This document shows positions 1 through 64,000 of a DNA stretch of 64,000 nucleotides, one piece after another (position 1 is the stretch's first letter; every line of letters starts with the position of its first letter). The stretch comes from Oscillatoria sp. FACHB-1407 (GTDB taxonomy: Bacteria; Cyanobacteriota; Cyanobacteriia; Elainellales; Elainellaceae). Location of the stretch: positions 124,001 to 188,000 of the forward strand of contig NZ_JACJSA010000003.1 in assembly GCF_014697545.1 (NCBI RefSeq), given 5' to 3'. The notes beneath the pieces are model-generated. The model searched no databases. It was not told the origin of the DNA and saw nothing but the letters and a program-made list of their open reading frames with translations. The position numbers were made by a program, and so were the translations under genes.

Positions 1-1351
1 GCAAAATTACAACGGTGGAAACGGCTTTTTGCCATGTCATGCCTGGGAGCGTGACCTTCAGCAAAATGGTGCCGATCGCCCCTAGTAGCAGTGCAATCAG
101 CAATCCCAATGCCACTAACCGCCGAATTTGGCTTGCTTTAATCCACTGCCATGCTTGAGCAAAACGGCGTTTTATGCCACCACTGGAGAGGTCTTGGAGT
201 TGCTTCCAGAGATGCTGAAACTGGCTCTCGTCCGGCTCTTCAGGGGAGTTGGAGTGAGTGTTGGTTGTGTTTTCGACGATTTCAACGTAGGCGATCGTAT
301 CTCCGGCTTGCACTCGCGTATCGGGTTGCCATTGATAAAAAGCCCGTCGGGTTAGGGGAGTGGCAGATTCACTGGCGGCACGATAGCTGAGGAGACGATA
401 GCTCTTTTTGTTGAGCATCATGGCGGGAAACCCATCAAAGCGATAATCTCGTGGCTCTACTTGTTGTTCAACCACTTGTAGCCGACAATCGCCAATGTTA
501 AAAAAGCCGAGAATATCTGCCTGTAAGCCTGCCAGAGCAAAAGCGTTTGCGGGTAGTTCGGTCGGTTCAAAAGCGACAAAGTTACCCAACTGGTGTTTGA
601 GTAACTGATTCAAACTTTGCCGTGAGGAGCGAACCACCAGACGGATGTTGGGATTGAGCCGTCGAGCCGCGATCGCCGCTTCGATATTGTCGTTTTCGTT
701 GTTTGTCACCAACAAAATCGCTCGACAGTCCTGAATTCCTGCCTTCAGCAACACTTCATCGTTGCGGCAGTCTCCAATAATCAGGTCGTCTGCCAATAAA
801 CTCGTTAAATTTTCAACTTCCCAGTCTTGAGGTTGTACCCGGTCGATCGCCCGAATGTGAACGTCAAACTCGCGCAGGGCAAATTTCTTTAAGTTCAACA
901 GGCAATATTGCCCCAAACTGCCTAAACCGCAAATCAAGAATCGGTCAATCTGTTTACTTTCGGCAGGTTCACTGGCTTCTGTGGGTGGCGGTTCTGGTGG
1001 AGCAAGCAATTCTTCAGTGGATGGCTCCGCCGCAGGAGAGGGGGTTGTCTCTAGCAGATCTGCCAAATCAAGGGGATAGCTCCATAAAGGAACCGGATTG
1101 CCCAACGCATACCCAAACAGATTGATGGTGCGAATCGATTGTGGGTCGAGGGCGCGTACATACCGACTTAACAACTCGATCAAATAGCGACGATCTAACG
1201 GTTGGTCGGTGTAAAAGCCCACACTGAGACGACTGCCCTCGCGATCGACACTGACATTCACCCCCTCCGATTGCAACTGCTGGTTGAGCCAGGTCGCGAT
1301 CGCTTGGGGATTGCCCAGTCTTGCTAATTCCAGTACGTCGGGTTGCCTCAT
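1..1351 (-). CDS. RCK/TrkA-N domain ion-channel-like protein (C-terminal part outside window)
   Basis: Open frame of 450 codons that starts with ATG at 1351 and runs off the left edge. Residues 137-150 form a Rossmann NAD-binding motif (FLICGLGSLGQYC), followed by an RCK-type regulatory domain that includes DLIIGDCRNDEVL and LLVTNNENDN. A Pro/Glu-rich linker lies at about 105-133. A hydrophobic segment at about 411-431 leads towards the edge, where pore helices and perhaps a second RCK domain would be expected. In this family NAD(H) or nucleotide binding to RCK gates K+ or other cation flow across the membrane. The first 100 residues match nothing I recognise. It is the last visible gene of a minus-strand group with two solute-binding proteins. 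The RCK fold is well supported; the ion specificity is not visible. Confidence 0.82.
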   Translation of the reverse strand, partial: MRQPDVLELARLGNPQAIATWLNQQLQSEGVNVSVDREGSRLSVGFYTDQPLDRRYLIELLSRYVRALDPQSIRTINLFGYALGNPVPLWSYPLDLADLLETTPSPAAEPSTEELLAPPEPPPTEASEPAESKQIDRFLICGLGSLGQYCLLNLKKFALREFDVHIRAIDRVQPQDWEVENLTSLLADDLIIGDCRNDEVLLKAGIQDCRAILLVTNNENDNIEAAIAARRLNPNIRLVVRSSRQSLNQLLKHQLGNFVAFEPTELPANAFALAGLQADILGFFNIGDCRLQVVEQQVEPRDYRFDGFPAMMLNKKSYRLLSYRAASESATPLTRRAFYQWQPDTRVQAGDTIAYVEIVENTTNTHSNSPEEPDESQFQHLWKQLQDLSSGGIKRRFAQAWQWIKASQIRRLVALGLLIALLLGAIGTILLKVTLPGMTWQKAVSTVVIL

Positions 1352-1389
1352 GGTGGCAGGAGGTGGGGTTCAGACTAGTACAGTAAAAA

Positions 1390-1455
1390 ATAAGTTTTGA
1401 AAGGGGTGAAGGGGTGAAACCCCTTCTTGGGGGCGAAGCCCCCAAACCCCCTACA
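1390..1455. repeat. Paired G/C-rich inverted repeats between genes
   Basis: Two adjacent hairpins can form: AAGGGGT/ACCCCTT around a GAA loop, and TGGGGGC/GCCCCCA around a GAA loop. They lie between the stop of the solute-binding protein and the start of the RCK gene. They may form a terminator or processing site, or be a dispersed cyanobacterial hairpin repeat. Confidence 0.5.
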
Positions 1456-1479
1456 TTGAAGAACTTTGTGTTCGCAACA

Positions 1480-2673
1480 CTAGGATGCGCGTTGCCACAG
1501 GCGAATCACTTCTGTCAGCGTATCGCGATCGGGGATTGGCGTAACTCCCGGTGGGTCGATCCGTGCGCCGGGAATGTTTTGGCTCCAGGGGCTACCAGGG
1601 ACAGATCGCAGAGACGTGGAGCCATCCACCGGACGAAACCCGTACTGGACAAACACTGCCTGCTGTTCCGGTTGGGCTAAAAAGTCAAGAAAGCGGCGAG
1701 CCGCATCCGCCGTGCCACTATCTACGTTGCGACGGACGATCGCTCCTGTAGAGACGGTTTCAACGGTGGGGTCAATGTAATAGATCTGATAGGGTTGGCT
1801 CTGGGTTGTCGAGGATTGTTGCCAGCGATGGAGAGCAATGCTTTCATAGACGATCGCCACATCCGCATCGTTGGGGCCGCGTGTGATGAATTCTTGCAGC
1901 AACACGTCGGTCGAACGGGGAGGTTGATAGACCGATCGCTTCACTAACCCAAACAGAGAGGCGATCGCCGGATCATTATTCAAATTACCAGGACTGAGCG
2001 TACCGCCTGTTTTAGACTGTGCCCATAAACTCAAGGCTAACTGAGAACTATTAGAACGAGTCGGGTCAGTCATCACCAGGTCAAAACTACCGAAATCAAA
2101 GCCGTTGATGTCTCTCCAGTTGCCGATTTCCAAAGCTCGCTCTAACTTTCGCCACTGAAACTGCCCATCTGCAAACAAGAACTGACCCCGTTCTTCCCAG
2201 GCGATCGCCACGAGAACTGTTTTGGCAATGGGTCGTGGTGCATCATAAAACGCTTCATCGCCATTCTGGGCACGCCAGCGATCGCTCAACTCGGTAATTA
2301 AATCGCCACTCGCCGGAATCAACACCGTCGGCGTAAAGTCGTTTTTGTCATCAATGTAGTTGTTCACCACATCCTGAGAGCCTTGAAAGCGAAACTCCAG
2401 GTCAATTGATGGATTTTGTTGCTCAAACTTAGCTTCCAGTGTTGGCAAAACTTCCTGTAACTCAGTGCCACCAACCACGATGACTTTGCGCTGTAACCCC
2501 GGCACGGGGGCAAAGGTGATTGCCGACGCCAGGGCAATGATTCCCAGTGAAATCAGGAGCGATCGCCGTTTCATCCGTCGCTGCATCAGGGAACTCTGAC
2601 CCGATGAGCGTGCCAGTTGCCCCCCTGAAAACAGTGAAGTCAGAAATGGACGTTGTTTTTGGTTCTGCTTCAT
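1480..2673 (-). CDS. Membrane-anchored periplasmic solute-binding protein
   Basis: 397 residues. A basic stretch (RRMKRRS) is followed by one hydrophobic segment at about 38-57, so the protein is exported or membrane-anchored. No lipobox cysteine is seen. The mature part looks like a type 2 periplasmic binding protein: it starts KVIVVGGTELQEVLP and has PTRSNSSQLALSLW, which is typical of the sulfate/molybdate/phosphate-binding superfamily. The same PTRSNSG-type motif occurs in the SBP-vWA lipoprotein at 3925-5637, so the two are probably distant paralogues. No ABC permease or ATPase gene is adjacent, so a role other than classical uptake (sensing or envelope stress) is possible. The ligand cannot be read from sequence. 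Confidence 0.75.
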   Translation of the reverse strand: MKQNQKQRPFLTSLFSGGQLARSSGQSSLMQRRMKRRSLLISLGIIALASAITFAPVPGLQRKVIVVGGTELQEVLPTLEAKFEQQNPSIDLEFRFQGSQDVVNNYIDDKNDFTPTVLIPASGDLITELSDRWRAQNGDEAFYDAPRPIAKTVLVAIAWEERGQFLFADGQFQWRKLERALEIGNWRDINGFDFGSFDLVMTDPTRSNSSQLALSLWAQSKTGGTLSPGNLNNDPAIASLFGLVKRSVYQPPRSTDVLLQEFITRGPNDADVAIVYESIALHRWQQSSTTQSQPYQIYYIDPTVETVSTGAIVRRNVDSGTADAARRFLDFLAQPEQQAVFVQYGFRPVDGSTSLRSVPGSPWSQNIPGARIDPPGVTPIPDRDTLTEVIRLWQRAS

Positions 2674-2765
2674 GATGCGTTAAGTGTTGTCATCGTGAAT
2701 TGTTGTGCTTTGTCAGTTGTCATGAGTCAAGTGTCAATCGTCAATTGTTCATTGCCCATGTCTCT

Positions 2766-3044
2766 CCATCAACCATTGACCATCAACCATCAACCATTAA
2801 CCATCAACCATTAACCATCAACCATTAACCATTAACCATTGACCATTAACCATTGACCATTGACCATCAACCATCAACCATTAACCATCAACCATTGACC
2901 ATTAACCATCAACCATTAACCATCAACCATTAACCATTGACCATTAACCATTGACCATTAACCATCAACCATCAACCATTAACCATTGACCATCAACCAT
3001 TGACCATTAACCATCAACCATTGACCATTAACTATTCACCATTG
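2766..3044. repeat. Heptanucleotide tandem repeat (STRR type), about 40 units
   Basis: An almost uninterrupted run of 7-bp units CCATTAA, CCATCAA and CCATTGA fills the spacer between the coiled-coil gene and the solute-binding protein gene. Variation is almost confined to positions 5 and 6 of the unit. The flanking sequence (about 2700-2765) holds decayed variants such as GTCAATCGTCAATTG. This resembles the short tandemly repeated repetitive sequences known from filamentous cyanobacteria. Confidence 0.93.
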
Positions 3045-3051
3045 CCACACC

Positions 3052-3783
3052 TCATTGCCCTCCACTGGATACCAACAAATCCACGTTTTCTTGAGTAGCT
3101 CTCAACTCATCGCTGAGCGATCGCAACTCCATCGCCTCGGTTACATTGGTCAGGTCTGCCGTTCGCAGTCGGTTTTGCAACGCTTGCAACACCCCTGCCG
3201 CATCGAGAATCAGAGTTGAAAGGCTAACTACCTGTGCCTGTCGAGCGTCCTGCCCCTGGCGTGCCAGTTGGATATTATGCTCCAGGCTTGCTTCCAGTTT
3301 TACCAGTTGGCTGCGGGCTGCTCCAGAACTGTGTTCTACCTTCGCTTCAACCTCCTGCAATTGCTGCTGCAACTCCGTCACCGATAACAGCGAGTCCGAT
3401 CCGTGCATCCGACTCACCAGTTGGTCAATCTTGGCGGGTAACTCAGCTGTGCGATCGCAAGCATATTGTACGGTTGCTAGCAATTCGATCTGCCCAGAAG
3501 TCGTGAGTAAACGAGTTGCCTCCTCGCGAAACAGATTCGCCCGCTCTACCAGGGCGATCGCCTGTTGTCGCACCTCTTGCAATTCCCGTTCCAGTTCTGG
3601 GTTATCTAGTCCCAGTGTCTCCGGTTCTCTGGCTTTGAGCACCGCTGCCCCCACCGTTGCCACGACGATCGCCGTTGGCACCATCACCACCCGTGGCACA
3701 TTCACCACCCGCACTCCCACAACCAGGGCGATCGCTCCAATCAAAACAGCAAACGGATAGTAGAGGGGGTTAGCAAGGGGCAT
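3052..3783 (-). CDS. Two-TM coiled-coil protein of the SBP/vWA cluster
   Basis: 243 residues of unknown function. Two hydrophobic segments (about 8-27 and 31-48) form a hairpin in the membrane. The rest (about 57-240) is highly helical, rich in Glu, Gln, Leu and Ala with heptad spacing, and probably makes one or more coiled coils on one face of the membrane. The layout resembles XpaC-like proteins found next to TelA/vWA stress proteins, but I cannot confirm that family. It sits 141 bp downstream of the SBP-vWA lipoprotein gene on the same strand, so it is probably co-transcribed and may be a structural partner. Confidence 0.7.
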   Translation of the reverse strand: MPLANPLYYPFAVLIGAIALVVGVRVVNVPRVVMVPTAIVVATVGAAVLKAREPETLGLDNPELERELQEVRQQAIALVERANLFREEATRLLTTSGQIELLATVQYACDRTAELPAKIDQLVSRMHGSDSLLSVTELQQQLQEVEAKVEHSSGAARSQLVKLEASLEHNIQLARQGQDARQAQVVSLSTLILDAAGVLQALQNRLRTADLTNVTEAMELRSLSDELRATQENVDLLVSSGGQ

Positions 3784-3784
3784 A

Positions 3785-3925
3785 GGGAAGGATAAAGGAT
3801 GAATGATAAAGGATAAGAGGCAAACAACAGAAGAGAAGAAGGATGAACGATAAAGGAAAAAAGCTGAAGACAGGTTTTATGCTTAGACGAGTTTTATCCT
3901 TCAGCCTTTATCCTTCAGCCTTTCC
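3785..3925. repeat. GGATAAA/GGATGAA heptads in inverted arrangement
   Basis: About 3788-3862 contains repeated GGATAAA and GGATGAA units. About 3893-3925 contains TTTATCCTTCAGCC twice in the opposite orientation. The two arms can pair into an imperfect hairpin between the vWA gene and the coiled-coil gene. The same TTTATCCTTCA words recur at 6822-6895. Confidence 0.7.
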
Positions 3926-5637
3926 TAAAACTCTAGCTGCAAGTTTTCCAGGACACGAGAGATGGTATTGGGATCTCCGGCGGAATAGTAACCTCCTGTC
4001 ACCGTTGCAATTTGCTCTAACACGGCTGGGTCAAATTCGCCCTCTTCACCATATCCCACTGTAAAGAATGAGATGCGCTGGTCGCTGCCAAAGCCACTCC
4101 GCTCTAATTCAGCAATCAGTTGCTCTAACGGCATCGCCGACCCTGAATCAACTCCATCGGTTAGCAGCAATACCGCATTAATCGCATCGGGGCGGAGGTT
4201 CTGCACCAGCCAGTTACGACCATAGATGGCGGAGTCGTAGAGGGCTGTTCCCCCTTCGACCTGCAAACTGCTGATAAACTGCAATCCGCGATCGCGACCT
4301 TCTGGGGTGCCGTCAATCACAACTGGATCTCGAATCACCGAGTCAAAGTCAATTAGAGCAATGCGATCGTTAGCTCCCAGGCTGTTGATGTAGTTCTGCA
4401 AGGTATTCTGCACCGCAGGCATTTTGTTGTTTGACATTGAACCAGAGGAATCAACTACAACCACCACGAGAGAGGGCTTCTTGGCAATCTGCTCCCACGC
4501 TTGAATCATTGCCTCCGTCACCTCTGGTTGAGGTGGACGGTAGGAGTCATAGCGGGCTTGGGGGTCAACCCCAAACTCTGGGCTAAACTTTGCCCCCAGC
4601 GGCACCCCCGGCACTCCCGGTCGCAGCCCTAAATTAGTAGCAATCTGCTGGGTTTCTGGCGTTTGCAAAAAGGCGAGAATTTGCTCTGCGGCGGCACGTT
4701 CGTTGTCGCTGACCCATGGAGCGGCAGGCAAAATAGCCCGCATATTAGAGGTAAAGGTCGCCTTAGGATAAATCGCCTCAAAACGTTGCTGTCCTGCTTG
4801 CAATGAAGTGTTTGCCGCAATCACCGAAGACTCATACACTGATCCAACCGATGCCCAAAACGGTCCATTTTGCACCATTGCCTCTGCCAGGGAATTGGTG
4901 GAAACGCCATAGCGCGTGATTTTCTGTTGAATCGCCTTGATCTCATCGGTGTGTTGGCTGATATCTGCTGCGGTCAGCTGCTCCGGTCGCTTCCCAGAAA
5001 CGGCAGCATACTGAGCGACCAGCGTTTGCAATCCGGAGTTAGAGCGGGTTGGAGCCGTCTGCACGTAGTGAATTGTTAAGGCTGGACTCGTCGCATCCAA
5101 ATCACGGTGGGTTTTGGCTGTAACTAGTGCTTTGAACAAGTCATCAACTTTGCGTAACCCTGGTGCAAGATCCGCCTGTGTCATAAACACCATGGGACTT
5201 GTAGCAAGCAGAGGAGCATCCGTGATTTGAGGAATGTAGTTTTGCCCTGGAAACAGTTGCTCCATACGGGCAAGTAACAGACTGTGATAGATTTCTCCAT
5301 CTACTGAGAGCAGCGTTGGAAATGCTGGGTCATCCGCTGAGAGTGTTCCTGTTTTGAGTTGCTCGGCTAGAGACACCGTTCTCGTTACGACATCTCCGCT
5401 GCCTACAGCTTCACAAGTCATGTGAAATTGCTCACCATTTTCTAACTTGGGCTGCTGTTGATTAAATTGATTGGCAGATTGCTCACAAAAGTCGCCAAGA
5501 GCACTGCCGACTAACAGTTTGACTTCAAAGCCGGGAAGGTTACTGCCGCTATTATTGCCCCCGCAAGCGTTGAGCAAAACGACTAGACTGAATGCTGTGA
5601 ACAGACAAGCGATAAACCGTCGTAGCCTAGAATTCAT
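3925..5637 (-). CDS. Lipoprotein with solute-binding domain fused to von Willebrand A domain
   Basis: 570 residues. A signal peptide ends in a lipobox (LLNAC, Cys25), so this is an exported lipoprotein. Residues about 37-345 form a type 2 periplasmic-binding-protein domain, with the PTRSNSG motif near 197-202. After a short linker, residues about 388-565 form a vWA domain with a complete MIDAS metal site: DSSGS at 396-400, Thr464 in EGGTALYD, and Asp494 in LLTDGVD. vWA domains usually bind partner proteins through a metal ion, so ligand sensing could be coupled to protein assembly at the membrane. It is the first gene of the minus-strand cluster; the spacer at 5638-6049 holds its promoter. 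No transporter components are present nearby. Confidence 0.88.
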   Translation of the reverse strand: MNSRLRRFIACLFTAFSLVVLLNACGGNNSGSNLPGFEVKLLVGSALGDFCEQSANQFNQQQPKLENGEQFHMTCEAVGSGDVVTRTVSLAEQLKTGTLSADDPAFPTLLSVDGEIYHSLLLARMEQLFPGQNYIPQITDAPLLATSPMVFMTQADLAPGLRKVDDLFKALVTAKTHRDLDATSPALTIHYVQTAPTRSNSGLQTLVAQYAAVSGKRPEQLTAADISQHTDEIKAIQQKITRYGVSTNSLAEAMVQNGPFWASVGSVYESSVIAANTSLQAGQQRFEAIYPKATFTSNMRAILPAAPWVSDNERAAAEQILAFLQTPETQQIATNLGLRPGVPGVPLGAKFSPEFGVDPQARYDSYRPPQPEVTEAMIQAWEQIAKKPSLVVVVVDSSGSMSNNKMPAVQNTLQNYINSLGANDRIALIDFDSVIRDPVVIDGTPEGRDRGLQFISSLQVEGGTALYDSAIYGRNWLVQNLRPDAINAVLLLTDGVDSGSAMPLEQLIAELERSGFGSDQRISFFTVGYGEEGEFDPAVLEQIATVTGGYYSAGDPNTISRVLENLQLEF

Positions 5638-6049
5638 AGTTCGCTGGTGTTTGAATCTGAATCAGAGTAGCCTCTGAATGCCTTGAGAGAATGGACTGAG
5701 TTGAGGTGATGAGCAGCAGTCTCATTGGGTCGGTGCTGATGAAGCTAGCGATTCTAACCCTGATGGTCTTGTTTTCAACCTAGCTCAGAACCATTAAGGT
5801 GTCGTTAATGTGAGAAGACTGAGTCGCGATCGCCCCTCTACTTCGTGATTTCAACTTACCCATTTCCTATTCCGGAATAGCATCTATCAGGGATGTCACA
5901 ACCCTTCATAAATGCGATGATTCAACCACCTTGGATTTTGAATCTCAAGAATCATTAATAAACCCTTAATAGTTGCTTATTCTTGGCTTAACTCTTTTAG
6001 TCAAATTGCCCTCCTAAGATACTGGCAACATCGGTATTTCTAAACAATC
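5638..6049. other. Divergent intergenic region with a 14-bp palindrome
   Basis: No gene seen. The region must hold promoters for the minus-strand vWA cluster and the plus-strand phosphonatase-like operon. It contains one HIP1 site and a perfect 14-bp palindrome, CTATTCCGGAATAG, at 5867-5880, about 170 bp before the HAD gene. The part nearest that gene is AT-rich. Confidence 0.6.
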
Positions 6050-6781
6050 ATGCCCCGGATTCAACTTGTAGTTTGTGATATGGCAGGCACCACTGTTCAA
6101 GATCAACAGGAGGTCGAGCGTTGCTTTCTTGCAGCTGCCGATCGCACTGGATTAGAGATTCGTTCTGAGCAACTACTTGCCATGATGGGGTTATCAAAAA
6201 AATGGGTATTTGAGACTCTCTGGGCAGAGCAGATTGGCTCTGATCATCCCAGTTATAACGCGCAAGTAGAAGCGTCATTTGCCCAATTCAAGACTTTATT
6301 AGAAGACCACTACAGTACGCAGCATGTCCTCCCAACGGAGGGGTGTCTGGAACTATTTACATGGCTTAAGCACCAGGGCATCAAAATTGCGTTGACCACG
6401 GGGTTTTATCGTCAAGTCACTAACATTATTTTGCAGCGGTTAGGGTGGCATGAAGGATTAAACGAAAACTATGTTGGCAATGAACAATCCATCATCCAGG
6501 CTTCCATCACTCCCTCAGAAATCTTTGCAGAAGAGGGTAGACCTGCCCCCTTCATGATTCAAAAAGCGATGTATCGATTGGGCATTACTGACTCTAAGTG
6601 TGTGGTCAATATTGGTGATACTCCTGCTGATTTAAAGTCAGGGATCAATGCCAACTGTCTCTTTTCGTGGGGAGTTACTAATGGCACGCATACCCGTGAA
6701 CAGCTAGCAGAACATCCCAATGATGGTTTGTTTGACTCTCTGTTAGATATCCAGAAGAAGCTAACAAATCTCTCTTTGTGA
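6050..6781 (+). CDS. Phosphonatase-like HAD-family hydrolase
   Basis: 243 residues, HAD superfamily. Motif I is DMAGTT with nucleophile Asp10. As in phosphonoacetaldehyde hydrolase, the second Asp of the usual DxD is Ala12. Lys50 in MGLSK lies where the Schiff-base lysine of PhnX is found. Motif II is TTGF (near residue 120), and the C-terminal acidic motif is IGDTPADLKSG. This points to cleavage of a C-P bond or a phosphate ester of a small aldehyde-like substrate. A FAD oxidoreductase of the type found in phosphonate gene clusters follows 159 bp downstream on the same strand, which supports the assignment. The exact substrate is inferred. Confidence 0.85.
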   Translation: MPRIQLVVCDMAGTTVQDQQEVERCFLAAADRTGLEIRSEQLLAMMGLSKKWVFETLWAEQIGSDHPSYNAQVEASFAQFKTLLEDHYSTQHVLPTEGCLELFTWLKHQGIKIALTTGFYRQVTNIILQRLGWHEGLNENYVGNEQSIIQASITPSEIFAEEGRPAPFMIQKAMYRLGITDSKCVVNIGDTPADLKSGINANCLFSWGVTNGTHTREQLAEHPNDGLFDSLLDIQKKLTNLSL

Positions 6782-6821
6782 TCCAAGTGAAGCATTTGTC
6801 TTCTGAACCATCAGTCTTTTC

Positions 6822-6912
6822 TACCTTTTCATTCTTTTTATCCTTCATTTTTTATTGTTTATCCTTCATTTTTTATTGTTTATCCCTCTTTTATTGCTTC
6901 TATCTCTTTTCA
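6822..6912. repeat. T-rich 21-bp tandem repeat
   Basis: The unit GTTTATCCTTCATTTTTTATT is present about twice and followed by decayed variants. It fills the spacer between the HAD gene and the oxidoreductase gene. The unit is three heptads long and shares TTTATCCTTCA with the repeat at 3893-3925. Confidence 0.75.
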
Positions 6913-6940
6913 CGTTTCACTTTTCATCTTTCGTTCTTTT

Positions 6941-8083
6941 ATGACCCACTCAGACGTAATCATTATTGGTGCTGGAATCGTTGGTTTAGCCCATGCGCTT
7001 GCGGCTGCCAAACGAGGTTTTAAGGTAGTGGTATTTGAGCGCAGCAGCTATGCGGTTGGTGCTTCAGTTCGCAATTTCGGCATGATTTGGCCCATTGGTC
7101 AGCCCGTCGGTCAACTGCGCGATCGCGCTCTGACGGCTCGTGCCATCTGGAAGGAAGTAGCAGCTCAAGCCAACTTTGCGATCGACCCCTGCGGTTCGCT
7201 GCATTTAGCCTACCGCCCTGATGAAATGGTGGTTTTAGAAGAGTTTGTGGCGACAACCCCGATCGAGGATGGTTCGTTGCGGTTATTAACAGCGGCGGAG
7301 GTGGCAGACAAAAGCCCTGCGGCGGTGACGAATGGGCTATTGGGGGCACTGTGGAGTGCAACGGAAATGACCGTTGACCCCAGAGAGGCAATTCGCAAGT
7401 TGCCTCCGTTTTTGGCACAAACCTATGGAGTGGAGTTCCACTTTGACACCGCAGTTACGGCAATCGAGCACCCCAAGGTGATGGCGGGAGGCAAAGTCTG
7501 GACAGGCGATCGCATCTTTGTCTGTAGTGGAGCTGATTTTGAAACCCTCTATCCGGCTCTCTACGCCACTAGCGGCATGACCAAAGTCAAGCTGCAAATG
7601 ATGCGGACGGCTCCCCAGTCAAATCATTGGCGATTGGGTCCATCGCTGTGTGGCGGGTTAACCCTGACCCACTACGCTTCCTTTGCCCATTGCCCCTCCC
7701 TGCCCACCCTCAAAACCCGCATTGAGACGGAAACGCCTCACTTTCCCAAATGGGGAATTCACGTCATGGTGTCTCAAAATGCTAGCGGCGAACTGGTCAT
7801 TGGGGATTCCCATGAATACGGCTTGACTCACGACCCCTTTGATCGGTCAGAGATTAACCAGTACATTCTTGATTATCTGCATGGGTTTGCTCAGGCACCC
7901 TCCTTTGAGATTGCCGAAACCTGGCATGGCATTTATGCCAAACTACCGGGAAAAACAGAGTGGATTGCCCACCCTCAAGCGGGTGTAACGGTGGTGAATG
8001 CCCTCAGTGGAGCCGGGATGACGCTGTCATTTGGCTTAGCCGAAGAGGTAATGGAGGTAGAGCCTCAGGCAGGTAGAGGGTAA
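6941..8083 (+). CDS. FAD-dependent oxidoreductase (HpnW/TIGR03364-like)
   Basis: 380 residues of the DAAO/glycine-oxidase type. The N-terminus has the dinucleotide motif IIIGAGIVGLAHALAA followed by VVVFERS for ribose binding. A second FAD contact is in GVTVVNALSGAGMTLSFG near the C-terminus. NFGMIWP near residue 45 and DSHEYG near residue 284 are further landmarks of this subfamily. Members of this group sit in phosphonate gene clusters and are thought to oxidise an (N-methyl)aminophosphonate to an aldehyde. The product would be the kind of substrate the upstream PhnX-like hydrolase acts on. No transporter or AEP transaminase gene is present in the window, so the pair may rely on genes elsewhere. 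Confidence 0.82.
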   Translation: MTHSDVIIIGAGIVGLAHALAAAKRGFKVVVFERSSYAVGASVRNFGMIWPIGQPVGQLRDRALTARAIWKEVAAQANFAIDPCGSLHLAYRPDEMVVLEEFVATTPIEDGSLRLLTAAEVADKSPAAVTNGLLGALWSATEMTVDPREAIRKLPPFLAQTYGVEFHFDTAVTAIEHPKVMAGGKVWTGDRIFVCSGADFETLYPALYATSGMTKVKLQMMRTAPQSNHWRLGPSLCGGLTLTHYASFAHCPSLPTLKTRIETETPHFPKWGIHVMVSQNASGELVIGDSHEYGLTHDPFDRSEINQYILDYLHGFAQAPSFEIAETWHGIYAKLPGKTEWIAHPQAGVTVVNALSGAGMTLSFGLAEEVMEVEPQAGRG

Positions 8084-8518
8084 AGGGCACCTCTCTCATG
8101 AGGAGGTCTGGAGTTTAATCTTGATTTCGGCTTTATAGCGACTGTCGAGACAGTTCATACAAAGGGGTGTGAGCCGGAGTTCCACCCCCGCACCCCGTCC
8201 TGACCAATCCCTCGGTTGCTATAGATGGAACTATAAAGTGTGATCAATATCGCAGGCGCAGCTGTGATTTGAGATTAGGATAAGCTCAGGGTGAAATTTC
8301 TCACGGCGGAAACTGAGTAGAGAATGGTGAAGCTAAGTTTAGCCTTAGCGGGTTTCCCGATAAACTGGCAAAAGAACGACTAGGCTAATCGATACCGCAC
8401 CTGTTTTGCTGAGTAGCGGCCCTCCGATTGGATTCCGGGCATTCTGGTTTTGCTTTGTCAAAGCTACAGTTTGCCAAAACGGCTGCTCGTACTTGCCCTG
8501 CTGCGGTCAGATATTTGA
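8084..8518. other. Gene-free spacer with a dispersed repeat copy
   Basis: No coding sequence supported. Positions about 8155-8205 hold a short copy of an element found again at 31983-32043 (inverted) and 45768-45840. The rest, rich in short imperfect inverted repeats, should include the promoter of the sensor kinase at 8519. Confidence 0.6.
8155..8205 (+). repeat. Dispersed repeat, copy 1 (short form)
   Basis: It contains AAGGGGTGTGAGCC and ends TTCCACCCCCGCACCCCG then TCCTGACC. It matches the copy at 45768-45840 except that the central G/C hairpin is missing. Confidence 0.65.
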
Positions 8519-9643
8519 ATGGAGATCAGCAACGTTCACCGAGACATAACGCTTGACGGGCTATTTGAGGGATTGTTTGAGAGTTCCTCTGACCTGATGG
8601 CGATCGCCCAGTTCAACGGCTCTCTAAAGTTGGTGAACCCGGCATGGAAGGCATTCTTTGGCAGTCACAGCTTGCATGATCAAGCGATTCACAATGTCGT
8701 CCACCCGCAAGATCAAGCCACAGTCATCATGGCGTTTCAAACCCTGGCATCCGGGCGATCGCCTGCTCCTTTTGAGGCGCGGTGTCAGAGCCAGGATCGT
8801 GCTTATCGCTGGTTTTCGTGGACTGTGGTGCCGATTCCAGGACGGGCGATCGCCTGTAGCATTGCCCGTGACATCACTCCCTATAAAGATATTGAAAATC
8901 AGACCACTCAAGCCCTGCAACAAGAGAAGGAGTTAAACAAGCTCAAGTCTAAATTTATTTCCATGGTGTCTCATGAGTTTCGCAATCCCCTGAGCACGAT
9001 TTTGTGCTCGACTGAGTTGTTGGAATATTACGGGGCGCAATGGCCACGGGAAACGCAACAGATTCGTCTGAATCGGATCAAGGGTGCCGTTCGTCATATG
9101 AGCCAACTGTTGAGTGATGTGCTGACGATTGGCAGAGCTGAATCGGGAAAGCTGTCATTTCGTCCAAGCCCGTGTGATGTAGAGCGGTTTTGCCGCGAGT
9201 TAATAGAAGAGGTGCAATCGAGTATTGGGTTGCAGCATGTGTTGAACCTGATGGTGCAGGGATATCGCCATCCTGTTGCTGCTGATAAACATCTGTTGCG
9301 TCATATTCTGACCAATCTGCTCTCCAATGCCATCAAATATTCACCGGAAGGTAGCCCTATCTATGTCGAAGTCACCTGCACAGCCGAGCAGCTGATTTTG
9401 TGTGTTCAGGATTCTGGAATCGGCATTCCCCCGCAGGATCAAGAGCAACTGTTTACGGCATTTCATCGAGGCAGCAATGTTGGCTCCATCAGTGGAACGG
9501 GGTTAGGTTTGGCGATCGTCAAACAATGCGTGGAGTTGCACGGTGGCTCTATTACCTGTTCCAGCGAATTAGGTCAGGGCACTCAATTCATCGTGACACT
9601 GGCAATTGCCAACTCCAGCTATAGCAACGCATTGAGCATTTGA
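8519..9643 (+). CDS. PAS-domain sensor histidine kinase
   Basis: 374 residues with no membrane segment, so a soluble sensor. A PAS domain covers about 14-120 (ESSSDLMAIA, VNPAWKAFFG, ending SIARDITPYK). A helix leads to the HisKA domain with phospho-acceptor His152 in SMVSHEFRNPL. The ATPase domain has the N-box NLLSNAIKYS (266-275), the G1 box DSGIGIP (298-304) and the G2 box GTGLGLA (326-332). All catalytic motifs are intact. No receiver gene is adjacent, so the partner is unknown. The last 25 bp overlap the convergent gene at 9619. Confidence 0.92.
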   Translation: MEISNVHRDITLDGLFEGLFESSSDLMAIAQFNGSLKLVNPAWKAFFGSHSLHDQAIHNVVHPQDQATVIMAFQTLASGRSPAPFEARCQSQDRAYRWFSWTVVPIPGRAIACSIARDITPYKDIENQTTQALQQEKELNKLKSKFISMVSHEFRNPLSTILCSTELLEYYGAQWPRETQQIRLNRIKGAVRHMSQLLSDVLTIGRAESGKLSFRPSPCDVERFCRELIEEVQSSIGLQHVLNLMVQGYRHPVAADKHLLRHILTNLLSNAIKYSPEGSPIYVEVTCTAEQLILCVQDSGIGIPPQDQEQLFTAFHRGSNVGSISGTGLGLAIVKQCVELHGGSITCSSELGQGTQFIVTLAIANSSYSNALSI

Positions 9644-9957
9644 ACGAGTGGATCGCGCTGATTTAGCTTAATTTGAGCATAGATCTCCACAAGCTCGGCA
9701 GCAATGCGGGCTTCGATTTCGGCGGCTTCCTGGCGGGATTTGCACTGATGCCTGAATTCAGGACGGCTGGGCGATAACAGAGTCGTCGCAATGTCTTCAA
9801 ACAACCGTTCATCAAAGGGGGAGTACAGAGGGCGATGCGAAGCGGTTCCCCCCTGGGAGGAATCGCCACTCCTGTCATAGGCACGAGCCTTGATTTGCTC
9901 TTTGGCTCTGTGCTTGACAAACACTCTCATCGGATAGGCGCGGCTAGTTGGCTCCAT
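9619..9957 (-). CDS. Small protein of unknown function
   Basis: 112 residues from the ATG at 9957, chosen because GGAAAG lies about 9 bases upstream; an in-frame ATG at 9996 has no such site. The N-terminus is basic (MRVFVKHRAKEQIKARAYD), and the C-terminal half (about 65-110) is predicted helical with many Glu, Ala and Arg. I do not recognise a family. It is convergent with the kinase at 8519 and overlaps its last codons by 25 bp. HIP1 and codon use look like its neighbours. Confidence 0.6.
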   Translation of the reverse strand: MEPTSRAYPMRVFVKHRAKEQIKARAYDRSGDSSQGGTASHRPLYSPFDERLFEDIATTLLSPSRPEFRHQCKSRQEAAEIEARIAAELVEIYAQIKLNQRDPLVQMLNALL

Positions 9958-10075
9958 AAGGTCGCTTTCCACACAAATACATGCTTTTATCCACACGCTT
10001 TGCAGCCAATCACAACTCTCTGCGATCGCTGAAAAAAGGGGTATTGCTTCAGCCAGGGCTATCGGCTATACCCAA

Positions 10076-10867
10076 TTACGGTCCCTGATTTGCGCCAGGT
10101 CGAGCCGCGTTTTGCTGCTCAGAATACATGGCTCGCAACACCAACGCTGGGTCAACCCAGTTCTCATCGTATTTCAAGCCCCAGTGCAGGTGTGGACCTG
10201 TGGTGCGCCCGGTCATGCCAACCCGCCCAATGCGTTGCCCAGCGAGAACGGTTTGCCCTTCCCAAATTTGGATGCCACCCTCGCGGTCTATCATAAACCG
10301 TCCGTTGCGATCAGAAGCAACATGTCCCTGCATATGGCAGTAAATATGTAGCCAGTTGCCCGATTCTACAACAACGGAAGTACCACAATTACTATTGTCT
10401 GACACTTCGACAACAGTCCCAGCCCACCAGTTGCGAATGTAGCTGCCTTCAGGAGCCGCCAAATCTAAACCGTAGTGAAATTCTTGAGTGTAGCCCCCCG
10501 TAGGGGAACGGCGATAGCCAAAGGGTGAGGTATAGGTTTGGAAGTTTTCGACTGGAAAAGAAGCCCCTACCCACTCATTGACGGCTAATTGGCTCGGGTC
10601 AACTTGAGTTGGAGCGGTGTTGGGTGACCCCTGATCGATGGCTAAGGCGAGGGGCGATCGCTGGACGGTAGGGGTTGGGCGTGCCTGTTGGGGCGACATT
10701 GGGGGAGGAGTGACCTGGGTTGGAGGCGCAGCGGCAGGCGATCGCTCAATCGTCTCTGGTGCTACCCCTAACATCTTTTGGTGAGTTTCAAAAATCACGA
10801 AGCAGGTTAAAGCGACACCTGCTGTCAACAGCATTTTGCCAAAACGAATTTTTTTGTTGTGCATCAT
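10076..10867 (-). CDS. M23 family peptidoglycan endopeptidase
   Basis: 263 residues. The N-terminal hydrophobic segment (about 11-27) is a signal peptide or anchor. A Pro/Thr/Gln-rich linker (about 40-85) follows. The C-terminal M23 (lysostaphin/LytM) domain has the zinc ligands His and Asp in HYGLD and the HLHWG motif, with GRVGMTGRTTGPH just before it. Such enzymes cut peptide cross-links of peptidoglycan, or act as regulators when inactive; here the metal and catalytic histidines are present, including IYCHM. No LysM or SH3 domain is visible. It is transcribed alone, convergent with nothing nearby. Confidence 0.9.
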   Translation of the reverse strand: MMHNKKIRFGKMLLTAGVALTCFVIFETHQKMLGVAPETIERSPAAAPPTQVTPPPMSPQQARPTPTVQRSPLALAIDQGSPNTAPTQVDPSQLAVNEWVGASFPVENFQTYTSPFGYRRSPTGGYTQEFHYGLDLAAPEGSYIRNWWAGTVVEVSDNSNCGTSVVVESGNWLHIYCHMQGHVASDRNGRFMIDREGGIQIWEGQTVLAGQRIGRVGMTGRTTGPHLHWGLKYDENWVDPALVLRAMYSEQQNAARPGANQGP

Positions 10868-11054
10868 GACGACTTAGGGAAACACTCCACCCCTCACAGT
10901 TCCAGGACGCTATTGCGTTCAGCTACAAACATACTCAAAGATAACTAATACACCAAGTTTGTATTGAATTGTTCAAAGGAATTCACTATTTTTTTGCATT
11001 TATAGCGGTATCTGCCTGGGTGAAGTACAAGGTGTGGGGACATTGCCCCTCCAT

Positions 11055-12764
11055 TTACAGCGGTAAGTGCAGCGTAAAACAACTGCCTTGACCAACCGTA
11101 GATGTCACTGTAATGCTGCCCTGATGCAGATGAGCCAGTTTTTGCGCTAACACCAGCCCTAACCCTGTCCCTTCATATTTGCGACTGAGTCCGCTATCCA
11201 ATTGTTGAAATGCTTGAAACAATTTGAGTTGGTCATCGGGTGAGATGCCAATGCCCGTGTCAGTCACGGCAAAGTGTAACGTGCGATCGCTTTGAGTGAC
11301 ATCCAGGCGCACGGACCCAGCCTCGGTAAACTTGACCGCATTGGATAGCAAATTAAACAAAATTTGTCTGAGGCGGCGTTTGTCTGCTTTGCAGGTTGAA
11401 ACCGTTGGATCGAGTGTGAAACCGACCTGTAGCCCCCGATTATGGGCAATTTCTGAGATCATGCTGATGCAGGCTTCACAGATTTCTTTGACGTAAACGG
11501 TTTCAAACAGTAAATCCTCTTTGCCCGCCTCAATCTTGGATAAGTCTAACAAATCGTTAATCAGGTCTAGCAGGTGTTGTCCACACGACTGGACTCCTTG
11601 CACATACTGTCGTTGTTTGTCGTTTAGTGAGCCAAAAACCTCCTTTAATAACAGGCTTGAAAATCCCAAAATGCCGGTTAGCGGAGTTCTTAACTCATGA
11701 CTCATGTGGGTCAAAAATTCACTTTTGGCACGATTTGCCGTCTCAGAAATTTGCTTTTCTCGTTCTAATTCCTGAGTTCGTTTCTGGACGAGTTGCTCCA
11801 GGTACTCATAACTTTGAGCATTGGTGAGGGCGATCGCAGTCTGGTCGGCGATGCGCTCCAGTAAATGAATTTCAGCATCTGTAAAGGTGCGGGGAGTGTG
11901 CGTCATCAGCACCAAACCCCCAAACATTTCATTGCGAATGATAATCGGCACTCTTAAGAGAGACACAATTTGAGCGTCGATAATTTTTTGTAATCGCTCT
12001 GGCGGATGGGGCAAGTTTTGATAGTCGGGGGCGTGCAAGACGTTACGGATCCACAAGGGCGAGTCGGGATCGAGCACATCAGCCCACTGGGCAATCGGAA
12101 ATTGGGCGTGTTGCAGGGTGTACGCATCTTCCGTGGCTCGCCACTCGCAAACAATTTTGAAGTATTCTGTGTCGAACGAGGTGAGATGTACGCGATCGAC
12201 CTGAAAGCATTCCCCTGTCAGGCGGACAATCTTTTGCAAGATGTAATCAACATCCAGGCTGGAGTTCAAGGCTCGATGGATCTGATTCAGCAACTGTTCT
12301 TGCTCTGCCTGTTGCCGAATCTGCTCATTAGCAGCCTGCTGTTGTCGTCGTAAATCAAATTCGGTGAGCGATCGCGCCAACACCATCGGCAACCGAAACA
12401 GACGGTCTTTTAACACATAGTCTGTCATTCCTGCCTTAATGCACTCGACAGCCGCCTCTTCACCCAATGTGCCTGTGACGAGAATAAAGGGGATGTCTTG
12501 TTTAGACTGACGCACCAGATCGAGGGTTTTGTAAGCCGTAAACCCCGGCAGTCGATAGTCAGACAACACCACGTCATAACAGTGCGATCGCAACAATTGC
12601 TCGATCGCTAGCACCGTATCCGCCACATCATAGGAGAAATCGACTCCAGCTTGTTCTAAAGCCAACACCAGCAACTCCACATCAAACATAGAGTCCTCGA
12701 CAATGAGTAACCGTAGGGATGAGGATGTTGACATCGATGTAGCGGAACACGCTTCCATAACCAT
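11055..12764 (-). CDS. Receiver-GAF-histidine kinase hybrid
   Basis: 569 residues. A response-regulator receiver domain comes first (about 17-135), with acidic pair Glu23/Asp24, phospho-acceptor Asp69 in VLSDYRLPG and Lys119. A GAF domain follows (about 165-315), then a coiled coil. The HisKA domain has His356 in [12 protein letters not shown]. The ATPase domain has [10 protein letters not shown] (471-480), DTGIGIS (502-508) and GTGLGLV (532-538). A receiver in front of the kinase suggests control of kinase output by an upstream phosphorelay. The GAF domain may bind a small ligand; it lacks an obvious bilin-binding Cys in the usual place, so I do not call it a phytochrome-like photoreceptor. 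It follows the PAS kinase at 12988 on the same strand. Confidence 0.92.
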
Positions 12765-12987
12765 GCGGCTATTGCCGGACGTGATTGGTCAATTTCAACA
12801 GAGGACAAAAAGGGAGTGAAGGTAAGGGCAGGGGTGAAACCCGTGCCTGCGAGCAAGAACAACCCTGCCCCTTTGGTCTTACCATTCTGACAGTTGCATA
12901 ACAGTATCATTAGGTTACTAAATCATAACAACCGCAAATGCCCACGGATTTTGTATCCGATTGGGTGAAGAACTCGCAACTCAGGCA

Positions 12988-15258
12988 TCACACCTGATTT
13001 AAGGTGAAATAAAAGGTGGCTCCCTGGTTGACCTGGCTCTCTGCCCAAATGGAGCCACTGTGACGCTGCACGATGCGCTGGACGATCGCCAACCCGATAC
13101 CTGTGCCCTCAAACTCATGTTGTGAGTGCAACCGCTGAAACGCCTCAAACAGTTGATTGGCGTATTCCATGGGAAACCCTACCCCATTGTCCTTAATAAA
13201 AATAGCTCCTTCGACCGTAGTGCCAATCTTAATTTGAGCAGGGTGGCGATCGCGACTAAATTTGACCGCATTGCTAATCAGGTTGCTAAAGACCTGTTGG
13301 AGCAGGGTGCCGTCCCCCTCAACCGTTGGCAAATTCCCAATCTGATATTCGATTGAGCAGTCATCCTCAGGAGAGTGGAGATCAATTGCATGGTTCACTA
13401 ACTGGCGCAGGTCAACCGGATGCCTTTCCATCTTGTGTCGCCCCACTCGTGACAGGGTCAGCAACCCGTCAATCAGTAATGCCATCCGGTGAGTGCTGCT
13501 GTCAATATTGTTGAGGTAGTGGGTTACTTTGGGTGCGACCTGCTCGCCTCGCTCTAGCTGTTGCCGCAACGCACTGACAAAACCACGAATGTGTCGTAGA
13601 GGCGCACGCAAGTCGTGAGACACCGAATAGGAAAAGGAATCCAGTTCGCGATTGGTTTGCTCTAGTTCAAGGGTTTGTCGCCAGAGTGTCTGGCGCACCT
13701 CGACTAACTCTGTAATATCGCGAGAGGCACCGATCAGAGCGTAAACCTCACCACTGAAGCGTTTTAAGGGAATTTTAAAAGTGTCGAGATAGGGAGTGCC
13801 CGTCACCACCGCATACTTTTCCTGGAAGTGTAACGTCTCCCCCGTGGTAAATACTACCTCGTTTTGCTCGGCAAAAGCAGCGGCAATTTCCGCCGAAAAA
13901 CACTCAAAAATCGTCTTGCCTTCGACCTCATGCCGACTGTGAACGCCGATCGCCTGTGCCAGTGCGTCATTGCAAAATTGCATCCGCATATCATCTCGAT
14001 TGACCACAAAGATGTAATCGGGCAGAGCATTAATAAAGGTGAGCAATTCTGCGGTGCGTTGCTCGACTAATACCTCTAGATTGCGGTTCTGCCGTTCTAA
14101 TTGCTCATTGAGTTGACGAATCTCGTATTCTGCCTGGGTGCGATCGCTGACATCCCGACAATTCACCACCACGCCTGCAATCCTCGGTTCACTCAGTTGG
14201 TTGCTGCCCACACACTCTAGAATTGCCCAAGACCCATCGACTCGCTGAAAGCGAATCTCAACTTTGACCGGGGCGTCGGGTTGTTGTACAGCGGTGTAAA
14301 AAGCAGCTTGTGTCCGGGGGATATCCTCCGGATGAATCAACTCAAAGGCACTGCGCCCAATCAACTCTTCTGGGGCATAGCCTAAAATTGCTTTGACGGA
14401 GGGACTGACGTAGGTGCGGTTGCCATCAACGCCGACAACCACAATCATGTCTGAAGAATGCTGTACCAGAGCGCGAAATTGTGCTTCTCGTCGAGTCAAT
14501 GCCGTTTCTGTTTGCTGCCGCTCTGCTTCACTGCGTTTGCGATCGCTGATATCGCGAATAATCGCTAACACATCCTTTGTGCCACAGGCAACAATGCGGG
14601 CTTCAAAATCTTGAACGCGATCGGTGTCGTCCAATCGATATTCGTAGACTTGTACCTCCTGCGTTGTCAGGGCTTGCCGAATATATTGCACAGCCGTTTG
14701 AGCAATCTCAGTCGGTAAAACGTCCTCCAGGCGTTTGCCTAAAATCTCTGGCATTGGCTTAAACGCCTTGATCGCCTTCGACTCTAAAATGTCGAGGTAA
14801 ACTCCATCTTGACTCAAGCGAACCATCAAGTCCGGGATGGCGTTAAGTATTGCAGCTTGAGTGACTTTAGAGCCATTGTGAGTGGGTGATGCCACAATGG
14901 GCAGAACTCTAAACAACTCCCAGGTGAGGTAGGTTAAAATCCCTGCTGCTCCTGCCTGAACGAGTCCCACAATCCAGCTAAATGGATATTCTAATGTCCA
15001 GAGTTCTAAAATATGAGCCGTGCTCCAGGTGGCGAGAAACACCCCGAATAAACTGAGGATCTTGGCAAAAGGCAGATTTTGCTGCTGGCGTAAGGAGAGT
15101 AGAAGCAGTGGAATGGAGTAGCCCGCCAGAACGATCACTGTGTCTGAAATCGTTTGTAGCCAGACAAGGACAGTTTTCCAGCGATCGTCGTATCCCTGGG
15201 GTGGGACACTCGTCGCATCGAGTAACGTGGTTAAGAGCTCCAGCACGGGTTCTCTCAT
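12988..15258 (-). CDS. Membrane sensor kinase with ethylene-receptor-like N-terminus and three PAS domains
   Basis: 756 residues. Three hydrophobic helices (about 32-57, 63-88, 93-118) resemble the ethylene-binding domain of plant ETR1: TISDTVIVLAGYSIP matches its ISDFFIALAYFSIP, and FGVFLATWSTAHILELW matches helix 2. Asp39 and His82 correspond to Asp25 and His69 of ETR1, but the copper-ligand Cys65 is replaced by Trp78. Three PAS domains follow (about 130-240, 258-375, 402-515). The HisKA domain has His548 in SYSVSHDLRAPL. The ATPase domain has NLISNAVKFS, DNGVGFP and GTGIGLA. It is probably an autophosphorylating sensor of unknown signal. It lies 131 bp downstream of hetZ on the same strand. 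Confidence 0.88.
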   Translation of the reverse strand: MREPVLELLTTLLDATSVPPQGYDDRWKTVLVWLQTISDTVIVLAGYSIPLLLLSLRQQQNLPFAKILSLFGVFLATWSTAHILELWTLEYPFSWIVGLVQAGAAGILTYLTWELFRVLPIVASPTHNGSKVTQAAILNAIPDLMVRLSQDGVYLDILESKAIKAFKPMPEILGKRLEDVLPTEIAQTAVQYIRQALTTQEVQVYEYRLDDTDRVQDFEARIVACGTKDVLAIIRDISDRKRSEAERQQTETALTRREAQFRALVQHSSDMIVVVGVDGNRTYVSPSVKAILGYAPEELIGRSAFELIHPEDIPRTQAAFYTAVQQPDAPVKVEIRFQRVDGSWAILECVGSNQLSEPRIAGVVVNCRDVSDRTQAEYEIRQLNEQLERQNRNLEVLVEQRTAELLTFINALPDYIFVVNRDDMRMQFCNDALAQAIGVHSRHEVEGKTIFECFSAEIAAAFAEQNEVVFTTGETLHFQEKYAVVTGTPYLDTFKIPLKRFSGEVYALIGASRDITELVEVRQTLWRQTLELEQTNRELDSFSYSVSHDLRAPLRHIRGFVSALRQQLERGEQVAPKVTHYLNNIDSSTHRMALLIDGLLTLSRVGRHKMERHPVDLRQLVNHAIDLHSPEDDCSIEYQIGNLPTVEGDGTLLQQVFSNLISNAVKFSRDRHPAQIKIGTTVEGAIFIKDNGVGFPMEYANQLFEAFQRLHSQHEFEGTGIGLAIVQRIVQRHSGSIWAESQVNQGATFYFTLNQV

Positions 15259-15390
15259 GTTGTCTTTTGCCTGTTGGCATTCATCCTTGGCTTATCGCCA
15301 ACTGTACAAGCACCCAACCATCAACGATATGACAACTGACGATTGATAACTGACGATTGACGACGGACAAATCACGCTTGACTTCCAACC

Positions 15391-16638
15391 TTACGCTTTG
15401 TTGCGGAACTGCCATGCCAGTTCTAGTAATTTGACCCACCGCTTTTGTACCTGTTTAGGGGTGCAATTGAGGGCTTTGGCGATCTCTTCATCCGTACGCT
15501 GAGCCAGGGGGCGATCGCTCGCTTGCAGTCCCTTGAGGGATAACAATCGTTGCTGCTCTGGGGTGAGTTGCGCCAAAAAGGCTTCCCACTGTTGCTGCGG
15601 CATCCCTAAGTTTTGGTCAACATCAGCACCCAGCCATTGATGCACCAGTTGCCAGCGATGTGACCGAGCAAACTTCTCAACGTGATACTTAAACCGTTGT
15701 TGCAGATAGTCACGCTGACGAGCGGTCAGTCCTAAAATTTCATCAATTTCGGGCACCGACAAATCTTGCAGTTTTAACGTTAAGTAATCAACGCAATCAG
15801 ACTGACCCTGAGATTCCAGATACTGCACTAACTCGTTAATGACGCGATCGCGCAACACCGACTCCGAGGGATCAACCGCATCCGTCACCATCTGTTCGCG
15901 CACCTGTTGTGCCAGGGGCGATCGATTCTGCAATTCAGCTTCTTCGCTCTTGGCAGATTCCATCGCCATCTCGATATCCATTGCGGTTTCGACGGGTTGG
16001 CGACGGGCAAATCCCTGGGCTCGCAACACAATCAACTGTTGACTGCGGCGACCGGGCAACGTGATGCGGCGTTTGGCATAGTGCTCTGTGAATGCCATAT
16101 ATTCCGCCAGTTCCAACCGGGTTTTGGGCGTATAGCTATCGGGCAATTCGTTTTCCCGACGAAACGCTTTCATCACCTCAATGTAGAAGCTTTGCAAGAA
16201 GTCTTCGATCAAGTTATAACGAGCTTGAAACCCAAGTTGTGCGCGGCTAGAGGCAACATGGCGGTAGACCATGGCACTCAGGCTGCTGTGTAAATCGACC
16301 CTGCCTCGGCGAGAACCGAGCTTGTAGTAGGCTAAACATTTTTGCTGACGATGCCGTGCTAGCGTGATTTGCCAGTTTTGAACCTGCCCTGATGTTTGAA
16401 TGCGATCGCTCTTAATACAAATCCGAATCACTTCTGCGGCAAGGCGTTGTGCTACCACAGTCATGCTCGCGGTGCTATCGGGCAACTCTGTGCGAAATTC
16501 ACCCAACAGAAATTGGGTCAGTTTGTCGCGTTGAAGCAGTGTCTGAGCCTCGGTGGCAGCGCAAGTGTCGGCTGCATTGGAGGAGGTGTTATGGTCACTA
16601 TGGCTTGATCCGGGTGGATTTAAGGGTTCGACGTTCAT
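15391..16638 (-). CDS. hetZ: HetZ-type regulator
   Basis: 415 residues. The sequence matches my memory of HetZ from Anabaena over nearly its whole length. Landmarks include RIQTSGQVQNW, LGSRRGRVDLHSSL, EYMAFTEHYAKRRI, ESQGQSDCVDYL and LTARQRDYLQQRFKYHVEKFA. The C-terminus (EEIAKALNCTPKQVQKRW) looks like a helix-turn-helix of the sigma-4 type, which fits a DNA-binding role. In Anabaena HetZ acts with HetR and HetP early in heterocyst differentiation; homologues also occur in filamentous species without heterocysts, so its presence does not prove heterocysts here. The first 45 residues are low-complexity and may be an extension. No patU gene follows. Confidence 0.85.
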   Translation of the reverse strand: MNVEPLNPPGSSHSDHNTSSNAADTCAATEAQTLLQRDKLTQFLLGEFRTELPDSTASMTVVAQRLAAEVIRICIKSDRIQTSGQVQNWQITLARHRQQKCLAYYKLGSRRGRVDLHSSLSAMVYRHVASSRAQLGFQARYNLIEDFLQSFYIEVMKAFRRENELPDSYTPKTRLELAEYMAFTEHYAKRRITLPGRRSQQLIVLRAQGFARRQPVETAMDIEMAMESAKSEEAELQNRSPLAQQVREQMVTDAVDPSESVLRDRVINELVQYLESQGQSDCVDYLTLKLQDLSVPEIDEILGLTARQRDYLQQRFKYHVEKFARSHRWQLVHQWLGADVDQNLGMPQQQWEAFLAQLTPEQQRLLSLKGLQASDRPLAQRTDEEIAKALNCTPKQVQKRWVKLLELAWQFRNKA

Positions 16639-17126
16639 GGTGGGTAGAGCACAGGGTAGAGGTAGAGACAGCCTGGAAGGAAACCGGGGAAACTGAGGAC
16701 GGAGTCAACATCATCAACATGAGCCTTTGTAATGGTGCAGAGGGCATTGCCTGACGTGACTGGGTTGTTTGGCAACCCTCCTGCACTGGCGTGTGTTTCC
16801 TTCCCTGACTGTCATAACTGTCTACACCTCAATTTTTAAGGACTACGGTGAACTCTCTCCGCTGCTATGGCAGTTTCTCAGGTGGTTTGCCAATCGCTCG
16901 ATTTATTTTCAGGCTAACGGTGCATGGGTGGGGTGAGCGATCGCCTCTAACCCTTATTCCATCTACCCTCACTCGCTTGAGCAACGATATGCACTGGTTC
17001 CTCTGACTGCGGTTCTGTCCTTTCGGGTTGGTGGACAGTCTAGCATCTGGATCGGCTATCCGTTGCCTTCTCATCTCAAAAAACAGGTCGTTCCTGTGGT
17101 TCTGCCTCGCTACTTGCATTCTCTGG
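16639..17126. other. Upstream region of hetZ, no gene
   Basis: 488 bp without a supportable gene. It holds an inverted repeat with arms GGGTTG and CAACCC separated by 5 bp at 16762-16778, about 125-140 bp before the hetZ ATG. The remainder shows nothing recognisable. Confidence 0.6.
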
Positions 17127-17786
17127 TTAGCCTGCCTCGACTGCCCACGATGGCACCGATTCCCACCCCAAGCCACGCCGGACAAGCACTGGCTCATCCG
17201 TAGTCAAATCTAAAATCGTAGAGACGTGATACGTCAGATCAAGCCCATCGTCGATAATCACATCAACTAATTTCTCAAAGCAGTCAAACAACTCCGCTTT
17301 TGAGACACGGTCACTCTTGCGAATTTCCATCTCTACATCATCCGTAGGGTTTGCCGAGGTCGAAATGATCGGATTCTCCAACGCGCCTAGCAATGCCTGA
17401 CAAATGGCATGGTCGGGAACGCGAATGCCAGTCGTTTTCCGTTTCGGGTTCATCACCAACTTCGGCACTAGCTTGGTTGCAGGGAGGAGAAACGTAAACG
17501 GACCCGGAATCAGCCGACGCATAATTCGGTATGCACTGTCAGTGACTGCCGCATAGTGGGCGATGTTTGACAGGGATGAGCAGAGAAATGTTAAAGGTTT
17601 ATCATTAGACAATTGTTTAATCCGTCTGACCCGCTCTATGGCGGCTTTTGAATTCATGTCACAGCCAATCGCATAGACTGTATCAGTGGGATAAAGCATG
17701 ACAGCACCCTCACGCAGCGCACCTCTAACATGTTCTATCTCACGAGTCTGAGGCGTATCCGGATGGATTGTGTAAATTGTTGCCAT
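17127..17786 (-). CDS. Sua5/YciO/YrdC family protein (threonylcarbamoyl-AMP synthase-like)
   Basis: 219 residues. The YrdC fold is marked by GAVMLYPTDTVYAIGCD, then KQLSNDKPLTFLC, IPGPFTFLLPAT, GIRVPDH and ISTSANPTDD. These include the KxR-type and SxN motifs that bind nucleotide and threonine. TsaC/Sua5 members make L-threonylcarbamoyl-AMP for the t6A base of ANN-decoding tRNAs. This length without a C-terminal Sua5 domain, and KQLSNDKP, fit the YciO branch, whose own role is less certain. The gene is divergent from larC with only 62 bp between the two starts, so promoters must overlap. Confidence 0.87.
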   Translation of the reverse strand: MATIYTIHPDTPQTREIEHVRGALREGAVMLYPTDTVYAIGCDMNSKAAIERVRRIKQLSNDKPLTFLCSSLSNIAHYAAVTDSAYRIMRRLIPGPFTFLLPATKLVPKLVMNPKRKTTGIRVPDHAICQALLGALENPIISTSANPTDDVEMEIRKSDRVSKAELFDCFEKLVDVIIDDGLDLTYHVSTILDLTTDEPVLVRRGLGWESVPSWAVEAG

Positions 17787-17848
17787 AACAGTTTCTCCTC
17801 AGTAAAAGCCTCACTATTTCCCTCGCGATCGCCCCTTCCTCATCAGTC

Positions 17849-19393
17849 ATGACAAAGATTGCCTATCTAGAATGTCCGACGGGTCTTGCAGGAGATATGT
17901 GCCTTGGGGCATTAGTTCACGCCGGGGTGCCCCTGGACTATCTAGCAGAGAAATTAAAGCCGTTAGGCATCTCCCATGAATACCGCCTATGGGCAGAGCT
18001 GGTTCATCGTAACGGGCAGCAAGCTACCAAAGTCCACGTCGAGTTACTGTCTGAACCAAAGCATCGAATATCCGCTGAGGAGGGGGTCGATCCACACACG
18101 ACTTTTGCCCACCATCTCCATAGTACCAAGAGCAACTCTATCCAGCACACTCATACACACGACTCGCAACACTCGCACTCCCATTCCAGTGACCACAACC
18201 ACGAGCCGCATGAAACCGACCACGGGCACAGCCGTCACCTGCCCGAAATCGAGCAACTCATTCGAGCTGCCCAGTTGCCACCGCGAGTAGAGGCTTGGAG
18301 TTTAGCCGTGTTTCGTCGGTTAGCTGAGGCAGAGGGAGCCGTTCATGGCATCTCCCCCGACCAAGTGCATTTTCATGAAGTGGGAGCCACGGATGCGATC
18401 GTCGATATTGTTGGGACTTGCCTGGGGTTAGACTGGTTGGGCATTGAGCAAATGTATTGCTCCCCCATGCCAACGGGGGGTGGAACCATCCGGGCAGCCC
18501 ATGGACAACTGCCTGTACCCAGTCCTGCGGTGTTGAAACTATGGGAAATGCGGCAGGTGCCGATCTATAGCAATGGCATTCAACGAGAATTGGTGACTCC
18601 AACCGGAGCCGCGATCGCCACTACCCTGGCTACCGATTTTGGCGCACCCCCCACCATGACCCTACAAAAAGTCGGCTTGGGGGCAGGCTCTCGTAACCTA
18701 CCGATTCCTAATATGGTGCGATTGTGGATTGGAGAAGCAGCAGGAGAAGAGAGAAGAGAGAAGAAAGAAGAGAGAAGAGAGCCGCAGTTCAGAGAGCAGG
18801 AAAAACATGAAGCGAATAGAGTAATCCCTGGCTCTGGAACCGCCGACCTGCAAGAAACGATCGCAGTACTCGAAACTCAGATTGATGATCTCAATCCGCA
18901 GGCGATCGGGTATGTGATGGAGGCGTTGTTTGCAGTAGGGGCAGTGGATGTATTTACTCAGGCGATCGCCATGAAGAAATCCCGTCCGGGTCTATTGCTG
19001 AATGTAATCTGCCACCCCGATCAGATTGAAGCGTGTGAGTCTTTGATCTTTCGGGAAACAACCACGCTTGGCATTCGTCGCTCTATGCAACAACGAAGCA
19101 TCTTGCAGCGTATGATCCAAACCGTACAAACGCCCTATGGTGAGGTCAGGGTTAAAGTAGCGTGGCACCGGGGATCGCTGACCAACGCTCAGCCTGAATA
19201 TGAAGACTGTGCGGCGATCGCTCGCCAACACAATATCCCGTGGCGAGAGGTTCACCGATTAGCGCAACAAGCGTGGCACAAACGGCAGGCCATCACCGAA
19301 CAAGAGGTTAATACAGAGAAGAATACAATGACCGATGCGACGGCTAATACAACGATGGCTAGTACAACAATGGCAGGCGAGATGACTGCTTGA
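17849..19393 (+). CDS. larC: LarC, nickel-pincer cofactor cyclometallase
   Basis: 514 residues of the DUF111/LarC family. LarC inserts nickel into the pyridinium pincer cofactor used by lactate racemase and related enzymes, with CTP. Landmarks are the start YLECPTGLAGDMCLGAL, FHEVGATDAIVDIVGT, PTGGGTIRAAHG, ELVTPTGAAIAT and, in the second half, ETQIDDLNPQ and KKSRPG. A His-rich insertion at about 83-130 has 16 histidines and probably handles nickel. A charged linker at about 298-320 is encoded by a purine tract (about 18735-18785). LarC1 and LarC2 are in one frame, with no ribosomal frameshift needed. No larB, larE or larA is in the window. The last 35 bp overlap the convergent gene. Confidence 0.93.
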   Translation: MTKIAYLECPTGLAGDMCLGALVHAGVPLDYLAEKLKPLGISHEYRLWAELVHRNGQQATKVHVELLSEPKHRISAEEGVDPHTTFAHHLHSTKSNSIQHTHTHDSQHSHSHSSDHNHEPHETDHGHSRHLPEIEQLIRAAQLPPRVEAWSLAVFRRLAEAEGAVHGISPDQVHFHEVGATDAIVDIVGTCLGLDWLGIEQMYCSPMPTGGGTIRAAHGQLPVPSPAVLKLWEMRQVPIYSNGIQRELVTPTGAAIATTLATDFGAPPTMTLQKVGLGAGSRNLPIPNMVRLWIGEAAGEERREKKEERREPQFREQEKHEANRVIPGSGTADLQETIAVLETQIDDLNPQAIGYVMEALFAVGAVDVFTQAIAMKKSRPGLLLNVICHPDQIEACESLIFRETTTLGIRRSMQQRSILQRMIQTVQTPYGEVRVKVAWHRGSLTNAQPEYEDCAAIARQHNIPWREVHRLAQQAWHKRQAITEQEVNTEKNTMTDATANTTMASTTMAGEMTA

Positions 19394-19808
19394 CTTCCTT
19401 ACAAAGCCTTAACTCAGTGCCGTCTTCGTTCCAATGCACCTGGTCAAACACTTGATGTAAGATATAAAGCCCTCTTCCGCATTCATCTAGCTCCTGCACA
19501 TGCTTCTTAGTGCAATCGAGCGTGCATGAACAAGAAGGGGAAAATCCGGTTCCCTGGTCAGAAATAATCCACCAGTGCTGCCCCTCGACAATGAAGTACT
19601 CAACTAAAACTTTTTTCTTAGGGTCTAAGTTGTTACCATGCTTGGCAGCATTGACCAACGCTTCTTGTAAACCGAGTCGAATCTCTGGTTGCCATCGAAC
19701 CGGAACATCGACCAGCAACAAATCTAGAACAGGAGAAAGATGGAGAGTGGAGGCGAAGCTAACGGTGCCCCACCTGCGTCCCGTCGGGCGCAGAGAGATA
19801 GCAATCAC
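19359..19808 (-). CDS. RsbW-like serine kinase / anti-sigma regulatory factor
   Basis: 149 residues, a stand-alone GHKL ATPase domain. The N-box is RLGLQEALVNAAKHGN, and the G1 motif is ISDQGTGFSP. The G2-like region is DECGRGLYILHQVFDQV. In Bacillus such proteins bind sigma factors and phosphorylate an anti-sigma antagonist; in cyanobacteria the partner is usually unknown. A Cys-rich loop (SCSCTLDC) near residue 95 is common in cyanobacterial members. The gene is convergent with larC and their coding ends overlap by 35 bp. No anti-sigma antagonist (STAS) gene is next to it. Confidence 0.87.
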   Translation of the reverse strand: MIAISLRPTGRRWGTVSFASTLHLSPVLDLLLVDVPVRWQPEIRLGLQEALVNAAKHGNNLDPKKKVLVEYFIVEGQHWWIISDQGTGFSPSCSCTLDCTKKHVQELDECGRGLYILHQVFDQVHWNEDGTELRLCKEVKQSSRLPLLY

Positions 19809-20100
19809 TCAATAGAACCTCGCTGCTTGCAAGTGGATACGAATTGCCCCTAGACCACCCATAAGGCAGCTAAGGACTTACCTGGAATGTAATCGTTGCC
19901 TAACGACAACATCAGTAAGTCAAACGATGTAGATGCTTACTTTACAAATCTCAGTATGCCCACTGGACTATTGCTATTGTAGCATGAAGCGATTGCTGCC
20001 ATCTATAGGAAAAAACTATCCCCCCTGCACGGCAAGGAGGATAGCAGTCGGGATACATCACTGAAATCGAGCTATCCTTCAGGAAATGGTGGGTTTAGGC

Positions 20101-20877
20101 TTAAGCCCGCTTGCGACGACGCGAGATCACCAGAGTGCTCGCCGCTAAACCAAGTCCTGCCAGGGTTGCAGGCTCCGGAACGGATTCTGGCTCTTCCTCG
20201 ATGACAGGAGGTTCTTCCTTGATTTCAGGACGCTCTGCCCATGCGGTAATGACAAAGTCCTGAAAGTCGGTGTCATTGCTGTTGCCGCGATCGTCAAAGC
20301 CAATATCCACTCCCTCCTCGGCAAAGGGATCAGCCGATGTCCGCTGAGAAGCATTAGCAAATGTGTTGGTTGTTGAGCGATCGACTTCTTCTGCAACCTG
20401 AGTCCCAAATACAGCCTGTTGCGTGTTGGCGTTGTTAAACAAGTTCAACGCAGTGGTCGAATAGACTCTTCCCATGTTGTTGCCGTTGCGAGTGCTGCTG
20501 AGTCCAAATGTGTAAGTCGTACCACCCAAGAACTTGTAAGACACTGAATTAACCCCCGTCTGAGAGGTTACTGCATTACCGAATGAACCCTTCCATTCGT
20601 TTGCACCACCATTGTCGGAGCTTTTTGTTTCAGAGAACAGGACAAAGGCAGAATTCTCCACGACCGCGCCATTGTCAACTTTGTAAATACTCAGAGTTGA
20701 CTTGTAAGCCCCGTGGGAGGTCTGAAATTGAAATTCCACTTCAGTATCTTGATCAAACTGAATGCCGTCAGTACCAAAGGTGGCAGCCTCAGCAGATCCC
20801 GCCACGCCTGCCAATGCAGCAGTTGCAGCAGTGGCTGCGGTGGCAACGGTCAAATATTTCTGAAAAGTCGTTGTCAT
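20101..20877 (-). CDS. Secreted PEP-CTERM protein
   Basis: 258 residues from the ATG at 20877; AGGAG lies 7 bases upstream, which favours this start over in-frame ATGs at 20883 and 20919. A signal peptide ends near AGSAEAATF. The central part is rich in Gly, Asn, Ser and Thr and looks like an extracellular beta domain. The C-terminus is a clear PEP-CTERM sorting signal: VPEPATLAGLGLAAS, a hydrophobic helix, then RRRKRA. Such proteins are exported and processed by an exosortase, usually for surface or extracellular-matrix use. No exosortase is in the window. The acidic segment EEPPVIEEEPESVPEP just before the signal is unusually Glu/Pro-rich. Confidence 0.88.
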   Translation of the reverse strand: MTTTFQKYLTVATAATAATAALAGVAGSAEAATFGTDGIQFDQDTEVEFQFQTSHGAYKSTLSIYKVDNGAVVENSAFVLFSETKSSDNGGANEWKGSFGNAVTSQTGVNSVSYKFLGGTTYTFGLSSTRNGNNMGRVYSTTALNLFNNANTQQAVFGTQVAEEVDRSTTNTFANASQRTSADPFAEEGVDIGFDDRGNSNDTDFQDFVITAWAERPEIKEEPPVIEEEPESVPEPATLAGLGLAASTLVISRRRKRA

Positions 20878-21523
20878 TGCCATTCTCCTAGTTGTTTGAG
20901 TGGTAAGTGAGGAGTACAAAGATTTGAGTGTGTAACCTCCAGCAGGGTTGGCTACGGCAGCAGAAATTGACCTGCAATGCTCCCGCTGTAGGTGCGTGAT
21001 TGAGCCAGGGAAATGAACCGAGATAAAGGAGATGTCAGCAGCACAAATTGGGCGCGTGGAACGACCCCAGCGTGAAGTCTGACTTCAAGATGAAATAAAA
21101 GGTTTGTAATCAATTCCTCGCTAATGAGGAATAGGCGATCGCACTGGATGAGAACGGGTTAGCTGCGGTAGATGGAGCGAGAGATTGGGAAAGAAGCTTT
21201 ACCCGTCTCACAGTTGGATCGATGAATACTGAATGACTCTGAAACTATTGACTCCGAAATCATTAGCTCCGAAATCAGCTTAGAAGAGGTGAATGTTGAT
21301 GGCAGATTCACTGGAACACGAACCTCTGTTGTTCGTCTTATGTCAACAATTTTACTGATAGAACCACTGGGCTTGTCATCGGCTCATAACGACGTTTACT
21401 TAGTCTTTAAAGTTGTGCTGTTCACTACAAAAGTTTTGTAAGGGCGATCGCTACCGAATTAAAATCCCCGGAATCTCAAGATTCCGGGGATCTGTCAAAG
21501 TGTGGAGAGTGTAACACGCTACG
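20878..21523. other. Gene-free region before the PEP-CTERM gene
   Basis: 646 bp with no supported gene. It contains a 15-bp unit related to GACTCCGAAATCATT three times in tandem (21235-21279), one HIP1 site (21443-21450) and the terminator at 21460-21491. Confidence 0.6.
21460..21491 (-). terminator. Intrinsic terminator of the HEAT-repeat gene
   Basis: A perfect 12-bp inverted repeat (ATCCCCGGAATC at 21464-21475, loop TCAA, GATTCCGGGGAT at 21480-21491) lies 33 bp past the stop codon. Read on the minus strand it is followed by TTTAATT, as expected of a rho-independent terminator. Confidence 0.85.
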
Positions 21524-22189
21524 TTATGAAGCCTGGAGGTGAACCTTAGCTTCTTGTGCGACGGTTTCTACTTCATCATTTGCTAATACTTCCAACACAG
21601 CGAGAGCTTGCGGATGGTTGAGCCGACCCAAGGCTTGAGCGACCCGATAACGAATTTGGGAGTCTTGATCAGAGGCGTAAGGAATGAGGAGGGGCAATGC
21701 ACGACTATCCCCCAGTTCTCCAAGGGAACCTACGGCTGCTGTCCGGATTAATTCATTGTTGGACTCCAGAGCCGATTGCAATAACTCAAACGAGCGTGGA
21801 TCACCCAACTCCCCTAGTGCCGCGATAATGCTAAATTGCAACAGCCACTCCGAGGAACTCTGGTAGATCGTCTGCAAGTCCTCATAGGCTTCTTTTAATT
21901 GCAGTGCCCCAATTGAATCAGCAGCAGCTGCCTGAACATCAACCTCTTTGTCATTTAGTAAGCGATCGCGCAAGATGGTTAATGATTTGTGCAGATCTTG
22001 CTGCCCCAATGTCGCTAGTTGGCTGATTGCCGCATAACGAACCCGTGCATTGGGGTCATTTACTGCCGTTTGAATCATGTCAAAGGCGATCGTCGGTTCT
22101 AACTGACGCAGCTGATTAATAGCCGTGAGCCGTTGACCATAATCGTCTGAGGTCAATAGTTGTTGAACAGATTCAGGCGTAACAGTCAT
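21524..22189 (-). CDS. nblB: HEAT-repeat protein, NblB-like
   Basis: 221 residues, built almost wholly of HEAT-like repeats: DYGQRLTAINQLRQL, ARVRYAAISQLATLG, VDVQAAAADSIGAL, QFSIIAALGELGDPRS, IRTAAVGSLGELGDSRA and IRYRVAQALGRLN. This pattern and length fit NblB, related to phycobilin lyases of the CpcE/F type. NblB is needed for phycobilisome breakdown under nutrient stress and may detach or bind bilins. The tandem nblA genes at 38.7-39.1 kb would act in the same process. HEAT proteins are similar to each other, so the fold is certain but the NblB name is probable only. It lies 71 bp after the start of... the upstream CBS gene's stop, on the same strand. Confidence 0.7.
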   Translation of the reverse strand: MTVTPESVQQLLTSDDYGQRLTAINQLRQLEPTIAFDMIQTAVNDPNARVRYAAISQLATLGQQDLHKSLTILRDRLLNDKEVDVQAAAADSIGALQLKEAYEDLQTIYQSSSEWLLQFSIIAALGELGDPRSFELLQSALESNNELIRTAAVGSLGELGDSRALPLLIPYASDQDSQIRYRVAQALGRLNHPQALAVLEVLANDEVETVAQEAKVHLQAS

Positions 22190-22260
22190 AATGATTATTC
22201 TTTACAAAAAGTTATTAAAAGACAGGGAAATGGCCGGTTAGCCGTGTAGCACTCATGGCT

Positions 22261-22725
22261 TTAGCCTTGATGAGCCGCCATAAAGCGAACGATATCGCCA
22301 CGAGTCACGATGCCAATCACGTTGCCGCTTGCATCCAAAACAGGGAGTCGATGAATGCTGCGCTCGTGCATCAGTTGAGCCGCTTCTCGCAGTGGTTTAT
22401 CGGGTTTGACAGTGATAGGCTCTTTAGTCATTACTTCGCCGACGGTTTGCCCTAAGGCTTTGTGTAAATCACGCTCATATTTGTTGGGGTTTTCGAGATA
22501 GATCACACTGTCGAGCAACATGATATATGCGGGCGGAGTCACGCCTGTCTCTTGCCACATCAAGTCTGTCTCTGAAATTACCCCAACTAACTTGCCGCTA
22601 GTATCAACCACCGGAAGTCCGCTAATCCGTTTTTCTGCAAGGATTTGAATAGCATCTTTAAGGGAGGTTTCTGGCTGCACCACGATTGGATCGCGGGTCA
22701 TCACATCAGCAACAGTAGTGGTCAT
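22261..22725 (-). CDS. CBS-domain protein
   Basis: 154 residues holding two CBS domains and nothing else. The first starts VADVMTRDPIVVQPETSL and has GLPVVDTSGKLVGVISETDLM. The second has VGEVMTKEPITVKPDKPL and HRLPVLDASGNVIGIVTRGDIV. Paired CBS domains (a Bateman module) bind adenosine nucleotides and control partner proteins; stand-alone members in cyanobacteria have few known partners. A loop of about 25 residues joins the two. The gene is upstream of the NblB-like gene by 71 bp on the same strand, so co-transcription is possible. Confidence 0.92.
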   Translation of the reverse strand: MTTTVADVMTRDPIVVQPETSLKDAIQILAEKRISGLPVVDTSGKLVGVISETDLMWQETGVTPPAYIMLLDSVIYLENPNKYERDLHKALGQTVGEVMTKEPITVKPDKPLREAAQLMHERSIHRLPVLDASGNVIGIVTRGDIVRFMAAHQG

Positions 22726-23154
22726 AGTTAGCCAGTTGAATTTGATTCTCTAGGCTTATTTTAAGAAATCCTGGGGATCAACCGAGCAGGGTTTACAGGT
22801 TGTTACATCACACAAGGTGGGCAGTGGTCAGTGGTTAATAGTCAATGGTCAGTGGTCAATGGTCAATTGTTGATGGTCAGGGGTTAGGGGGCAGTGGTTA
22901 GTGGTCAATGGTTAGGGGTTAGGGGTAAGTGGTCAATGGTCAATGGTCAGTGGTCAGTGGTCAATGGTCAATTGTTGATGGTCAGGGGTTAGGGGGCAGT
23001 GGTTCGTGGTCAATGGTTAGGGGTTAGGGGTCAGTGGTCAATGGTTAGGGGTTAGGGGTAAGTGGTCAATGGTCAATGGTCATGGTCAGTGGTCAATTGT
23101 TGAGGGTTGGGTGAGTGAGGAACTGGTACCGGATGACTGACAATCAACCATCTT
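22726..23154. other. Spacer filled with tandem repeats
   Basis: No gene. About 290 of 429 bp are the heptad array described separately; the rest is the CBS-gene upstream region and the spacer after the M42 peptidase gene. Confidence 0.8.
22817..23104. repeat. Heptad array (TCAATGG/TCAGTGG/TTAGGGG) with higher-order duplication
   Basis: 7-bp units TCAATGG, TCAGTGG, TTAGGGG and variants. They are the reverse complement type of the array at 2766-3044, with more G. A block of about 75 bp (from AGTGGTCAATGGTCAATTG through GGCAGTGG and TTAGGGG units) occurs twice, starting near 22851 and 22961, so segments were duplicated after the heptads formed. Confidence 0.9.
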
Positions 23155-24192
23155 CTATGACTCGCAGTAGGCTTTGAGAATGTCGATGCAGTGGGCGATC
23201 GCCCCTAAATGAGCAATCTCGTAGCCGTGGGTATTGTGTGTCGGAAAGCTGAGGCAGGCTGCCCGTCCAACATGTCCATTTTTCATGGCGATCGAGCCGT
23301 CACTGCCAAACCCACTAATCGCAGCTAGTTGTAGCGGAATCTGGAGGCGGTTGGCGATCTGGCGGAGGTGGGCGTTTAAGTCCTCGTCATATACGCCATA
23401 GCCGTCCTGGGAGAGCAACACAGGCGCAACCCCATCCTGAATTGGATACTCTGACGAGAGGGGGCAGATTTCCAGAGCGATGAGCGCATCCAGTCGTTGA
23501 CGGTTACTGAAATACAATGCCCCGATCGCCCCAACTTCTTCTTTTGCCGATGCCACGAGATAGACATCCATAGCGGGTTCTTTGACCTGCTCCGCCAGTG
23601 CCAGCAAGATGGCGATCGACGCTTTGTTATCCAATGTGTAGCTGGCGATGTAATCCTTGAGTCGAAACGGGTGCTTGCGATGTTTACCGACGACCATCCG
23701 AGTTCCCGGTCGAATGCCCGCTGCCTCTAGCTCCTCGTCGGTACGTTTGGTTTCCACCCAGGCATCTTCCCACCGCACGGCTTTGTCTTCCTGCTGCACC
23801 TTTTGCGGAGACTCATGAGACACATGGCGAGAGCCAAAGCTGAGAATGCCACTGATGGTTTCACTGTCGCCCAGCAAGTCCACAACTCCCTCGCCATAAA
23901 CCCAGGGGAATGCTCCACCGAGCCTGCGAACCTCGACTTTACCCGCCGTGCCAACCCGTTTGACAATGCCACCGATTTCGTCTTTGTGAGCGGTGATGGC
24001 GATCGCTCGGTCGGGGTTGCGTCCTGGGAGTTTGGCGATCGCGTTACCTGCGTCGTCCTGCCATGCCTCGACGCCTAACTCTTGAAAGCGATTCATTAAG
24101 AAGCGATCGATTTCGGTTTCTGCGCCACTGGGGGAGTGATGCATTACCAAAGTGGCGATCGTGTCGAACAGTGTGTCGTATGTAATAGCCAT
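23155..24192 (-). CDS. M42 family metallopeptidase (glutamyl aminopeptidase/FrvX-like)
   Basis: 345 residues. Dinuclear-metal aminopeptidase fold: HHSPSGAE near residue 18, first metal-ligand segment AITAHKDEIGG, bridging Asp in YTLDNKAS, catalytic Glu pair in AKEEVGAIGA, and later ALEICPLSSEY and FPTHNTHGYE with the last His ligand. M42 enzymes form large tetrahedral complexes that trim peptides in the cytoplasm; no signal peptide is seen. It is translated 2 bp after the ThiL stop on the same strand, so the two are co-transcribed although their jobs are unrelated. Confidence 0.92.
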   Translation of the reverse strand: MAITYDTLFDTIATLVMHHSPSGAETEIDRFLMNRFQELGVEAWQDDAGNAIAKLPGRNPDRAIAITAHKDEIGGIVKRVGTAGKVEVRRLGGAFPWVYGEGVVDLLGDSETISGILSFGSRHVSHESPQKVQQEDKAVRWEDAWVETKRTDEELEAAGIRPGTRMVVGKHRKHPFRLKDYIASYTLDNKASIAILLALAEQVKEPAMDVYLVASAKEEVGAIGALYFSNRQRLDALIALEICPLSSEYPIQDGVAPVLLSQDGYGVYDEDLNAHLRQIANRLQIPLQLAAISGFGSDGSIAMKNGHVGRAACLSFPTHNTHGYEIAHLGAIAHCIDILKAYCES

Positions 24193-24194
24193 AA

Positions 24195-25214
24195 CTAAGA
24201 CGAGAAGTGTTGAAACCCCCGGTCAAGAGAGAGCACCTCGTCTGAGTATAGTCCGCTGGAGTCGTGGAGGACGACCTGAGGGTTTTGGGTAATCGTGCCG
24301 ATGATCGCCGCTGAGGAACCGAGTTTTGCCTGAAGGGCTTGGGCGATCGCTTCGGGTAAACAGAGCACCAGTTCAAAATCTTCGCCGCCATACAGTGCCC
24401 ACGCGATCGCCTGTTCTGCTGTCAAGCAAGACTGAACCTCAGTAGGCACAGGAATCTGGTTGCGTTCAAGCTGTGCTCCCACGCCACTGGCACGACAAAT
24501 TTGCAACACAGCATCCGCCAACCCATCACTGCTGTCCATGCCACCCACTCGAAATGGAACGGTATTCTCAAAGGCAGCGTGTAACAGCGGGATTACGTCC
24601 AACCGGGGAATAGGACGTTGGTGAGCCTGGGTCAGGGTAGCCCGCTCTCCTGAACTCAAACCCTCGCCCTGCTCCGGATGCAGCAATAGCTCTAACCCTG
24701 CTCGTGAGGCTCCGTGAACTCCCGTCACGAGAATGGCATCTCCCGGTTGAGCATCAGAACGACGAATCACCTGAGCCGGATCGACATGCCCCAAAGCTGT
24801 AATCGATACCGTTATGACATTGGAACGACAAATATCACCCCCAATTATCGGGGTTGCATAGGGTTGTAAACAGGCAACCAAGCCCTGATAAAGCTCTTCA
24901 ATCCAGCCGATAGCACAATCTTTGGGCAGACTCAACCCCACCGTGATGCCCAATGGAGTAGCTCCCATCGCCGCTAGATCTGAGAGATTGGCAGCGGCGG
25001 CTCGCCAACCGACATCTATAGCAGACGTGGTGCGATCGCTAAAATGCACCCCATCCACCAGCACATCGGTTGTGACAACGAGCGATCGCCCCGGTGGCAC
25101 TGTTAGCAGAGCCGCATCATCGCCAACAAACTCTGGGGGACAAAAGCTCTGCAATCGTTGCAGCAGCCCTTGTTCCCCCAAGTCAGATAAACGTAGATCG
25201 GCTTTATCACTCAC
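24195..25214 (-). CDS. thiL: Thiamine-monophosphate kinase
   Basis: 339 residues. ThiL phosphorylates thiamine monophosphate to the active cofactor thiamine diphosphate with ATP. It belongs to the PurM/SelD-like fold: FVGDDAALL, VVTTDVLVDGVHF, NLSDLAAMGATPLG, GGDICRS, ILVTGVHGASRAGLELLL, GMDSSDGLADAV and YGGEDFELVLCLP. All expected metal and nucleotide motifs are present and the length is normal. The stop is 2 bp before the M42 peptidase start. The upstream spacer is a long repeat array, with no TPP riboswitch that I could see. Confidence 0.95.
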   Translation of the reverse strand: MSDKADLRLSDLGEQGLLQRLQSFCPPEFVGDDAALLTVPPGRSLVVTTDVLVDGVHFSDRTTSAIDVGWRAAAANLSDLAAMGATPLGITVGLSLPKDCAIGWIEELYQGLVACLQPYATPIIGGDICRSNVITVSITALGHVDPAQVIRRSDAQPGDAILVTGVHGASRAGLELLLHPEQGEGLSSGERATLTQAHQRPIPRLDVIPLLHAAFENTVPFRVGGMDSSDGLADAVLQICRASGVGAQLERNQIPVPTEVQSCLTAEQAIAWALYGGEDFELVLCLPEAIAQALQAKLGSSAAIIGTITQNPQVVLHDSSGLYSDEVLSLDRGFQHFSS

Positions 25215-25762
25215 GTTGGTTCAGATATTTAGCGTGAGAAAACGTCAATGGTCAATCGTTCATGGTCAATTGTTCACATACCAAACTATCAACCACTAAC
25301 CCTTGGCTAGAGAACCGTCAATCGTCAATCGTTTATGGTCAATTGTTCACATACCAAACTATCAACCACTAACCCTTGGCCAGAGAACCGTCAATCGTCA
25401 ATCGTTCATGGTCAATCGTTCACATACCAAACTATCAACCACTAACCCTTGGCTAGAGAACCGTCAATCGTCAATCGTTCATGGTCAATCGTTCACATAC
25501 GAAACTATCAACCACTAACCCTTGGCTAGAGAACCGTCAATCGTCAATCGTTCATGGTCAATTGTTCACATACCAAACTATCAACCATTGACCATTGACC
25601 AAAGAACCGCCAATCGTCAATCGTTCATGGTCAATCGTTCACATACCAAACTATCAACCATTGACCATTGACCACTGACTATTAACCATTGACCACTGAC
25701 TATTGACCATTGACCACTAGCTATTGACCATTGACCACTAACTATTGACCATTGACCAACTC
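25215..25762. other. Spacer occupied by repeats
   Basis: 548 bp between thiL and the cyclophilin gene, with no gene. Almost all of it is the 73-bp minisatellite and the heptad tail listed separately. Confidence 0.85.
25238..25760. repeat. 73-bp minisatellite grading into heptads
   Basis: The word AGAACCGTCA (last copy AGAACCGCCA) begins at 25311, 25384, 25457, 25530 and 25603: five intervals of exactly 73 bp, with partial units at both ends. Each unit includes CGTCAATCGTTCATGGTC, CACATACCAAACTATCAACC and CCCTTGGCTAG. Copies 1-4 differ by only a few bases. From about 25590 the unit decays and becomes heptads (CCATTGA, CCACTGA, CTATTGA) up to 25760. Confidence 0.95.
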
Positions 25763-26899
25763 CTAAGCCTTTGGCTCGACCAAATTCTCCAACCCATCAA
25801 CCACCTTGGCCGACTCAATCAAGTCACCTGCTTTCAGCTTCTCCAACACCTCTTTGCCTTCGGTGACAAAGCCAAAAATGGAATAGCGACCATCCAGCAA
25901 ATTTGCTCCAGCAGGAGTCAATTCTGGCTCAAACAAGAAGAAGAAAAACTGCGAGGAACCCCCGTTGGGGTCGCTGGAAGGGCGAGCCAATGCCAATGCG
26001 CCATACGCCGAGAAGGGCAGCACGGGTTGTTCAAGAAAACGCCCAGCATCCTCCAGGGTGATGCCGTAGGTCGGTTCCTTGTCTCCCTTCACCAGAACTT
26101 CGAGGGGAATGGCACGATATTTGCCCGTGTCAGGGTCAACAAAACCAACCTCTGGACCGGGGGGATCGCCGACTTGCAGCACATAAGATTCTTCAGCACG
26201 GGTGAAGGGCAAGTTGTCATAGAAACCGCGTTTCACCAGATCAACAAAGTTTCCAGCGGTCACAGGCGCACTGTACCCGTCCACAACTGCCTTCATGTCA
26301 CCCTTGCTGGTTTTGAAGGCGATCGTGGCACGCCCTTTCAATTGAGGCAAATTGCTATATTCAGCGGGCACCTCGTAGGGAAAGCCCGTCACCATCAGTT
26401 CCTCTAGCTCACCAATTTTATCGAGTAGCTCTGAGCGTTTCGTCCAGATCGCTTCTCGGTCTTGCGCTTCGACATCAGCGCGAATGGCAGCAATGCCCTC
26501 GCCAATCTCAGTAATTAAGACTTCAGCTTGAGGTTGGCGATCGCTCGGCACACTGGCTAACAACTCTGCCTTACGCGAGAGAATTCGTTCAGCTTGCGTT
26601 AAATTACCGTTAATACCACTTAACCGCTTTCGACTCACTCGTAACGTCGTTGAGATATCTTCTAATGCGACCTGTAACTTACGCACGGCCTGGTTGTCGA
26701 TCGGCAGTGCATAGCGCAGCAATGCTTTACCATCGCTAATTGGGTTGCCCGCAGGCAATCGGCTAATTAAAACATCGGCAGTCACAGGAGCAGCAGCAGC
26801 AGGACTGTTTTCTAAAGCAATATTTAATGTCAATGCCAGTAGGAGCAGCACAGCAGAAACCATCCCTGCTCGGAGCCAGCGTTTGAGCGAGTCAATCAT
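25763..26899 (-). CDS. TLP40/CYP38-type thylakoid-lumen cyclophilin
   Basis: 378 residues from the ATG at 26899, supported by AGGAA about 8 bases upstream. An in-frame ATG at 27034 would run into the efp start. A signal peptide (about 9-37, ending SPAAAA) sends it to the lumen or periplasm. Residues about 40-190 are helical, as in the PsbQ-like bundle of TLP40/CYP38. The cyclophilin domain follows (ATIAFKTSKGDMKAVV, TAGNFVDLVKRGFYDNLPFTR, SSQFFFFLFEPELTP, YSIFGFVTEGKEVLE). It lacks the classical active-site Arg-Phe-Gln spacing, so its isomerase activity may be weak. Homologues help photosystem II assembly. Divergent from efp. Confidence 0.88.
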   Translation of the reverse strand: MIDSLKRWLRAGMVSAVLLLLALTLNIALENSPAAAAPVTADVLISRLPAGNPISDGKALLRYALPIDNQAVRKLQVALEDISTTLRVSRKRLSGINGNLTQAERILSRKAELLASVPSDRQPQAEVLITEIGEGIAAIRADVEAQDREAIWTKRSELLDKIGELEELMVTGFPYEVPAEYSNLPQLKGRATIAFKTSKGDMKAVVDGYSAPVTAGNFVDLVKRGFYDNLPFTRAEESYVLQVGDPPGPEVGFVDPDTGKYRAIPLEVLVKGDKEPTYGITLEDAGRFLEQPVLPFSAYGALALARPSSDPNGGSSQFFFFLFEPELTPAGANLLDGRYSIFGFVTEGKEVLEKLKAGDLIESAKVVDGLENLVEPKA

Positions 26900-27040
26900 T
26901 GGATTTCCTGGAGTGTAACATTCGGAAAAATACCGTGAGATGTCATCGACAAAATTCTCATGTTTCATCTTCCCACATCCCATAGCCCCAACAAGCGGTA
27001 AAATGAATTGCCGATTGTTCTCCTGAGACAGCATAGATTC

Positions 27041-27598
27041 ATGATTTCCAGTAACGACTTTCGTCCCGGTGTCAGCATTGTTTTAGAAGGGTCCGTGTGG
27101 CGGGTAGTAGAGTTTCTGCATGTCAAACCGGGCAAAGGGGCTGCCTTTGTGCGGACGAAACTGAAGAACGTGCAGAACGGTAACGTGGTTGAACGTACCT
27201 TCCGAGCTGCTGAAACTGTCCCACAGGCGACACTTGAAAAGAGTGTGATGCAGCATACCTACAAGGAAGGCGAGGACTATGTCTTTATGGACATGGAAAC
27301 CTATGAGGAAAGCCGCCTTTCTGCTGCGCAAATTGGCGATCGCGTCAAATATTTGAAAGAAGGCATGGAAGCCAACGTGGTGCGGTGGGAAGACCAGGTG
27401 CTTGAAGTAGAACTGCCCAACTCCGTAGTTTTAGAAGTGACTCAAACCGATCCCGGTGTTAAAGGCGACACGGCAACAGGTGGTACGAAGCCTGCGATCG
27501 TTGAAACGGGTGCTCAAGTCATGGTGCCACTGTTTATTTCGGTCGGAGAACGGATTAAAATCGACACTCGTACGGATACTTACCTGGGTCGGGAGTAA
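27041..27598 (+). CDS. efp: Elongation factor P
   Basis: 185 residues from ATG at 27041, the usual EF-P start ([13 protein letters not shown]); the in-frame codon at 27008 would add an unusual extension. EF-P binds between the P and E sites of the ribosome and rescues stalling at polyproline. All three beta-barrel domains are present: [18 protein letters not shown] with a Lys at the loop tip (GKGA), then [13 protein letters not shown], and the C-terminal [20 protein letters not shown]. The accB gene follows 182 bp downstream, which is the common cyanobacterial order. Confidence 0.97.
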
Positions 27599-27780
27599 CC
27601 GTTGCAACTTCAATCACGGTGTAGACATCGTTTACACATCGTTGGAGGGTTATGAGTCATGCTGCCTGTGTGCGTCGTAGTGGCAACGGTAACTGATATT
27701 CGTGCCGTTGCCCAATCGCCACTCGGTTAGGGCAAATCTGTCACATTGAATATTTCTATTTGAACCGGGCTATAAAAACT

Positions 27781-28320
27781 GTGGAATTGAATTTTGATGA
27801 ACTCCGTGAACTGCTGACCCTGCTAAATCAGACAGACGTCGCGGAATTAATGCTAAAAAGCAATGAATTTGAATTGACCCTGCGCAAAGGAAATATGGCG
27901 GTGGGCGATCGCCCCGGCGGAGGGGTCGTTTCACAGCAAGCCTCTCTGGCACCCCCTCCAAGTTTGCCTGGTGCTGTGCCCGCTCCTTTGCCTGCGCCCG
28001 CCCCAGCCCCCTTGGCAGCACCCCCTCCCCCTGCGCCCGCCCCAGCACCCCCTCCACCCAATGCTGCTGTAAACGATCGTCTGGTTGACATCATTTCGCC
28101 CATGGTGGGTACGTTTTATCGTGCTCCTGCCCCGGACGAACCACCGTTTGTGGATACGGGCGATCGCATTCGTCCGGGTCAAACGGTCTGCATCATCGAA
28201 GCCATGAAACTGATGAACGAGCTTGAAGCAGAGGTTTCGGGTGAGATTGTAGAGATTTTGCTCAAAAACGGTGAACCCGTTGAATATGGGCAAGTTTTAA
28301 TGCGCGTGAATCCTAGTTAA
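27781..28320 (+). CDS. accB: Biotin carboxyl carrier protein of acetyl-CoA carboxylase
   Basis: 179 residues from GTG at 27781, which gives the standard N-terminus [12 protein letters not shown]; a TTG at 27760 is a less likely start. AccB carries biotin between the biotin carboxylase and the transcarboxylase in fatty-acid synthesis. An N-terminal domain (about 1-45) is followed by a long Ala/Pro-rich linker (about 60-108, with repeated APAPAP-like words). The biotinyl domain has the target lysine in EAMKLMNE and the thumb region [19 protein letters not shown]. The linker is more Pro-rich than in most species. It follows efp. Confidence 0.95.
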
Positions 28321-28344
28321 CGTGAATTTGGGAGCAGGATTTTG

Positions 28345-28463
28345 ACGGTTAAAACCGCAGCATAGGAACGAAACCGACTTGCATCGATTCGTCAAATCCT
28401 ACATCTTCCGGAGTCCGCGTCGGCGGACTTCGCTTTGATAGCCGCGAATTCATTCGCCAGGCT
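28345..28463 (+). repeat. Dispersed imperfect repeat, copy 1
   Basis: The spacer after accB contains GTCCGCGTCGGCGGACTTCG and GCCGCGAATTCATTCGCC. The same arrangement is at 36628-36725. Short inverted repeats (GTCCGC/GCGGAC) suggest a folded element common in cyanobacterial intergenic DNA. Confidence 0.65.
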
Positions 28464-28480
28464 CTTAAACCGAACTGACG

Positions 28481-28993
28481 TTAGGGAAGGGACAGAGGAT
28501 TATTTTTGGCATAGTAGACGACGTCAATGCCACGTCGATCGACCGTCATCTTCTCAAACTGCATTCCCAGTTTTTCCATAACTCGGATAGAGCGTTGATT
28601 TTCCGGTTGAGCGATCGCCACAATTCTCGGCAAATTGAGCTGCTCAAATCCATAAGCCATGACAGCTTGAGCCGCTTCTATTGCCAACCCTTTACCCCAA
28701 TAATCAGGGGTTAACCACCACCCAATCTCGACCTCATTGAACCCGTCAAAGCGGAATAAACCGCAAAGCCCGATGAGGGTTTGAGTCTCTGAATCGATCA
28801 CTGCCCAAAACGAAAACCCAGCTTCTCGTTGTGAAGTCGTATTTGCCTCAAAAAATTGCTGGATTCGCTCGTCTGACCACGATTCACCCGTGCCGATATA
28901 TTGCATCACACGCGGATCAGTGGCGATCGCCTTAAAGGCATCAAAATCGTCTGATTCCCAACCTCGCAATATGAGCCGTTCGGTTTTAAGCAT
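28481..28993 (-). CDS. GNAT acetyltransferase, RimJ/RimL-like
   Basis: 170 residues from ATG at 28993 (MLKTERLILRGW), the usual start for this family; the upstream in-frame sequence is not conserved-looking. Motifs of the GNAT fold: TERLILRGWESDDFDAF at the start, VIDSETQTLIGLCGLFRF, the acetyl-CoA pocket GWWLTPDYWGKGLAIEAAQAV, and NQRSIRVMEKLGMQFE near the end. Members acetylate N-terminal amines of proteins or small molecules; the substrate here is unknown. A 28-bp palindrome lies about 45-70 bp upstream of the start. The gene is separate from lysC. Confidence 0.9.
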   Translation of the reverse strand: MLKTERLILRGWESDDFDAFKAIATDPRVMQYIGTGESWSDERIQQFFEANTTSQREAGFSFWAVIDSETQTLIGLCGLFRFDGFNEVEIGWWLTPDYWGKGLAIEAAQAVMAYGFEQLNLPRIVAIAQPENQRSIRVMEKLGMQFEKMTVDRRGIDVVYYAKNNPLSLP

Positions 28994-29036
28994 GGTCGTT
29001 TGCGCTAGTGCTAGAAAAAATAGCTGCAAATCAACT

Positions 29037-29064
29037 GTAGGGGCGTTTCGCGAAACGCCCCTAC
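29037..29064. repeat. Perfect 28-bp palindrome
   Basis: Arms GTAGGGGCGTTTCG and CGAAACGCCCCTAC meet with no loop. It lies between the acetyltransferase and aspartate kinase genes. Similar G/C-rich palindromes recur in many cyanobacterial genomes as dispersed repeats. Confidence 0.85.
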
Positions 29065-29113
29065 GACAATTTACATGCACACTCTCAATTGATCGAATGG
29101 CATAGAATATGGT

Positions 29114-30931
29114 TCAAGCAGGCACCTGAAACTGCTCTGTTCCGGCTAAGCCAAACGCGGCATGAACCGCTTGCAAGGCTCTAACCCCTTCCTCCTCAGC
29201 CACCACACAACTGATTTTGATCTCCGAAGTAGCGATCATTTGAATGTTGATTTGTTGTTGAGCAAATGCCTCAAACATTTTGGCAGCGACCCCTGGACGA
29301 CCAATCATGCCTGTGCCAACGACGCTAACCTTCGCGATCGCCCGATCGACCGTAACTTCACTACAGCCTAATTCCGGTGAGGCTTCTTTAAGCGCGGTTT
29401 GGGCAGCGTCAGCATCGGCTTGAGCTACCGTAAAGGCGATATCACGGGTTGTGACTCCGTTGATCAAGCGGCAGCGTTGCGACTGAATAATCATGTCAAC
29501 GCTAATGCCTTTACCGGCTAACAGGCGAAACAGTTGGGCTGCCATGCCGGGGCGGTCGGGTACATGGCGAATGGCGAGTCGCGCCTGGTTTAGATCTAAT
29601 GCCGCTCCACGCACGATGGGAGCCATCTCCTGAGAGCGATCGCCCCATTTTTCCAGGTTGGCAGGCGAACTCGTCACCTCAAATTCTTTGCACAAAGCTG
29701 CGATCGCTCGGTCACAATCCGCTGCATCAATCGCACAACTGACCTTCACCTCTGAGGTTGAGATCATCTGAATATTGACATCTGCTGCTGCCAGTGTGGC
29801 AAACATCTGTGCCGCCACACCCGGACGACCGATCATCCCTGCCCCTGCAATGCTGACCTTTGCTATTTGCCGCTCCACCATCACCTCGGCTTCCCCCAGG
29901 GTTGGATCTGCATGATTTCTCAAAGCAGGGGCGATCGCGGCTGCCACGGCCTCTGCCCGATGCAACGAGGATTGGGTCACTGTAAAGGCAATGTCATTGG
30001 TGTTGCCTTCGTGAATGGATTGGATAATCAAATCCACATCCAAATTTTGTAGGGCAATTTCACCAAACAATCGCGCTGCCACACCGGGGCGATCGGGCAC
30101 TCGTAGCAGAGCAATTTTTGCCTGATCGGTGTCAAACTCAACCGCGTCTACAGGATGCACCAGTTCCAACCCTTCCAGAGGTCGTGCTTGCGGAATCGGA
30201 GACACAACCCGCGTACCGGGAGCATCCTCCCAACTCGATCGCACCACTAGAGTTACCCCATAATTTCGGGCAATCTCGACCGCACGGGGATGGAGTACCT
30301 TGGCTCCCAGGCTTGCCAGTTCTAGCATTTCGTCTGAGGTAATCTCGCTCATCAATTGGGCATCTGGCACGATCCGGGGATCAGCCGTCAAAATGCCAGG
30401 AACATCTGTGTAAATCTCACAGGCATCCGCTTGAAGAGCCGCTGCCAGTGCTACGGCTGATGTATCCGAGCCACCCCGTCCCAGCGTTGTGATCTCCAGG
30501 TCAGTCGTGCTGCTGATGCCCTGGAAACCTGCAACCACAACAACTTCTCCCTGTTGTAAATGCCGCTGAATCCGCTCAGTTTCAATGCTCAAAATTCGGG
30601 CACGGGTATGATGGGCTTCGGTGACGATCCCGACCTGCGCACCTGTGAGGGAAATTGCAGGCTGGTCTAGCTCCTGCAACGCCATGCTGAGAAGGGCGAT
30701 CGATACCTGCTCACCCGTTGATAACAGCATGTCCATTTCGCGGCGACTGGGATGGGTCGAAATCTCATGCGCCAGCTTCACCAAACCATCAGTGGTTTTC
30801 CCCATGGCGGACACCACCACCACCAGAGAATGTCCCTCTGCGACTGTTTTCTTAACCCGCTGGGCAACCGCCTGAATCCGCTCTACCGTACCGACAGAGG
30901 TGCCCCCATATTTCTGCACAATCAATGCCAT
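29114..30931 (-). CDS. lysC: Aspartate kinase
   Basis: 605 residues from ATG at 30931, with GGAG 11 bases upstream; an in-frame ATG at 30955 is possible but gives an unusual extension. Aspartate kinase makes aspartyl phosphate, the first step to lysine, threonine and methionine. The catalytic domain has VQKYGGTSVG, FQGISSTTDLEITTLGRGGSDTSA (in part) and TDVPGILTADPR. The C-terminal half has two tandem ACT pairs (four ACT domains), the cyanobacterial type, with IGRPGVAAQMF and IGRPGVAAKMF as duplicated motifs. Feedback control by lysine and threonine through these domains is expected. Confidence 0.95.
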   Translation of the reverse strand: MALIVQKYGGTSVGTVERIQAVAQRVKKTVAEGHSLVVVVSAMGKTTDGLVKLAHEISTHPSRREMDMLLSTGEQVSIALLSMALQELDQPAISLTGAQVGIVTEAHHTRARILSIETERIQRHLQQGEVVVVAGFQGISSTTDLEITTLGRGGSDTSAVALAAALQADACEIYTDVPGILTADPRIVPDAQLMSEITSDEMLELASLGAKVLHPRAVEIARNYGVTLVVRSSWEDAPGTRVVSPIPQARPLEGLELVHPVDAVEFDTDQAKIALLRVPDRPGVAARLFGEIALQNLDVDLIIQSIHEGNTNDIAFTVTQSSLHRAEAVAAAIAPALRNHADPTLGEAEVMVERQIAKVSIAGAGMIGRPGVAAQMFATLAAADVNIQMISTSEVKVSCAIDAADCDRAIAALCKEFEVTSSPANLEKWGDRSQEMAPIVRGAALDLNQARLAIRHVPDRPGMAAQLFRLLAGKGISVDMIIQSQRCRLINGVTTRDIAFTVAQADADAAQTALKEASPELGCSEVTVDRAIAKVSVVGTGMIGRPGVAAKMFEAFAQQQINIQMIATSEIKISCVVAEEEGVRALQAVHAAFGLAGTEQFQVPA

Positions 30932-31248
30932 ATTTACCCATTCTCCTGCCCCCACAAGCTCTGAATGCTTAAAGGGTCACGTTTGCTCAGAGTTTGGGAG
31001 GCACAGTATCACGACGAATAACGAACCTACATCAACTTATCAGACTCTAGCTCGTTTCACGAGAGCCAAACTATAGATTGTTAACCATTAAAGGTTAATC
31101 GTCAATTGTTTCTTAATCCATTAGCTACTGTGTGCACGCAAGTCCTCTCAGACCTCTAAATTCCCTGACTTTGGGGGACTTTGAGCCTTTGTCAAGGGGC
31201 TTAACTCAACCAGAAAGACCCGTACTTGGAACCGATGCGAAGCGCGCC
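30932..31248. other. Spacer upstream of lysC
   Basis: 317 bp without a gene. It contains an inverted repeat TTAACC/GGTTAA with a 6-bp centre (31081-31098), which resembles a remnant of the heptad family, and otherwise nothing recognisable apart from promoter space for lysC. Confidence 0.55.
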
Positions 31249-31824
31249 CTATCGCGGCAACGAAAACGGAAATGAAACCGTTGGGTCTTGAGGGTTAACT
31301 GTGCCTCTCAAGGTTTGGGTTGATCCCTGCACCAACAATCGCAGGGTAAAGGGAATAGCCCCTGAGGATTCTCCACACGGCAAATAGAGATTGACCTCAA
31401 TATTGTATTGACCTTGAGGTGCGCCACCGGGGGGCCAAAAGATATTCTCAACAGGCGATCGCGTCACTCCACTACACGCTGCATTTGCATCGACATCGAG
31501 TTGCCCACCAGAGGCAATCTGACGATTGGAATAACTGACCACGGCACCACTCGGATCGGTCACCGCTAAATCTAGATCATCGGTTGTTGCCCATTGCAAT
31601 GTCACCTGAATATCACCCGTACCCAACTGTGGAATGCTTGAGCTTTGGTCAGAAGCACAAATACTGGAGAGGTCAAACACCTGTCCTCCTGAATCCATCA
31701 CAAAACAGCCTTGATATTCCTGCGATCGCGCCGGAGTGTGGCTACCGCCCACAAGCACACCAACGACAGCACAAGACGTAAGAACCCATGGGAAAGACAG
31801 AGGCGATCGCGACAGCTTAAACAT
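31249..31824 (-). CDS. Secreted protein with YfaP-like domain
   Basis: 191 residues from ATG at 31824 (MFKLSRSPL); another ATG lies at 31866. A signal peptide ends near TPARSQEY. The mature part has VTLQWATTDDLDLAVTDPSG, then DVDANAACSG and NIFWPPGGAPQGQYNIEVNLYLPC. This is the pattern of YfaP/DUF2135-like domains, in which an acidic DLDL motif is followed by a beta-sandwich with a PxGxY turn. Four Cys residues may form disulfides, fitting an exported protein. Its role is unknown. It is not obviously in an operon. Confidence 0.72.
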   Translation of the reverse strand: MFKLSRSPLSFPWVLTSCAVVGVLVGGSHTPARSQEYQGCFVMDSGGQVFDLSSICASDQSSSIPQLGTGDIQVTLQWATTDDLDLAVTDPSGAVVSYSNRQIASGGQLDVDANAACSGVTRSPVENIFWPPGGAPQGQYNIEVNLYLPCGESSGAIPFTLRLLVQGSTQTLRGTVNPQDPTVSFPFSLPR

Positions 31825-32357
31825 GATGGGGAGGCGAATGACGGATGACAGTGTTGAAAAGAGCAACTGCTTAGCAAAGTCAATCTCCTAGCAGAATCAA
31901 CCTCTGGATAGAAAAGTGATTGACTACTTACAAATTCGCTCGACTATCCGCCTCATCCGGACAGCTACAGCCATCCCAACTAAGGGTATGAAGGGGGCTA
32001 GGTGTGGAACTCCTGGCTGCGGGCACAGCCCCTCCACCCCCCTGGTTTTATTTCCAAACCCTATCTGTGAATAGCAGTGCTAAGAAATTACAACTTGAAG
32101 GATGGTGTGAAAAGAATGATTCAAATCTCCTTTTTTACGCATTAAATTAGGACGGCTATATAATGACGCAAGTAACGATAGGTAACAGTTCTCCGCGATT
32201 CAACTTACAATTTGATTGAATAAAGCGAGAATTTTTTCTAACCTTGATATCAAGATCTATTTGTTTTAATTCACTGTTTTATAACGACGATCACCTATCA
32301 ATAAAATTAAGGTCTTTTGCACATCAAAGTCTTCTGTGCGTGTTGAGGAGTTCAAAC
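31825..32357. other. Divergent spacer with dispersed repeat copy
   Basis: 533 bp between divergent genes. Holds the inverted dispersed repeat at 31983-32043. The segment from about 32050 to 32340 is AT-rich and should contain the promoter of the exported beta-protein gene. Confidence 0.6.
31983..32043 (-). repeat. Dispersed repeat, copy 2 (inverted)
   Basis: Read on the minus strand it gives GGGGGTGGAGGGGCTG, then GCAGCCAGGAGTTCCACA and ends CCCTTAG. It lines up base by base, with scattered mismatches, with 45768-45840. Confidence 0.7.
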
Positions 32358-32903
32358 GTGCCTAATAGTAACCCGTGGTTCAGTCATTTTGTACCTGCTA
32401 GCCTCAGTGGTCTTGCGATCGCCACTGGGGTCATGATCGCTAATCCTGCTCCCACTATGGCTCAAGCGGCTTATGGTAGCTATGTTGGGATTGGAGGTTC
32501 CTTTGGGTTGACCGAGGGGTCTGACCTCGCCAGTGAAGGCAGTAATTCTGGTGGAGTAATTGCCGTTCGCTATCGACTCTTAGAAGTTCCTATCTCTCTC
32601 CGAGCACAGGCACTGATCAGCGAAAGAACGGCGATCGTCCCCACAGTGTCTTACGATATTCCCATCAACTGGCAGACTGACGCTTACATCGGGGCAGGCG
32701 CATCCATCGTCACAGGTGGAGATCCTGAAGACACATCCCCCATTGGCAATCAGACCAGCTTTGTTATCCAACCTGGCATCGATTACAGCCTACCTGATAG
32801 TAACCTCGTTGTTTTTGGCAATGCCATTTTTGCCTTCGATGCTTATGAAGAAGGCGGTGGTGCTGGCATCTCGGTTCAGGGTGGAGTCGGCTTGCGATTC
32901 TAG
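32358..32903 (+). CDS. Exported beta-rich (outer-membrane-barrel-like) protein
   Basis: 181 residues from GTG at 32358, chosen because GAGGAG lies 7 bases upstream and a good signal peptide follows (about 12-37, cleavage near TMAQA). An ATG at 32244 opens the same frame but its extra residues look non-coding. The mature part alternates hydrophobic and polar residues with Gly and aromatic positions: YGSYVGIGGSFGLTEG, AVRYRLL, AYIGAGASIV, and it ends GGVGLRF with a C-terminal Phe. This fits a small outer-membrane beta-barrel. Family and role unknown. Confidence 0.72.
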   Translation: MPNSNPWFSHFVPASLSGLAIATGVMIANPAPTMAQAAYGSYVGIGGSFGLTEGSDLASEGSNSGGVIAVRYRLLEVPISLRAQALISERTAIVPTVSYDIPINWQTDAYIGAGASIVTGGDPEDTSPIGNQTSFVIQPGIDYSLPDSNLVVFGNAIFAFDAYEEGGGAGISVQGGVGLRF

Positions 32904-32906
32904 TGC

Positions 32907-33680
32907 TCAGCTTCGGCGGTGCGCCAGTGTGGGGGTCGCCTGATCGGTGGGCATGACTAGCACCTCACTGATATTCACATGGGCTGGGCGAGTTGCGCAA
33001 AAGAACACAACATCAGCGATATCCTCTGCGGTCAAAGGCGTGAGTCCCTGATAGACTTTGGCAGCACGCTCCGCATCTCCGTGAAAGCGCACCTCACTAA
33101 ACTCTGTTTCCACCATCCCTGGGTCAACCGAACTCACGCGCACCGGAGTGCCCAGCAAGTCGATCTTCATGCCTTCCGATAATGCCCGAACAGCAGCTTT
33201 TGTGGCGCAGTAAACGTTGCCTTTTGGGTAGGTTTGGTGCCCTGCCACGGAGCCAATGTTGATAACATGCCCCCGTCCTCGACTGACCATTCCCGGTAAC
33301 ACTGTTCGGCTGACGTACAGCAAGCCCTTGAGATTGGTGTCAATCATCTCTTCCCAATCTTGAATCTTGCCCTCGTGAAGGTTATCTAATCCCCGACTCA
33401 ACCCGGCATTGTTGACCAGAATCTCGATCGCCCCCCATGCCTCTGGTAACGCACTGAGAGTCAATTCCACTTGAGTGCGATCGCTCACATCCAGGGCGAT
33501 CGCCTGAACCGCTACCCCAAACTCTTGTTCGAGTTGCTGTGCCAACTGTTGCAACCGCTCCGATCGGCGAGCCGTCAAAATCAGCTTTGCTCCCCCTTGT
33601 GCAAACACCCTGGCACATGCCGCGCCAATGCCACTACTCGCACCTGTAACTAAGACAATTTGATCTTTTACTGAAATCAT
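32907..33680 (-). CDS. Short-chain dehydrogenase/reductase (YdfG-like)
   Basis: 257 residues. NADP(H)-binding motif TGASSGIGAACA near residue 14, with a basic residue following in TARRSERL that favours NADP. Further landmarks are NNAGLSRG, the catalytic Ser in NIGSVAGHQTYP, and YCATKAAV holding Tyr and Lys. The closest group in my judgement is the 3-hydroxy acid dehydrogenase family (YdfG). The substrate is uncertain because SDR members are broad. It ends 3 bp from the stop of the convergent beta-protein gene. No operon partner. Confidence 0.9.
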   Translation of the reverse strand: MISVKDQIVLVTGASSGIGAACARVFAQGGAKLILTARRSERLQQLAQQLEQEFGVAVQAIALDVSDRTQVELTLSALPEAWGAIEILVNNAGLSRGLDNLHEGKIQDWEEMIDTNLKGLLYVSRTVLPGMVSRGRGHVINIGSVAGHQTYPKGNVYCATKAAVRALSEGMKIDLLGTPVRVSSVDPGMVETEFSEVRFHGDAERAAKVYQGLTPLTAEDIADVVFFCATRPAHVNISEVLVMPTDQATPTLAHRRS

Positions 33681-33986
33681 CGCAGTCTCATTCCATCCAC
33701 ATCCGCAGCTTCAACCATTCAACCGCAGACTGTTTACAAAAAGAAAGGGTTCATCCCCTACTCCTCTACTCCCCTACCCCTCTGCTCCTAACCGGACGCA
33801 TCAAAGCTACAAACACCGTTCCCGATTTACCGCAAATTGCTGAACACTTTGCGATACACTAAGAAACAGTGCAATTTGAAATCGTTGCACAGATTCCCCA
33901 AAAATGGTGGAATAGACAGATACCAAATTCAAGATTCCAATCTTGAATAGCAGCCTCGCAAGATCAAGCTATCTTGTAGGCGATAC
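33681..33986. other. Upstream region of tRNA-Leu
   Basis: 306 bp without a gene. A C/T-rich low-complexity run (CCTACTCCTCTACTCCCC type) lies at about 33755-33790. A perfect inverted repeat (ATTCAAGATT, 2 bp, AATCTTGAAT) is at 33927-33948, and TATCTT at 33971-33976 is a possible -10 box. Confidence 0.55.
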
Positions 33987-34344
33987 GGGGGCGTGGCGGA
34001 ATGGTAGACGCTGCGGACTTAGAAAACTGAGCCTTGATAAAGAAATTTATCAAGTGACCGCTCTCAAATTCAGGGAAACCTAACTCAGAAACAATACGTT
34101 TCAGATATGGCAATCCTGAGCCAAGCCACTTCAACTTGTGAGCCGTTAACATGAAAAGCGACTCAAGTCTGTGTGGAAGGTGCAGAGACTCGACGGGAGC
34201 TACCCTAACGTTTAGCCGAGGGTAAAGGGAGAGTCCAATTCTTAAAACCCTCAGAACGATCCTGAGCGGCAACAGCGAAAGCTGTAAAAGAATGAAAATC
34301 CGTTGACTGTATAAGTCGTGAGAGTTCAAGTCTCTCCGCCCCCA
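33987..34344 (+). tRNA. trnL-UAA: tRNA-Leu(UAA) interrupted by a group I intron
   Basis: 5' exon 33987-34020 begins GGGGGCGTGGCGGAATGG and ends in GGACTT; 3' exon 34295-34344 begins AAAATCCG. The acceptor stem GGGGGCG pairs with CGCCCCC at 34337-34343, and A34344 is the discriminator. The intron splits the anticodon after its first base (U|AA). The spliced tRNA is 84 nt with a long variable arm, as expected of leucine tRNA; the CCA end is not encoded. The T-arm has GTTCAAGTC. Confidence 0.97.
34021..34294 (+). ncRNA. Group I intron in tRNA-Leu(UAA)
   Basis: 274 nt. It has the conserved core of the cyanobacterial and plastid tRNA-Leu introns: TCAGGGAAACCTAA, ATGGCAATCCTGAGCC, GCAGAGACTCGACGGGAG and GGGTAAAGGGAGAGTCC. 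The last base is G (34294), as required for the second splicing step. No open reading frame for a homing endonuclease lies inside. It should self-splice with guanosine. Confidence 0.96.
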
Positions 34345-35155
34345 TCCAAACCATAAAACTTTCATCATTGCAGAGTGTGAGCTAGGCTCAGGCTCGATAT
34401 TGGCTATTCTCAGAGGCGGCTGTATCTTTGTACTTTGACTTCAGCCCTGATTTATGCCTATAATCTCTCTTTCCAAAGTGTTAAGGTTCATTGACGGAGC
34501 AAATCGCGTCTCGTTATCCAACAATCACTCATCTGGCAAAAGAATTTATACCTAAAGCATCATTTTCTTACAGTGAAATTTCGATATCTCTTAAAGTAGA
34601 AATTCAGGGTGTTTTCACGTAGGGACTGTTTTGTTGCACATGGTAAGCTAGAGGTTTCTAGTTTCATCAGGTGCGTTTTTATACCTTCTTGGTTCAGTAA
34701 ACTCGTTTTCTCAGGGTTCGGTCATTCGTTTACGGGGGATAAAAACTTGTGTATCAAAAGCAACACTAGCCCCTATGATTGAGGGCTTTGGTAATGACTC
34801 TGTTTTAGATAAGCTCAACCATTTGAATCGCCAATTTTACCCCACCCCCAAGGGAAGCTTTTCTTACGTTATGGCTCGATTTACCGGAATTCATCAATGC
34901 CTTGTTGATGATTAGGTATCGGGAATAGCACCCAATCTATTGAATGTAATTGAACTACTATCCGACGTGGCTAATAGCTTAAGCCCTGTGGTAATAGTTC
35001 TATTCCGCGTTTTTGATTGGACTTAGCCCCGGCATACGACCGTTATTGCTATTTCTGTAGCTTCAGTTGGCGATCGCACACTAGTTTGCATCTCCACCCC
35101 AATCGTTGCTTCGTGAATTATTCATCCAAATTCGTTGTAGAAAGCGTTCGTCACT
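34345..35155. other. 811-bp stretch without a supported gene
   Basis: Stop codons interrupt all frames. It holds a near-consensus promoter (34435-34464). Between about 34765 and 34975 a plus-strand frame reads with few stops (for example HLNRQFYPTPKG, then after a stop VSGIAPNLLNVIELL), which may be a decayed gene or chance. The rest is AT-rich; it must include the promoter of the gene at 35156. Confidence 0.5.
34435..34464 (+). promoter_or_regulatory. Near-consensus sigma-70 promoter
   Basis: TTGACT (34435-34440), an 18-bp spacer and TATAAT (34459-34464). No coding sequence begins within the next 690 bp, so it may drive a non-coding RNA or a long leader for the gene at 35156. Confidence 0.5.
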
Positions 35156-36613
35156 GTGAGTAGCGTAATGACCGGAAATAAATTAGTGGATGGCTACCAA
35201 TCCAAAGCTTCCCATAGTCAGCCGAGTCGCTCTAAACGCGATGTTCCTAGGGCGCAGGAAGCCATCTACAGCTACCTTCTGGAAATCGTCAAAACCTGGT
35301 CTGCCGAGGACGTGTTAGCAGAGTTTAAGCACTTATTTATTCATCACGTCAATACAATTAGTTCTCATACCGTACCGCTCCTCTACGAAATCATCTTTTC
35401 AAACCAAGAGCAGGAATTTAGAAATACACTCAAGCGATCGTGCTATATCCTGATCAACAACTGGGATATCACTCGCAACCACAAATCAATTCAACACCTC
35501 ATTCAACTGTTTGATGATCCGATCCTGAACCGCAGTGCCGCATCTGTGATGTCGCAGCGATTGAGAAATTGGATCAGAGCTTTTATTAAAAGTAAGGATT
35601 TTCAAGAACTTCAGTTATTTGCTGCCCGATATGAAGAACGGGAAAACATTCATTGGAGCCAACGCTACGCATCTTACCTACTGGTGCCCCAATATATTGA
35701 TCTCAAAAACCCGATTGAGCAACGACAAGCTGCTAAAACGTTATCCAAACAACTCAAGGATAAATTTAAGTTTGATCTGGCAATGTATACGGCTCGATCT
35801 GACGTTGCTGCCCCTGCTGAATCAACTTATAAAAATCCAACTGCATTAGGAGATGAAGCACTTCGGCTAGTTAAATTAATTGTGGCAAAACGGGGAATGT
35901 TTAGTTATGCCAATTTTGCCAATATTTTTATTAATCAGACACAGCATTTGCCCTATCGAGACTTTAAGAAGAGCCTCCAAAAATATCTGATCTTTTCTGT
36001 TGAACATCACGAATACACACAGGCTCTAAAAGCACAACTTTTAGGAAAGCTAAACGTCCTCTATACAACTCGCGATGACCAGGTTATCGATGATGCTTTG
36101 CTACTGCGAACCTGTAATCGGGTCATTGAGTATCTAACTACTGAAAATCACGTTGAGCCTTCACCCCTCTTCGTTTTACTGCTTTCCCATGGCAATCCTC
36201 TCACTCTGGTTATTGTCCTGCTTAAAATTGTTCTGATTTGTAAGTACTCGCGCACTCATTTAGAAGCTCGTATTGCCAATTTAATCGCTTACTATCAAGA
36301 GTTTCCAGAAGAAGAATGCCGATGGGTCATCAATTTCTTCGAGATTTTTAGGGTGATCATGGCAATTTATACCGAGAATATTGAGTTCAATTTGGTGAAC
36401 ATGAATCCTGCCGAAAAGGACACACCACCGGACGCAAAATTGAGCCAGGTAATTGACGCCTATCGTATCTTTTCACAGCCTAAACAAACTCCTCAACCAG
36501 AGCGATCGCCCTCAGCAACAGAAGAGTCAGAATTAGAAGCTAGCTTGTCTGAGCTAGATGACTCCTTCTCAAGTTCTCCAATACCGGATTCACAGGGTGC
36601 ATTTGACAGTTAG
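35156..36613 (+). CDS. Large protein of unknown function
   Basis: 485 residues from GTG at 35156; an ATG 12 bases on (35168) is equally possible. I do not recognise a family. The first 30 residues are basic and Ser-rich. Residues about 35-420 are almost wholly helical with a regular pattern (YSYLLEIVKTW, VPLLYEIIFSN, IQHLIQLFDD), which suggests an alpha-solenoid or a helical scaffold. LFVLLLSHGNPLTLVIVLLKIVLIC at about 345 is hydrophobic enough to be a buried or membrane helix (positions given rather than function). The last 45 residues are acidic and Ser-rich (ELEASLSELDDSFSSS) and likely disordered. Cytoplasmic unless that helix spans the membrane. Confidence 0.78.
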   Translation: MSSVMTGNKLVDGYQSKASHSQPSRSKRDVPRAQEAIYSYLLEIVKTWSAEDVLAEFKHLFIHHVNTISSHTVPLLYEIIFSNQEQEFRNTLKRSCYILINNWDITRNHKSIQHLIQLFDDPILNRSAASVMSQRLRNWIRAFIKSKDFQELQLFAARYEERENIHWSQRYASYLLVPQYIDLKNPIEQRQAAKTLSKQLKDKFKFDLAMYTARSDVAAPAESTYKNPTALGDEALRLVKLIVAKRGMFSYANFANIFINQTQHLPYRDFKKSLQKYLIFSVEHHEYTQALKAQLLGKLNVLYTTRDDQVIDDALLLRTCNRVIEYLTTENHVEPSPLFVLLLSHGNPLTLVIVLLKIVLICKYSRTHLEARIANLIAYYQEFPEEECRWVINFFEIFRVIMAIYTENIEFNLVNMNPAEKDTPPDAKLSQVIDAYRIFSQPKQTPQPERSPSATEESELEASLSELDDSFSSSPIPDSQGAFDS

Positions 36614-36627
36614 GGGAGTAGCGGTTG

Positions 36628-36725
36628 AAACCACAGCTACTAGAACAAAACCCGCCTCCGCAGGTTCAAAACCTCAGTCTGCGTAGACGGCCTTCGCTCC
36701 AATCGCCGCGAATTCATTTGCCGGG
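36628..36725 (+). repeat. Dispersed imperfect repeat, copy 2
   Basis: CCCGCCTCCGCAGGTT, GTCTGCGTAGACGGCCTTCG and GCCGCGAATTCATTTGCC in the same order and spacing as at 28345-28463. Inverted repeats AACCTGCGG-like and GTCTGCGTAGAC indicate a foldable element. Confidence 0.65.
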
Positions 36726-36872
36726 TTCAGTCCCCCAATCACTAGATGCACCCGGATTCAAATTTCTCGTGATTCCCTATCCTGCGGCAACTCATGGCGA
36801 CAGCTAGATTTTGCAATTCCGGGTAATAGGACTAGAATAGAACATATGAACTAGTCTACTGAGTCAGCTGCT

Positions 36873-37388
36873 ATGAGTATCTTTCAGCGTCTATGGGATG
36901 GTTTTGGATTTGGTGAGTCAGATGAATCTGATTATGAATACGAGTACGTCGAGGAGGAATCATCGGAGCAAGCTGATTGGCAACCCGGAGCACCAAACTC
37001 TAAACCAGCCTCGGCAACCAATGTAATTGGTATGGCGAGTCGTGGTGCAGGTTATACCGAAATGGTTGTAGTAGAGCCTCGCTCATTTGAAGACATTCCC
37101 CAGGTTGTAACAGCTCTTAAACAGCGGAAAACGGTCATTCTTAACCTTGGCTTGTTGGATGCGGACTCGGCACAGCGATGTGTTGACTTTGTTGCGGGTG
37201 GGGCTTTTGCAATGGATGGGCACCAAGAACGCATTGGGGAAACTATTTTTCTGTTTACTCCGGGGTTTGTGCAAATTAGCAATTACCCTAGCTCAGAGCG
37301 TCCCCTGGAGTCTGCTCCTGGAATCCCCCAACCAACTGCTGTTCCTCAATCTGCCTGGTCAATTGAGCAGACTCGTTTGGTGCAATAA
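36873..37388 (+). CDS. sepF: Cell-division protein SepF (Cdv2)
   Basis: 171 residues. SepF binds FtsZ and membrane and helps shape the division ring; cyanobacteria use it (Cdv2) together with FtsZ and ZipN. The N-terminus MSIFQRLWDGFGFG is the short amphipathic membrane-targeting helix. An acidic, Tyr-rich linker (YEYEYVEEESSE) follows. The SepF core is at about 69-152: VVVEPRSFEDIPQVVTALK, ILNLGLLDADSAQRCVDFVAGGAFAMDG and IFLFTPGFVQI. The length is typical. In many cyanobacteria sepF sits near proC; here it is alone between the unknown gene and the stress protein. Confidence 0.96.
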   Translation: MSIFQRLWDGFGFGESDESDYEYEYVEEESSEQADWQPGAPNSKPASATNVIGMASRGAGYTEMVVVEPRSFEDIPQVVTALKQRKTVILNLGLLDADSAQRCVDFVAGGAFAMDGHQERIGETIFLFTPGFVQISNYPSSERPLESAPGIPQPTAVPQSAWSIEQTRLVQ

Positions 37389-37459
37389 CTCCTGATATAG
37401 CCCGTTCTGATACATCCAGGGAGGATGCAGATGTAGCCTGGTTATATTCGTAGATGGGG

Positions 37460-38338
37460 CTACTCATTCTCAGGTAGGTAGAGGACGGGATACCAGCTTC
37501 GCCGCAAAATTTCTGCTGCAAAACTGGGAGATGACCATCTCAACAGTTTTCCAATGCTTTCAGAGGAGATGGCGATCGCGCTGATGTCCTCTTCCTGAGG
37601 GGCTAACAAGGTTTGCACAACGGCATTGCCCTTACGAATTTGGGATCTAACTGTTATTCCTGCTGTCTCCAGGTTTGCTTTTGCCTTTACTAATTCTTCC
37701 TCAGCTCGCTTCAGTTCACGACCTTCTAACTCTTTCGCTCGGCTCACCTCATCCACAACCCAACACAGCAAGCAAGACTCTAGTGCTTTGACAGGATGCC
37801 GCTGAGAATATTGTTTGACCTGCTCGACCAGGTAATTGGAATTATTACTGCCGTTGTAGGGCAGCAAAAGAGAACGCAGGAGATGACGACAGCGCAATTG
37901 CAATTCTTCACGAGTATAAGTAGAGATGAGTTGCGGACGCAGAATCAGCGTAGGAATTGCCCTCTGCTGGCAAATCTCCATCGTGGTGCTGCCAAACAAT
38001 TTCTCACCTAACAGAGTGTTAGTCTCCATACCCAACACCAGCAGTTCGGTTTGATTGGCTTTGCTGACTGCCAGGATCTGATCCGTAATCCGTCCCCATT
38101 TGACTTCAACTTTGACCTCCACGCCTGGTGGCACTTGGTCAAGAGCAGGAGAGAGGCGATCGCGAGCTTGCTTCTCTTTTGCAGCATCCAGACGAGGCAC
38201 CTCTTGCTCATTAGACATCGCAAGCACATGCAGAAACACAATTTGTGTTAACCCATGAGCTGCCAAATCAGAGACACAATTGACAAGCCTTTGCAGGCCA
38301 TCTGAGAAATCGGTGCAGATCAGGCAACGTTGAAACAT
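37460..38338 (-). CDS. Universal stress protein with two Usp domains
   Basis: 292 residues. The first Usp domain (about 1-135) starts RCLICTDFSDGLQRLV and ends in GSTTMEICQQRAIPTLILRP, a variant of the ATP-binding GxxG-9x-G(S/T) loop (VLGMETNTLLGEKLFGSTT). The second domain (about 150-290) keeps the fold but its loop (SISSESIGKLLRW) is degraded. Proteins of this kind bind ATP or act in stress survival in the cytoplasm. It follows no partner and is convergent with sepF (71 bp). Confidence 0.85.
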   Translation of the reverse strand: MFQRCLICTDFSDGLQRLVNCVSDLAAHGLTQIVFLHVLAMSNEQEVPRLDAAKEKQARDRLSPALDQVPPGVEVKVEVKWGRITDQILAVSKANQTELLVLGMETNTLLGEKLFGSTTMEICQQRAIPTLILRPQLISTYTREELQLRCRHLLRSLLLPYNGSNNSNYLVEQVKQYSQRHPVKALESCLLCWVVDEVSRAKELEGRELKRAEEELVKAKANLETAGITVRSQIRKGNAVVQTLLAPQEEDISAIAISSESIGKLLRWSSPSFAAEILRRSWYPVLYLPENE

Positions 38339-38710
38339 GCGTAGATTGAATAAATATGTAAGATACCAACACTTGAGAGGAAGGGTTCACTTCCACCCCA
38401 TCATCATACCTGCTCAGCCCAAGGTGGTTTTCTCAATAAATACTGGAGCTTGATCAAACGTTGGGGAATGGTTACAACTTTTATAGATTGCCTGTAGGAC
38501 GAAATGTAGAGGAAATCACTACGCAGTATCTCAATAAAAGCAGCACCTAGAGATCAAGCGAAAACATGCAACTTAAAATATCAAGCTATGGCAAGAAGAC
38601 TAGGAAGTTGGGTGGACGTCCCTGCACCCCCAGCCCCTCTCCCTCTTGTTGACTCGGTGCCAACTAAGAAGAAACTTGGCAAGAGATGGAGATCGCCTAC
38701 TCCAGCAAGG
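38339..38710. other. Spacer after nblA2
   Basis: 372 bp with no gene seen. A C-rich run (CCCTGCACCCCCAGCCCC, about 38622-38640) resembles part of the dispersed G/C-rich repeats. It holds the promoter of the universal stress protein gene. Confidence 0.55.
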
Positions 38711-38887
38711 CTAGAGATTAGCCTTCTTCAACAAATCTCGGATGAGGTTGTCTTTAATCATTAACTGCTGGGCAGCCTCCATCAACTGATTCAAGACCTG
38801 GTTGTGGTCTAAATCCTGAAACTCATACTGAAGCCGCTGAAACTCGAACTGCTGTTCCATGCTTAACTCAAAAGCTTTCGGATCCAT
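38711..38887 (-). CDS. nblA: NblA phycobilisome-degradation protein, second copy
   Basis: 58 residues from ATG at 38887, with AGAGGA just upstream. Sequence landmarks: FELSMEQQFEFQRLQYEF, LDHNQVLNQLMEAAQQLM and KDNLIRDLLKKANL. It is a two-helix NblA. NblA binds phycobiliproteins and hands them to the ClpC protease, which dismantles the light-harvesting antenna during nitrogen or sulfur starvation. The gene starts 15 bp after the stop of the first nblA, so the two are co-transcribed. The proteins are similar in the N-terminal half (FELs/tLEQQFE) and in KDNxIRxL. Confidence 0.93.
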   Translation of the reverse strand: MDPKAFELSMEQQFEFQRLQYEFQDLDHNQVLNQLMEAAQQLMIKDNLIRDLLKKANL

Positions 38888-38902
38888 AGATTCCTCTCTT
38901 AA

Positions 38903-39091
38903 TTAGCTAAGGGACTGGATAGGTGTATTGCTGACCAAATTGCGGATGATGTTGTCTTTGAGCATGAGTAACCGCGAAGCTTGCACAAGCAGGTTCAGAG
39001 CTTGCTCATGGCTCAGCCCTTTGACTTCATCCTGCATACGCCGCATCTCAAACTGTTGCTCTAGGGTCAGTTCAAATGCTGTAGGTTCCAT
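38903..39091 (-). CDS. nblA: NblA phycobilisome-degradation protein, first copy
   Basis: 62 residues from ATG at 39091, with AAGGAG 8 bases upstream; a longer in-frame reading to 39163 lacks a good ribosome site and is unlike NblA. Landmarks are FELTLEQQFEMRRMQDEV, LSHEQALNLLVQASRLLM and KDNIIRNLV. The two helices and hydrophobic pattern are those of NblA. It acts as adaptor between phycobilisome and ClpC. Starvation-induced transcription is usual, but I found no GTA-N8-TAC site for NtcA in the 390 bp upstream. It is the first gene of an nblA pair. Confidence 0.95.
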   Translation of the reverse strand: MEPTAFELTLEQQFEMRRMQDEVKGLSHEQALNLLVQASRLLMLKDNIIRNLVSNTPIQSLS

Positions 39092-39616
39092 AGGGTGCTC
39101 CTTGTAAGTGAGACATCTAGATTGACGAGAAGACCAGGCAAACGTCGAACAATTGGATCTCAATTTGCTAGCGATCCCCTGTAATTTCTATAAGTTCCCA
39201 GAAATTCAGGAATAACCGCTATTGGTATATTAAAAAAGATAACAATCGTTTGACAAATTGCCTATCCCCTTTGTGTGTACTTCGTTAGTTAGAAGATCCA
39301 GAGGTGGATCTTTCTATCCGGCAGATTTTGAGTATTTTGGCAAGTTACAAATTGTAAATATGTTCAAAATGGACGAAACTTATGCTATTTAGAACAGCTT
39401 TATAAAAAATTCTTCTTCTGGTGAAATTACAACCCTAAAATCATGCGCTAGACTTGTCATTGGTAGCTGATGTAAAGCAGTTCCCTTTTGGGGTTAATGC
39501 CCGATCAACTGCCGCTGTTCGAGACATCATTTCGATGGAAGTGGGTCATTGCCCCACTTTTTTTGTTTTTTAGGCGCTTATTAAGCATCTGTCTCTATTT
39601 ATTGGCATTGGAGAAG
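39092..39616. other. Divergent spacer between nblA pair and rimP
   Basis: 525 bp. It holds promoters in both directions and, near the rimP end, the hairpin at 39539-39564. The middle is AT-rich. TTGACA at 39250-39255 has no good -10 at the usual distance. Confidence 0.6.
39539..39564 (+). terminator. Terminator-like hairpin in the rimP leader
   Basis: Stem AAGTGGG / CCCACTT around TCATTGC, followed by TTTTT. It lies 52 bp before the rimP ATG and 5' of the whole nusA operon. It is in the place of the rimP-leader attenuator described in other bacteria, so it probably controls read-through into rimP-nusA-infB. Confidence 0.75.
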
Positions 39617-40093
39617 ATGACTCATCCATTGATTCCTCAAATACTTGATTTAGCTGGGCCCGTGGCAGAAAACCTAGGTCTAGAGGTCGTTGGGGCAGTA
39701 TTCCATACCCATCAAAATCCGCCCGTATTGCGGGTAGATATCCGCAACCCTCAACAAGACACAGGGTTAGATGATTGTGAACGTATGAGTCACGCTTTGG
39801 AGACGACCCTGGATGCCACTAACCTGATTCCAGATGCTTATGTGCTCGAAATCTCTAGCCCTGGAATCGATCGAGTGCTGACAAGCGATCGCGAATTTAT
39901 CTCTTTTAAGGGGTTCTCTGTCACGATAACTGCCGATGAGCCTTTTCACGGGCAAAAGGCATGGACAGGGCAACTCATTCGTCGCGATGAAGAGGCAGTT
40001 CACCTTAATCAAAAGGGTCGAGCGATCGCCATTCCACGGCAAATTATTCGCGCTGTGCAATTGAGCGGCTCCCCTAGAGGTGGAACGGCTTAG
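39617..40093 (+). CDS. rimP: Ribosome maturation factor RimP
   Basis: 158 residues from ATG at 39617 ([13 protein letters not shown]), with GGAG just upstream; the longer frame back to 39488 runs through the leader hairpin and is not coding. RimP helps late maturation of the 30S subunit. Landmarks: [51 protein letters not shown] (the family signature SSPGxDRxL) and FKGFSVTI in the C-terminal SH3-like domain. First gene of rimP-nusA-ylxR-infB. Confidence 0.95.
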
Positions 40094-40208
40094 CATTGCT
40101 ATTTTTGAAGAATGAATCATCACTCCTGGGAAACTTGAACCCCTTCCTGCTGAACCCTGCCAATTTCACCCCCAACACGACAACTTAAGACTTTCAGAGG
40201 TTACTTCT

Positions 40209-41573
40209 ATGTCCATGGTCACTCTACCCGGACTGCAAGACATGATTGACAGCATTAGCCGTGAACGCAATCTTCCTAAACATGCAGTTCAGGCGGCATT
40301 GCGTGAGGCTCTGCTTAAAGGGTATGAACGCTATCGCCGCACCAATCGTCCTGACATCAATAGCTTTGATGAAGACTACTTCAGCAACTTTGAAGTTGAG
40401 CTAGATGTCGAGGATGAAGGGTTTCGAGTGCTTGCAACCAAAACCATCGTAGAAAGTGTAACCAACCCTGACCATCAAATTGCTCTCGAAGAAGTTCAGG
40501 AGGTAGCAGCCGAGGCTCAACTGGGAGATACCGTGGTTCTGGATGTTACCCCCGATCAGGGCGAATTTGGACGAATGGCTGCCATTCAAACCAAACAGGT
40601 TCTGGCGCAAAAGCTGCGCGATCAACAACGCAAGCTTGTTCAAGAAGAATTCCAAGAGTTGGAAGGCACGGTGTTGCAAGCTAGAGTGCTGCGGTTCGAG
40701 CGGCAGTCGGTGATTATGGCAGTTAATAGCGGCTTTGGTCAGCCTGAGGTTGAAGCTGAGCTATTAAAGCGGGATCAGTTGCCCAACGACAACTATCGCG
40801 CCAATGCCACTTTTAAAGTGTTCCTGAAAAAAGTGTCTGAAGGGTCTCATCGCGGTCCACAACTGTTGGTTTCTAGAGCAGATGCAGGTTTGGTAGTAGA
40901 CCTATTTGCCAGTGAAGTGCCTGAGATTGAGGATGAGGTCGTGCGGATTGTCGCAGTGGCACGGGAAGCAAATCCCCCGTCTCGATCGGTTGGTCCTCGT
41001 ACCAAAATTGCTGTCGATACCCTGGAGCGAGATGTTGATCCAGTTGGGGCTTGCATCGGCGCACGGGGATCGAGAATTCAGGTAGTTGTGAATGAACTAC
41101 GTGGCGAGAAAATTGATGTGATCCGTTGGTCACCCGACCCTGCAACTTATATTTCCAATGCTCTGAGTCCAGCCCGTGTTGATGAGGTGCGTCTAGTCAA
41201 CCCTGAGGAGCGGCAAGCTCACGTGTTGGTTGCCGAAGATCAACTCAGTCTGGCGATCGGCAAAGAGGGACAAAACGTTCGTCTGGCGGCACGATTAACC
41301 GGATGGAAAATTGATATCAAGGATTCGGCTAAATACGACTACGAAGCTGAGAACCGGAAAATTGCTGCTTTGGCGGAAGAACAACGATTGGCACGAGAAG
41401 CTGCCGCTCAAGCCGAAGAGGAGTATGATGAAGAATATGAGGATGAACTTGATCAGGAATTTGAAGAAGAATTTGATGACGAGGACACAACAGATGCCCC
41501 AAATCCCGATGAAGTAGCTGTTGCAGATGGATTTGGCGCAGAGATCAGCGATGCACTCAAGCGACCGGAATAA
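40209..41573 (+). CDS. nusA: Transcription factor NusA
   Basis: 454 residues. NusA binds RNA polymerase and nascent RNA and affects pausing, termination and antitermination. Domains in order: N-terminal polymerase-binding domain (about 1-125), S1 domain (about 135-200, ELEGTVLQARVLRFERQ), KH1 (DPVGACIGARGSRIQVVVNEL) and KH2 (AIGKEGQNVRLAARLTGWKIDI). A Glu/Asp-rich tail (about 395-440, EEEYDEEYEDELDQEF) replaces the C-terminal repeats of E. coli. This form is usual for cyanobacteria. It follows rimP by 115 bp. Confidence 0.96.
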   Translation: MSMVTLPGLQDMIDSISRERNLPKHAVQAALREALLKGYERYRRTNRPDINSFDEDYFSNFEVELDVEDEGFRVLATKTIVESVTNPDHQIALEEVQEVAAEAQLGDTVVLDVTPDQGEFGRMAAIQTKQVLAQKLRDQQRKLVQEEFQELEGTVLQARVLRFERQSVIMAVNSGFGQPEVEAELLKRDQLPNDNYRANATFKVFLKKVSEGSHRGPQLLVSRADAGLVVDLFASEVPEIEDEVVRIVAVAREANPPSRSVGPRTKIAVDTLERDVDPVGACIGARGSRIQVVVNELRGEKIDVIRWSPDPATYISNALSPARVDEVRLVNPEERQAHVLVAEDQLSLAIGKEGQNVRLAARLTGWKIDIKDSAKYDYEAENRKIAALAEEQRLAREAAAQAEEEYDEEYEDELDQEFEEEFDDEDTTDAPNPDEVAVADGFGAEISDALKRPE

Positions 41574-41594
41574 CCTATCTAAATCAATTCCGTT

Positions 41595-41873
41595 GTGGAA
41601 ATTAATTATCGCCGTTGTGTCAGTTGCCGCAGGGTAGCTCTAAAATCCGAGTTTTGGCGAGTTGTCAAGACATATCCCAGTAGCAGCATTTGCCTGGATT
41701 CAGGAATGGGTCGCTCTGCTTACCTCTGCCCACAAGCTAGTTGTCTCCAATCCGCTCAAAAAAAAGACCGATTGGGGCGATCGCTCAAAGCAACGGTTCC
41801 GGAATCGATTTACCAAATACTGTGGCAACGATTATCAGGAGTCGCTACGATAGAGAAAGCTGGCTTAAAGTAG
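41595..41873 (+). CDS. ylxR: YlxR/RnpM family RNA-binding protein
   Basis: 92 residues from GTG at 41595, 21 bp after nusA. The family signature is RRCVSCRRVALKSEFWRVVK and GRSAYLCPQASCLQSAQKKDRLGRSLK. YlxR proteins bind RNA and, in Bacillus, RNase P. Position between nusA and infB is the rule in bacteria. The ylxQ (L7Ae-like) gene that often follows is missing. No unusual features. Confidence 0.9.
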   Translation: MEINYRRCVSCRRVALKSEFWRVVKTYPSSSICLDSGMGRSAYLCPQASCLQSAQKKDRLGRSLKATVPESIYQILWQRLSGVATIEKAGLK

Positions 41874-42386
41874 CCACATTGTCATCTCAGGAAAAGTAAC
41901 ATTCAAAAAAGAGCTGTTCTTGCACTTACCCATTAGAATGGTTGGGATCACCAAAAGCATGCTGATGGCAATATCCTTCTCACAGCAGAGGTGTATCTAG
42001 GCTTTATTCTGGTAGTCAGTAGGTCAGTCTAAAACAGATTTAGGGCAGGTTCAGTGCAAAAATAGAGTATCCATCCGAAACAGAGATACAGCGATCGCTG
42101 CCATTGAAAACTGCCCTCAGTTTTCTTAACCTTTGCATTAGACAATATTTGTGTATGACAATAGAAGCGAGCTGTTCTTTTGATAACAGCTTGTTAGACT
42201 CCTGAGCAAACAATGGCTGCACTTTCTGCGGTTTCAACGCTATAACTGATTGTGGCAGTCAGATCTTGCATGACCAATTACGGTTAGCAATTGTATCTTC
42301 TTCGTTTGATGTTTGTTAAATGTAGTCTCGTCAAAACAGTAGGTCACTTTATGTGTTGAGTATTCAGCGTCAAGAGGAAAGAGTGG
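41874..42386. other. Long spacer before infB
   Basis: 513 bp between ylxR and infB, with no supportable gene. No ylxQ is found. It is AT-rich with a HIP1 site at about 42091 and a mild poly-A run near 41758-41763 just before the ylxR end. A separate promoter or a leader regulating infB is possible. Confidence 0.6.
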
Positions 42387-45300
42387 ATGAACAACGGCAA
42401 AGTAAGAATTTACGAATTATCAAAGGAATTAAATTTGGACAATAGAGATATTTTGGCAGTCTGTGACCAGCTCAACATCAATGTCAAGAGTCACAGCAGC
42501 ACAATATCAGACGCTGAAGCTGCTCGCATTCGCTCTGCTGCTGAAAAATACACCCCTAGTCATTCCTCATCCAGCAAAGCTAGTATGCCGACTCACTCCA
42601 CAAACAACTCTTCACGGCAGGCTGGTCCTCAACCTCCTATTAAAAAGCAGCAAATTCTAGAAGTGCGTCGCCACCGTCCTGCGACGGAGCCGCCTAAGCG
42701 ACCTGAGCCTCAATCAGTGCCCCCTAATGCGTCGCCTAATCAACCTCAGACAACAGCAGGGCAACCTCCTCGTTCTCCGGTGCGTCCCGTTACTCCTAAC
42801 CGTCCGGTCAAATCGCCTACGGCTGATGATCTCCCCCCGGTAATGACATCCGAAGAGCCGATTGTTGCGCCTCCCACACCACCAGTCTTAGAACAGGTCG
42901 ATGCACCTCAACCGCCAGCTCCAGTAGAGCCACCTGTTGCCAGAGAGGTTGTTAGTGAAGCCGAACCTGCCACCGATCTGGTGGAACCAGACTTTAGTGA
43001 ACCGCAGATTGAAGCGGAGGTTAAAGAACCTACCATCGCGCCAGAATTGACTGCACCTCCTGCCCGCCCTGTACCCAAATCGGCTGGTGCTGGTCAGTCA
43101 ACGTTGGTTAATCGACCTGTCCTAAAAAGACGTTCAGAACAGGGAGAGGCGGCTGCGGCTGGTCCATCTAGGGCACCTGTCAAGACCGATCGCTCTGAAC
43201 GTTCGGATAGAGAACGCCCTGAAAGACCTGATACCAATCGCTCTAGACCTGCTGTAGCCAGCTCAGCTGCTTCAGGTGATGCTGCAACAGTGGCACCCCC
43301 TAAGCGAGTCATTGAGCTGCGTCATAAGCCAGTTCGTCCAGGGGTTGCTAGAGAGGAGGGGGCTTCAGACACATCAGCGAATCCAGCTTTTGTGCCACCT
43401 ACGGCATCTGTTGAAACTGAATTGAAGCGTCCTACCCTGCCTCGTCCACCTAAGCGAGGTAAAGCCTGGGATGAGGAGGAAGAAGATCAAGAAGCAACTC
43501 CAAAAGCTGGTAAGGCTGGTGCGAAAGCCAAACGTCGTACCCAACTTCTAGATGATGAGGATATTGAACTCGATGATGTTCTCAACGCAGATGATGGCGA
43601 TGACCAGGCACCTATTCAAGTGAGTCTGTCGTTGGCACGTCCGCCACGACCTAAGAACAAACCTGCTCAGGTTAAACAGCCAGCGGCAGTTACTCAGAAG
43701 GGTCGTAAGACTAGTGGTTCAAATGACAGAAACTTCCGTCGCGATCGCCGCGAACCTGAAGTTAAAGAGCGTCCGACTACCGTGTCATTAACTGGTAGCC
43801 TCTCGCTGCATGATTTAGCTGAAATCCTAGTTGTTCCTGAGACAGAGATTATCAAGACTCTCTTCTTCAAGGGAATTGCGGCTAACATCAACCAGATTCT
43901 TGATATTCCCACTGCCGCAATGGTGGCTCAAGAATTTGATATCGAGGTTGAAACGGTCGAAGCTGAGGCAGAGGCTAAGAAAGTGACCGAGATGCTTGAT
44001 GTTGAGGATCTCGAAAATCTTCAGCGTCGTCCACCCGTTGTTACCATCATGGGTCACGTTGACCACGGTAAAACAACTCTGCTGGACTCCATCCGTAAAA
44101 CGAAAGTCGCTCAAGGTGAGGCGGGTGGTATCACTCAGCATATTGGTGCGTATCACGTTGATGTGGAGCATGACGACAAGAAGGAACAAGTCGTATTTCT
44201 GGATACTCCAGGTCACGAAGCGTTTACCGCCATGCGGGCACGGGGGGCAAGGGTAACGGATATCGCTGTCCTCGTCGTAGCAGCTGATGACGGTGTACGT
44301 CCTCAAACGATTGAGGCTGTAAGCCACGCTAAAGCTGCTGGTGTTCCAATTGTGGTTGCTATCAACAAAGTAGACAAGGAAGAAGCGCAGCCTGATCGCG
44401 TCAAGCAAGAGCTGACCGAATACGGTTTAGTGGCTGAAGAGTGGGGTGGTGACACCATCATGGTTCCTGTCAGTGCGTTAACAGGTGAAAATCTGGATAC
44501 GTTGCTGGAGATGTTACTCCTGGTTGCAGAGGTCGAAGATCTTCATGCCAACCCAGATCGTCTGGCACGAGGCACGATTATTGAAGCCAACCTGGATAAG
44601 GCTAGAGGCCCGGTTGCGACTCTGCTGATTCAAAATGGAACATTAAGGGTAGGAGATATCATTGTTGCGGGTCCAGTCTTCGGTAAAGTCCGAGCCATGA
44701 TTGATGACCGGGGGCAACGTGTTAAAGAAGCAACGCCTTCCTTCGCGGTTGAAGTGCTGGGTCTGAGTGATGTTCCTGCCGCAGGTGACGAATTTGAAGT
44801 CTATGCCGATGAAAAAGAGGCACGGGCGATCGCCAACAGTCGTAGTGATCAGCAACGCCAGTCTCGTTTACAGCAGGCTATGGCTTCTCGTCGAGTTAGC
44901 TTGAATACCCTATCGGCTCAAGCTCAAGAAGGCGAACTCAAGGAACTCAACTTAATCCTCAAAGCCGATGTTCAAGGCTCGGTTGAGGCAATCTTGGCGG
45001 CTCTCCAACAACTTCCACAAAAAGAAGTTCAGGTTCGAGTCCTGTTGGCAGCACCTGGAGAAATCACTGAGACTGACGTTGACTTAGCGGCGGCTAGTAA
45101 CGCCGTTATCATCGGCTTCAACACGACCTTTGCGAGTGGTGCTCGGCAAGCAGCTGATGAGGTTGGAGTCGATGTCCGAGACTACAACATCATCTATAAG
45201 TTGTTAGAGGATGTTCAAGGGGCAATGGAGGGTCTGCTTGAGCCAGAACTTGTTGAAGAACCTCTGGGTCAAGTGGAAGTTCGGGCAACCTTTACTTTGG

Positions 45301-45554
45301 GTCGTGGAACAGTGGCTGGTTGTTATGTCCTGTCTGGTAAAGCCATTCGTAACTGTCGAATCCGAGTCCGGCGCGGTGGAGAGGTCGTTTATGAAGGCAA
45401 TCTCGATTCTCTGAAACGGATGAAGGATGACGTCAAAGAAGTCAATGCTGGCTTTGAATGCGGTATTCGTGTTGATGGCTTTAGCAATTGGGCAGAAGGC
45501 GATATCATCGAAACCTTCCGTTTAGTGACGAAGCGACGCACTCTAAGTGCCTAG
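42387..45554 (+). CDS. infB: Translation initiation factor IF-2
   Basis: 1055 residues. IF-2 is the GTPase that brings initiator tRNA to the 30S subunit. The first 50 residues form the IF2-N domain ([18 protein letters not shown]). Residues about 65-450 are a long Pro/Glu/Ala/Arg-rich linker. A second IF2-N domain precedes the G domain, which has [12 protein letters not shown] (G1), GITQHIGAY (G2), DTPGHEAF (G3) and [11 protein letters not shown] (G4). The C-terminal half has the domains that bind fMet-tRNA ([19 protein letters not shown]). The size fits cyanobacterial IF-2. A strong terminator follows. Confidence 0.97.
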
Positions 45555-45591
45555 CTACTTGTACCTAAGCTTTTTAGGTGAATTGATTCTT

Positions 45592-45630
45592 AAAAAGAGG
45601 GTAGTGCATTGCACTACCCTCTTTCTTTAT
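45592..45630 (+). terminator. Intrinsic terminator after infB
   Basis: A 15-bp perfect inverted repeat, AAAGAGGGTAGTGCA / TGCACTACCCTCTTT (45594-45608 and 45610-45624), followed by CTTTATT. It is A-rich before and T-rich after, so it could stop transcription from both directions. Confidence 0.9.
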
Positions 45631-45767
45631 TAAGAGACTGGTTATATTAGTTTAGTCAGAAAGCTTAGGACAAAGGCAGTAACTCAAACCTTGATTTGGG
45701 GGGCTTTCCTGACTCGCCTCTGCCCCATCGAATGTGGCTACAGCTATAGCCCTACGCATATGCATTA

Positions 45768-45840
45768 GGACATAAGGGGGTGTGGGGGCTGCGCCCCCAG
45801 CCAGGGATTCCACCCCTGCATCCCGTCCTAACCTTAGTGA
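45768..45840 (+). repeat. Dispersed repeat, copy 3 (long form)
   Basis: GGGGGTGTGGGGGCTGCG, CCCCCAGCCAGGGATTCC and ACCCCTGCATCCCGTCCTAA follow one another. A central hairpin GGGGGC-TGC-GCCCCC is present. Related copies are at 8155-8205 and, inverted, 31983-32043. Confidence 0.7.
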
Positions 45841-45945
45841 GTACTGCTATATATAGCAATTGAAGAGTTGATTAGGATAAAGTGATGCAACCCTTTGATT
45901 GAGGGTGAAACCCCTACAACCCGTTGGGTCAGCTAGATTGACTTG

Positions 45946-47835
45946 CTATAGAAACCAAATAAATGTTGGGGCATAGGGGGTGATCTTTGGGTTATTTCCT
46001 CCGACTTGATTCGTTCGGATAACCCATAAAGAAGCTCCATGTCTCAACAAAATGTTGCTGATTTCATCATGGGCACGGCGTGGCAGCATGGTCCGCCAGG
46101 TAGTAAAGCCTGCTAGTAAAGCTCTGAGAGCTCCAGAGCGTGGCTCCGTTCCTGCGATTGCATCAGCATTTTTTTGCCAATCGAGTCGGGTGAGTCCAAA
46201 TGGCTTAAGTTGCCGTTTTAGCGATCGCCCAATACTCATCAATTCTTGAAATCGAGCCGTTTGAGGATGATTGGGGTGAGCACGTAACCAATCTCGGATT
46301 TGAGGATTGGCCTCAATTTGCTCTTCCAACCGCTCAATCATAATGTAAAGAGCTTGGTTAGAATCTTGAACACAAGATTTGGCAGGGGTGACAATCGCTG
46401 CTCCTGTTCCATCGCCAACGCGATATCGCGCCATCATGATATCGAGCTGGTTCATGAATTCGGTGAGTGGCGAGAGGCGAATGCCGCTAAAGTCATAGTC
46501 TCTGGTGATGGCATCACATCGAACGAGGATGTCGGACACAGGGCGATTGCCTAACCAACCTCGTTGCAAATCTCCTAGGTAATTTTCCCAAGTGCTTGCG
46601 CCAGATATGATTCCATCGGGATTCTGAGCATAGACTTGGCGGTATTCAATTTGAAATTGCAACTCATCGGCTAAAGGTTCTCGAATCACACGAGCGATGC
46701 CATAGGAGAAATGCCCGGTAACTATTCCCAGTGGTGGCGATTCTCCTTGTTCACCCCCAATCCCTCCATAAAGGTGAATAACGATCGCCCGATCGCCTTC
46801 TTGCCATTTTGCCTGTGCTTCGGCAGCGTGAGTTGAATGCAGATCGATTAAGGTTCGGCTAAGGGTTCCTTTGCAAGATCGGAGATGTCTCCAGTTTTGA
46901 TGCTCGACATACGTCAATCCTTCACGTCCTAATACCACTCTGTCAGGCTGAACCTGTACGGCAGTGCGAGGGATTATTGCCTGTACTACAAAAACTCCGT
47001 CGTTGTTTTTGGCTCCATAGATGTACCATCCATCTCCATTCAAGGGAGATTGCTCTAACCCCTGATTGGTAGAGCGGGCTAGACCTCCTCGATCGGGCGG
47101 CACTTGAGGGATATAGATAACTTCTCGAAAGCCATCAAATTGACGCGATCGCAAGTTGAAGTGGCGCACTTCAAAATAGTCGGGAAGCTGACCGCCAATT
47201 CGTCTGGTGATGCTAACTAGTCCATAAAATCGCCCTGTAATTTGAATGGGTTCTTTGGCAATGAGCAAACGATAATTGGCCTCTCTTCCTGACTTGAAGG
47301 GATCGATTGGTTCAACAACAACAGGTTCTCTAATCTTGACCAGCACATCATCCGTTGGGCGTGCTCCTGCCAGGGATTCTAGTGGTCCTACTAACAGGCG
47401 GTAGTTCAAGCGGTGGGGATGCACATTCCCTATTTTTTCGCCGTTTCGAGTGGTTTTGCTAAAGGCGATATTGCGTGTTGTAGCCTGAACGTACTTTTTA
47501 GTTTTGGCGATCGCCAACCATTGCAATGGCAGAACTTTGCCCACTAGATGATGATATTGATCAGGGGCACAATGCACCTCAATCCAAGCAAAATCCTCGG
47601 ATTGAAATGGCTTTTTTTCTGGCAAAATCAAACGTCCAACCCAGGGAGCAATCGGGCGGTACACCGTCGAAACAACAGTCTGCTCTAACGGATAGAAATC
47701 AGGCTGATGATATGGCTCCTGGCTATAGAGAGAATAGTTAGATGGTTGAGCAGTCGTGGTTCTGCGGTGATATTCCCTATAAATTAACAGTGCCACAATG
47801 CCAAGCGAAAGCAGAATGAGGAGCAGCATGAGCAA
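45946..47835 (-). CDS. Membrane-anchored protein of unknown function
   Basis: 629 residues. One N-terminal hydrophobic helix (about 2-20) anchors the protein, followed by a basic patch (REYHRRTT), so the large C-terminal part probably faces the cytoplasm's opposite side or the inner leaflet; topology is uncertain. I do not recognise the family. Possible landmarks: YVQATTRNIAFSKTTRNG, VRHFNLRSRQFDGF, VIHLYGGIGG, RCDAITRDYDF, TPAKSCVQDSNQALY and a basic C-terminal helical region. Cyanobacteria carry similar long proteins. It ends a tight operon: the 107-residue membrane protein stops 22 bp upstream and an APH-like kinase lies before that. Confidence 0.8.
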   Translation of the reverse strand: MLMLLLILLSLGIVALLIYREYHRRTTTAQPSNYSLYSQEPYHQPDFYPLEQTVVSTVYRPIAPWVGRLILPEKKPFQSEDFAWIEVHCAPDQYHHLVGKVLPLQWLAIAKTKKYVQATTRNIAFSKTTRNGEKIGNVHPHRLNYRLLVGPLESLAGARPTDDVLVKIREPVVVEPIDPFKSGREANYRLLIAKEPIQITGRFYGLVSITRRIGGQLPDYFEVRHFNLRSRQFDGFREVIYIPQVPPDRGGLARSTNQGLEQSPLNGDGWYIYGAKNNDGVFVVQAIIPRTAVQVQPDRVVLGREGLTYVEHQNWRHLRSCKGTLSRTLIDLHSTHAAEAQAKWQEGDRAIVIHLYGGIGGEQGESPPLGIVTGHFSYGIARVIREPLADELQFQIEYRQVYAQNPDGIISGASTWENYLGDLQRGWLGNRPVSDILVRCDAITRDYDFSGIRLSPLTEFMNQLDIMMARYRVGDGTGAAIVTPAKSCVQDSNQALYIMIERLEEQIEANPQIRDWLRAHPNHPQTARFQELMSIGRSLKRQLKPFGLTRLDWQKNADAIAGTEPRSGALRALLAGFTTWRTMLPRRAHDEISNILLRHGASLWVIRTNQVGGNNPKITPYAPTFIWFL

Positions 47836-47857
47836 ACAGTTGTCGCTTTTGAGAGAA

Positions 47858-48181
47858 TCAGGGGGATCGGCGAGATGACTTCAGGGAACGACGGCGGTTT
47901 CGCCCTAAATTGCTAGCCTGCTTTCGGCTGTCTTCGCCATCTTTGCGCCACTTTTGAATTCGATTTTGGGCACGTTTAAGAGGGCTTTCATTGTCATCCT
48001 GTGAAGGAGGGGGCGGTGGGACTTGTGCTTTGGCTTTAACATAGGCGGAGATAAAACCACCTGCAAACCCAGCGATCGCCCCCAACCCAATGCTGAACAT
48101 GGCGGAGTATCCCATCAGGAAAAAACAGGCTAGGAAAAGAACCCAAAGTTGTAATCCGATAGTAACTCCATCATTAAACAT
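47858..48181 (-). CDS. Small membrane protein of unknown function
   Basis: 107 residues. Two closely spaced hydrophobic segments (about 7-24 and 26-48) are followed by a short Pro run (VPPPPPSQDD) and a strongly basic, probably cytoplasmic tail (about 68-107, ending RRRSLKSSRRSP). I do not recognise a family. It lies 9 bp downstream of the kinase-fusion gene and 22 bp before the 629-residue membrane protein, so the three are one transcription unit and could work together. Confidence 0.72.
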   Translation of the reverse strand: MFNDGVTIGLQLWVLFLACFFLMGYSAMFSIGLGAIAGFAGGFISAYVKAKAQVPPPPPSQDDNESPLKRAQNRIQKWRKDGEDSRKQASNLGRNRRRSLKSSRRSP

Positions 48182-48190
48182 AGGGTTTGA

Positions 48191-49726
48191 TTAAGGCACG
48201 AATACTTTTAGTTGTGGCTCAAGGGGCAGGGTTGTGTCCACAGTTGCAACAAAAGGTTGCTCAGCGTCACTATAGGGTTCCAAAGATTGCTTTGGTAGTA
48301 GATCCGCCGTTGCATCAGCGATATCGCCTGTGCGGTGTTGTAAGCGATCGCTTAACACCTCTAAAGGGGCTGTGCAATGAATCAGTTGAATGGGTAATTG
48401 ATTGGCTCGTGCTTGTGCGATCGCCTCCTGACGAAGGTTCTGGCGATCATACTTAGCATCCAGAATCACGGTGTAACCTTCCTTCGCCAAAGTGATCCCC
48501 AACTCTAGTAACCGACCATAAGTCTTTTCAGTCATCTCAGGTGTGTATAACTGGTCATCTCCCCGTTGCTGCAACGGGATGCCACCCAAATGCTTGCGCA
48601 CGGCATCCGATCGAATATGAATACCATTCACCTGTTTTGCTAACTGTCGAGCAGTGGTTGTTTTGCCAGAGCCGGACAAGCCAGACATCAAAAACAATCG
48701 ACCTTGACGGGGCTGAACACACTGCCATGCCAGTCGGTAATAAAGCGCAGCAGTCTCACTGGCCGATTGCTTTTCGGTATCTGGAATCGTGGGAATATCC
48801 AGCAGAAATGAAGTAACTTTCGCCCGCACATAGCTTTGGCGATTGACGTAAAGGGGCAAAATTTGTAGCCCTTCCCAGTCTCCTGTTTGTTCCACGTAGG
48901 TATTGAGGAACACAGTGCTGAGGTCTGACCGTTGCCGTGCCTCCAAATCCATCACAATGTAAGCAATGTCATACATCACATCGACAAAACGGAATGGCTC
49001 GTTAAACTCGATGCAATCAAATAGCAGCAACTTATCGTTCCACAGGCAAATGTTCCGCAGATGGATGTCCCCATGGCACTCCCGAATGCGGTTGTCATGA
49101 ATGCGATCGCTAAATAAGTCTTGCCGCTCAGCGAAGAAGCGATCGGTGTAAGCACGAGTCTCATCAAATTGCTGCTGTGTTTGTGGACCCCCAATATAAG
49201 CTTCCGTTTGCTCATAGTTCTGATCAAAGGCTTCTCGAACTTTGAGAACCGTACCAAACGTGCGAATATAATCGTTGGTTTCTGCTGTGCTGTGAAATTG
49301 GGCGATCGCTACTGCCAACTCTTGCAACAATTGCTCCGTTAACTCCCCGCGATCATACAGGCTGGTCAGTAACGTCTCTTGGGGAAATTGACGCATCTGG
49401 ACAACGTAGTCCACAATTTCACCGTCATCCTTTAGATGAAATTGATCCCCGGTTTGAGTAATCGGTAAAACCTGTAAATAGAGTTCGGCTGCGCCTCGTC
49501 GATTTAGACGCAGTTCCTCATGGCAAAAAAAATGGCGTTTTTCCAGCGTTGAATAGTCCAAAAAACCAAAATCAACGGGCTTCTTGACTTTATATGCCAA
49601 CTCTCCCGTTAACAAAACATAGGATACGTGGGTTTGAATGAGCTGAATTGGCGGCTGTACCGGATGTGGATAAAAGTCCGGCTGCAACATCTGTTGAATC
49701 AGCGAAGGCAACGATGAATCGGTCAT
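48191..49726 (-). CDS. APH-like domain fused to P-loop kinase
   Basis: 511 residues from ATG at 49726; an in-frame TTG at 49744 is possible. The N-terminal part (about 20-310) resembles aminoglycoside phosphotransferases/protein-kinase-like folds: YVLLTGELAYKVKKPVDFG, then the catalytic loop ECHGDIHLRNICLW with Asp and Asn, and LFDCIEFNEPFRFVDVMYDIAY. The C-terminal part (about 335-500) is a P-loop kinase: LMSGLSGSGKTTTARQLAK, IRSDAVRKHLGG and DAKYDRQNLR. Fusions of this kind are common in bacteria and have no settled function; small-molecule phosphorylation is likely. It precedes the two membrane-protein genes. Confidence 0.87.
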   Translation of the reverse strand: MTDSSLPSLIQQMLQPDFYPHPVQPPIQLIQTHVSYVLLTGELAYKVKKPVDFGFLDYSTLEKRHFFCHEELRLNRRGAAELYLQVLPITQTGDQFHLKDDGEIVDYVVQMRQFPQETLLTSLYDRGELTEQLLQELAVAIAQFHSTAETNDYIRTFGTVLKVREAFDQNYEQTEAYIGGPQTQQQFDETRAYTDRFFAERQDLFSDRIHDNRIRECHGDIHLRNICLWNDKLLLFDCIEFNEPFRFVDVMYDIAYIVMDLEARQRSDLSTVFLNTYVEQTGDWEGLQILPLYVNRQSYVRAKVTSFLLDIPTIPDTEKQSASETAALYYRLAWQCVQPRQGRLFLMSGLSGSGKTTTARQLAKQVNGIHIRSDAVRKHLGGIPLQQRGDDQLYTPEMTEKTYGRLLELGITLAKEGYTVILDAKYDRQNLRQEAIAQARANQLPIQLIHCTAPLEVLSDRLQHRTGDIADATADLLPKQSLEPYSDAEQPFVATVDTTLPLEPQLKVFVP

Positions 49727-49797
49727 AGGTGAGTTGACAAACAATATTTGATTAATCCAGACCTATCATCGCTTACTTAGTGCTCATTACAGAGGCG

Positions 49798-51063
49798 TTA
49801 TTCTGAATCAGAGGTCAACAACGTTTCCACAAATTGATACAATTCTTGCTCCGATCGCCCTTCTAATTGCAGGTTTTTGAGGTCGATCATGCCTCGCGAC
49901 AATGCTTGAGCACGCTTTTTGTAAACATTATTAGCGGTCAGTAGATCGACAAACACTTCTTGCTCAATCTGTGAACGACTTGCATCGTCTGATAAGGGAG
50001 AAGCGTATGTCACCGAATCAGCTTCATACTTCAGTAGAAAAATTAGAGCATTGCTTAGGGCTTGCAACTGCTGCTGTAACTGACGAGTATCCAGGTCAAG
50101 GCGATTGAAGCCGACCTGCCCTTCAATCCGTAACTCAACAATGGGAGCATCGTCAGGATTAAGCTGGTTTGACTGAATTGCTCGCTGAACTTGGGCGATC
50201 GCTACCTGCTCTACATCTTCTAAGGTTTCATGCCCTCGTAGAGTACAGCTCAACCGCACAACCGACCGTTGATAATAATCCCGCTTCAGCTCAGCCTGAA
50301 CTCCAGCAGCACCAATATCGACCAGATAAGCACCCCGCTCATATCGGCTTTCCTCAATGCTGTTTGCTTCTAGGGAACCAGGGTTGAAAATCCAGCCTTC
50401 AACGGAATAATTCTTGTGAATATGCCCCAACGCCAGGTAATCAACTCCAGCATTTCGCAGTGGTAGCACTTCGTCGTACCGCAGAGCACCTGCGTATCGG
50501 GCAATTTGTCCCTCCAAGCCATGGTGAAACATTAGAACAATATGCTCAGGTCCAGGTGGCAGGTTCTCAATCGCCGCAGCAATTTGCTCGATCGCCTTTG
50601 GTGCCGTTGCCCCGTACCAGTAGGAGCCTAAAACCCTAACACCACAAGGTAAATCAATATATCCACCTCGTTTTGTTTCTACATTCCACGGTTCGTAAAA
50701 CAGTTCTCCGGCAGCAACATCACCTGGTTCAAGCAGAATCAAAAAATCCCAGTCTGCTAGATATCTGAGCCAACTTGATTTTGTGCCGTAAGGACGATTA
50801 TCGTGGTTCCCTTCAATGGCTAAAACAGGAATATTGGCTTCCCGCAACATTTCAAAACAGATCTGCGCTTGATTCAAAATGGCAGGCTGAATGTTCCGCT
50901 GCTCAAACAGGTCACCAGCAATCAGAACAAAATCAACTTGGGCTGCGATCGCATACCGTTGTAAAACATCCTGAAGCGCATAAAAAAAGTCCTTCGTTCG
51001 CTCTCTGTTGTCATAGCGATCGAATCCCAAATGAATGTCAGCTATGTGCAGAAAACGAGCCAC
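49798..51063 (-). CDS. SbcD/Mre11-like DNA repair exonuclease
   Basis: 421 residues. Calcineurin-like metallophosphoesterase with all five motifs: LHIADIHLGF, LIAGDLFEQ, IEGNHDNR, LMFHHGLEG and YLALGHIHK. This layout is that of the SbcD/Mre11 nuclease subunit, which processes DNA ends and hairpins. No SbcC/Rad50 ATPase gene is next to it. It lies 21 bp after prfA on the same strand. The C-terminal 120 residues are helical, as in Mre11 capping and ATPase-binding regions. The symbol sbcD is not assigned because the orthology is uncertain. Confidence 0.9.
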   Translation of the reverse strand: MARFLHIADIHLGFDRYDNRERTKDFFYALQDVLQRYAIAAQVDFVLIAGDLFEQRNIQPAILNQAQICFEMLREANIPVLAIEGNHDNRPYGTKSSWLRYLADWDFLILLEPGDVAAGELFYEPWNVETKRGGYIDLPCGVRVLGSYWYGATAPKAIEQIAAAIENLPPGPEHIVLMFHHGLEGQIARYAGALRYDEVLPLRNAGVDYLALGHIHKNYSVEGWIFNPGSLEANSIEESRYERGAYLVDIGAAGVQAELKRDYYQRSVVRLSCTLRGHETLEDVEQVAIAQVQRAIQSNQLNPDDAPIVELRIEGQVGFNRLDLDTRQLQQQLQALSNALIFLLKYEADSVTYASPLSDDASRSQIEQEVFVDLLTANNVYKKRAQALSRGMIDLKNLQLEGRSEQELYQFVETLLTSDSE

Positions 51064-51084
51064 AGGACTTGAATATGAGTGAAT

Positions 51085-52245
<1,161 letters not shown>

Positions 52246-52282
52246 TCAGCCAGTCTGGCTGAAAATCATTTAACTCGTGACC

Positions 52283-52540
52283 CTAACGCTTCTTAGACTG
52301 CTTTGACTTCGTCTCAGCACCTTGATCGCCACCCTCCATCATGCCGTACTTCCGCAGGAAGCGTTCAACACGACCTTCGGTGTCAATAATTTTTTGGGTG
52401 CCTGTGAAGAATGGATGGTTGCCTGACCACACATCAACATGAAGTTCAGGCTTCGTGGAACCTACGGTCATAACCAACTCACCGTTGCAATAGACCTTGG
52501 CTTCCGGATACCACTGAGGATGAATATCAGCTTTTGCCAT
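52283..52540 (-). CDS. rpmE: Ribosomal protein L31
   Basis: 85 residues. Large-subunit protein of the interface. MAKADIHPQWYPEAKVYCNGE and SGNHPFFTGTQKIIDTEGRVERFLRKYG are the family signature. Only one Cys is present (position about 18), so this is the zinc-free C- type despite the standard sequence. It ends in a basic tail. Between rpsI and prfA. Confidence 0.96.
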   Translation of the reverse strand: MAKADIHPQWYPEAKVYCNGELVMTVGSTKPELHVDVWSGNHPFFTGTQKIIDTEGRVERFLRKYGMMEGGDQGAETKSKQSKKR

Positions 52541-52583
52541 GATTTAAGGATGTAGAAATGGATGTCTTTACTAATTCTAACTT

Positions 52584-52997
52584 TTATCGCTTCGAGTATT
52601 GGGGAGCTTTGCGTGCCTTGTGCAAACCATACTTCTTCCGCTCTTTAGCACGAGGATCACGAGTTAGATATCCCTCAATCTTCAAAGGCTTACGGTTGTC
52701 GGGATCAAGCTGACAAAGAGCACGAGCTACCCCTAAACGAATGGAGTCAGCTTGCCCTGTCAATCCGCCCCCTTGAGCATTGACTAGAATGTCGTATTCG
52801 TTTTCCAGACCCAATGTTTCCAGGGGGGCTTTCGCGACTGCCAAATAGGTAGGGTTGAATTGGAGGTACAAGTCTCCAGGTTTACCATTGATAACTAGCT
52901 GACCACTACCAGGTACTAAGCGAACTCTCGCAATCGCAGATTTGCGGCGACCAGTACCCCAATACATAACGCGCCCTGTTTTCTCAGTAGCTTGCAT
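52584..52997 (-). CDS. rpsI: Ribosomal protein S9
   Basis: 137 residues. Small-subunit head protein; the C-terminus ([11 protein letters not shown]) reaches the P-site tRNA. Landmarks: [38 protein letters not shown] and [25 protein letters not shown] in pieces. Its ATG shares one base with the rplM stop (TAATG), so the two are translationally coupled. Confidence 0.97.
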
Positions 52998-53452
52998 TAA
53001 TTCTCTCCTCCAGGAATAGTCTTGATTTGTAAGAGTTCTGGTTGCTGAGCTTGATGTGGATGCTCAGAACCTGCATAGACTTTGAGTTTTGTAAAGAGTT
53101 GGCGACCAAGGGTGTTCTTAGGCAACATTCCCTTTACAGCCTGCTCGATAATACGCTCTGGCAGACGATTTTGCAGCTTGGCAAAACTTTCTGTTTTCAT
53201 TCCGCCAGGTCGCCCAGAATGGCGGCGATAAATCTTTTGTTCCCGTTTCTTGCCGGTGATGTCTACTTTTTCAGCGTTGATGACGACAACAAAATCACCC
53301 GTATCTAAGTGAGGGGTGTAGGTTGGCTTGTTTTTACCCCGCAAAATCATGGCGATTTCACTGGCTAGGCGTCCTAAACGCTGGTTTGCAGCGTCTACAA
53401 CATACCAGTTCCGTTGGATTGTATCTTGAGGGGGAAGGTAGGTCTTGTTCAT
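52997..53452 (-). CDS. rplM: Ribosomal protein L13
   Basis: 151 residues from ATG at 53452 (MNKTYLPP); a longer in-frame start at 53509 would overlap truA. L13 binds 23S rRNA early in assembly. Landmarks: [47 protein letters not shown] and [21 protein letters not shown]. Coupled to rpsI; follows truA by 44 bp. Confidence 0.97.
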
Positions 53453-53496
53453 AGTAGGTTTCGACAAATTACAAACTAGAATTTCGGAGGCAAGGT

Positions 53497-54390
53497 TTAG
53501 GTGAGGCAATACTGGGGCTCTGTTACAGACTGAAATACAAATTGAGGTTGAGTATCAAACCAGACCTCAGTAGGGAACGGAAAGTCAGCGTATCCAACTC
53601 GCAATAAACATAAGCCTTGAGGTGGAGCGGCATATCTGACCTGATCCCGCCGCTGTTGAGTCCAAAGTTCTGTGAATTCAGCGGGCGATCGCCACCCTCG
53701 TCCTACTTCAACCAAAATGCCAATCAATAACCGCATCATGCCGTACAGGAAACCACTCGCTTGAACCTCAATACTAATAAATGAGCCCTTACGTACGCAC
53801 TCTGCTGCTTGAATCTCAACCCATGAGTGGGGACGACCTGAATTAGCGCGATGGAAAGCAGCTAGATGGTGACGTCCTAATAAAGGATTTAAAGCTTCTT
53901 GCATGAGCGATGCGTCAAGCGATGCATGGTAATAGTGCCAGGAAAAAGGACAGACAAATAGATTGGGGCGAGCTTCGGTGTAGATAACGTAGCGATATCG
54001 TCGCCACAATGCTGAGAATCGAGCATGCCAATCTTGACGAACAACAGCCGAGGCTCGAATCACAATATCGCTGGGTAAGCGATGGTTCAGAATATCAGTC
54101 CAACGATAAGCTGGAATCCATTCAGGAGCATCAAAATGAGCGACCTGTGCGGCTGCATGTACGCCTGCATCTGTCCTACCTGCTCCGTGTAACGTTACAG
54201 GATGCTTAAGGACCGCTTGCAACGCTTTTTCAATTTCTTCTTGCACAGTACGATGTTTGGTTTGCCGCTGCCAGCCATGAAAATGAGTGCCCAGGTATTG
54301 AATGACCAGGGCAACTCTTTGAAACTTTTCTGAACCGTTTCCAGTAATACGATCAGAAGTAGTCATGGACGGTGGCAAAACAGCAGACAT
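53497..54390 (-). CDS. truA: tRNA pseudouridine(38-40) synthase TruA
   Basis: 297 residues; a start at 54366 (MTTSDRITG) is an alternative. TruA modifies uridines 38-40 of the anticodon stem. The catalytic Asp lies in [21 protein letters not shown]. Further landmarks are [24 protein letters not shown] and [23 protein letters not shown]. Position after rplQ is usual in cyanobacteria and many other bacteria. Confidence 0.96.
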
Positions 54391-54407
54391 GTGAATTCAA
54401 ATCCTAA

Positions 54408-54758
54408 TCATGTCAACTCAATAATTGCCATCTCAGAGTTATCTCCTCGGCGGCTCACCGTGCGAAGGATACGGGTATAACCGCCTTGGCGATCACCATA
54501 TCGCTCCTTTGCTTGTTCAAAAAGAGCATGAACCAAATCTTTGTCGTAGATATAGCCCAATGCTTGCCGACGGGCAGTAAGGGAACCATCTTTTGCCAAA
54601 GAAATCATCTTTTCGACTTCGGAGCGCACAGCCTTAGCACGCACCTTAGTCGTTGTAATTCGACCATGACGAATTAGCTCTGTAGTCAGGGCTCGTAAAA
54701 GAGCACGGCGCTGATCGGCAGGCTTACCAAGTTGAGGAACACGACAACGATGACGCAT
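54408..54758 (-). CDS. rplQ: Ribosomal protein L17
   Basis: 116 residues, all in the conserved core: [56 protein letters not shown] and GGYTRILR. L17 lies at the peptide-exit side of the 50S subunit. It follows rpoA by 61 bp. Confidence 0.97.
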
Positions 54759-54819
54759 AAGAAACAGTACGACGAAGAATACTAAACAATAAAAACAAGC
54801 TAACTGCCGATCTTACAGT

Positions 54820-55767
54820 TTAACTGGTTTTGGCAGATTTCTCATGAGGAAGGGTAATCCCCAATCGGTTTTGCAATGCTTCAATTACCTCTTCAGCAGA
54901 CTTTGCACCAAAGTTTTTGATCTCTAGTAGATCTTCTTGTGTGTAATCTAGCAAGTCTGCGACAGAATTAATTTGTGCTCGCTTCAAACAGTTATAGGCT
55001 CGGACAGAGAGTTGCAGCTCCTCAATAGGGATTTGGTTGGCTGGGTCTTCATCATCATCAAGAACATCCTTCATCTGTTCAAATGTGATGTCTTTAAGAG
55101 GATTAAACAAATCAACCAAAATGTTAGCTGCTTGGCTCAGTGCTTCCTGTGGAGTAACACTACCATTAGTCCAGACTTCCATAATCAGGCGATCCCGCTC
55201 TAGGGAACCCCCGACTCTGGCATCTTCAACGGTGTAGTTCACCTTACGAACAGGCATGAACACAGAGTCGATTTGGAGGAAATCGAGTGCAGAAGTTTCG
55301 TCCCGCCCCCTTTCAATGGCTCGGTAGCCAACCCCCTTTTCAATCCTAAACTCCATTTCAAAGGTCGCACCTGCTGCTACGGTAGCAATATATTGATCGG
55401 GATCAATAATTTCGACCTCGGATGGCAACTCAAAGTACTCGGATGTAACTGTTGCTGGACCTTCAACTCGTAAACGCCCTATTTGGGGTTGCGAAGAGTA
55501 ACTTTTGAGCACAATCTCCTTCATATTCAGCAAGATGTCTAAAACATCTTCCCGAACACCAGGAATTGTCATAAACTCATGAGTTACGCCTGCAATGCGT
55601 ACTGCTGTTACAGCTGAACCCTCTAAATTGGACAACAGCACTCGTCGTAGAGCATTACCGACTGTTGTTCCTTGTCCTCGCTCAAGAGGTTCCAGCACAA
55701 AACGGCTATACAAGCCTTGTGCACTACTTGTGTCAGACTCCACACATTCAACTTGAAACTGTGCCAT
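54820..55767 (-). CDS. rpoA: RNA polymerase alpha subunit
   Basis: 315 residues, with GGGAGG about 8 bases before the ATG. The N-terminal dimerisation domain has RFVLEPLERGQGTTVGNALRR and ILLNMKEIVLKS. The C-terminal DNA-binding domain (LSVRAYNCLKRAQINSVADLL, KNFGAKSAEEV) is complete. The alpha subunit starts assembly of the polymerase. The order rpsM-rpsK-rpoA-rplQ is the classical alpha operon (rpsD is absent here, as in cyanobacteria). Confidence 0.98.
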   Translation of the reverse strand: MAQFQVECVESDTSSAQGLYSRFVLEPLERGQGTTVGNALRRVLLSNLEGSAVTAVRIAGVTHEFMTIPGVREDVLDILLNMKEIVLKSYSSQPQIGRLRVEGPATVTSEYFELPSEVEIIDPDQYIATVAAGATFEMEFRIEKGVGYRAIERGRDETSALDFLQIDSVFMPVRKVNYTVEDARVGGSLERDRLIMEVWTNGSVTPQEALSQAANILVDLFNPLKDITFEQMKDVLDDDEDPANQIPIEELQLSVRAYNCLKRAQINSVADLLDYTQEDLLEIKNFGAKSAEEVIEALQNRLGITLPHEKSAKTS

Positions 55768-55941
55768 CTACCAACCTCCCTACTCTTTAAGCACTAGTCA
55801 GAAAGCACAACCGACTTCTCAACATCTTGCAAGTCAGAGCTCTGACCGCAAAAATCTTTCCCTTGTTAACGACTTAGAAAAACACAGTAAACCAAGAAGC
55901 TTTGTCTTACAGGTGTTCAGCCAGGGAAAGAGTTCAAAACC

Positions 55942-56337
55942 TTAAACTCGACGACGTTTAGGAGGACGGCAGCCATTATGTGGAATGGGGGTTACATCCC
56001 GAATTAATGTAATCTCTAAGCCAGCACCTTGAAGAGCACGAATTGCCGTCTCGCGACCAGAACCAGGTCCACTAACCATTACCTCAATTTGTCTCATTCC
56101 CTGATCGATCGCTCGACGGGCAGCGTTTTCAGCAGCTGTTTGAGCAGCAAATGGTGTACCTTTCTTTGCGCCCTTAAAGCCACTTGAGCCGGAAGACGCC
56201 CATGAAATAGCTTCACCGTTTGTATCTGTGATTGTGACAATCGTATTATTGAAAGTAGACTGAATGTGGGCTACACCACTTGGTACGTGACGCTTTTGCT
56301 TTTTAGCTCCAGTTTTTTTGGTCGGTTGTCGTGCCAT
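55942..56337 (-). CDS. rpsK: Ribosomal protein S11
   Basis: 131 residues. S11 lies on the 30S platform. Landmarks: [50 protein letters not shown] and the terminal [18 protein letters not shown]. It follows rpsM by 184 bp. Confidence 0.98.
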
Positions 56338-56521
56338 GTTGATATCTCTGATACTGATTTGAACTACTTAATGAAGGGAAGCTGTAGAACGACGTCTGTG
56401 GAGATTTGCATCTCAAATAAGTAATGTAGGTCACAGTTTGCAATCTAGTCGTACCTCAGATTCTGACAATTCATGGATGTACTTAATCTGCAAGATGTGA
56501 ACCACATCGAAATCGGCATCC

Positions 56522-56905
56522 CTACTTCTTGCTCGGTGCCTTCTTCTTGCCAGCGACTGTACGACGTCCACCCCGACGAGTGCGTGCATTGGTTCTAGTT
56601 CGCTGACCTCTGACTGGTAGCCCTGCACGATGACGTCGTCCACGATACGTACCAATATCCATCAATCGCTTGATGTTAATTGCTTCCAATCGGCGCAAGT
56701 CACCCTCAACCTGGTAGTCGTTCTCGATAATCTCGCGAAGAGCAGCGACATCGGGATCGCTCAGATCCTTAACACGGGTGTCCGGGTTAACTCCAGTTGC
56801 AACTAGAATTTCTTTCGAACGGGTTAGTCCAATCCCATAGATATAAGTAAGACCTATTTCGACGCGCTTATCACGTGGGAGGTCTACTCCAGCAATCCGT
56901 GCCAC
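56522..56905 (-). CDS. rpsM: Ribosomal protein S13
   Basis: 127 residues. S13 is in the 30S head and touches the P-site tRNA and the 50S. Landmarks: [53 protein letters not shown] and the basic tail [12 protein letters not shown]. It follows rpmJ by 96 bp. Confidence 0.98.
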
Positions 56906-57001
56906 GTTAAAAATCTCCTTGACTCAATTTCCACATATTTCTGAATCCAAAATGCCTAGGCAAACATCCGTGTTCAGTCTAGACTTAGGGCTAAAAGGGA
57001 A

Positions 57002-57115
57002 TTAGCCTTGACGTTGTTTGTGCTTCGGGTTGGCACAAATCACCATGACACGACCACGACGACGGATGACACGGCACTTTTCACAAATCTTACGGACGGA
57101 TGCTCGAACCTTCAT
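57002..57115 (-). CDS. rpmJ: Ribosomal protein L36
   Basis: 37 residues, [14 protein letters not shown] at the start and KHKQRQG at the end. It has the three Cys and one His (C11, C14, C27, H32) of the zinc-binding form. Read directly from the sequence between infA and rpsM. Confidence 0.97.
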
Positions 57116-57245
57116 GGCGTAGAATTTACAGTATTACAAACGTAACATTATAACCTTTCTATAGGCTTTTATCAAACTAAATCTTAGTCAAACAAAACAT
57201 GACTTGACCAGCAAACAAAAAACTTGATTTTCTCAAAAAAATAAA

Positions 57246-57470
57246 TTATTTTTTCCGGAGCCGATAAGTAATCCTACCCTTAGTCAAATCATAAGGAGTT
57301 AGCTCAACTTTGACGCGATCGCCGGGCAAGATTTTAATGTAGTTGCGCCGAATCTTTCCAGAGATATGAGCCAATACATTAAATCCGTTGTCTAAATCGA
57401 CACGGAACATTGCATTTGGCAGTGAATCTGTCACTGTCCCTTCCATTTCAATCAAATCTTGTTTAGACAA
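57246..57470 (-). CDS. infA: Translation initiation factor IF-1
   Basis: 74 residues from TTG at 57470, which gives the usual start (M)[17 protein letters not shown] lies 8 bases upstream. An in-frame ATG at 57542 would add residues no IF-1 has. IF-1 is an S1/OB-fold protein that blocks the A site during initiation. Landmarks: [20 protein letters not shown] and [20 protein letters not shown]. Confidence 0.95.
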
Positions 57471-57633
57471 TGAGTGTGCCCTCAAAAACGACATAAACCG
57501 TGAACAGAAGAATGAAAGTATAGCTTCTTTCCGCCTATTCAACTACTTATCATTTCAAGACTAACAAACCTTTACTAAAAATGGTTTAGTGTCAACCTGC
57601 ACTTGGGGTCAAGTTTACTCTTCTGGTGAAGAA

Positions 57634-58191
57634 TTATTTGTGCTCTATCAGTCGTTGAAGCTCTGACGTTACAGTATCAATTGGTTGATTGCCATTAACA
57701 GAAACAAGCTGCTGCCGATTACGATAAGCATCAATTAAAGGTGCGGTCTGACTGCGGTAAACGTCAAGACGTCTACGAATGACTTCCTCGCTATCATCCT
57801 TACGACCACGTTCCAGAAGCCGTGAAACTAGAACTTCGTCAGGTACATCAATGTTGACCACAGCATCACAAGATTGATGAATCTCAAGAAGTAACTGATC
57901 TAGAAAATCAGCTTGAGCGATATTTCTTGGGAAACCATCCAAAATCCAACCTGATTCTGCATCTGACTGGTTTAAGCGATTCCGGATCATATCTAAAAGA
58001 AGCTGATCAGGTACCAACTCTCCGCGATCCATGTAAGCTTGAGCTTTAAGCCCTAGATCGGTTCTTTCAGCTACCGCGCCCCTCAAAATATCGCCTGTAG
58101 AGATATGAGGTATAGAGAAGCTCTTTGCCAAAAGTGTTGCTTGCGTACCTTTACCGGCACCCGGTGGACCTAGAAAAATCAAACGTACCAC
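57634..58191 (-). CDS. adk: Adenylate kinase
   Basis: 185 residues from GTG at 58191, which overlaps the secY stop by one base (TAGTG). It balances adenine nucleotides. Landmarks: [14 protein letters not shown] (P-loop), [20 protein letters not shown] and the [16 protein letters not shown] lid region of the short form, without a zinc-binding insert. Confidence 0.97.
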
Positions 58192-59495
58192 TATTGCTTC
58201 ACCATCCCCTCATATCGTTGGGAAATTACATAAGTTTGAATCTGCTTGGCGGTGTCGATCGCCACACCCACCAAAATCAACAAGGATGTTGCACCAAATC
58301 CTTGAAATGTCCTAACTTGAGTTGCGCTTTCTACAGCTGTTGGAACAATCGCTACTAGTCCGAGAAAGATTGCACCCAGAAAAATCAGACGATTTAGAAC
58401 GCGCTCAATGTATTCGCTGGTCGCCTTGCCCGGTCGAATCCCTGGAATACTTGCTCCCATCTTTTTGAGATTTTGAGACATGTCAACAGGGTTGACTGTA
58501 ATCGAGGCGTAGAAATAGCTGAAGAATAGGATCAGAACAAGGTACAAAATTACATAAACCCAGTGTCCTGGACTTAAGTATTGAATGAATTGCTCTAATC
58601 CTCGATTGGGAAAAAATTGAACCAGCGAGGCAGGTAGAAATAAAACCGCAGAAGCAAAGATGATGGGCATCACCCCACCTTGGTTGAGGCGAAGTGGCAA
58701 GTAACTGCTCTTCTCAAGATACATCCGCCGACCTACTTGGCGACGAGCAGAAATAATTGGAATACGACGAGTTCCTTCCTGGACAAACACGATACCAACA
58801 ATCATCACCAAGAAAACCAACAACAGGATGATGATTCCACCAACGAGACTGCGATCGCCGTTCTGCGCTAGCTCAATTGTTTGACCAAGAGAGCTAGGGA
58901 GTGTCGAGACGATGCTGACAAAAATCAGCAAAGAAGCCCCATTACCGATGCCTCGCTCTGTAATTAACTCACCAACCCACATGACGAACATGGAGCCTGC
59001 CGTCAAGGCGATCACCGTTTCTACAATAAATAGGGTCCCGGGGGTTGTTGCGTAATTATTGACTAGAAGTGCAACTCCAAAACTTTGTAGAACAGCCCAA
59101 CCTAGAGCTACATAACGTGTGATTTGAGATATCTTACGTCGCCCTGCTTCTCCCTCATTTTTCTGCAAGTCTTCCAAGCTAGGAAGAGCTGCTGTCAATA
59201 ACTGCAAAATAATAGAAGCATTAATATAGGGTAGAATTCCCAACGCAAAAATCCCTAGTGCAGAGAAACCGCCTGTCAGAATATCTATGAAACCAATGAG
59301 GCTTCCCAAGTTGCTTCCTCGGATGGCTTCTTGAAAAGCAACTCGATCAATTCCAGGGATAGGAACGAAAACTCCCAAACGCACCAGAATTAGAAGCCCA
59401 ATAGTGACCAACAGCCGACCTCGCAAGCCAGCAGCTTGTGCCATTTGAATAAACGTTTCTTGCGCTGTTGGAGCCTTATCTCGACTGACAACCAT
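58191..59495 (-). CDS. secY: Preprotein translocase subunit SecY
   Basis: 434 residues with ten hydrophobic segments. SecY is the channel of the Sec translocon in the plasma and thylakoid membranes. Landmarks: [53 protein letters not shown] and [15 protein letters not shown]. The gene lies in its usual place between rplO and adk, to which it is coupled. Confidence 0.98.
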
Positions 59496-59551
59496 GAGCA
59501 GGATACCTCTATGACAGAATCTAACAGGGAACTACTACACCTAAGCGCAGC

Positions 59552-59998
59552 TTAATCAGTTTCAGTGCAAGTGCCGCCAGCTCCTTCAATTTTGGTGCGA
59601 GCCGATGCAGTAAATGCAGCAGCCTCAACCTGAAGAGGAACTGTTAGTTCACCATCCCCAAGCACTTTCAAAGGACCATCATCAGATGTGATTAATCCTG
59701 CTTCCATTAATGTTGCTAAATTAACCTGAGTATTAGCCGGAAGACTAGCTAAATCAGCTATGTTGATCGTAGTGTACTGCTGACGGTTAATTACCGTAAA
59801 GTGCTTCAACTTAGGAATACGACGGTACAGAGGCAACTGACCCCCCTCAAATCCAGGACGGGTCCCTCGACCTGAGCGTGACTTTTGTCCTCGCATACCA
59901 AAGCCACCACTCGCTCCCTGTCCAGCAGAGATACCGCGCCCAATACGACGACGGCGTTTTTGGGATCCTTCTTTTGGTAAAGCGTCTGTAAGTCTCAT
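59552..59998 (-). CDS. rplO: Ribosomal protein L15
   Basis: 148 residues. The N-terminus has the glycine/arginine-rich rRNA-binding part ([39 protein letters not shown]). C-terminal core: [18 protein letters not shown]15 organises domains of 23S rRNA. Between rpsE and secY. Confidence 0.97.
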
Positions 59999-60025
59999 AT
60001 TTGTTACCAGTTAATTCACACCTTC

Positions 60026-60547
60026 TCAGGCGTATAAATTTTCGACAGAAACGCCTCGCTCTTCAGCCACTTCGGAAAAGGTACGAAGCGATGCCAACGC
60101 ATTAGCAGCAGCTCTAGCGTTGTTGAGTGGGTTACCCGATCCCAATTGCTTTGCCAAAACGTTGCGAACCCCAGCTAACTCCAGGACGGTTCGGACTGCG
60201 CCACCTGCAATTACTCCAGTACCAGGAGCAGCAGGTCGCATCATCACTTTGGCACCACCACCCATTCCATTAACGGGGTGAGGAATTGAGTTAGATTTTG
60301 TCAAAGGAACATCGACAAGATGCTTCTTGCCATCTGCAACGCCTTTGCGGACAGCACCAATCACATCACTGGCTTTGCCTACCCCAACACCAACTTGACC
60401 GCGCTCGTTGCCAACAATAACGATCGCCCTGAAGCTGAGTTTCTTTCCTCCCTTCACGACTTTAGTGACTCGGCGAATCTGGACGACTCTTTCCTGCCAA
60501 TCGGTTTCTTTCTCGCGGGCGCGACTGCTTTTACGATTTTTAGCCAT
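60026..60547 (-). CDS. rpsE: Ribosomal protein S5
   Basis: 173 residues. S5 affects translational accuracy. Landmarks: [59 protein letters not shown] and [19 protein letters not shown]. The order rplR-rpsE-rplO is standard; no rpmD (L30) is present, as in cyanobacteria. Confidence 0.98.
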
Positions 60548-60580
60548 CTCTTTAATCCTGTTGTCTAATCATTACGGGTT

Positions 60581-60943
60581 CTAAAAATCGAGTCCACCCT
60601 CACGGGCTGCGTCTGCTAAAGCTTTGACCCGACCATGATACAGATTGCCACCTCGATCGAACACTACCTGTTTGATTCCTTGTTGAAGCGATCGCTCTGC
60701 AATCAGTTTGCCAATTTGAGCCGAGGCTTCACAATTTGACCCTGTTTCAAGCTGCTGTCTCAACTCTGGTTCTAGTGTTGACGCAGCAACTAAGGTGTGA
60801 TGGCGTGAATCATCAATTACCTGCGCATAAATGTGTTGATTAGAGCGGAAAACAGCCAATCGAGGACGCTCGGTAGTGCCTAAAACACTGCGTCGAATAC
60901 GACCATGGCGGCGGCGAGTTGATTCTTTGCGACTTAGTTTCAT
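60581..60943 (-). CDS. rplR: Ribosomal protein L18
   Basis: 120 residues. L18 binds 5S rRNA. Landmarks: [36 protein letters not shown] and the C-terminal [20 protein letters not shown]. It starts 2 bp after the rplF stop. Confidence 0.97.
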
Positions 60944-60945
60944 AA

Positions 60946-61485
60946 CTACTTCTTCCCTGCCTTACCAGCTTTACGTCTAACAACTTCACCTGAATACCGA
61001 ATTCCTTTACCTTTGTAGGGTTCAGGTGGACGAACTGCCCGGATTTTAGCCGCCGTATTACCAACGACTTCTTTATCGATACCGCTAACGATGACGTTTG
61101 TATTATTTTCAACAGCAAATTGAATCCCATCAGGTGGCTCAATTTGAATTGGGTGGCTATAACCAACACTGAGTGTCAAGGTACGTCCTTGAACCTGGGC
61201 ACGATAACCTACCCCTTGAATTTCAAGACGACGCTGAAATCCTTGAGATACTCCCTCGACCATGTTCGCCACCAAAGTACGGCAGAGACCATGGCGTTGA
61301 CGCGCTGGACGAGATTCATTGCGACGGTTAACCTGGAGGTTTTCTCCATCTTGAACAACCTCTACCTCCGGAGGTAGGGTGCGAGACAACTCACCTTTTG
61401 GTCCTTTAACAGCAACATGTTGACCGTCAATGGTAACGGTTACTTTTGTAGGAACACTGATAGGGCGTTTACCGATACGAGACAT
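60946..61485 (-). CDS. rplF: Ribosomal protein L6
   Basis: 179 residues with the two repeated L6 domains. Landmarks: [52 protein letters not shown] and the C-terminal [18 protein letters not shown]6 lies near the factor-binding site. It follows rpsH by 22 bp. Confidence 0.98.
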
Positions 61486-61507
61486 GATTCACTCCTAAAA
61501 ACAGGTG

Positions 61508-61909
61508 CTACCAGACGTAACAGAGCACTTCGCCTCCAAGCCCCTGGCGACGAGCGTCTCGGTCAGTCATAATGCCACTGGAAGTCGAAATAATAGCAAT
61601 ACCAATACCACCGAGCACTCTGGGCAGTTCTTTGCGATTGGAATAAACCCGCAGACCAGGCTTACTGACGCGCCTGAGTGCATTGATGATGGGACGACGA
61701 TTTTTCCCTTTGTACTTAAGGGCAATCACCAAAGTCCGCTTGGGTCCCTCACCAGTTTCAGAAAAGTCGGTGATAAAACCCTCGTCCTGTAATACTTTCG
61801 CAATGCTACGTGTCATTTTGGTTGACGGAACTTCCGTCGTCTGGTGTCGCGCTAAGTTGGCATTGCGAATGCGCGTCAACATGTCTGCAATCGTGTCGTT
61901 AACCGCCAT
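61508..61909 (-). CDS. rpsH: Ribosomal protein S8
   Basis: 133 residues. S8 binds the central domain of 16S rRNA. Landmarks: [52 protein letters not shown] and [20 protein letters not shown]. It follows rplE directly; the rpsN gene found between them in many bacteria is absent, as in cyanobacteria. Confidence 0.98.
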
Positions 61910-61932
61910 AGTTTCCTCTTTGTCACACTGCC

Positions 61933-62478
61933 TCAGCTATCCCGGAAAGGCATTCCCAACTCTTTGAGCAGGGCACGACCTTCTTCATCGGTATTCGCAG
62001 TTGTAATGATTGAAATATCCATACCTCGAATCTGATCAACCTTGTCGTACTCGACCTCTGGAAAAATCAGTTGCTCGCGAACTCCCAATGTGTAATTTCC
62101 ACGACCATCAAAACTCTTAGGGCTAACACCGCGAAAGTCTCGAATGCGAGGGAGAGAAAGATTGATCAATCGGTCCAGAAATGCATACATCCGGTCAGAA
62201 CGAAGAGTGACCATGATACCAACTGGCATTCCTTTGCGGATCTTGAAGCCAGCGATCGCTTTTTTAGCACGAGTTACAACTGGTTTCTGTCCTGTAATCA
62301 AGGCGATCTCACTCAACGAAGCTTCTAATGCTTTAGCATTTTGAGCTGCTTCTCCTAATCCACGATTGATCGTAACTTTAACTACCTTGGGAACCTGATG
62401 GATGTTTGTGTATTTAAACTGATCCATCAGTTTTGGAATCACCTTATCTTGATAAAGTGCTTTAATTTTCTGTGTCAT
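61933..62478 (-). CDS. rplE: Ribosomal protein L5
   Basis: 181 residues. L5 binds 5S rRNA and P-site tRNA. Landmarks: [59 protein letters not shown] and [20 protein letters not shown]. Between rplX and rpsH. Confidence 0.98.
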
Positions 62479-62536
62479 AACACCTGTCCTTTAATTTCCC
62501 TGGGCTTAGTCAGGGATACGAATTTGAATAGCATGC

Positions 62537-62878
62537 TCAATCAATGATTTCCCCAGTTTTTTTGAGCATCCGCACCTTACGACCATCGGCATTAAGGGTG
62601 TAGCAAATTCGGCTAGCAACCTTTTGCTTAGTGGAATAGAGCATGACATTAGAGCTATGAATTGGGAATTCACTAGTTGTAATTTGACCAGACTCGCCTT
62701 CCTGCTGGGGCTTGACGTGTTTGGTTTTAATGTTCACTCCCTTCACAATTACTTTGCTCGTCTTAGGAAAGGTCTGCAATATTTCACCCACTTTGCCTTT
62801 ATCCGAGCCTGAGATGACCTGAACAGTGTCACCTTTCTTGATGTGCATTCTATGACGAGTAGTAGCAGATTTTGCCAT
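62537..62878 (-). CDS. rplX: Ribosomal protein L24
   Basis: 113 residues with the KOW motif: [21 protein letters not shown]24 starts 50S assembly. Its ATG shares one base with the rplN stop (TGATG), so the two are translationally coupled. Confidence 0.97.
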
Positions 62879-63243
62879 CAGAGCACCTCCGGAGCTAAGG
62901 AGACAATTTTAGTGAAGTTTTTATCTCGCAATTCACGAGCGACAGGACCAAACACACGAGTTCCTCTAGGATTGCCCTCTGCATTAATGATGACCGCCGC
63001 GTTATCGTCGAATCGGATGCTCATACCGCTGTCACGTCTGAGACCTTTACGAGTACGAACTACAACTGCTCGGACAACATCAGATTTCTTGACTGCCATG
63101 TTAGGGAGCGCATCCTTAACAACTGCAATGATCACGTCGCCAACACCTGCATAGCGACGGTTGCCACCCAACACACGAATACACATCAGCTTACGAGCAC
63201 CGCTGTTATCCGCCACATTAAGATAGGTTTCTTGCTGAATCAT
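62878..63243 (-). CDS. rplN: Ribosomal protein L14
   Basis: 121 residues. L14 lies at the subunit interface near the factor site. Landmarks: [40 protein letters not shown] and [20 protein letters not shown]. Between rpsQ and rplX. Confidence 0.98.
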
Positions 63244-63260
63244 GGTTTTCTCCTAGCTGC

Positions 63261-63512
63261 TCAAGCCTCTGGTGTATTGTCGAGAATATCAATCACAGTC
63301 CATCGCTTTGTGCGGCTAAGCGGGCGGGTTTCCTGGATGCGAACGCGATCGCCCACCTTACACTTGTTATCCTCATCGTGGGCTTTGTACCGCTTTGTGC
63401 GAACCATAATTTTGCGGTATTTCGGATGAGGAGCACGGTTCTCTACCGCAACGACAACCGTTTTCTGCATTTTGTCGCTGACTACAACACCCACTCTTTC
63501 TTTGACTGCCAT
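63261..63512 (-). CDS. rpsQ: Ribosomal protein S17
   Basis: 83 residues. OB-fold 16S rRNA-binding protein. Landmarks: [39 protein letters not shown] and [18 protein letters not shown]. It starts 3 bp after the rpmC stop. Confidence 0.97.
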
Positions 63513-63515
63513 TGC

Positions 63516-63743
63516 CTACTCCTCTGCCACTGGGGATTTTGAAGTCGTCAACAATCTTTCCCGTTCTACGGTTAACAGTTGGGCTAATTGATGACGAGTA
63601 TGTTTGAACTGATGATTTTTTTCGAGGCGACGAGTGGCTTGCTGAAACCGCAAATCAAACAATTGCCTTCTGGCTGCGGCGATTCTTTCCTGAAGCTCCT
63701 GATCACTCAAATCTCGAATTTCTGAAATTTTAGGTAGAGCCAT
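63516..63743 (-). CDS. rpmC: Ribosomal protein L29
   Basis: 75 residues, a two-helix protein at the peptide-exit tunnel mouth. Landmarks: EIRDLSDQELQERIAAARRQ and LFDLRFQQATRRLEKNHQ. The C-terminal part is slightly longer than in E. coli, as in other cyanobacteria. Starts 3 bp after the rplP stop. Confidence 0.95.
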   Translation of the reverse strand: MALPKISEIRDLSDQELQERIAAARRQLFDLRFQQATRRLEKNHQFKHTRHQLAQLLTVERERLLTTSKSPVAEE

Positions 63744-63746
63744 GAC

Positions 63747-64000
63747 CTACGACTCCTCCGTCTGACGAGTAACAAATTTAGTTTTGATGGGCAATTTGTA
63801 TGATGCTAAACGCATTGCCTCACGGGCAATCGGTTCCGCCACACCAGCAATCTCAAATAAAACCCGTCCGGGTTTGACCACTGCGACCCAAAATTCAGGA
63901 TTTCCTTTACCTGATCCCATCCGAGTTTCTGCGGGACGCATAGTAACAGGCTTATCTGGGAAAATCCGAATCCAGATTTTGCCACCCCGACGAATGTAAC
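63747..64000 (-). CDS. rplP: Ribosomal protein L16 (N-terminal part outside window)
   Basis: The C-terminal 83 residues are visible; the start lies beyond 64000. Landmarks: [35 protein letters not shown] and [20 protein letters not shown]16 organises the A-site region of the 50S. First visible gene of the block. Confidence 0.97.

Follow-up and report, generated by a model that had tools for sequence, protein, structure and literature searches.

A HetZ-related paralogue of Oscillatoria sp. FACHB-1407 with two predicted C-terminal domains resembling sigma-70 region 4

Introduction

The closest described relatives of the gene studied here are the members of the HetZ superfamily, for which NCBIfam holds three models: HetZ (NF037963), HetZ-related (NF037964) and HetZ-related protein 2 (NF037965, here HetZ_rel_2). 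In Anabaena, HetZ is the product of alr0099 (PMC2821919, Table 4), and hetZ and patU are described as a gene pair in PMC11298460 and PMC7377430. Table 4 of PMC2821919 also includes alr0202 as one of 10 filament-core genes, among which that paper lists hetR, hetZ and patU3. DIF1 promoters need hetZ, directly or indirectly, according to PMC7377430. In PMC6133370, DIF1 is placed at -35, together with a special, non-SigA -10 element; because both are needed, a sigma factor such as SigC, SigE or SigF is suspected there for the DIF+ promoters.

Here we analyse a window of 64,000 nucleotides of Oscillatoria sp. FACHB-1407, the whole stretch of DNA under study, in which an initial annotation made from the sequence had noticed a HetZ-type regulator without patU, next to a membrane sensor kinase. 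Sigma-70 region 4 is the domain that binds the -35 element. What is new in this analysis is that two C-terminal domains of the putative regulator resemble this region, both in predicted structure and by profile comparison.

A HetZ-related paralogue beside a separate HetZ

The gene is an open reading frame of 415 codons with an ATG start, encoding 415 aa on the minus strand, which the initial annotation had left unstated (Table 1). The frame and its place in the HetZ superfamily hold, whereas the assignment to HetZ proper does not. Against the HetZ-related model the protein scores 645.9 bits (E 1.9e-194), passing the cut-off of 612, and against the HetZ model 505.7 bits (E 6.2e-152), failing the cut-off of 550. 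By these profile scores, the similarity to the HetZ family is far above chance.

The gene is also not the HetZ of this genome (8.13 Mb, 66 contigs), where a separate, true hetZ with a patU-like gene was found at locus L002. Its product scores 666.1 bits, above the HetZ cut-off, and is 56% identical to the 415-aa protein over query residues 39-413. This hetZ overlaps by 8 bases a gene for a 346-aa protein, homologues of which follow HetZ in 30/30 loci searched, the own locus included (the 30 best-scoring of the 55 HetZ genomes in our sample). No NCBIfam model names the 346-aa protein; we call its gene patU-like from its place and from the published hetZ-patU pair. A third paralogue, HetZ_rel_2, is encoded at locus L003 (955-2088) and scores 603.1 bits.

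Table 1. Features of the HetZ-related locus; positions refer to the window, residues to the 415-aa protein
Feature	Coordinates	Strand	Basis or remark
HetZ-related protein gene, NCBIfam NF037964	15391..16638	-	ORF, profile and tree
Residues 30-107: helical, sigma region 2-like (weak)	16318..16551	-	VIA-align, ECF profile, hhalign
Residues 109-192: three further helices, no assigned fold	16063..16314	-	predicted model
Residues 193-256: low-confidence linker	15871..16062	-	block pLDDT 37-53
Residues 262-326: sigma region 4-like helix-turn-helix domain 1	15661..15855	-	VIA-align and profile
Residues 347-415: sigma region 4-like helix-turn-helix domain 2	15394..15600	-	VIA-align and hhalign
PAS histidine kinase, ETR1-type N-terminus	12988..15258	-	not conserved with HetZ-related
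Receiver-GAF-HisKA-HATPase hybrid kinase	11055..12764	-	directly behind HetZ-related in L006 and L008
tsaC/sua5 (L-threonylcarbamoyladenylate synthase)	17127..17786	-	TIGR00057, 217.9 bits
larC (nickel pincer cofactor), often beside tsaC	17849..19393	+	TIGR00299, 221.5 bits, and synteny

A phylogenetic tree of 98 rows (68 HetZ-related, the 415-aa protein included, and 30 HetZ; not included are the HetZ_rel_2 row, one duplicate HetZ and 13 HetZ-related rows that were nearly identical) split HetZ-related from HetZ with 100/100 support, with the 415-aa protein outside the HetZ clade. The initial annotation had held that membership in a HetZ-related paralogue group with no developmental role would count against it; the tree places the protein in the HetZ-related paralogue group, which may or may not have a developmental role. 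A first tree with HetZ_rel_2 as the outgroup gave a support of 62, owing to the long branch of the outgroup. The rows nearest to the 415-aa protein are those of loci L008, L007 and L006, two of which come from Leptolyngbyaceae assemblies.

On the strength of profile and tree, the 415-aa protein is a HetZ-related paralogue, a sister protein and not HetZ itself, and belongs to a conserved group already covered by a curated model. It passes the cut-off of that model at full length and shares the clade and the tsaC neighbourhood of the group; nothing notable sets it apart from the other members, and the kinase behind its gene is peculiar to its own lineage. With HetZ it shares the identity given above and a full model that can be aligned, but it differs in falling into a separate clade, in lacking patU and in scoring under the HetZ cut-off. 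HetZ_rel_2 is homologous to HetZ-related (hhalign probability 99.8%, 301 columns) and likewise has two region 4-like domains, but is distant from it and also occurs in some genomes without HetZ. The Anabaena orthologue of HetZ-related may be alr0202.

Distribution in cyanobacteria

The distribution of the family was surveyed in 244 genomes of the phylum, which are related and do not count as independent trials. HetZ was found above its cut-off in 55/244 genomes and HetZ-related in 53/244, in 49 of these 53 above its own cut-off and in the other four at 569-609 bits, compared with 549.5 bits for the best HetZ. All 53 HetZ-related genomes have HetZ, so that 53 of the 55 HetZ genomes carry both. 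Because HetR is present in 52/53 of the HetZ-related genomes and HetP in 34/53, the distribution of HetZ-related resembles that of HetR and HetZ more closely than that of HetP, as judged from gene content. The suggestion of the initial annotation that the locus shows a use of HetZ outside heterocyst development may hold in this wider sense. The distribution also agrees with PMC2821919, where hetR, hetZ and patU3 are counted among the filament-core genes.

There are few departures from these patterns. Two HetR genomes lack HetZ (G058 and G083), and one HetZ genome has no HetR match (G229). In G048 and G051, HetZ is kept and HetZ-related was not found; G051, a single contig of 3.8 Mb, is a natural deletion of HetZ-related worth comparing. 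HetZ_rel_2 was detected in three genomes with no match to HetZ, HetZ-related or HetR (G005, G105 and G111; loci L180, L184 and L187), and the HetZ_rel_2 branch may therefore be older than the HetR circuit.

Genomic neighbourhood

Upstream of the HetZ-related gene, 488 bp from its start codon, lies tsaC. Among the 73 loci with enough sequence, 67 carry tsaC on the same strand and at most 1.5 kb upstream; no tsaC is seen in four of the remaining six, and the last two carry it at a distance of 4-7 kb. On the downstream side, the initial annotation was right that patU does not follow, as it does in HetZ loci: the next same-strand gene is a kinase, and no patU-like sequence was found near HetZ-related in any of 80 loci (each 4-17 kb long).

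The annotation was also right to call this kinase ETR1-like. The protein of 756 aa, encoded on the same strand and starting 132 bp downstream of the HetZ-related gene, combines ETR1_N (PF25487; 66.9 bits, cut-off 27) with PAS domains, HisKA and HATPase_c, and is predicted to be a membrane protein from the ETR1_N match. Ethylene receptors have a copper-ligand pair of Cys and His in a C-x3-H motif. The kinase has the His (His82) and lacks the pair, with Trp78 in place of the copper-binding Cys, and so it probably does not sense ethylene.

The inference drawn from this kinase, that the link would be a clue to how HetZ is used, fared less well. Among 36 genomes of the same family, in each of which 29 candidates were scored, the kinase is found at full length (E<=1e-150) only in the own genome; two further matches cover residues 234-755 only and lie on contigs without HetZ-related. 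In L006 and L008 the hybrid kinase (Table 1) follows HetZ-related directly, so it was probably only in the lineage of this genome that the ETR1-type kinase was inserted or retained. In L007, part of the same hybrid kinase stands behind HetZ-related before the contig ends. Elsewhere, the downstream genes, ten of whose products were named by Pfam, encode PAS kinases (L034, L040, L042 and L051, with a response regulator next in L034), Ser/Thr kinases (L009, L010, L018 and L062), a polyphosphate kinase (L011) and, in other loci, other proteins. The pairing of HetZ-related with the kinase, unsupported by both the family-wide survey and the synteny of the 80 loci, was dropped, and the kinase is regarded as an incidental neighbour outside the proposed system.

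A promoter scan of positions 15200-17200 found none, and the same interval holds one terminator-like site, compared with 1.8 expected. The exact DIF1 sequence TCCGGA does not occur between tsaC and the HetZ-related gene; in the whole window it occurs 15 times (14.0 expected) and GGGN5CCC 17 times (11.7 expected), both within the shuffle range. About 5 kb from the HetZ-related gene, at 21524-22189, the window encodes the phycobilisome degradation protein NblB (NF045915, 346.3 bits).

Predicted structure

An AlphaFold model of the 415-aa protein, built with 56 sequences (mean pLDDT 75.9, pTM 0.47), shows a confident helical N-terminal domain (residues ~35-192), a weakly predicted linker (~193-256) and then the C-terminal domains. 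A Foldseek search of the full model against the PDB gave no match under E 0.001 (best 0.085), and of the 50 listed among its 136 matches, 45 bear titles of sigma factors or of chains from RNA polymerase or transcription complexes. VIA-align of the full model, a second look at the same Foldseek candidates, aligned residues 262-326 to region 4 of SigD (3vfz_A; Z 8.2, 1.8 Å, 61/62 residues aligned) and residues 347-415 to WhiG (7lq4_A; Z 7.5, 1.4 Å, 62 aligned), with the program warning that a Z under 8 may reflect a common arrangement. Alignments across several domains reached a higher Z, but with an rmsd of 16-23 Å they are of little use. The region 4 fold, a sigma-70 trait, is thus seen in the predicted model only, at residues 262-326 and 347-415. 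DesR, a protein of LuxR type, is among the matches of the last domain too (Z 6.7), and in the model the region 4-like helix-turn-helix domains look like those of LuxR type as well.

Residues 30-197 folded alone with high confidence (pLDDT 92.2, pTM 0.87). Foldseek of this N-terminal domain found no significant match and no sigma factor among 48 rows. In VIA-align, the third and fourth of 200 candidates are ShbA (Z 6.4, 74 residues, 2.6 Å) and sigma-28 (Z 6.1, 70 residues, 2.6 Å), both aligned to model residues 1-78 and both in the Z range that the program calls common for helical folds; the two candidates above them, an SRI domain (Z 7.7) and an arginyl-tRNA synthetase (Z 6.6), are unrelated. 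The likeness of the modelled N-terminal domain to sigma region 2 is suggestive only.

Sigma factor profiles

None of the curated sigma cut-offs is passed by the 415-aa protein, which scores 28.8 bits against TIGR02937 (sigma70-ECF; cut-off 42.9), 17.3 against Pfam Sigma70_r4_2 (25.7) and 15.5 against Sigma70_r4 (24.1). Across the family, TIGR02937 matched 25/30 HetZ (best 2.4e-7, 30.5 bits) and 34/56 HetZ-related proteins (best 8e-7, 28.8 bits) at E<=1, to be read with the weak, HTH-only matches that it gives to many short frames; no scanned protein of either group passed its cut-off, the best reaching 30.5 bits. At E<=10, Sigma70_r4_2 matched 28/30 HetZ (best 1.4e-6) and 24/56 HetZ-related proteins (best 1.2e-6), and Sigma70_r4 matched 35/56 HetZ-related proteins. 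Of the ten proteins shown with bits for Sigma70_r4_2, none passes (best 25.6, E 9.8e-6); from the two best E-values, at least one HetZ and at least one HetZ-related protein would therefore pass. Sigma70_r2 was not among the matches listed for the 415-aa protein, nor among those listed for the family (25 families each for the 30 HetZ and the 56 HetZ-related proteins). In the reverse direction, hmmsearch of PDB sequences with the HetZ-related profile gave four weak matches only (E at least 0.052), none to a sigma factor.

A profile was built from ECF-size sigma factors, 20 in all, taken from the own genome and its relatives; at E<=10 and with filters off, it matched 59/88 family proteins, compared with 6/88 reversed ones. 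It produced 45 region 2 stretches; among the 15 listed, 14 fall where HetZ residues ~3-68 align (0.3-9.2 bits) and one falls elsewhere (-1.9 bits). In several proteins these stretches are near HetZ residues 24-64, inside the segment that VIA-align matched to sigma-2. In 11 of 21 HetZ_rel_2 proteins, the profile matched region 2 (~107-130), region 4 (~215-273) and again region 4 (~319-353) in order, with the region 2 parts very weak (-2.3 to 3.9 bits).

Comparison by hhalign with the 20 ECF-size sigma factors was controlled with 100 column-shuffled profiles. At full length, HetZ, HetZ-related and HetZ_rel_2 scored 44.2, 38.2 and 48.1, against shuffle maxima of 24.0, 24.6 and 28.4, and 0/100 shuffles reached any of these scores. 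Those of HetZ and HetZ-related stem from the last domain alone (44-46 columns), and the HetZ_rel_2 alignment runs through regions 2 and 4. Sub-windows, picked after the matches had been seen, scored 24.2, 41.1, 45.5 and 38.9 for region 4, against shuffle maxima of 19.4, 26.4, 20.0 and 16.2 (0/100 in each case); the last two are the two windows of HetZ_rel_2, and the first, residues 262-326, aligns over 16 columns with a probability of only 37%. Residues 347-415 align to ECF sigma-4 with a probability of 94.6%. For region 2, the windows scored 18.0 and 20.8 (probabilities 6 and 18%), against shuffle maxima of 17.0 and 16.4; HetZ-related residues 50-112 came out just above 100/100 shuffles, and the scores of wider N-terminal windows were reached by 3/100 and 1/100. 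A sigma-2 segment at residues 132-197 was rejected, as 20/100 shuffles scored as high. Profiles of group 1/2 sigma factors were also set aside, being near noise (hhalign probability at most 2%; 17 proteins matched compared with 9 reversed; best domain E 0.081 compared with 0.16 in reversed proteins).

Region 4 in the HetZ family is, at the level of models and profiles, well supported. Region 2 is weakly supported, with the structure and profile methods giving one register; judged by eye, the region 2 residues that bind the polymerase clamp are not obviously kept.

A possible sigma-70 origin and its alternatives

Because the 415-aa protein passes no curated sigma cut-off, we describe it as built like a sigma factor and do not classify it as one. 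With ECF/sigma-70 factors such as SigD, SigW, WhiG and ShbA it shares the region 4 fold, present twice, and its possible region 2-like segment sits in the right order; it differs from them in the second region 4 domain, the three extra helices and the long linker. On balance, we lean towards HetZ-related being a very divergent, sigma-70-derived promoter-recognition protein, a paralogue kept with HetZ and HetR independently of patU and of the kinase. On this reading, the region 4-type domains would read -35 elements, residues 30-107 would derive from region 2, and the protein would act together with RNA polymerase on promoters, either as a sigma subunit or as an activator resembling one. HetZ, as a homologue, would act in the same way on DIF1 promoters, and the promoters served by HetZ-related would be a different set, linked to filamentous growth.

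A bolder version, which we put forward tentatively and consider rather doubtful, is that HetZ, HetZ-related and HetZ_rel_2 form an unrecognised, highly divergent family of cyanobacterial sigma factors, in which HetZ reads the TCCGGA -35 element and the special -10 of DIF+ promoters and HetZ-related a second promoter class of filamentous species. In either form, a sigma-like build could explain the published HetZ dependence of DIF1 promoters (TCCGGA at -35). Should the HetZ family prove to be sigma-derived, the suspected sigma factor and the requirement for HetZ, two lines of work on DIF+ promoters, would come together in a single protein, and the companion of HetR and HetZ that is so far named only HetZ-related would gain a molecular function. 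Of the present results, it is the sigma-like build of the whole family that deserves pursuit, as a testable idea of how HetZ acts. No published link of HetZ to sigma factors or to HetZ paralogues was found among the literature matches listed, which do not include the central HetZ papers, and novelty is not claimed.

The same domains could instead belong to an ordinary DNA-binding transcription factor, in which a helical N-terminal domain unrelated to sigma factors is followed by two helix-turn-helix domains of the broad sigma-4/LuxR type and the target is operators, not core RNA polymerase. We think this possible without thinking it probable. The N-terminal domain alone has no significant PDB match and finds unrelated proteins in its two best VIA-align rows, the last domain is matched by DesR, and the protein is under every sigma cut-off, all of which such a factor would lead one to expect. 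It would account less readily for the recurrence of two region 4 domains in HetZ_rel_2 with strong profile scores, for the weak region 2 signal that precedes the region 4 domains in sigma order, and for a published target motif that, in PMC6133370, lies at -35 with a special -10.

Alternatively, HetZ-related might be a spare HetZ with the same target promoters, partnered in trans by the PatU made at the hetZ-patU locus, as its identity of ~56% to the own HetZ and the joint presence of the two proteins in 53/55 HetZ genomes would allow. We consider this unlikely: HetZ-related is a deep clade that is conserved separately and has a gene neighbourhood of its own, and an identity to the 415-aa protein of 60-74% across 55 loci of varied families, picked out of 80 fetched, argues for a function of its own. 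A signalling pair made up of the HetZ-type regulator and the adjacent membrane kinase is, in our estimate, highly improbable. The two genes are on the same strand and 132 bp apart, and kinases with an identity of 45-54% (over 396-602 aa) lie downstream in 8/80 HetZ-related loci; against this, the full-length kinase is confined to one of the 36 genomes of the family, the nearest relatives carry another kinase in its place, the neighbours vary widely, and NCBIfam and Pfam profiles found no receiver domain in HetZ-related.

Other Het genes of the genome

The initial annotation had proposed to search the genome for hetR, hetP, patS and nif genes. Two HetR-family genes, a patX-like frame and nifD (above its cut-off) were found, and no HetP-family match was found in the genome; heterocyst formation is therefore doubtful, as judged from these genes. 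The first HetR-family gene scores 588.2 bits (HetR cut-off 489). The second, at L005:1273-2241 on contig C5, is divergent and scores 382.3 bits, below the same cut-off; more than one HetR-family match occurs in only three of the 56 HetR-bearing genomes sampled, one of which has the second gene in two pieces. The PatX-like small frame, at L004:2537-2737 on the minus strand, lies upstream of the first HetR-family gene (hetR); it has 65 codons and a hydrophobic start and ends in ...HRGSGRRTSCTS, with RGSGR near the end.
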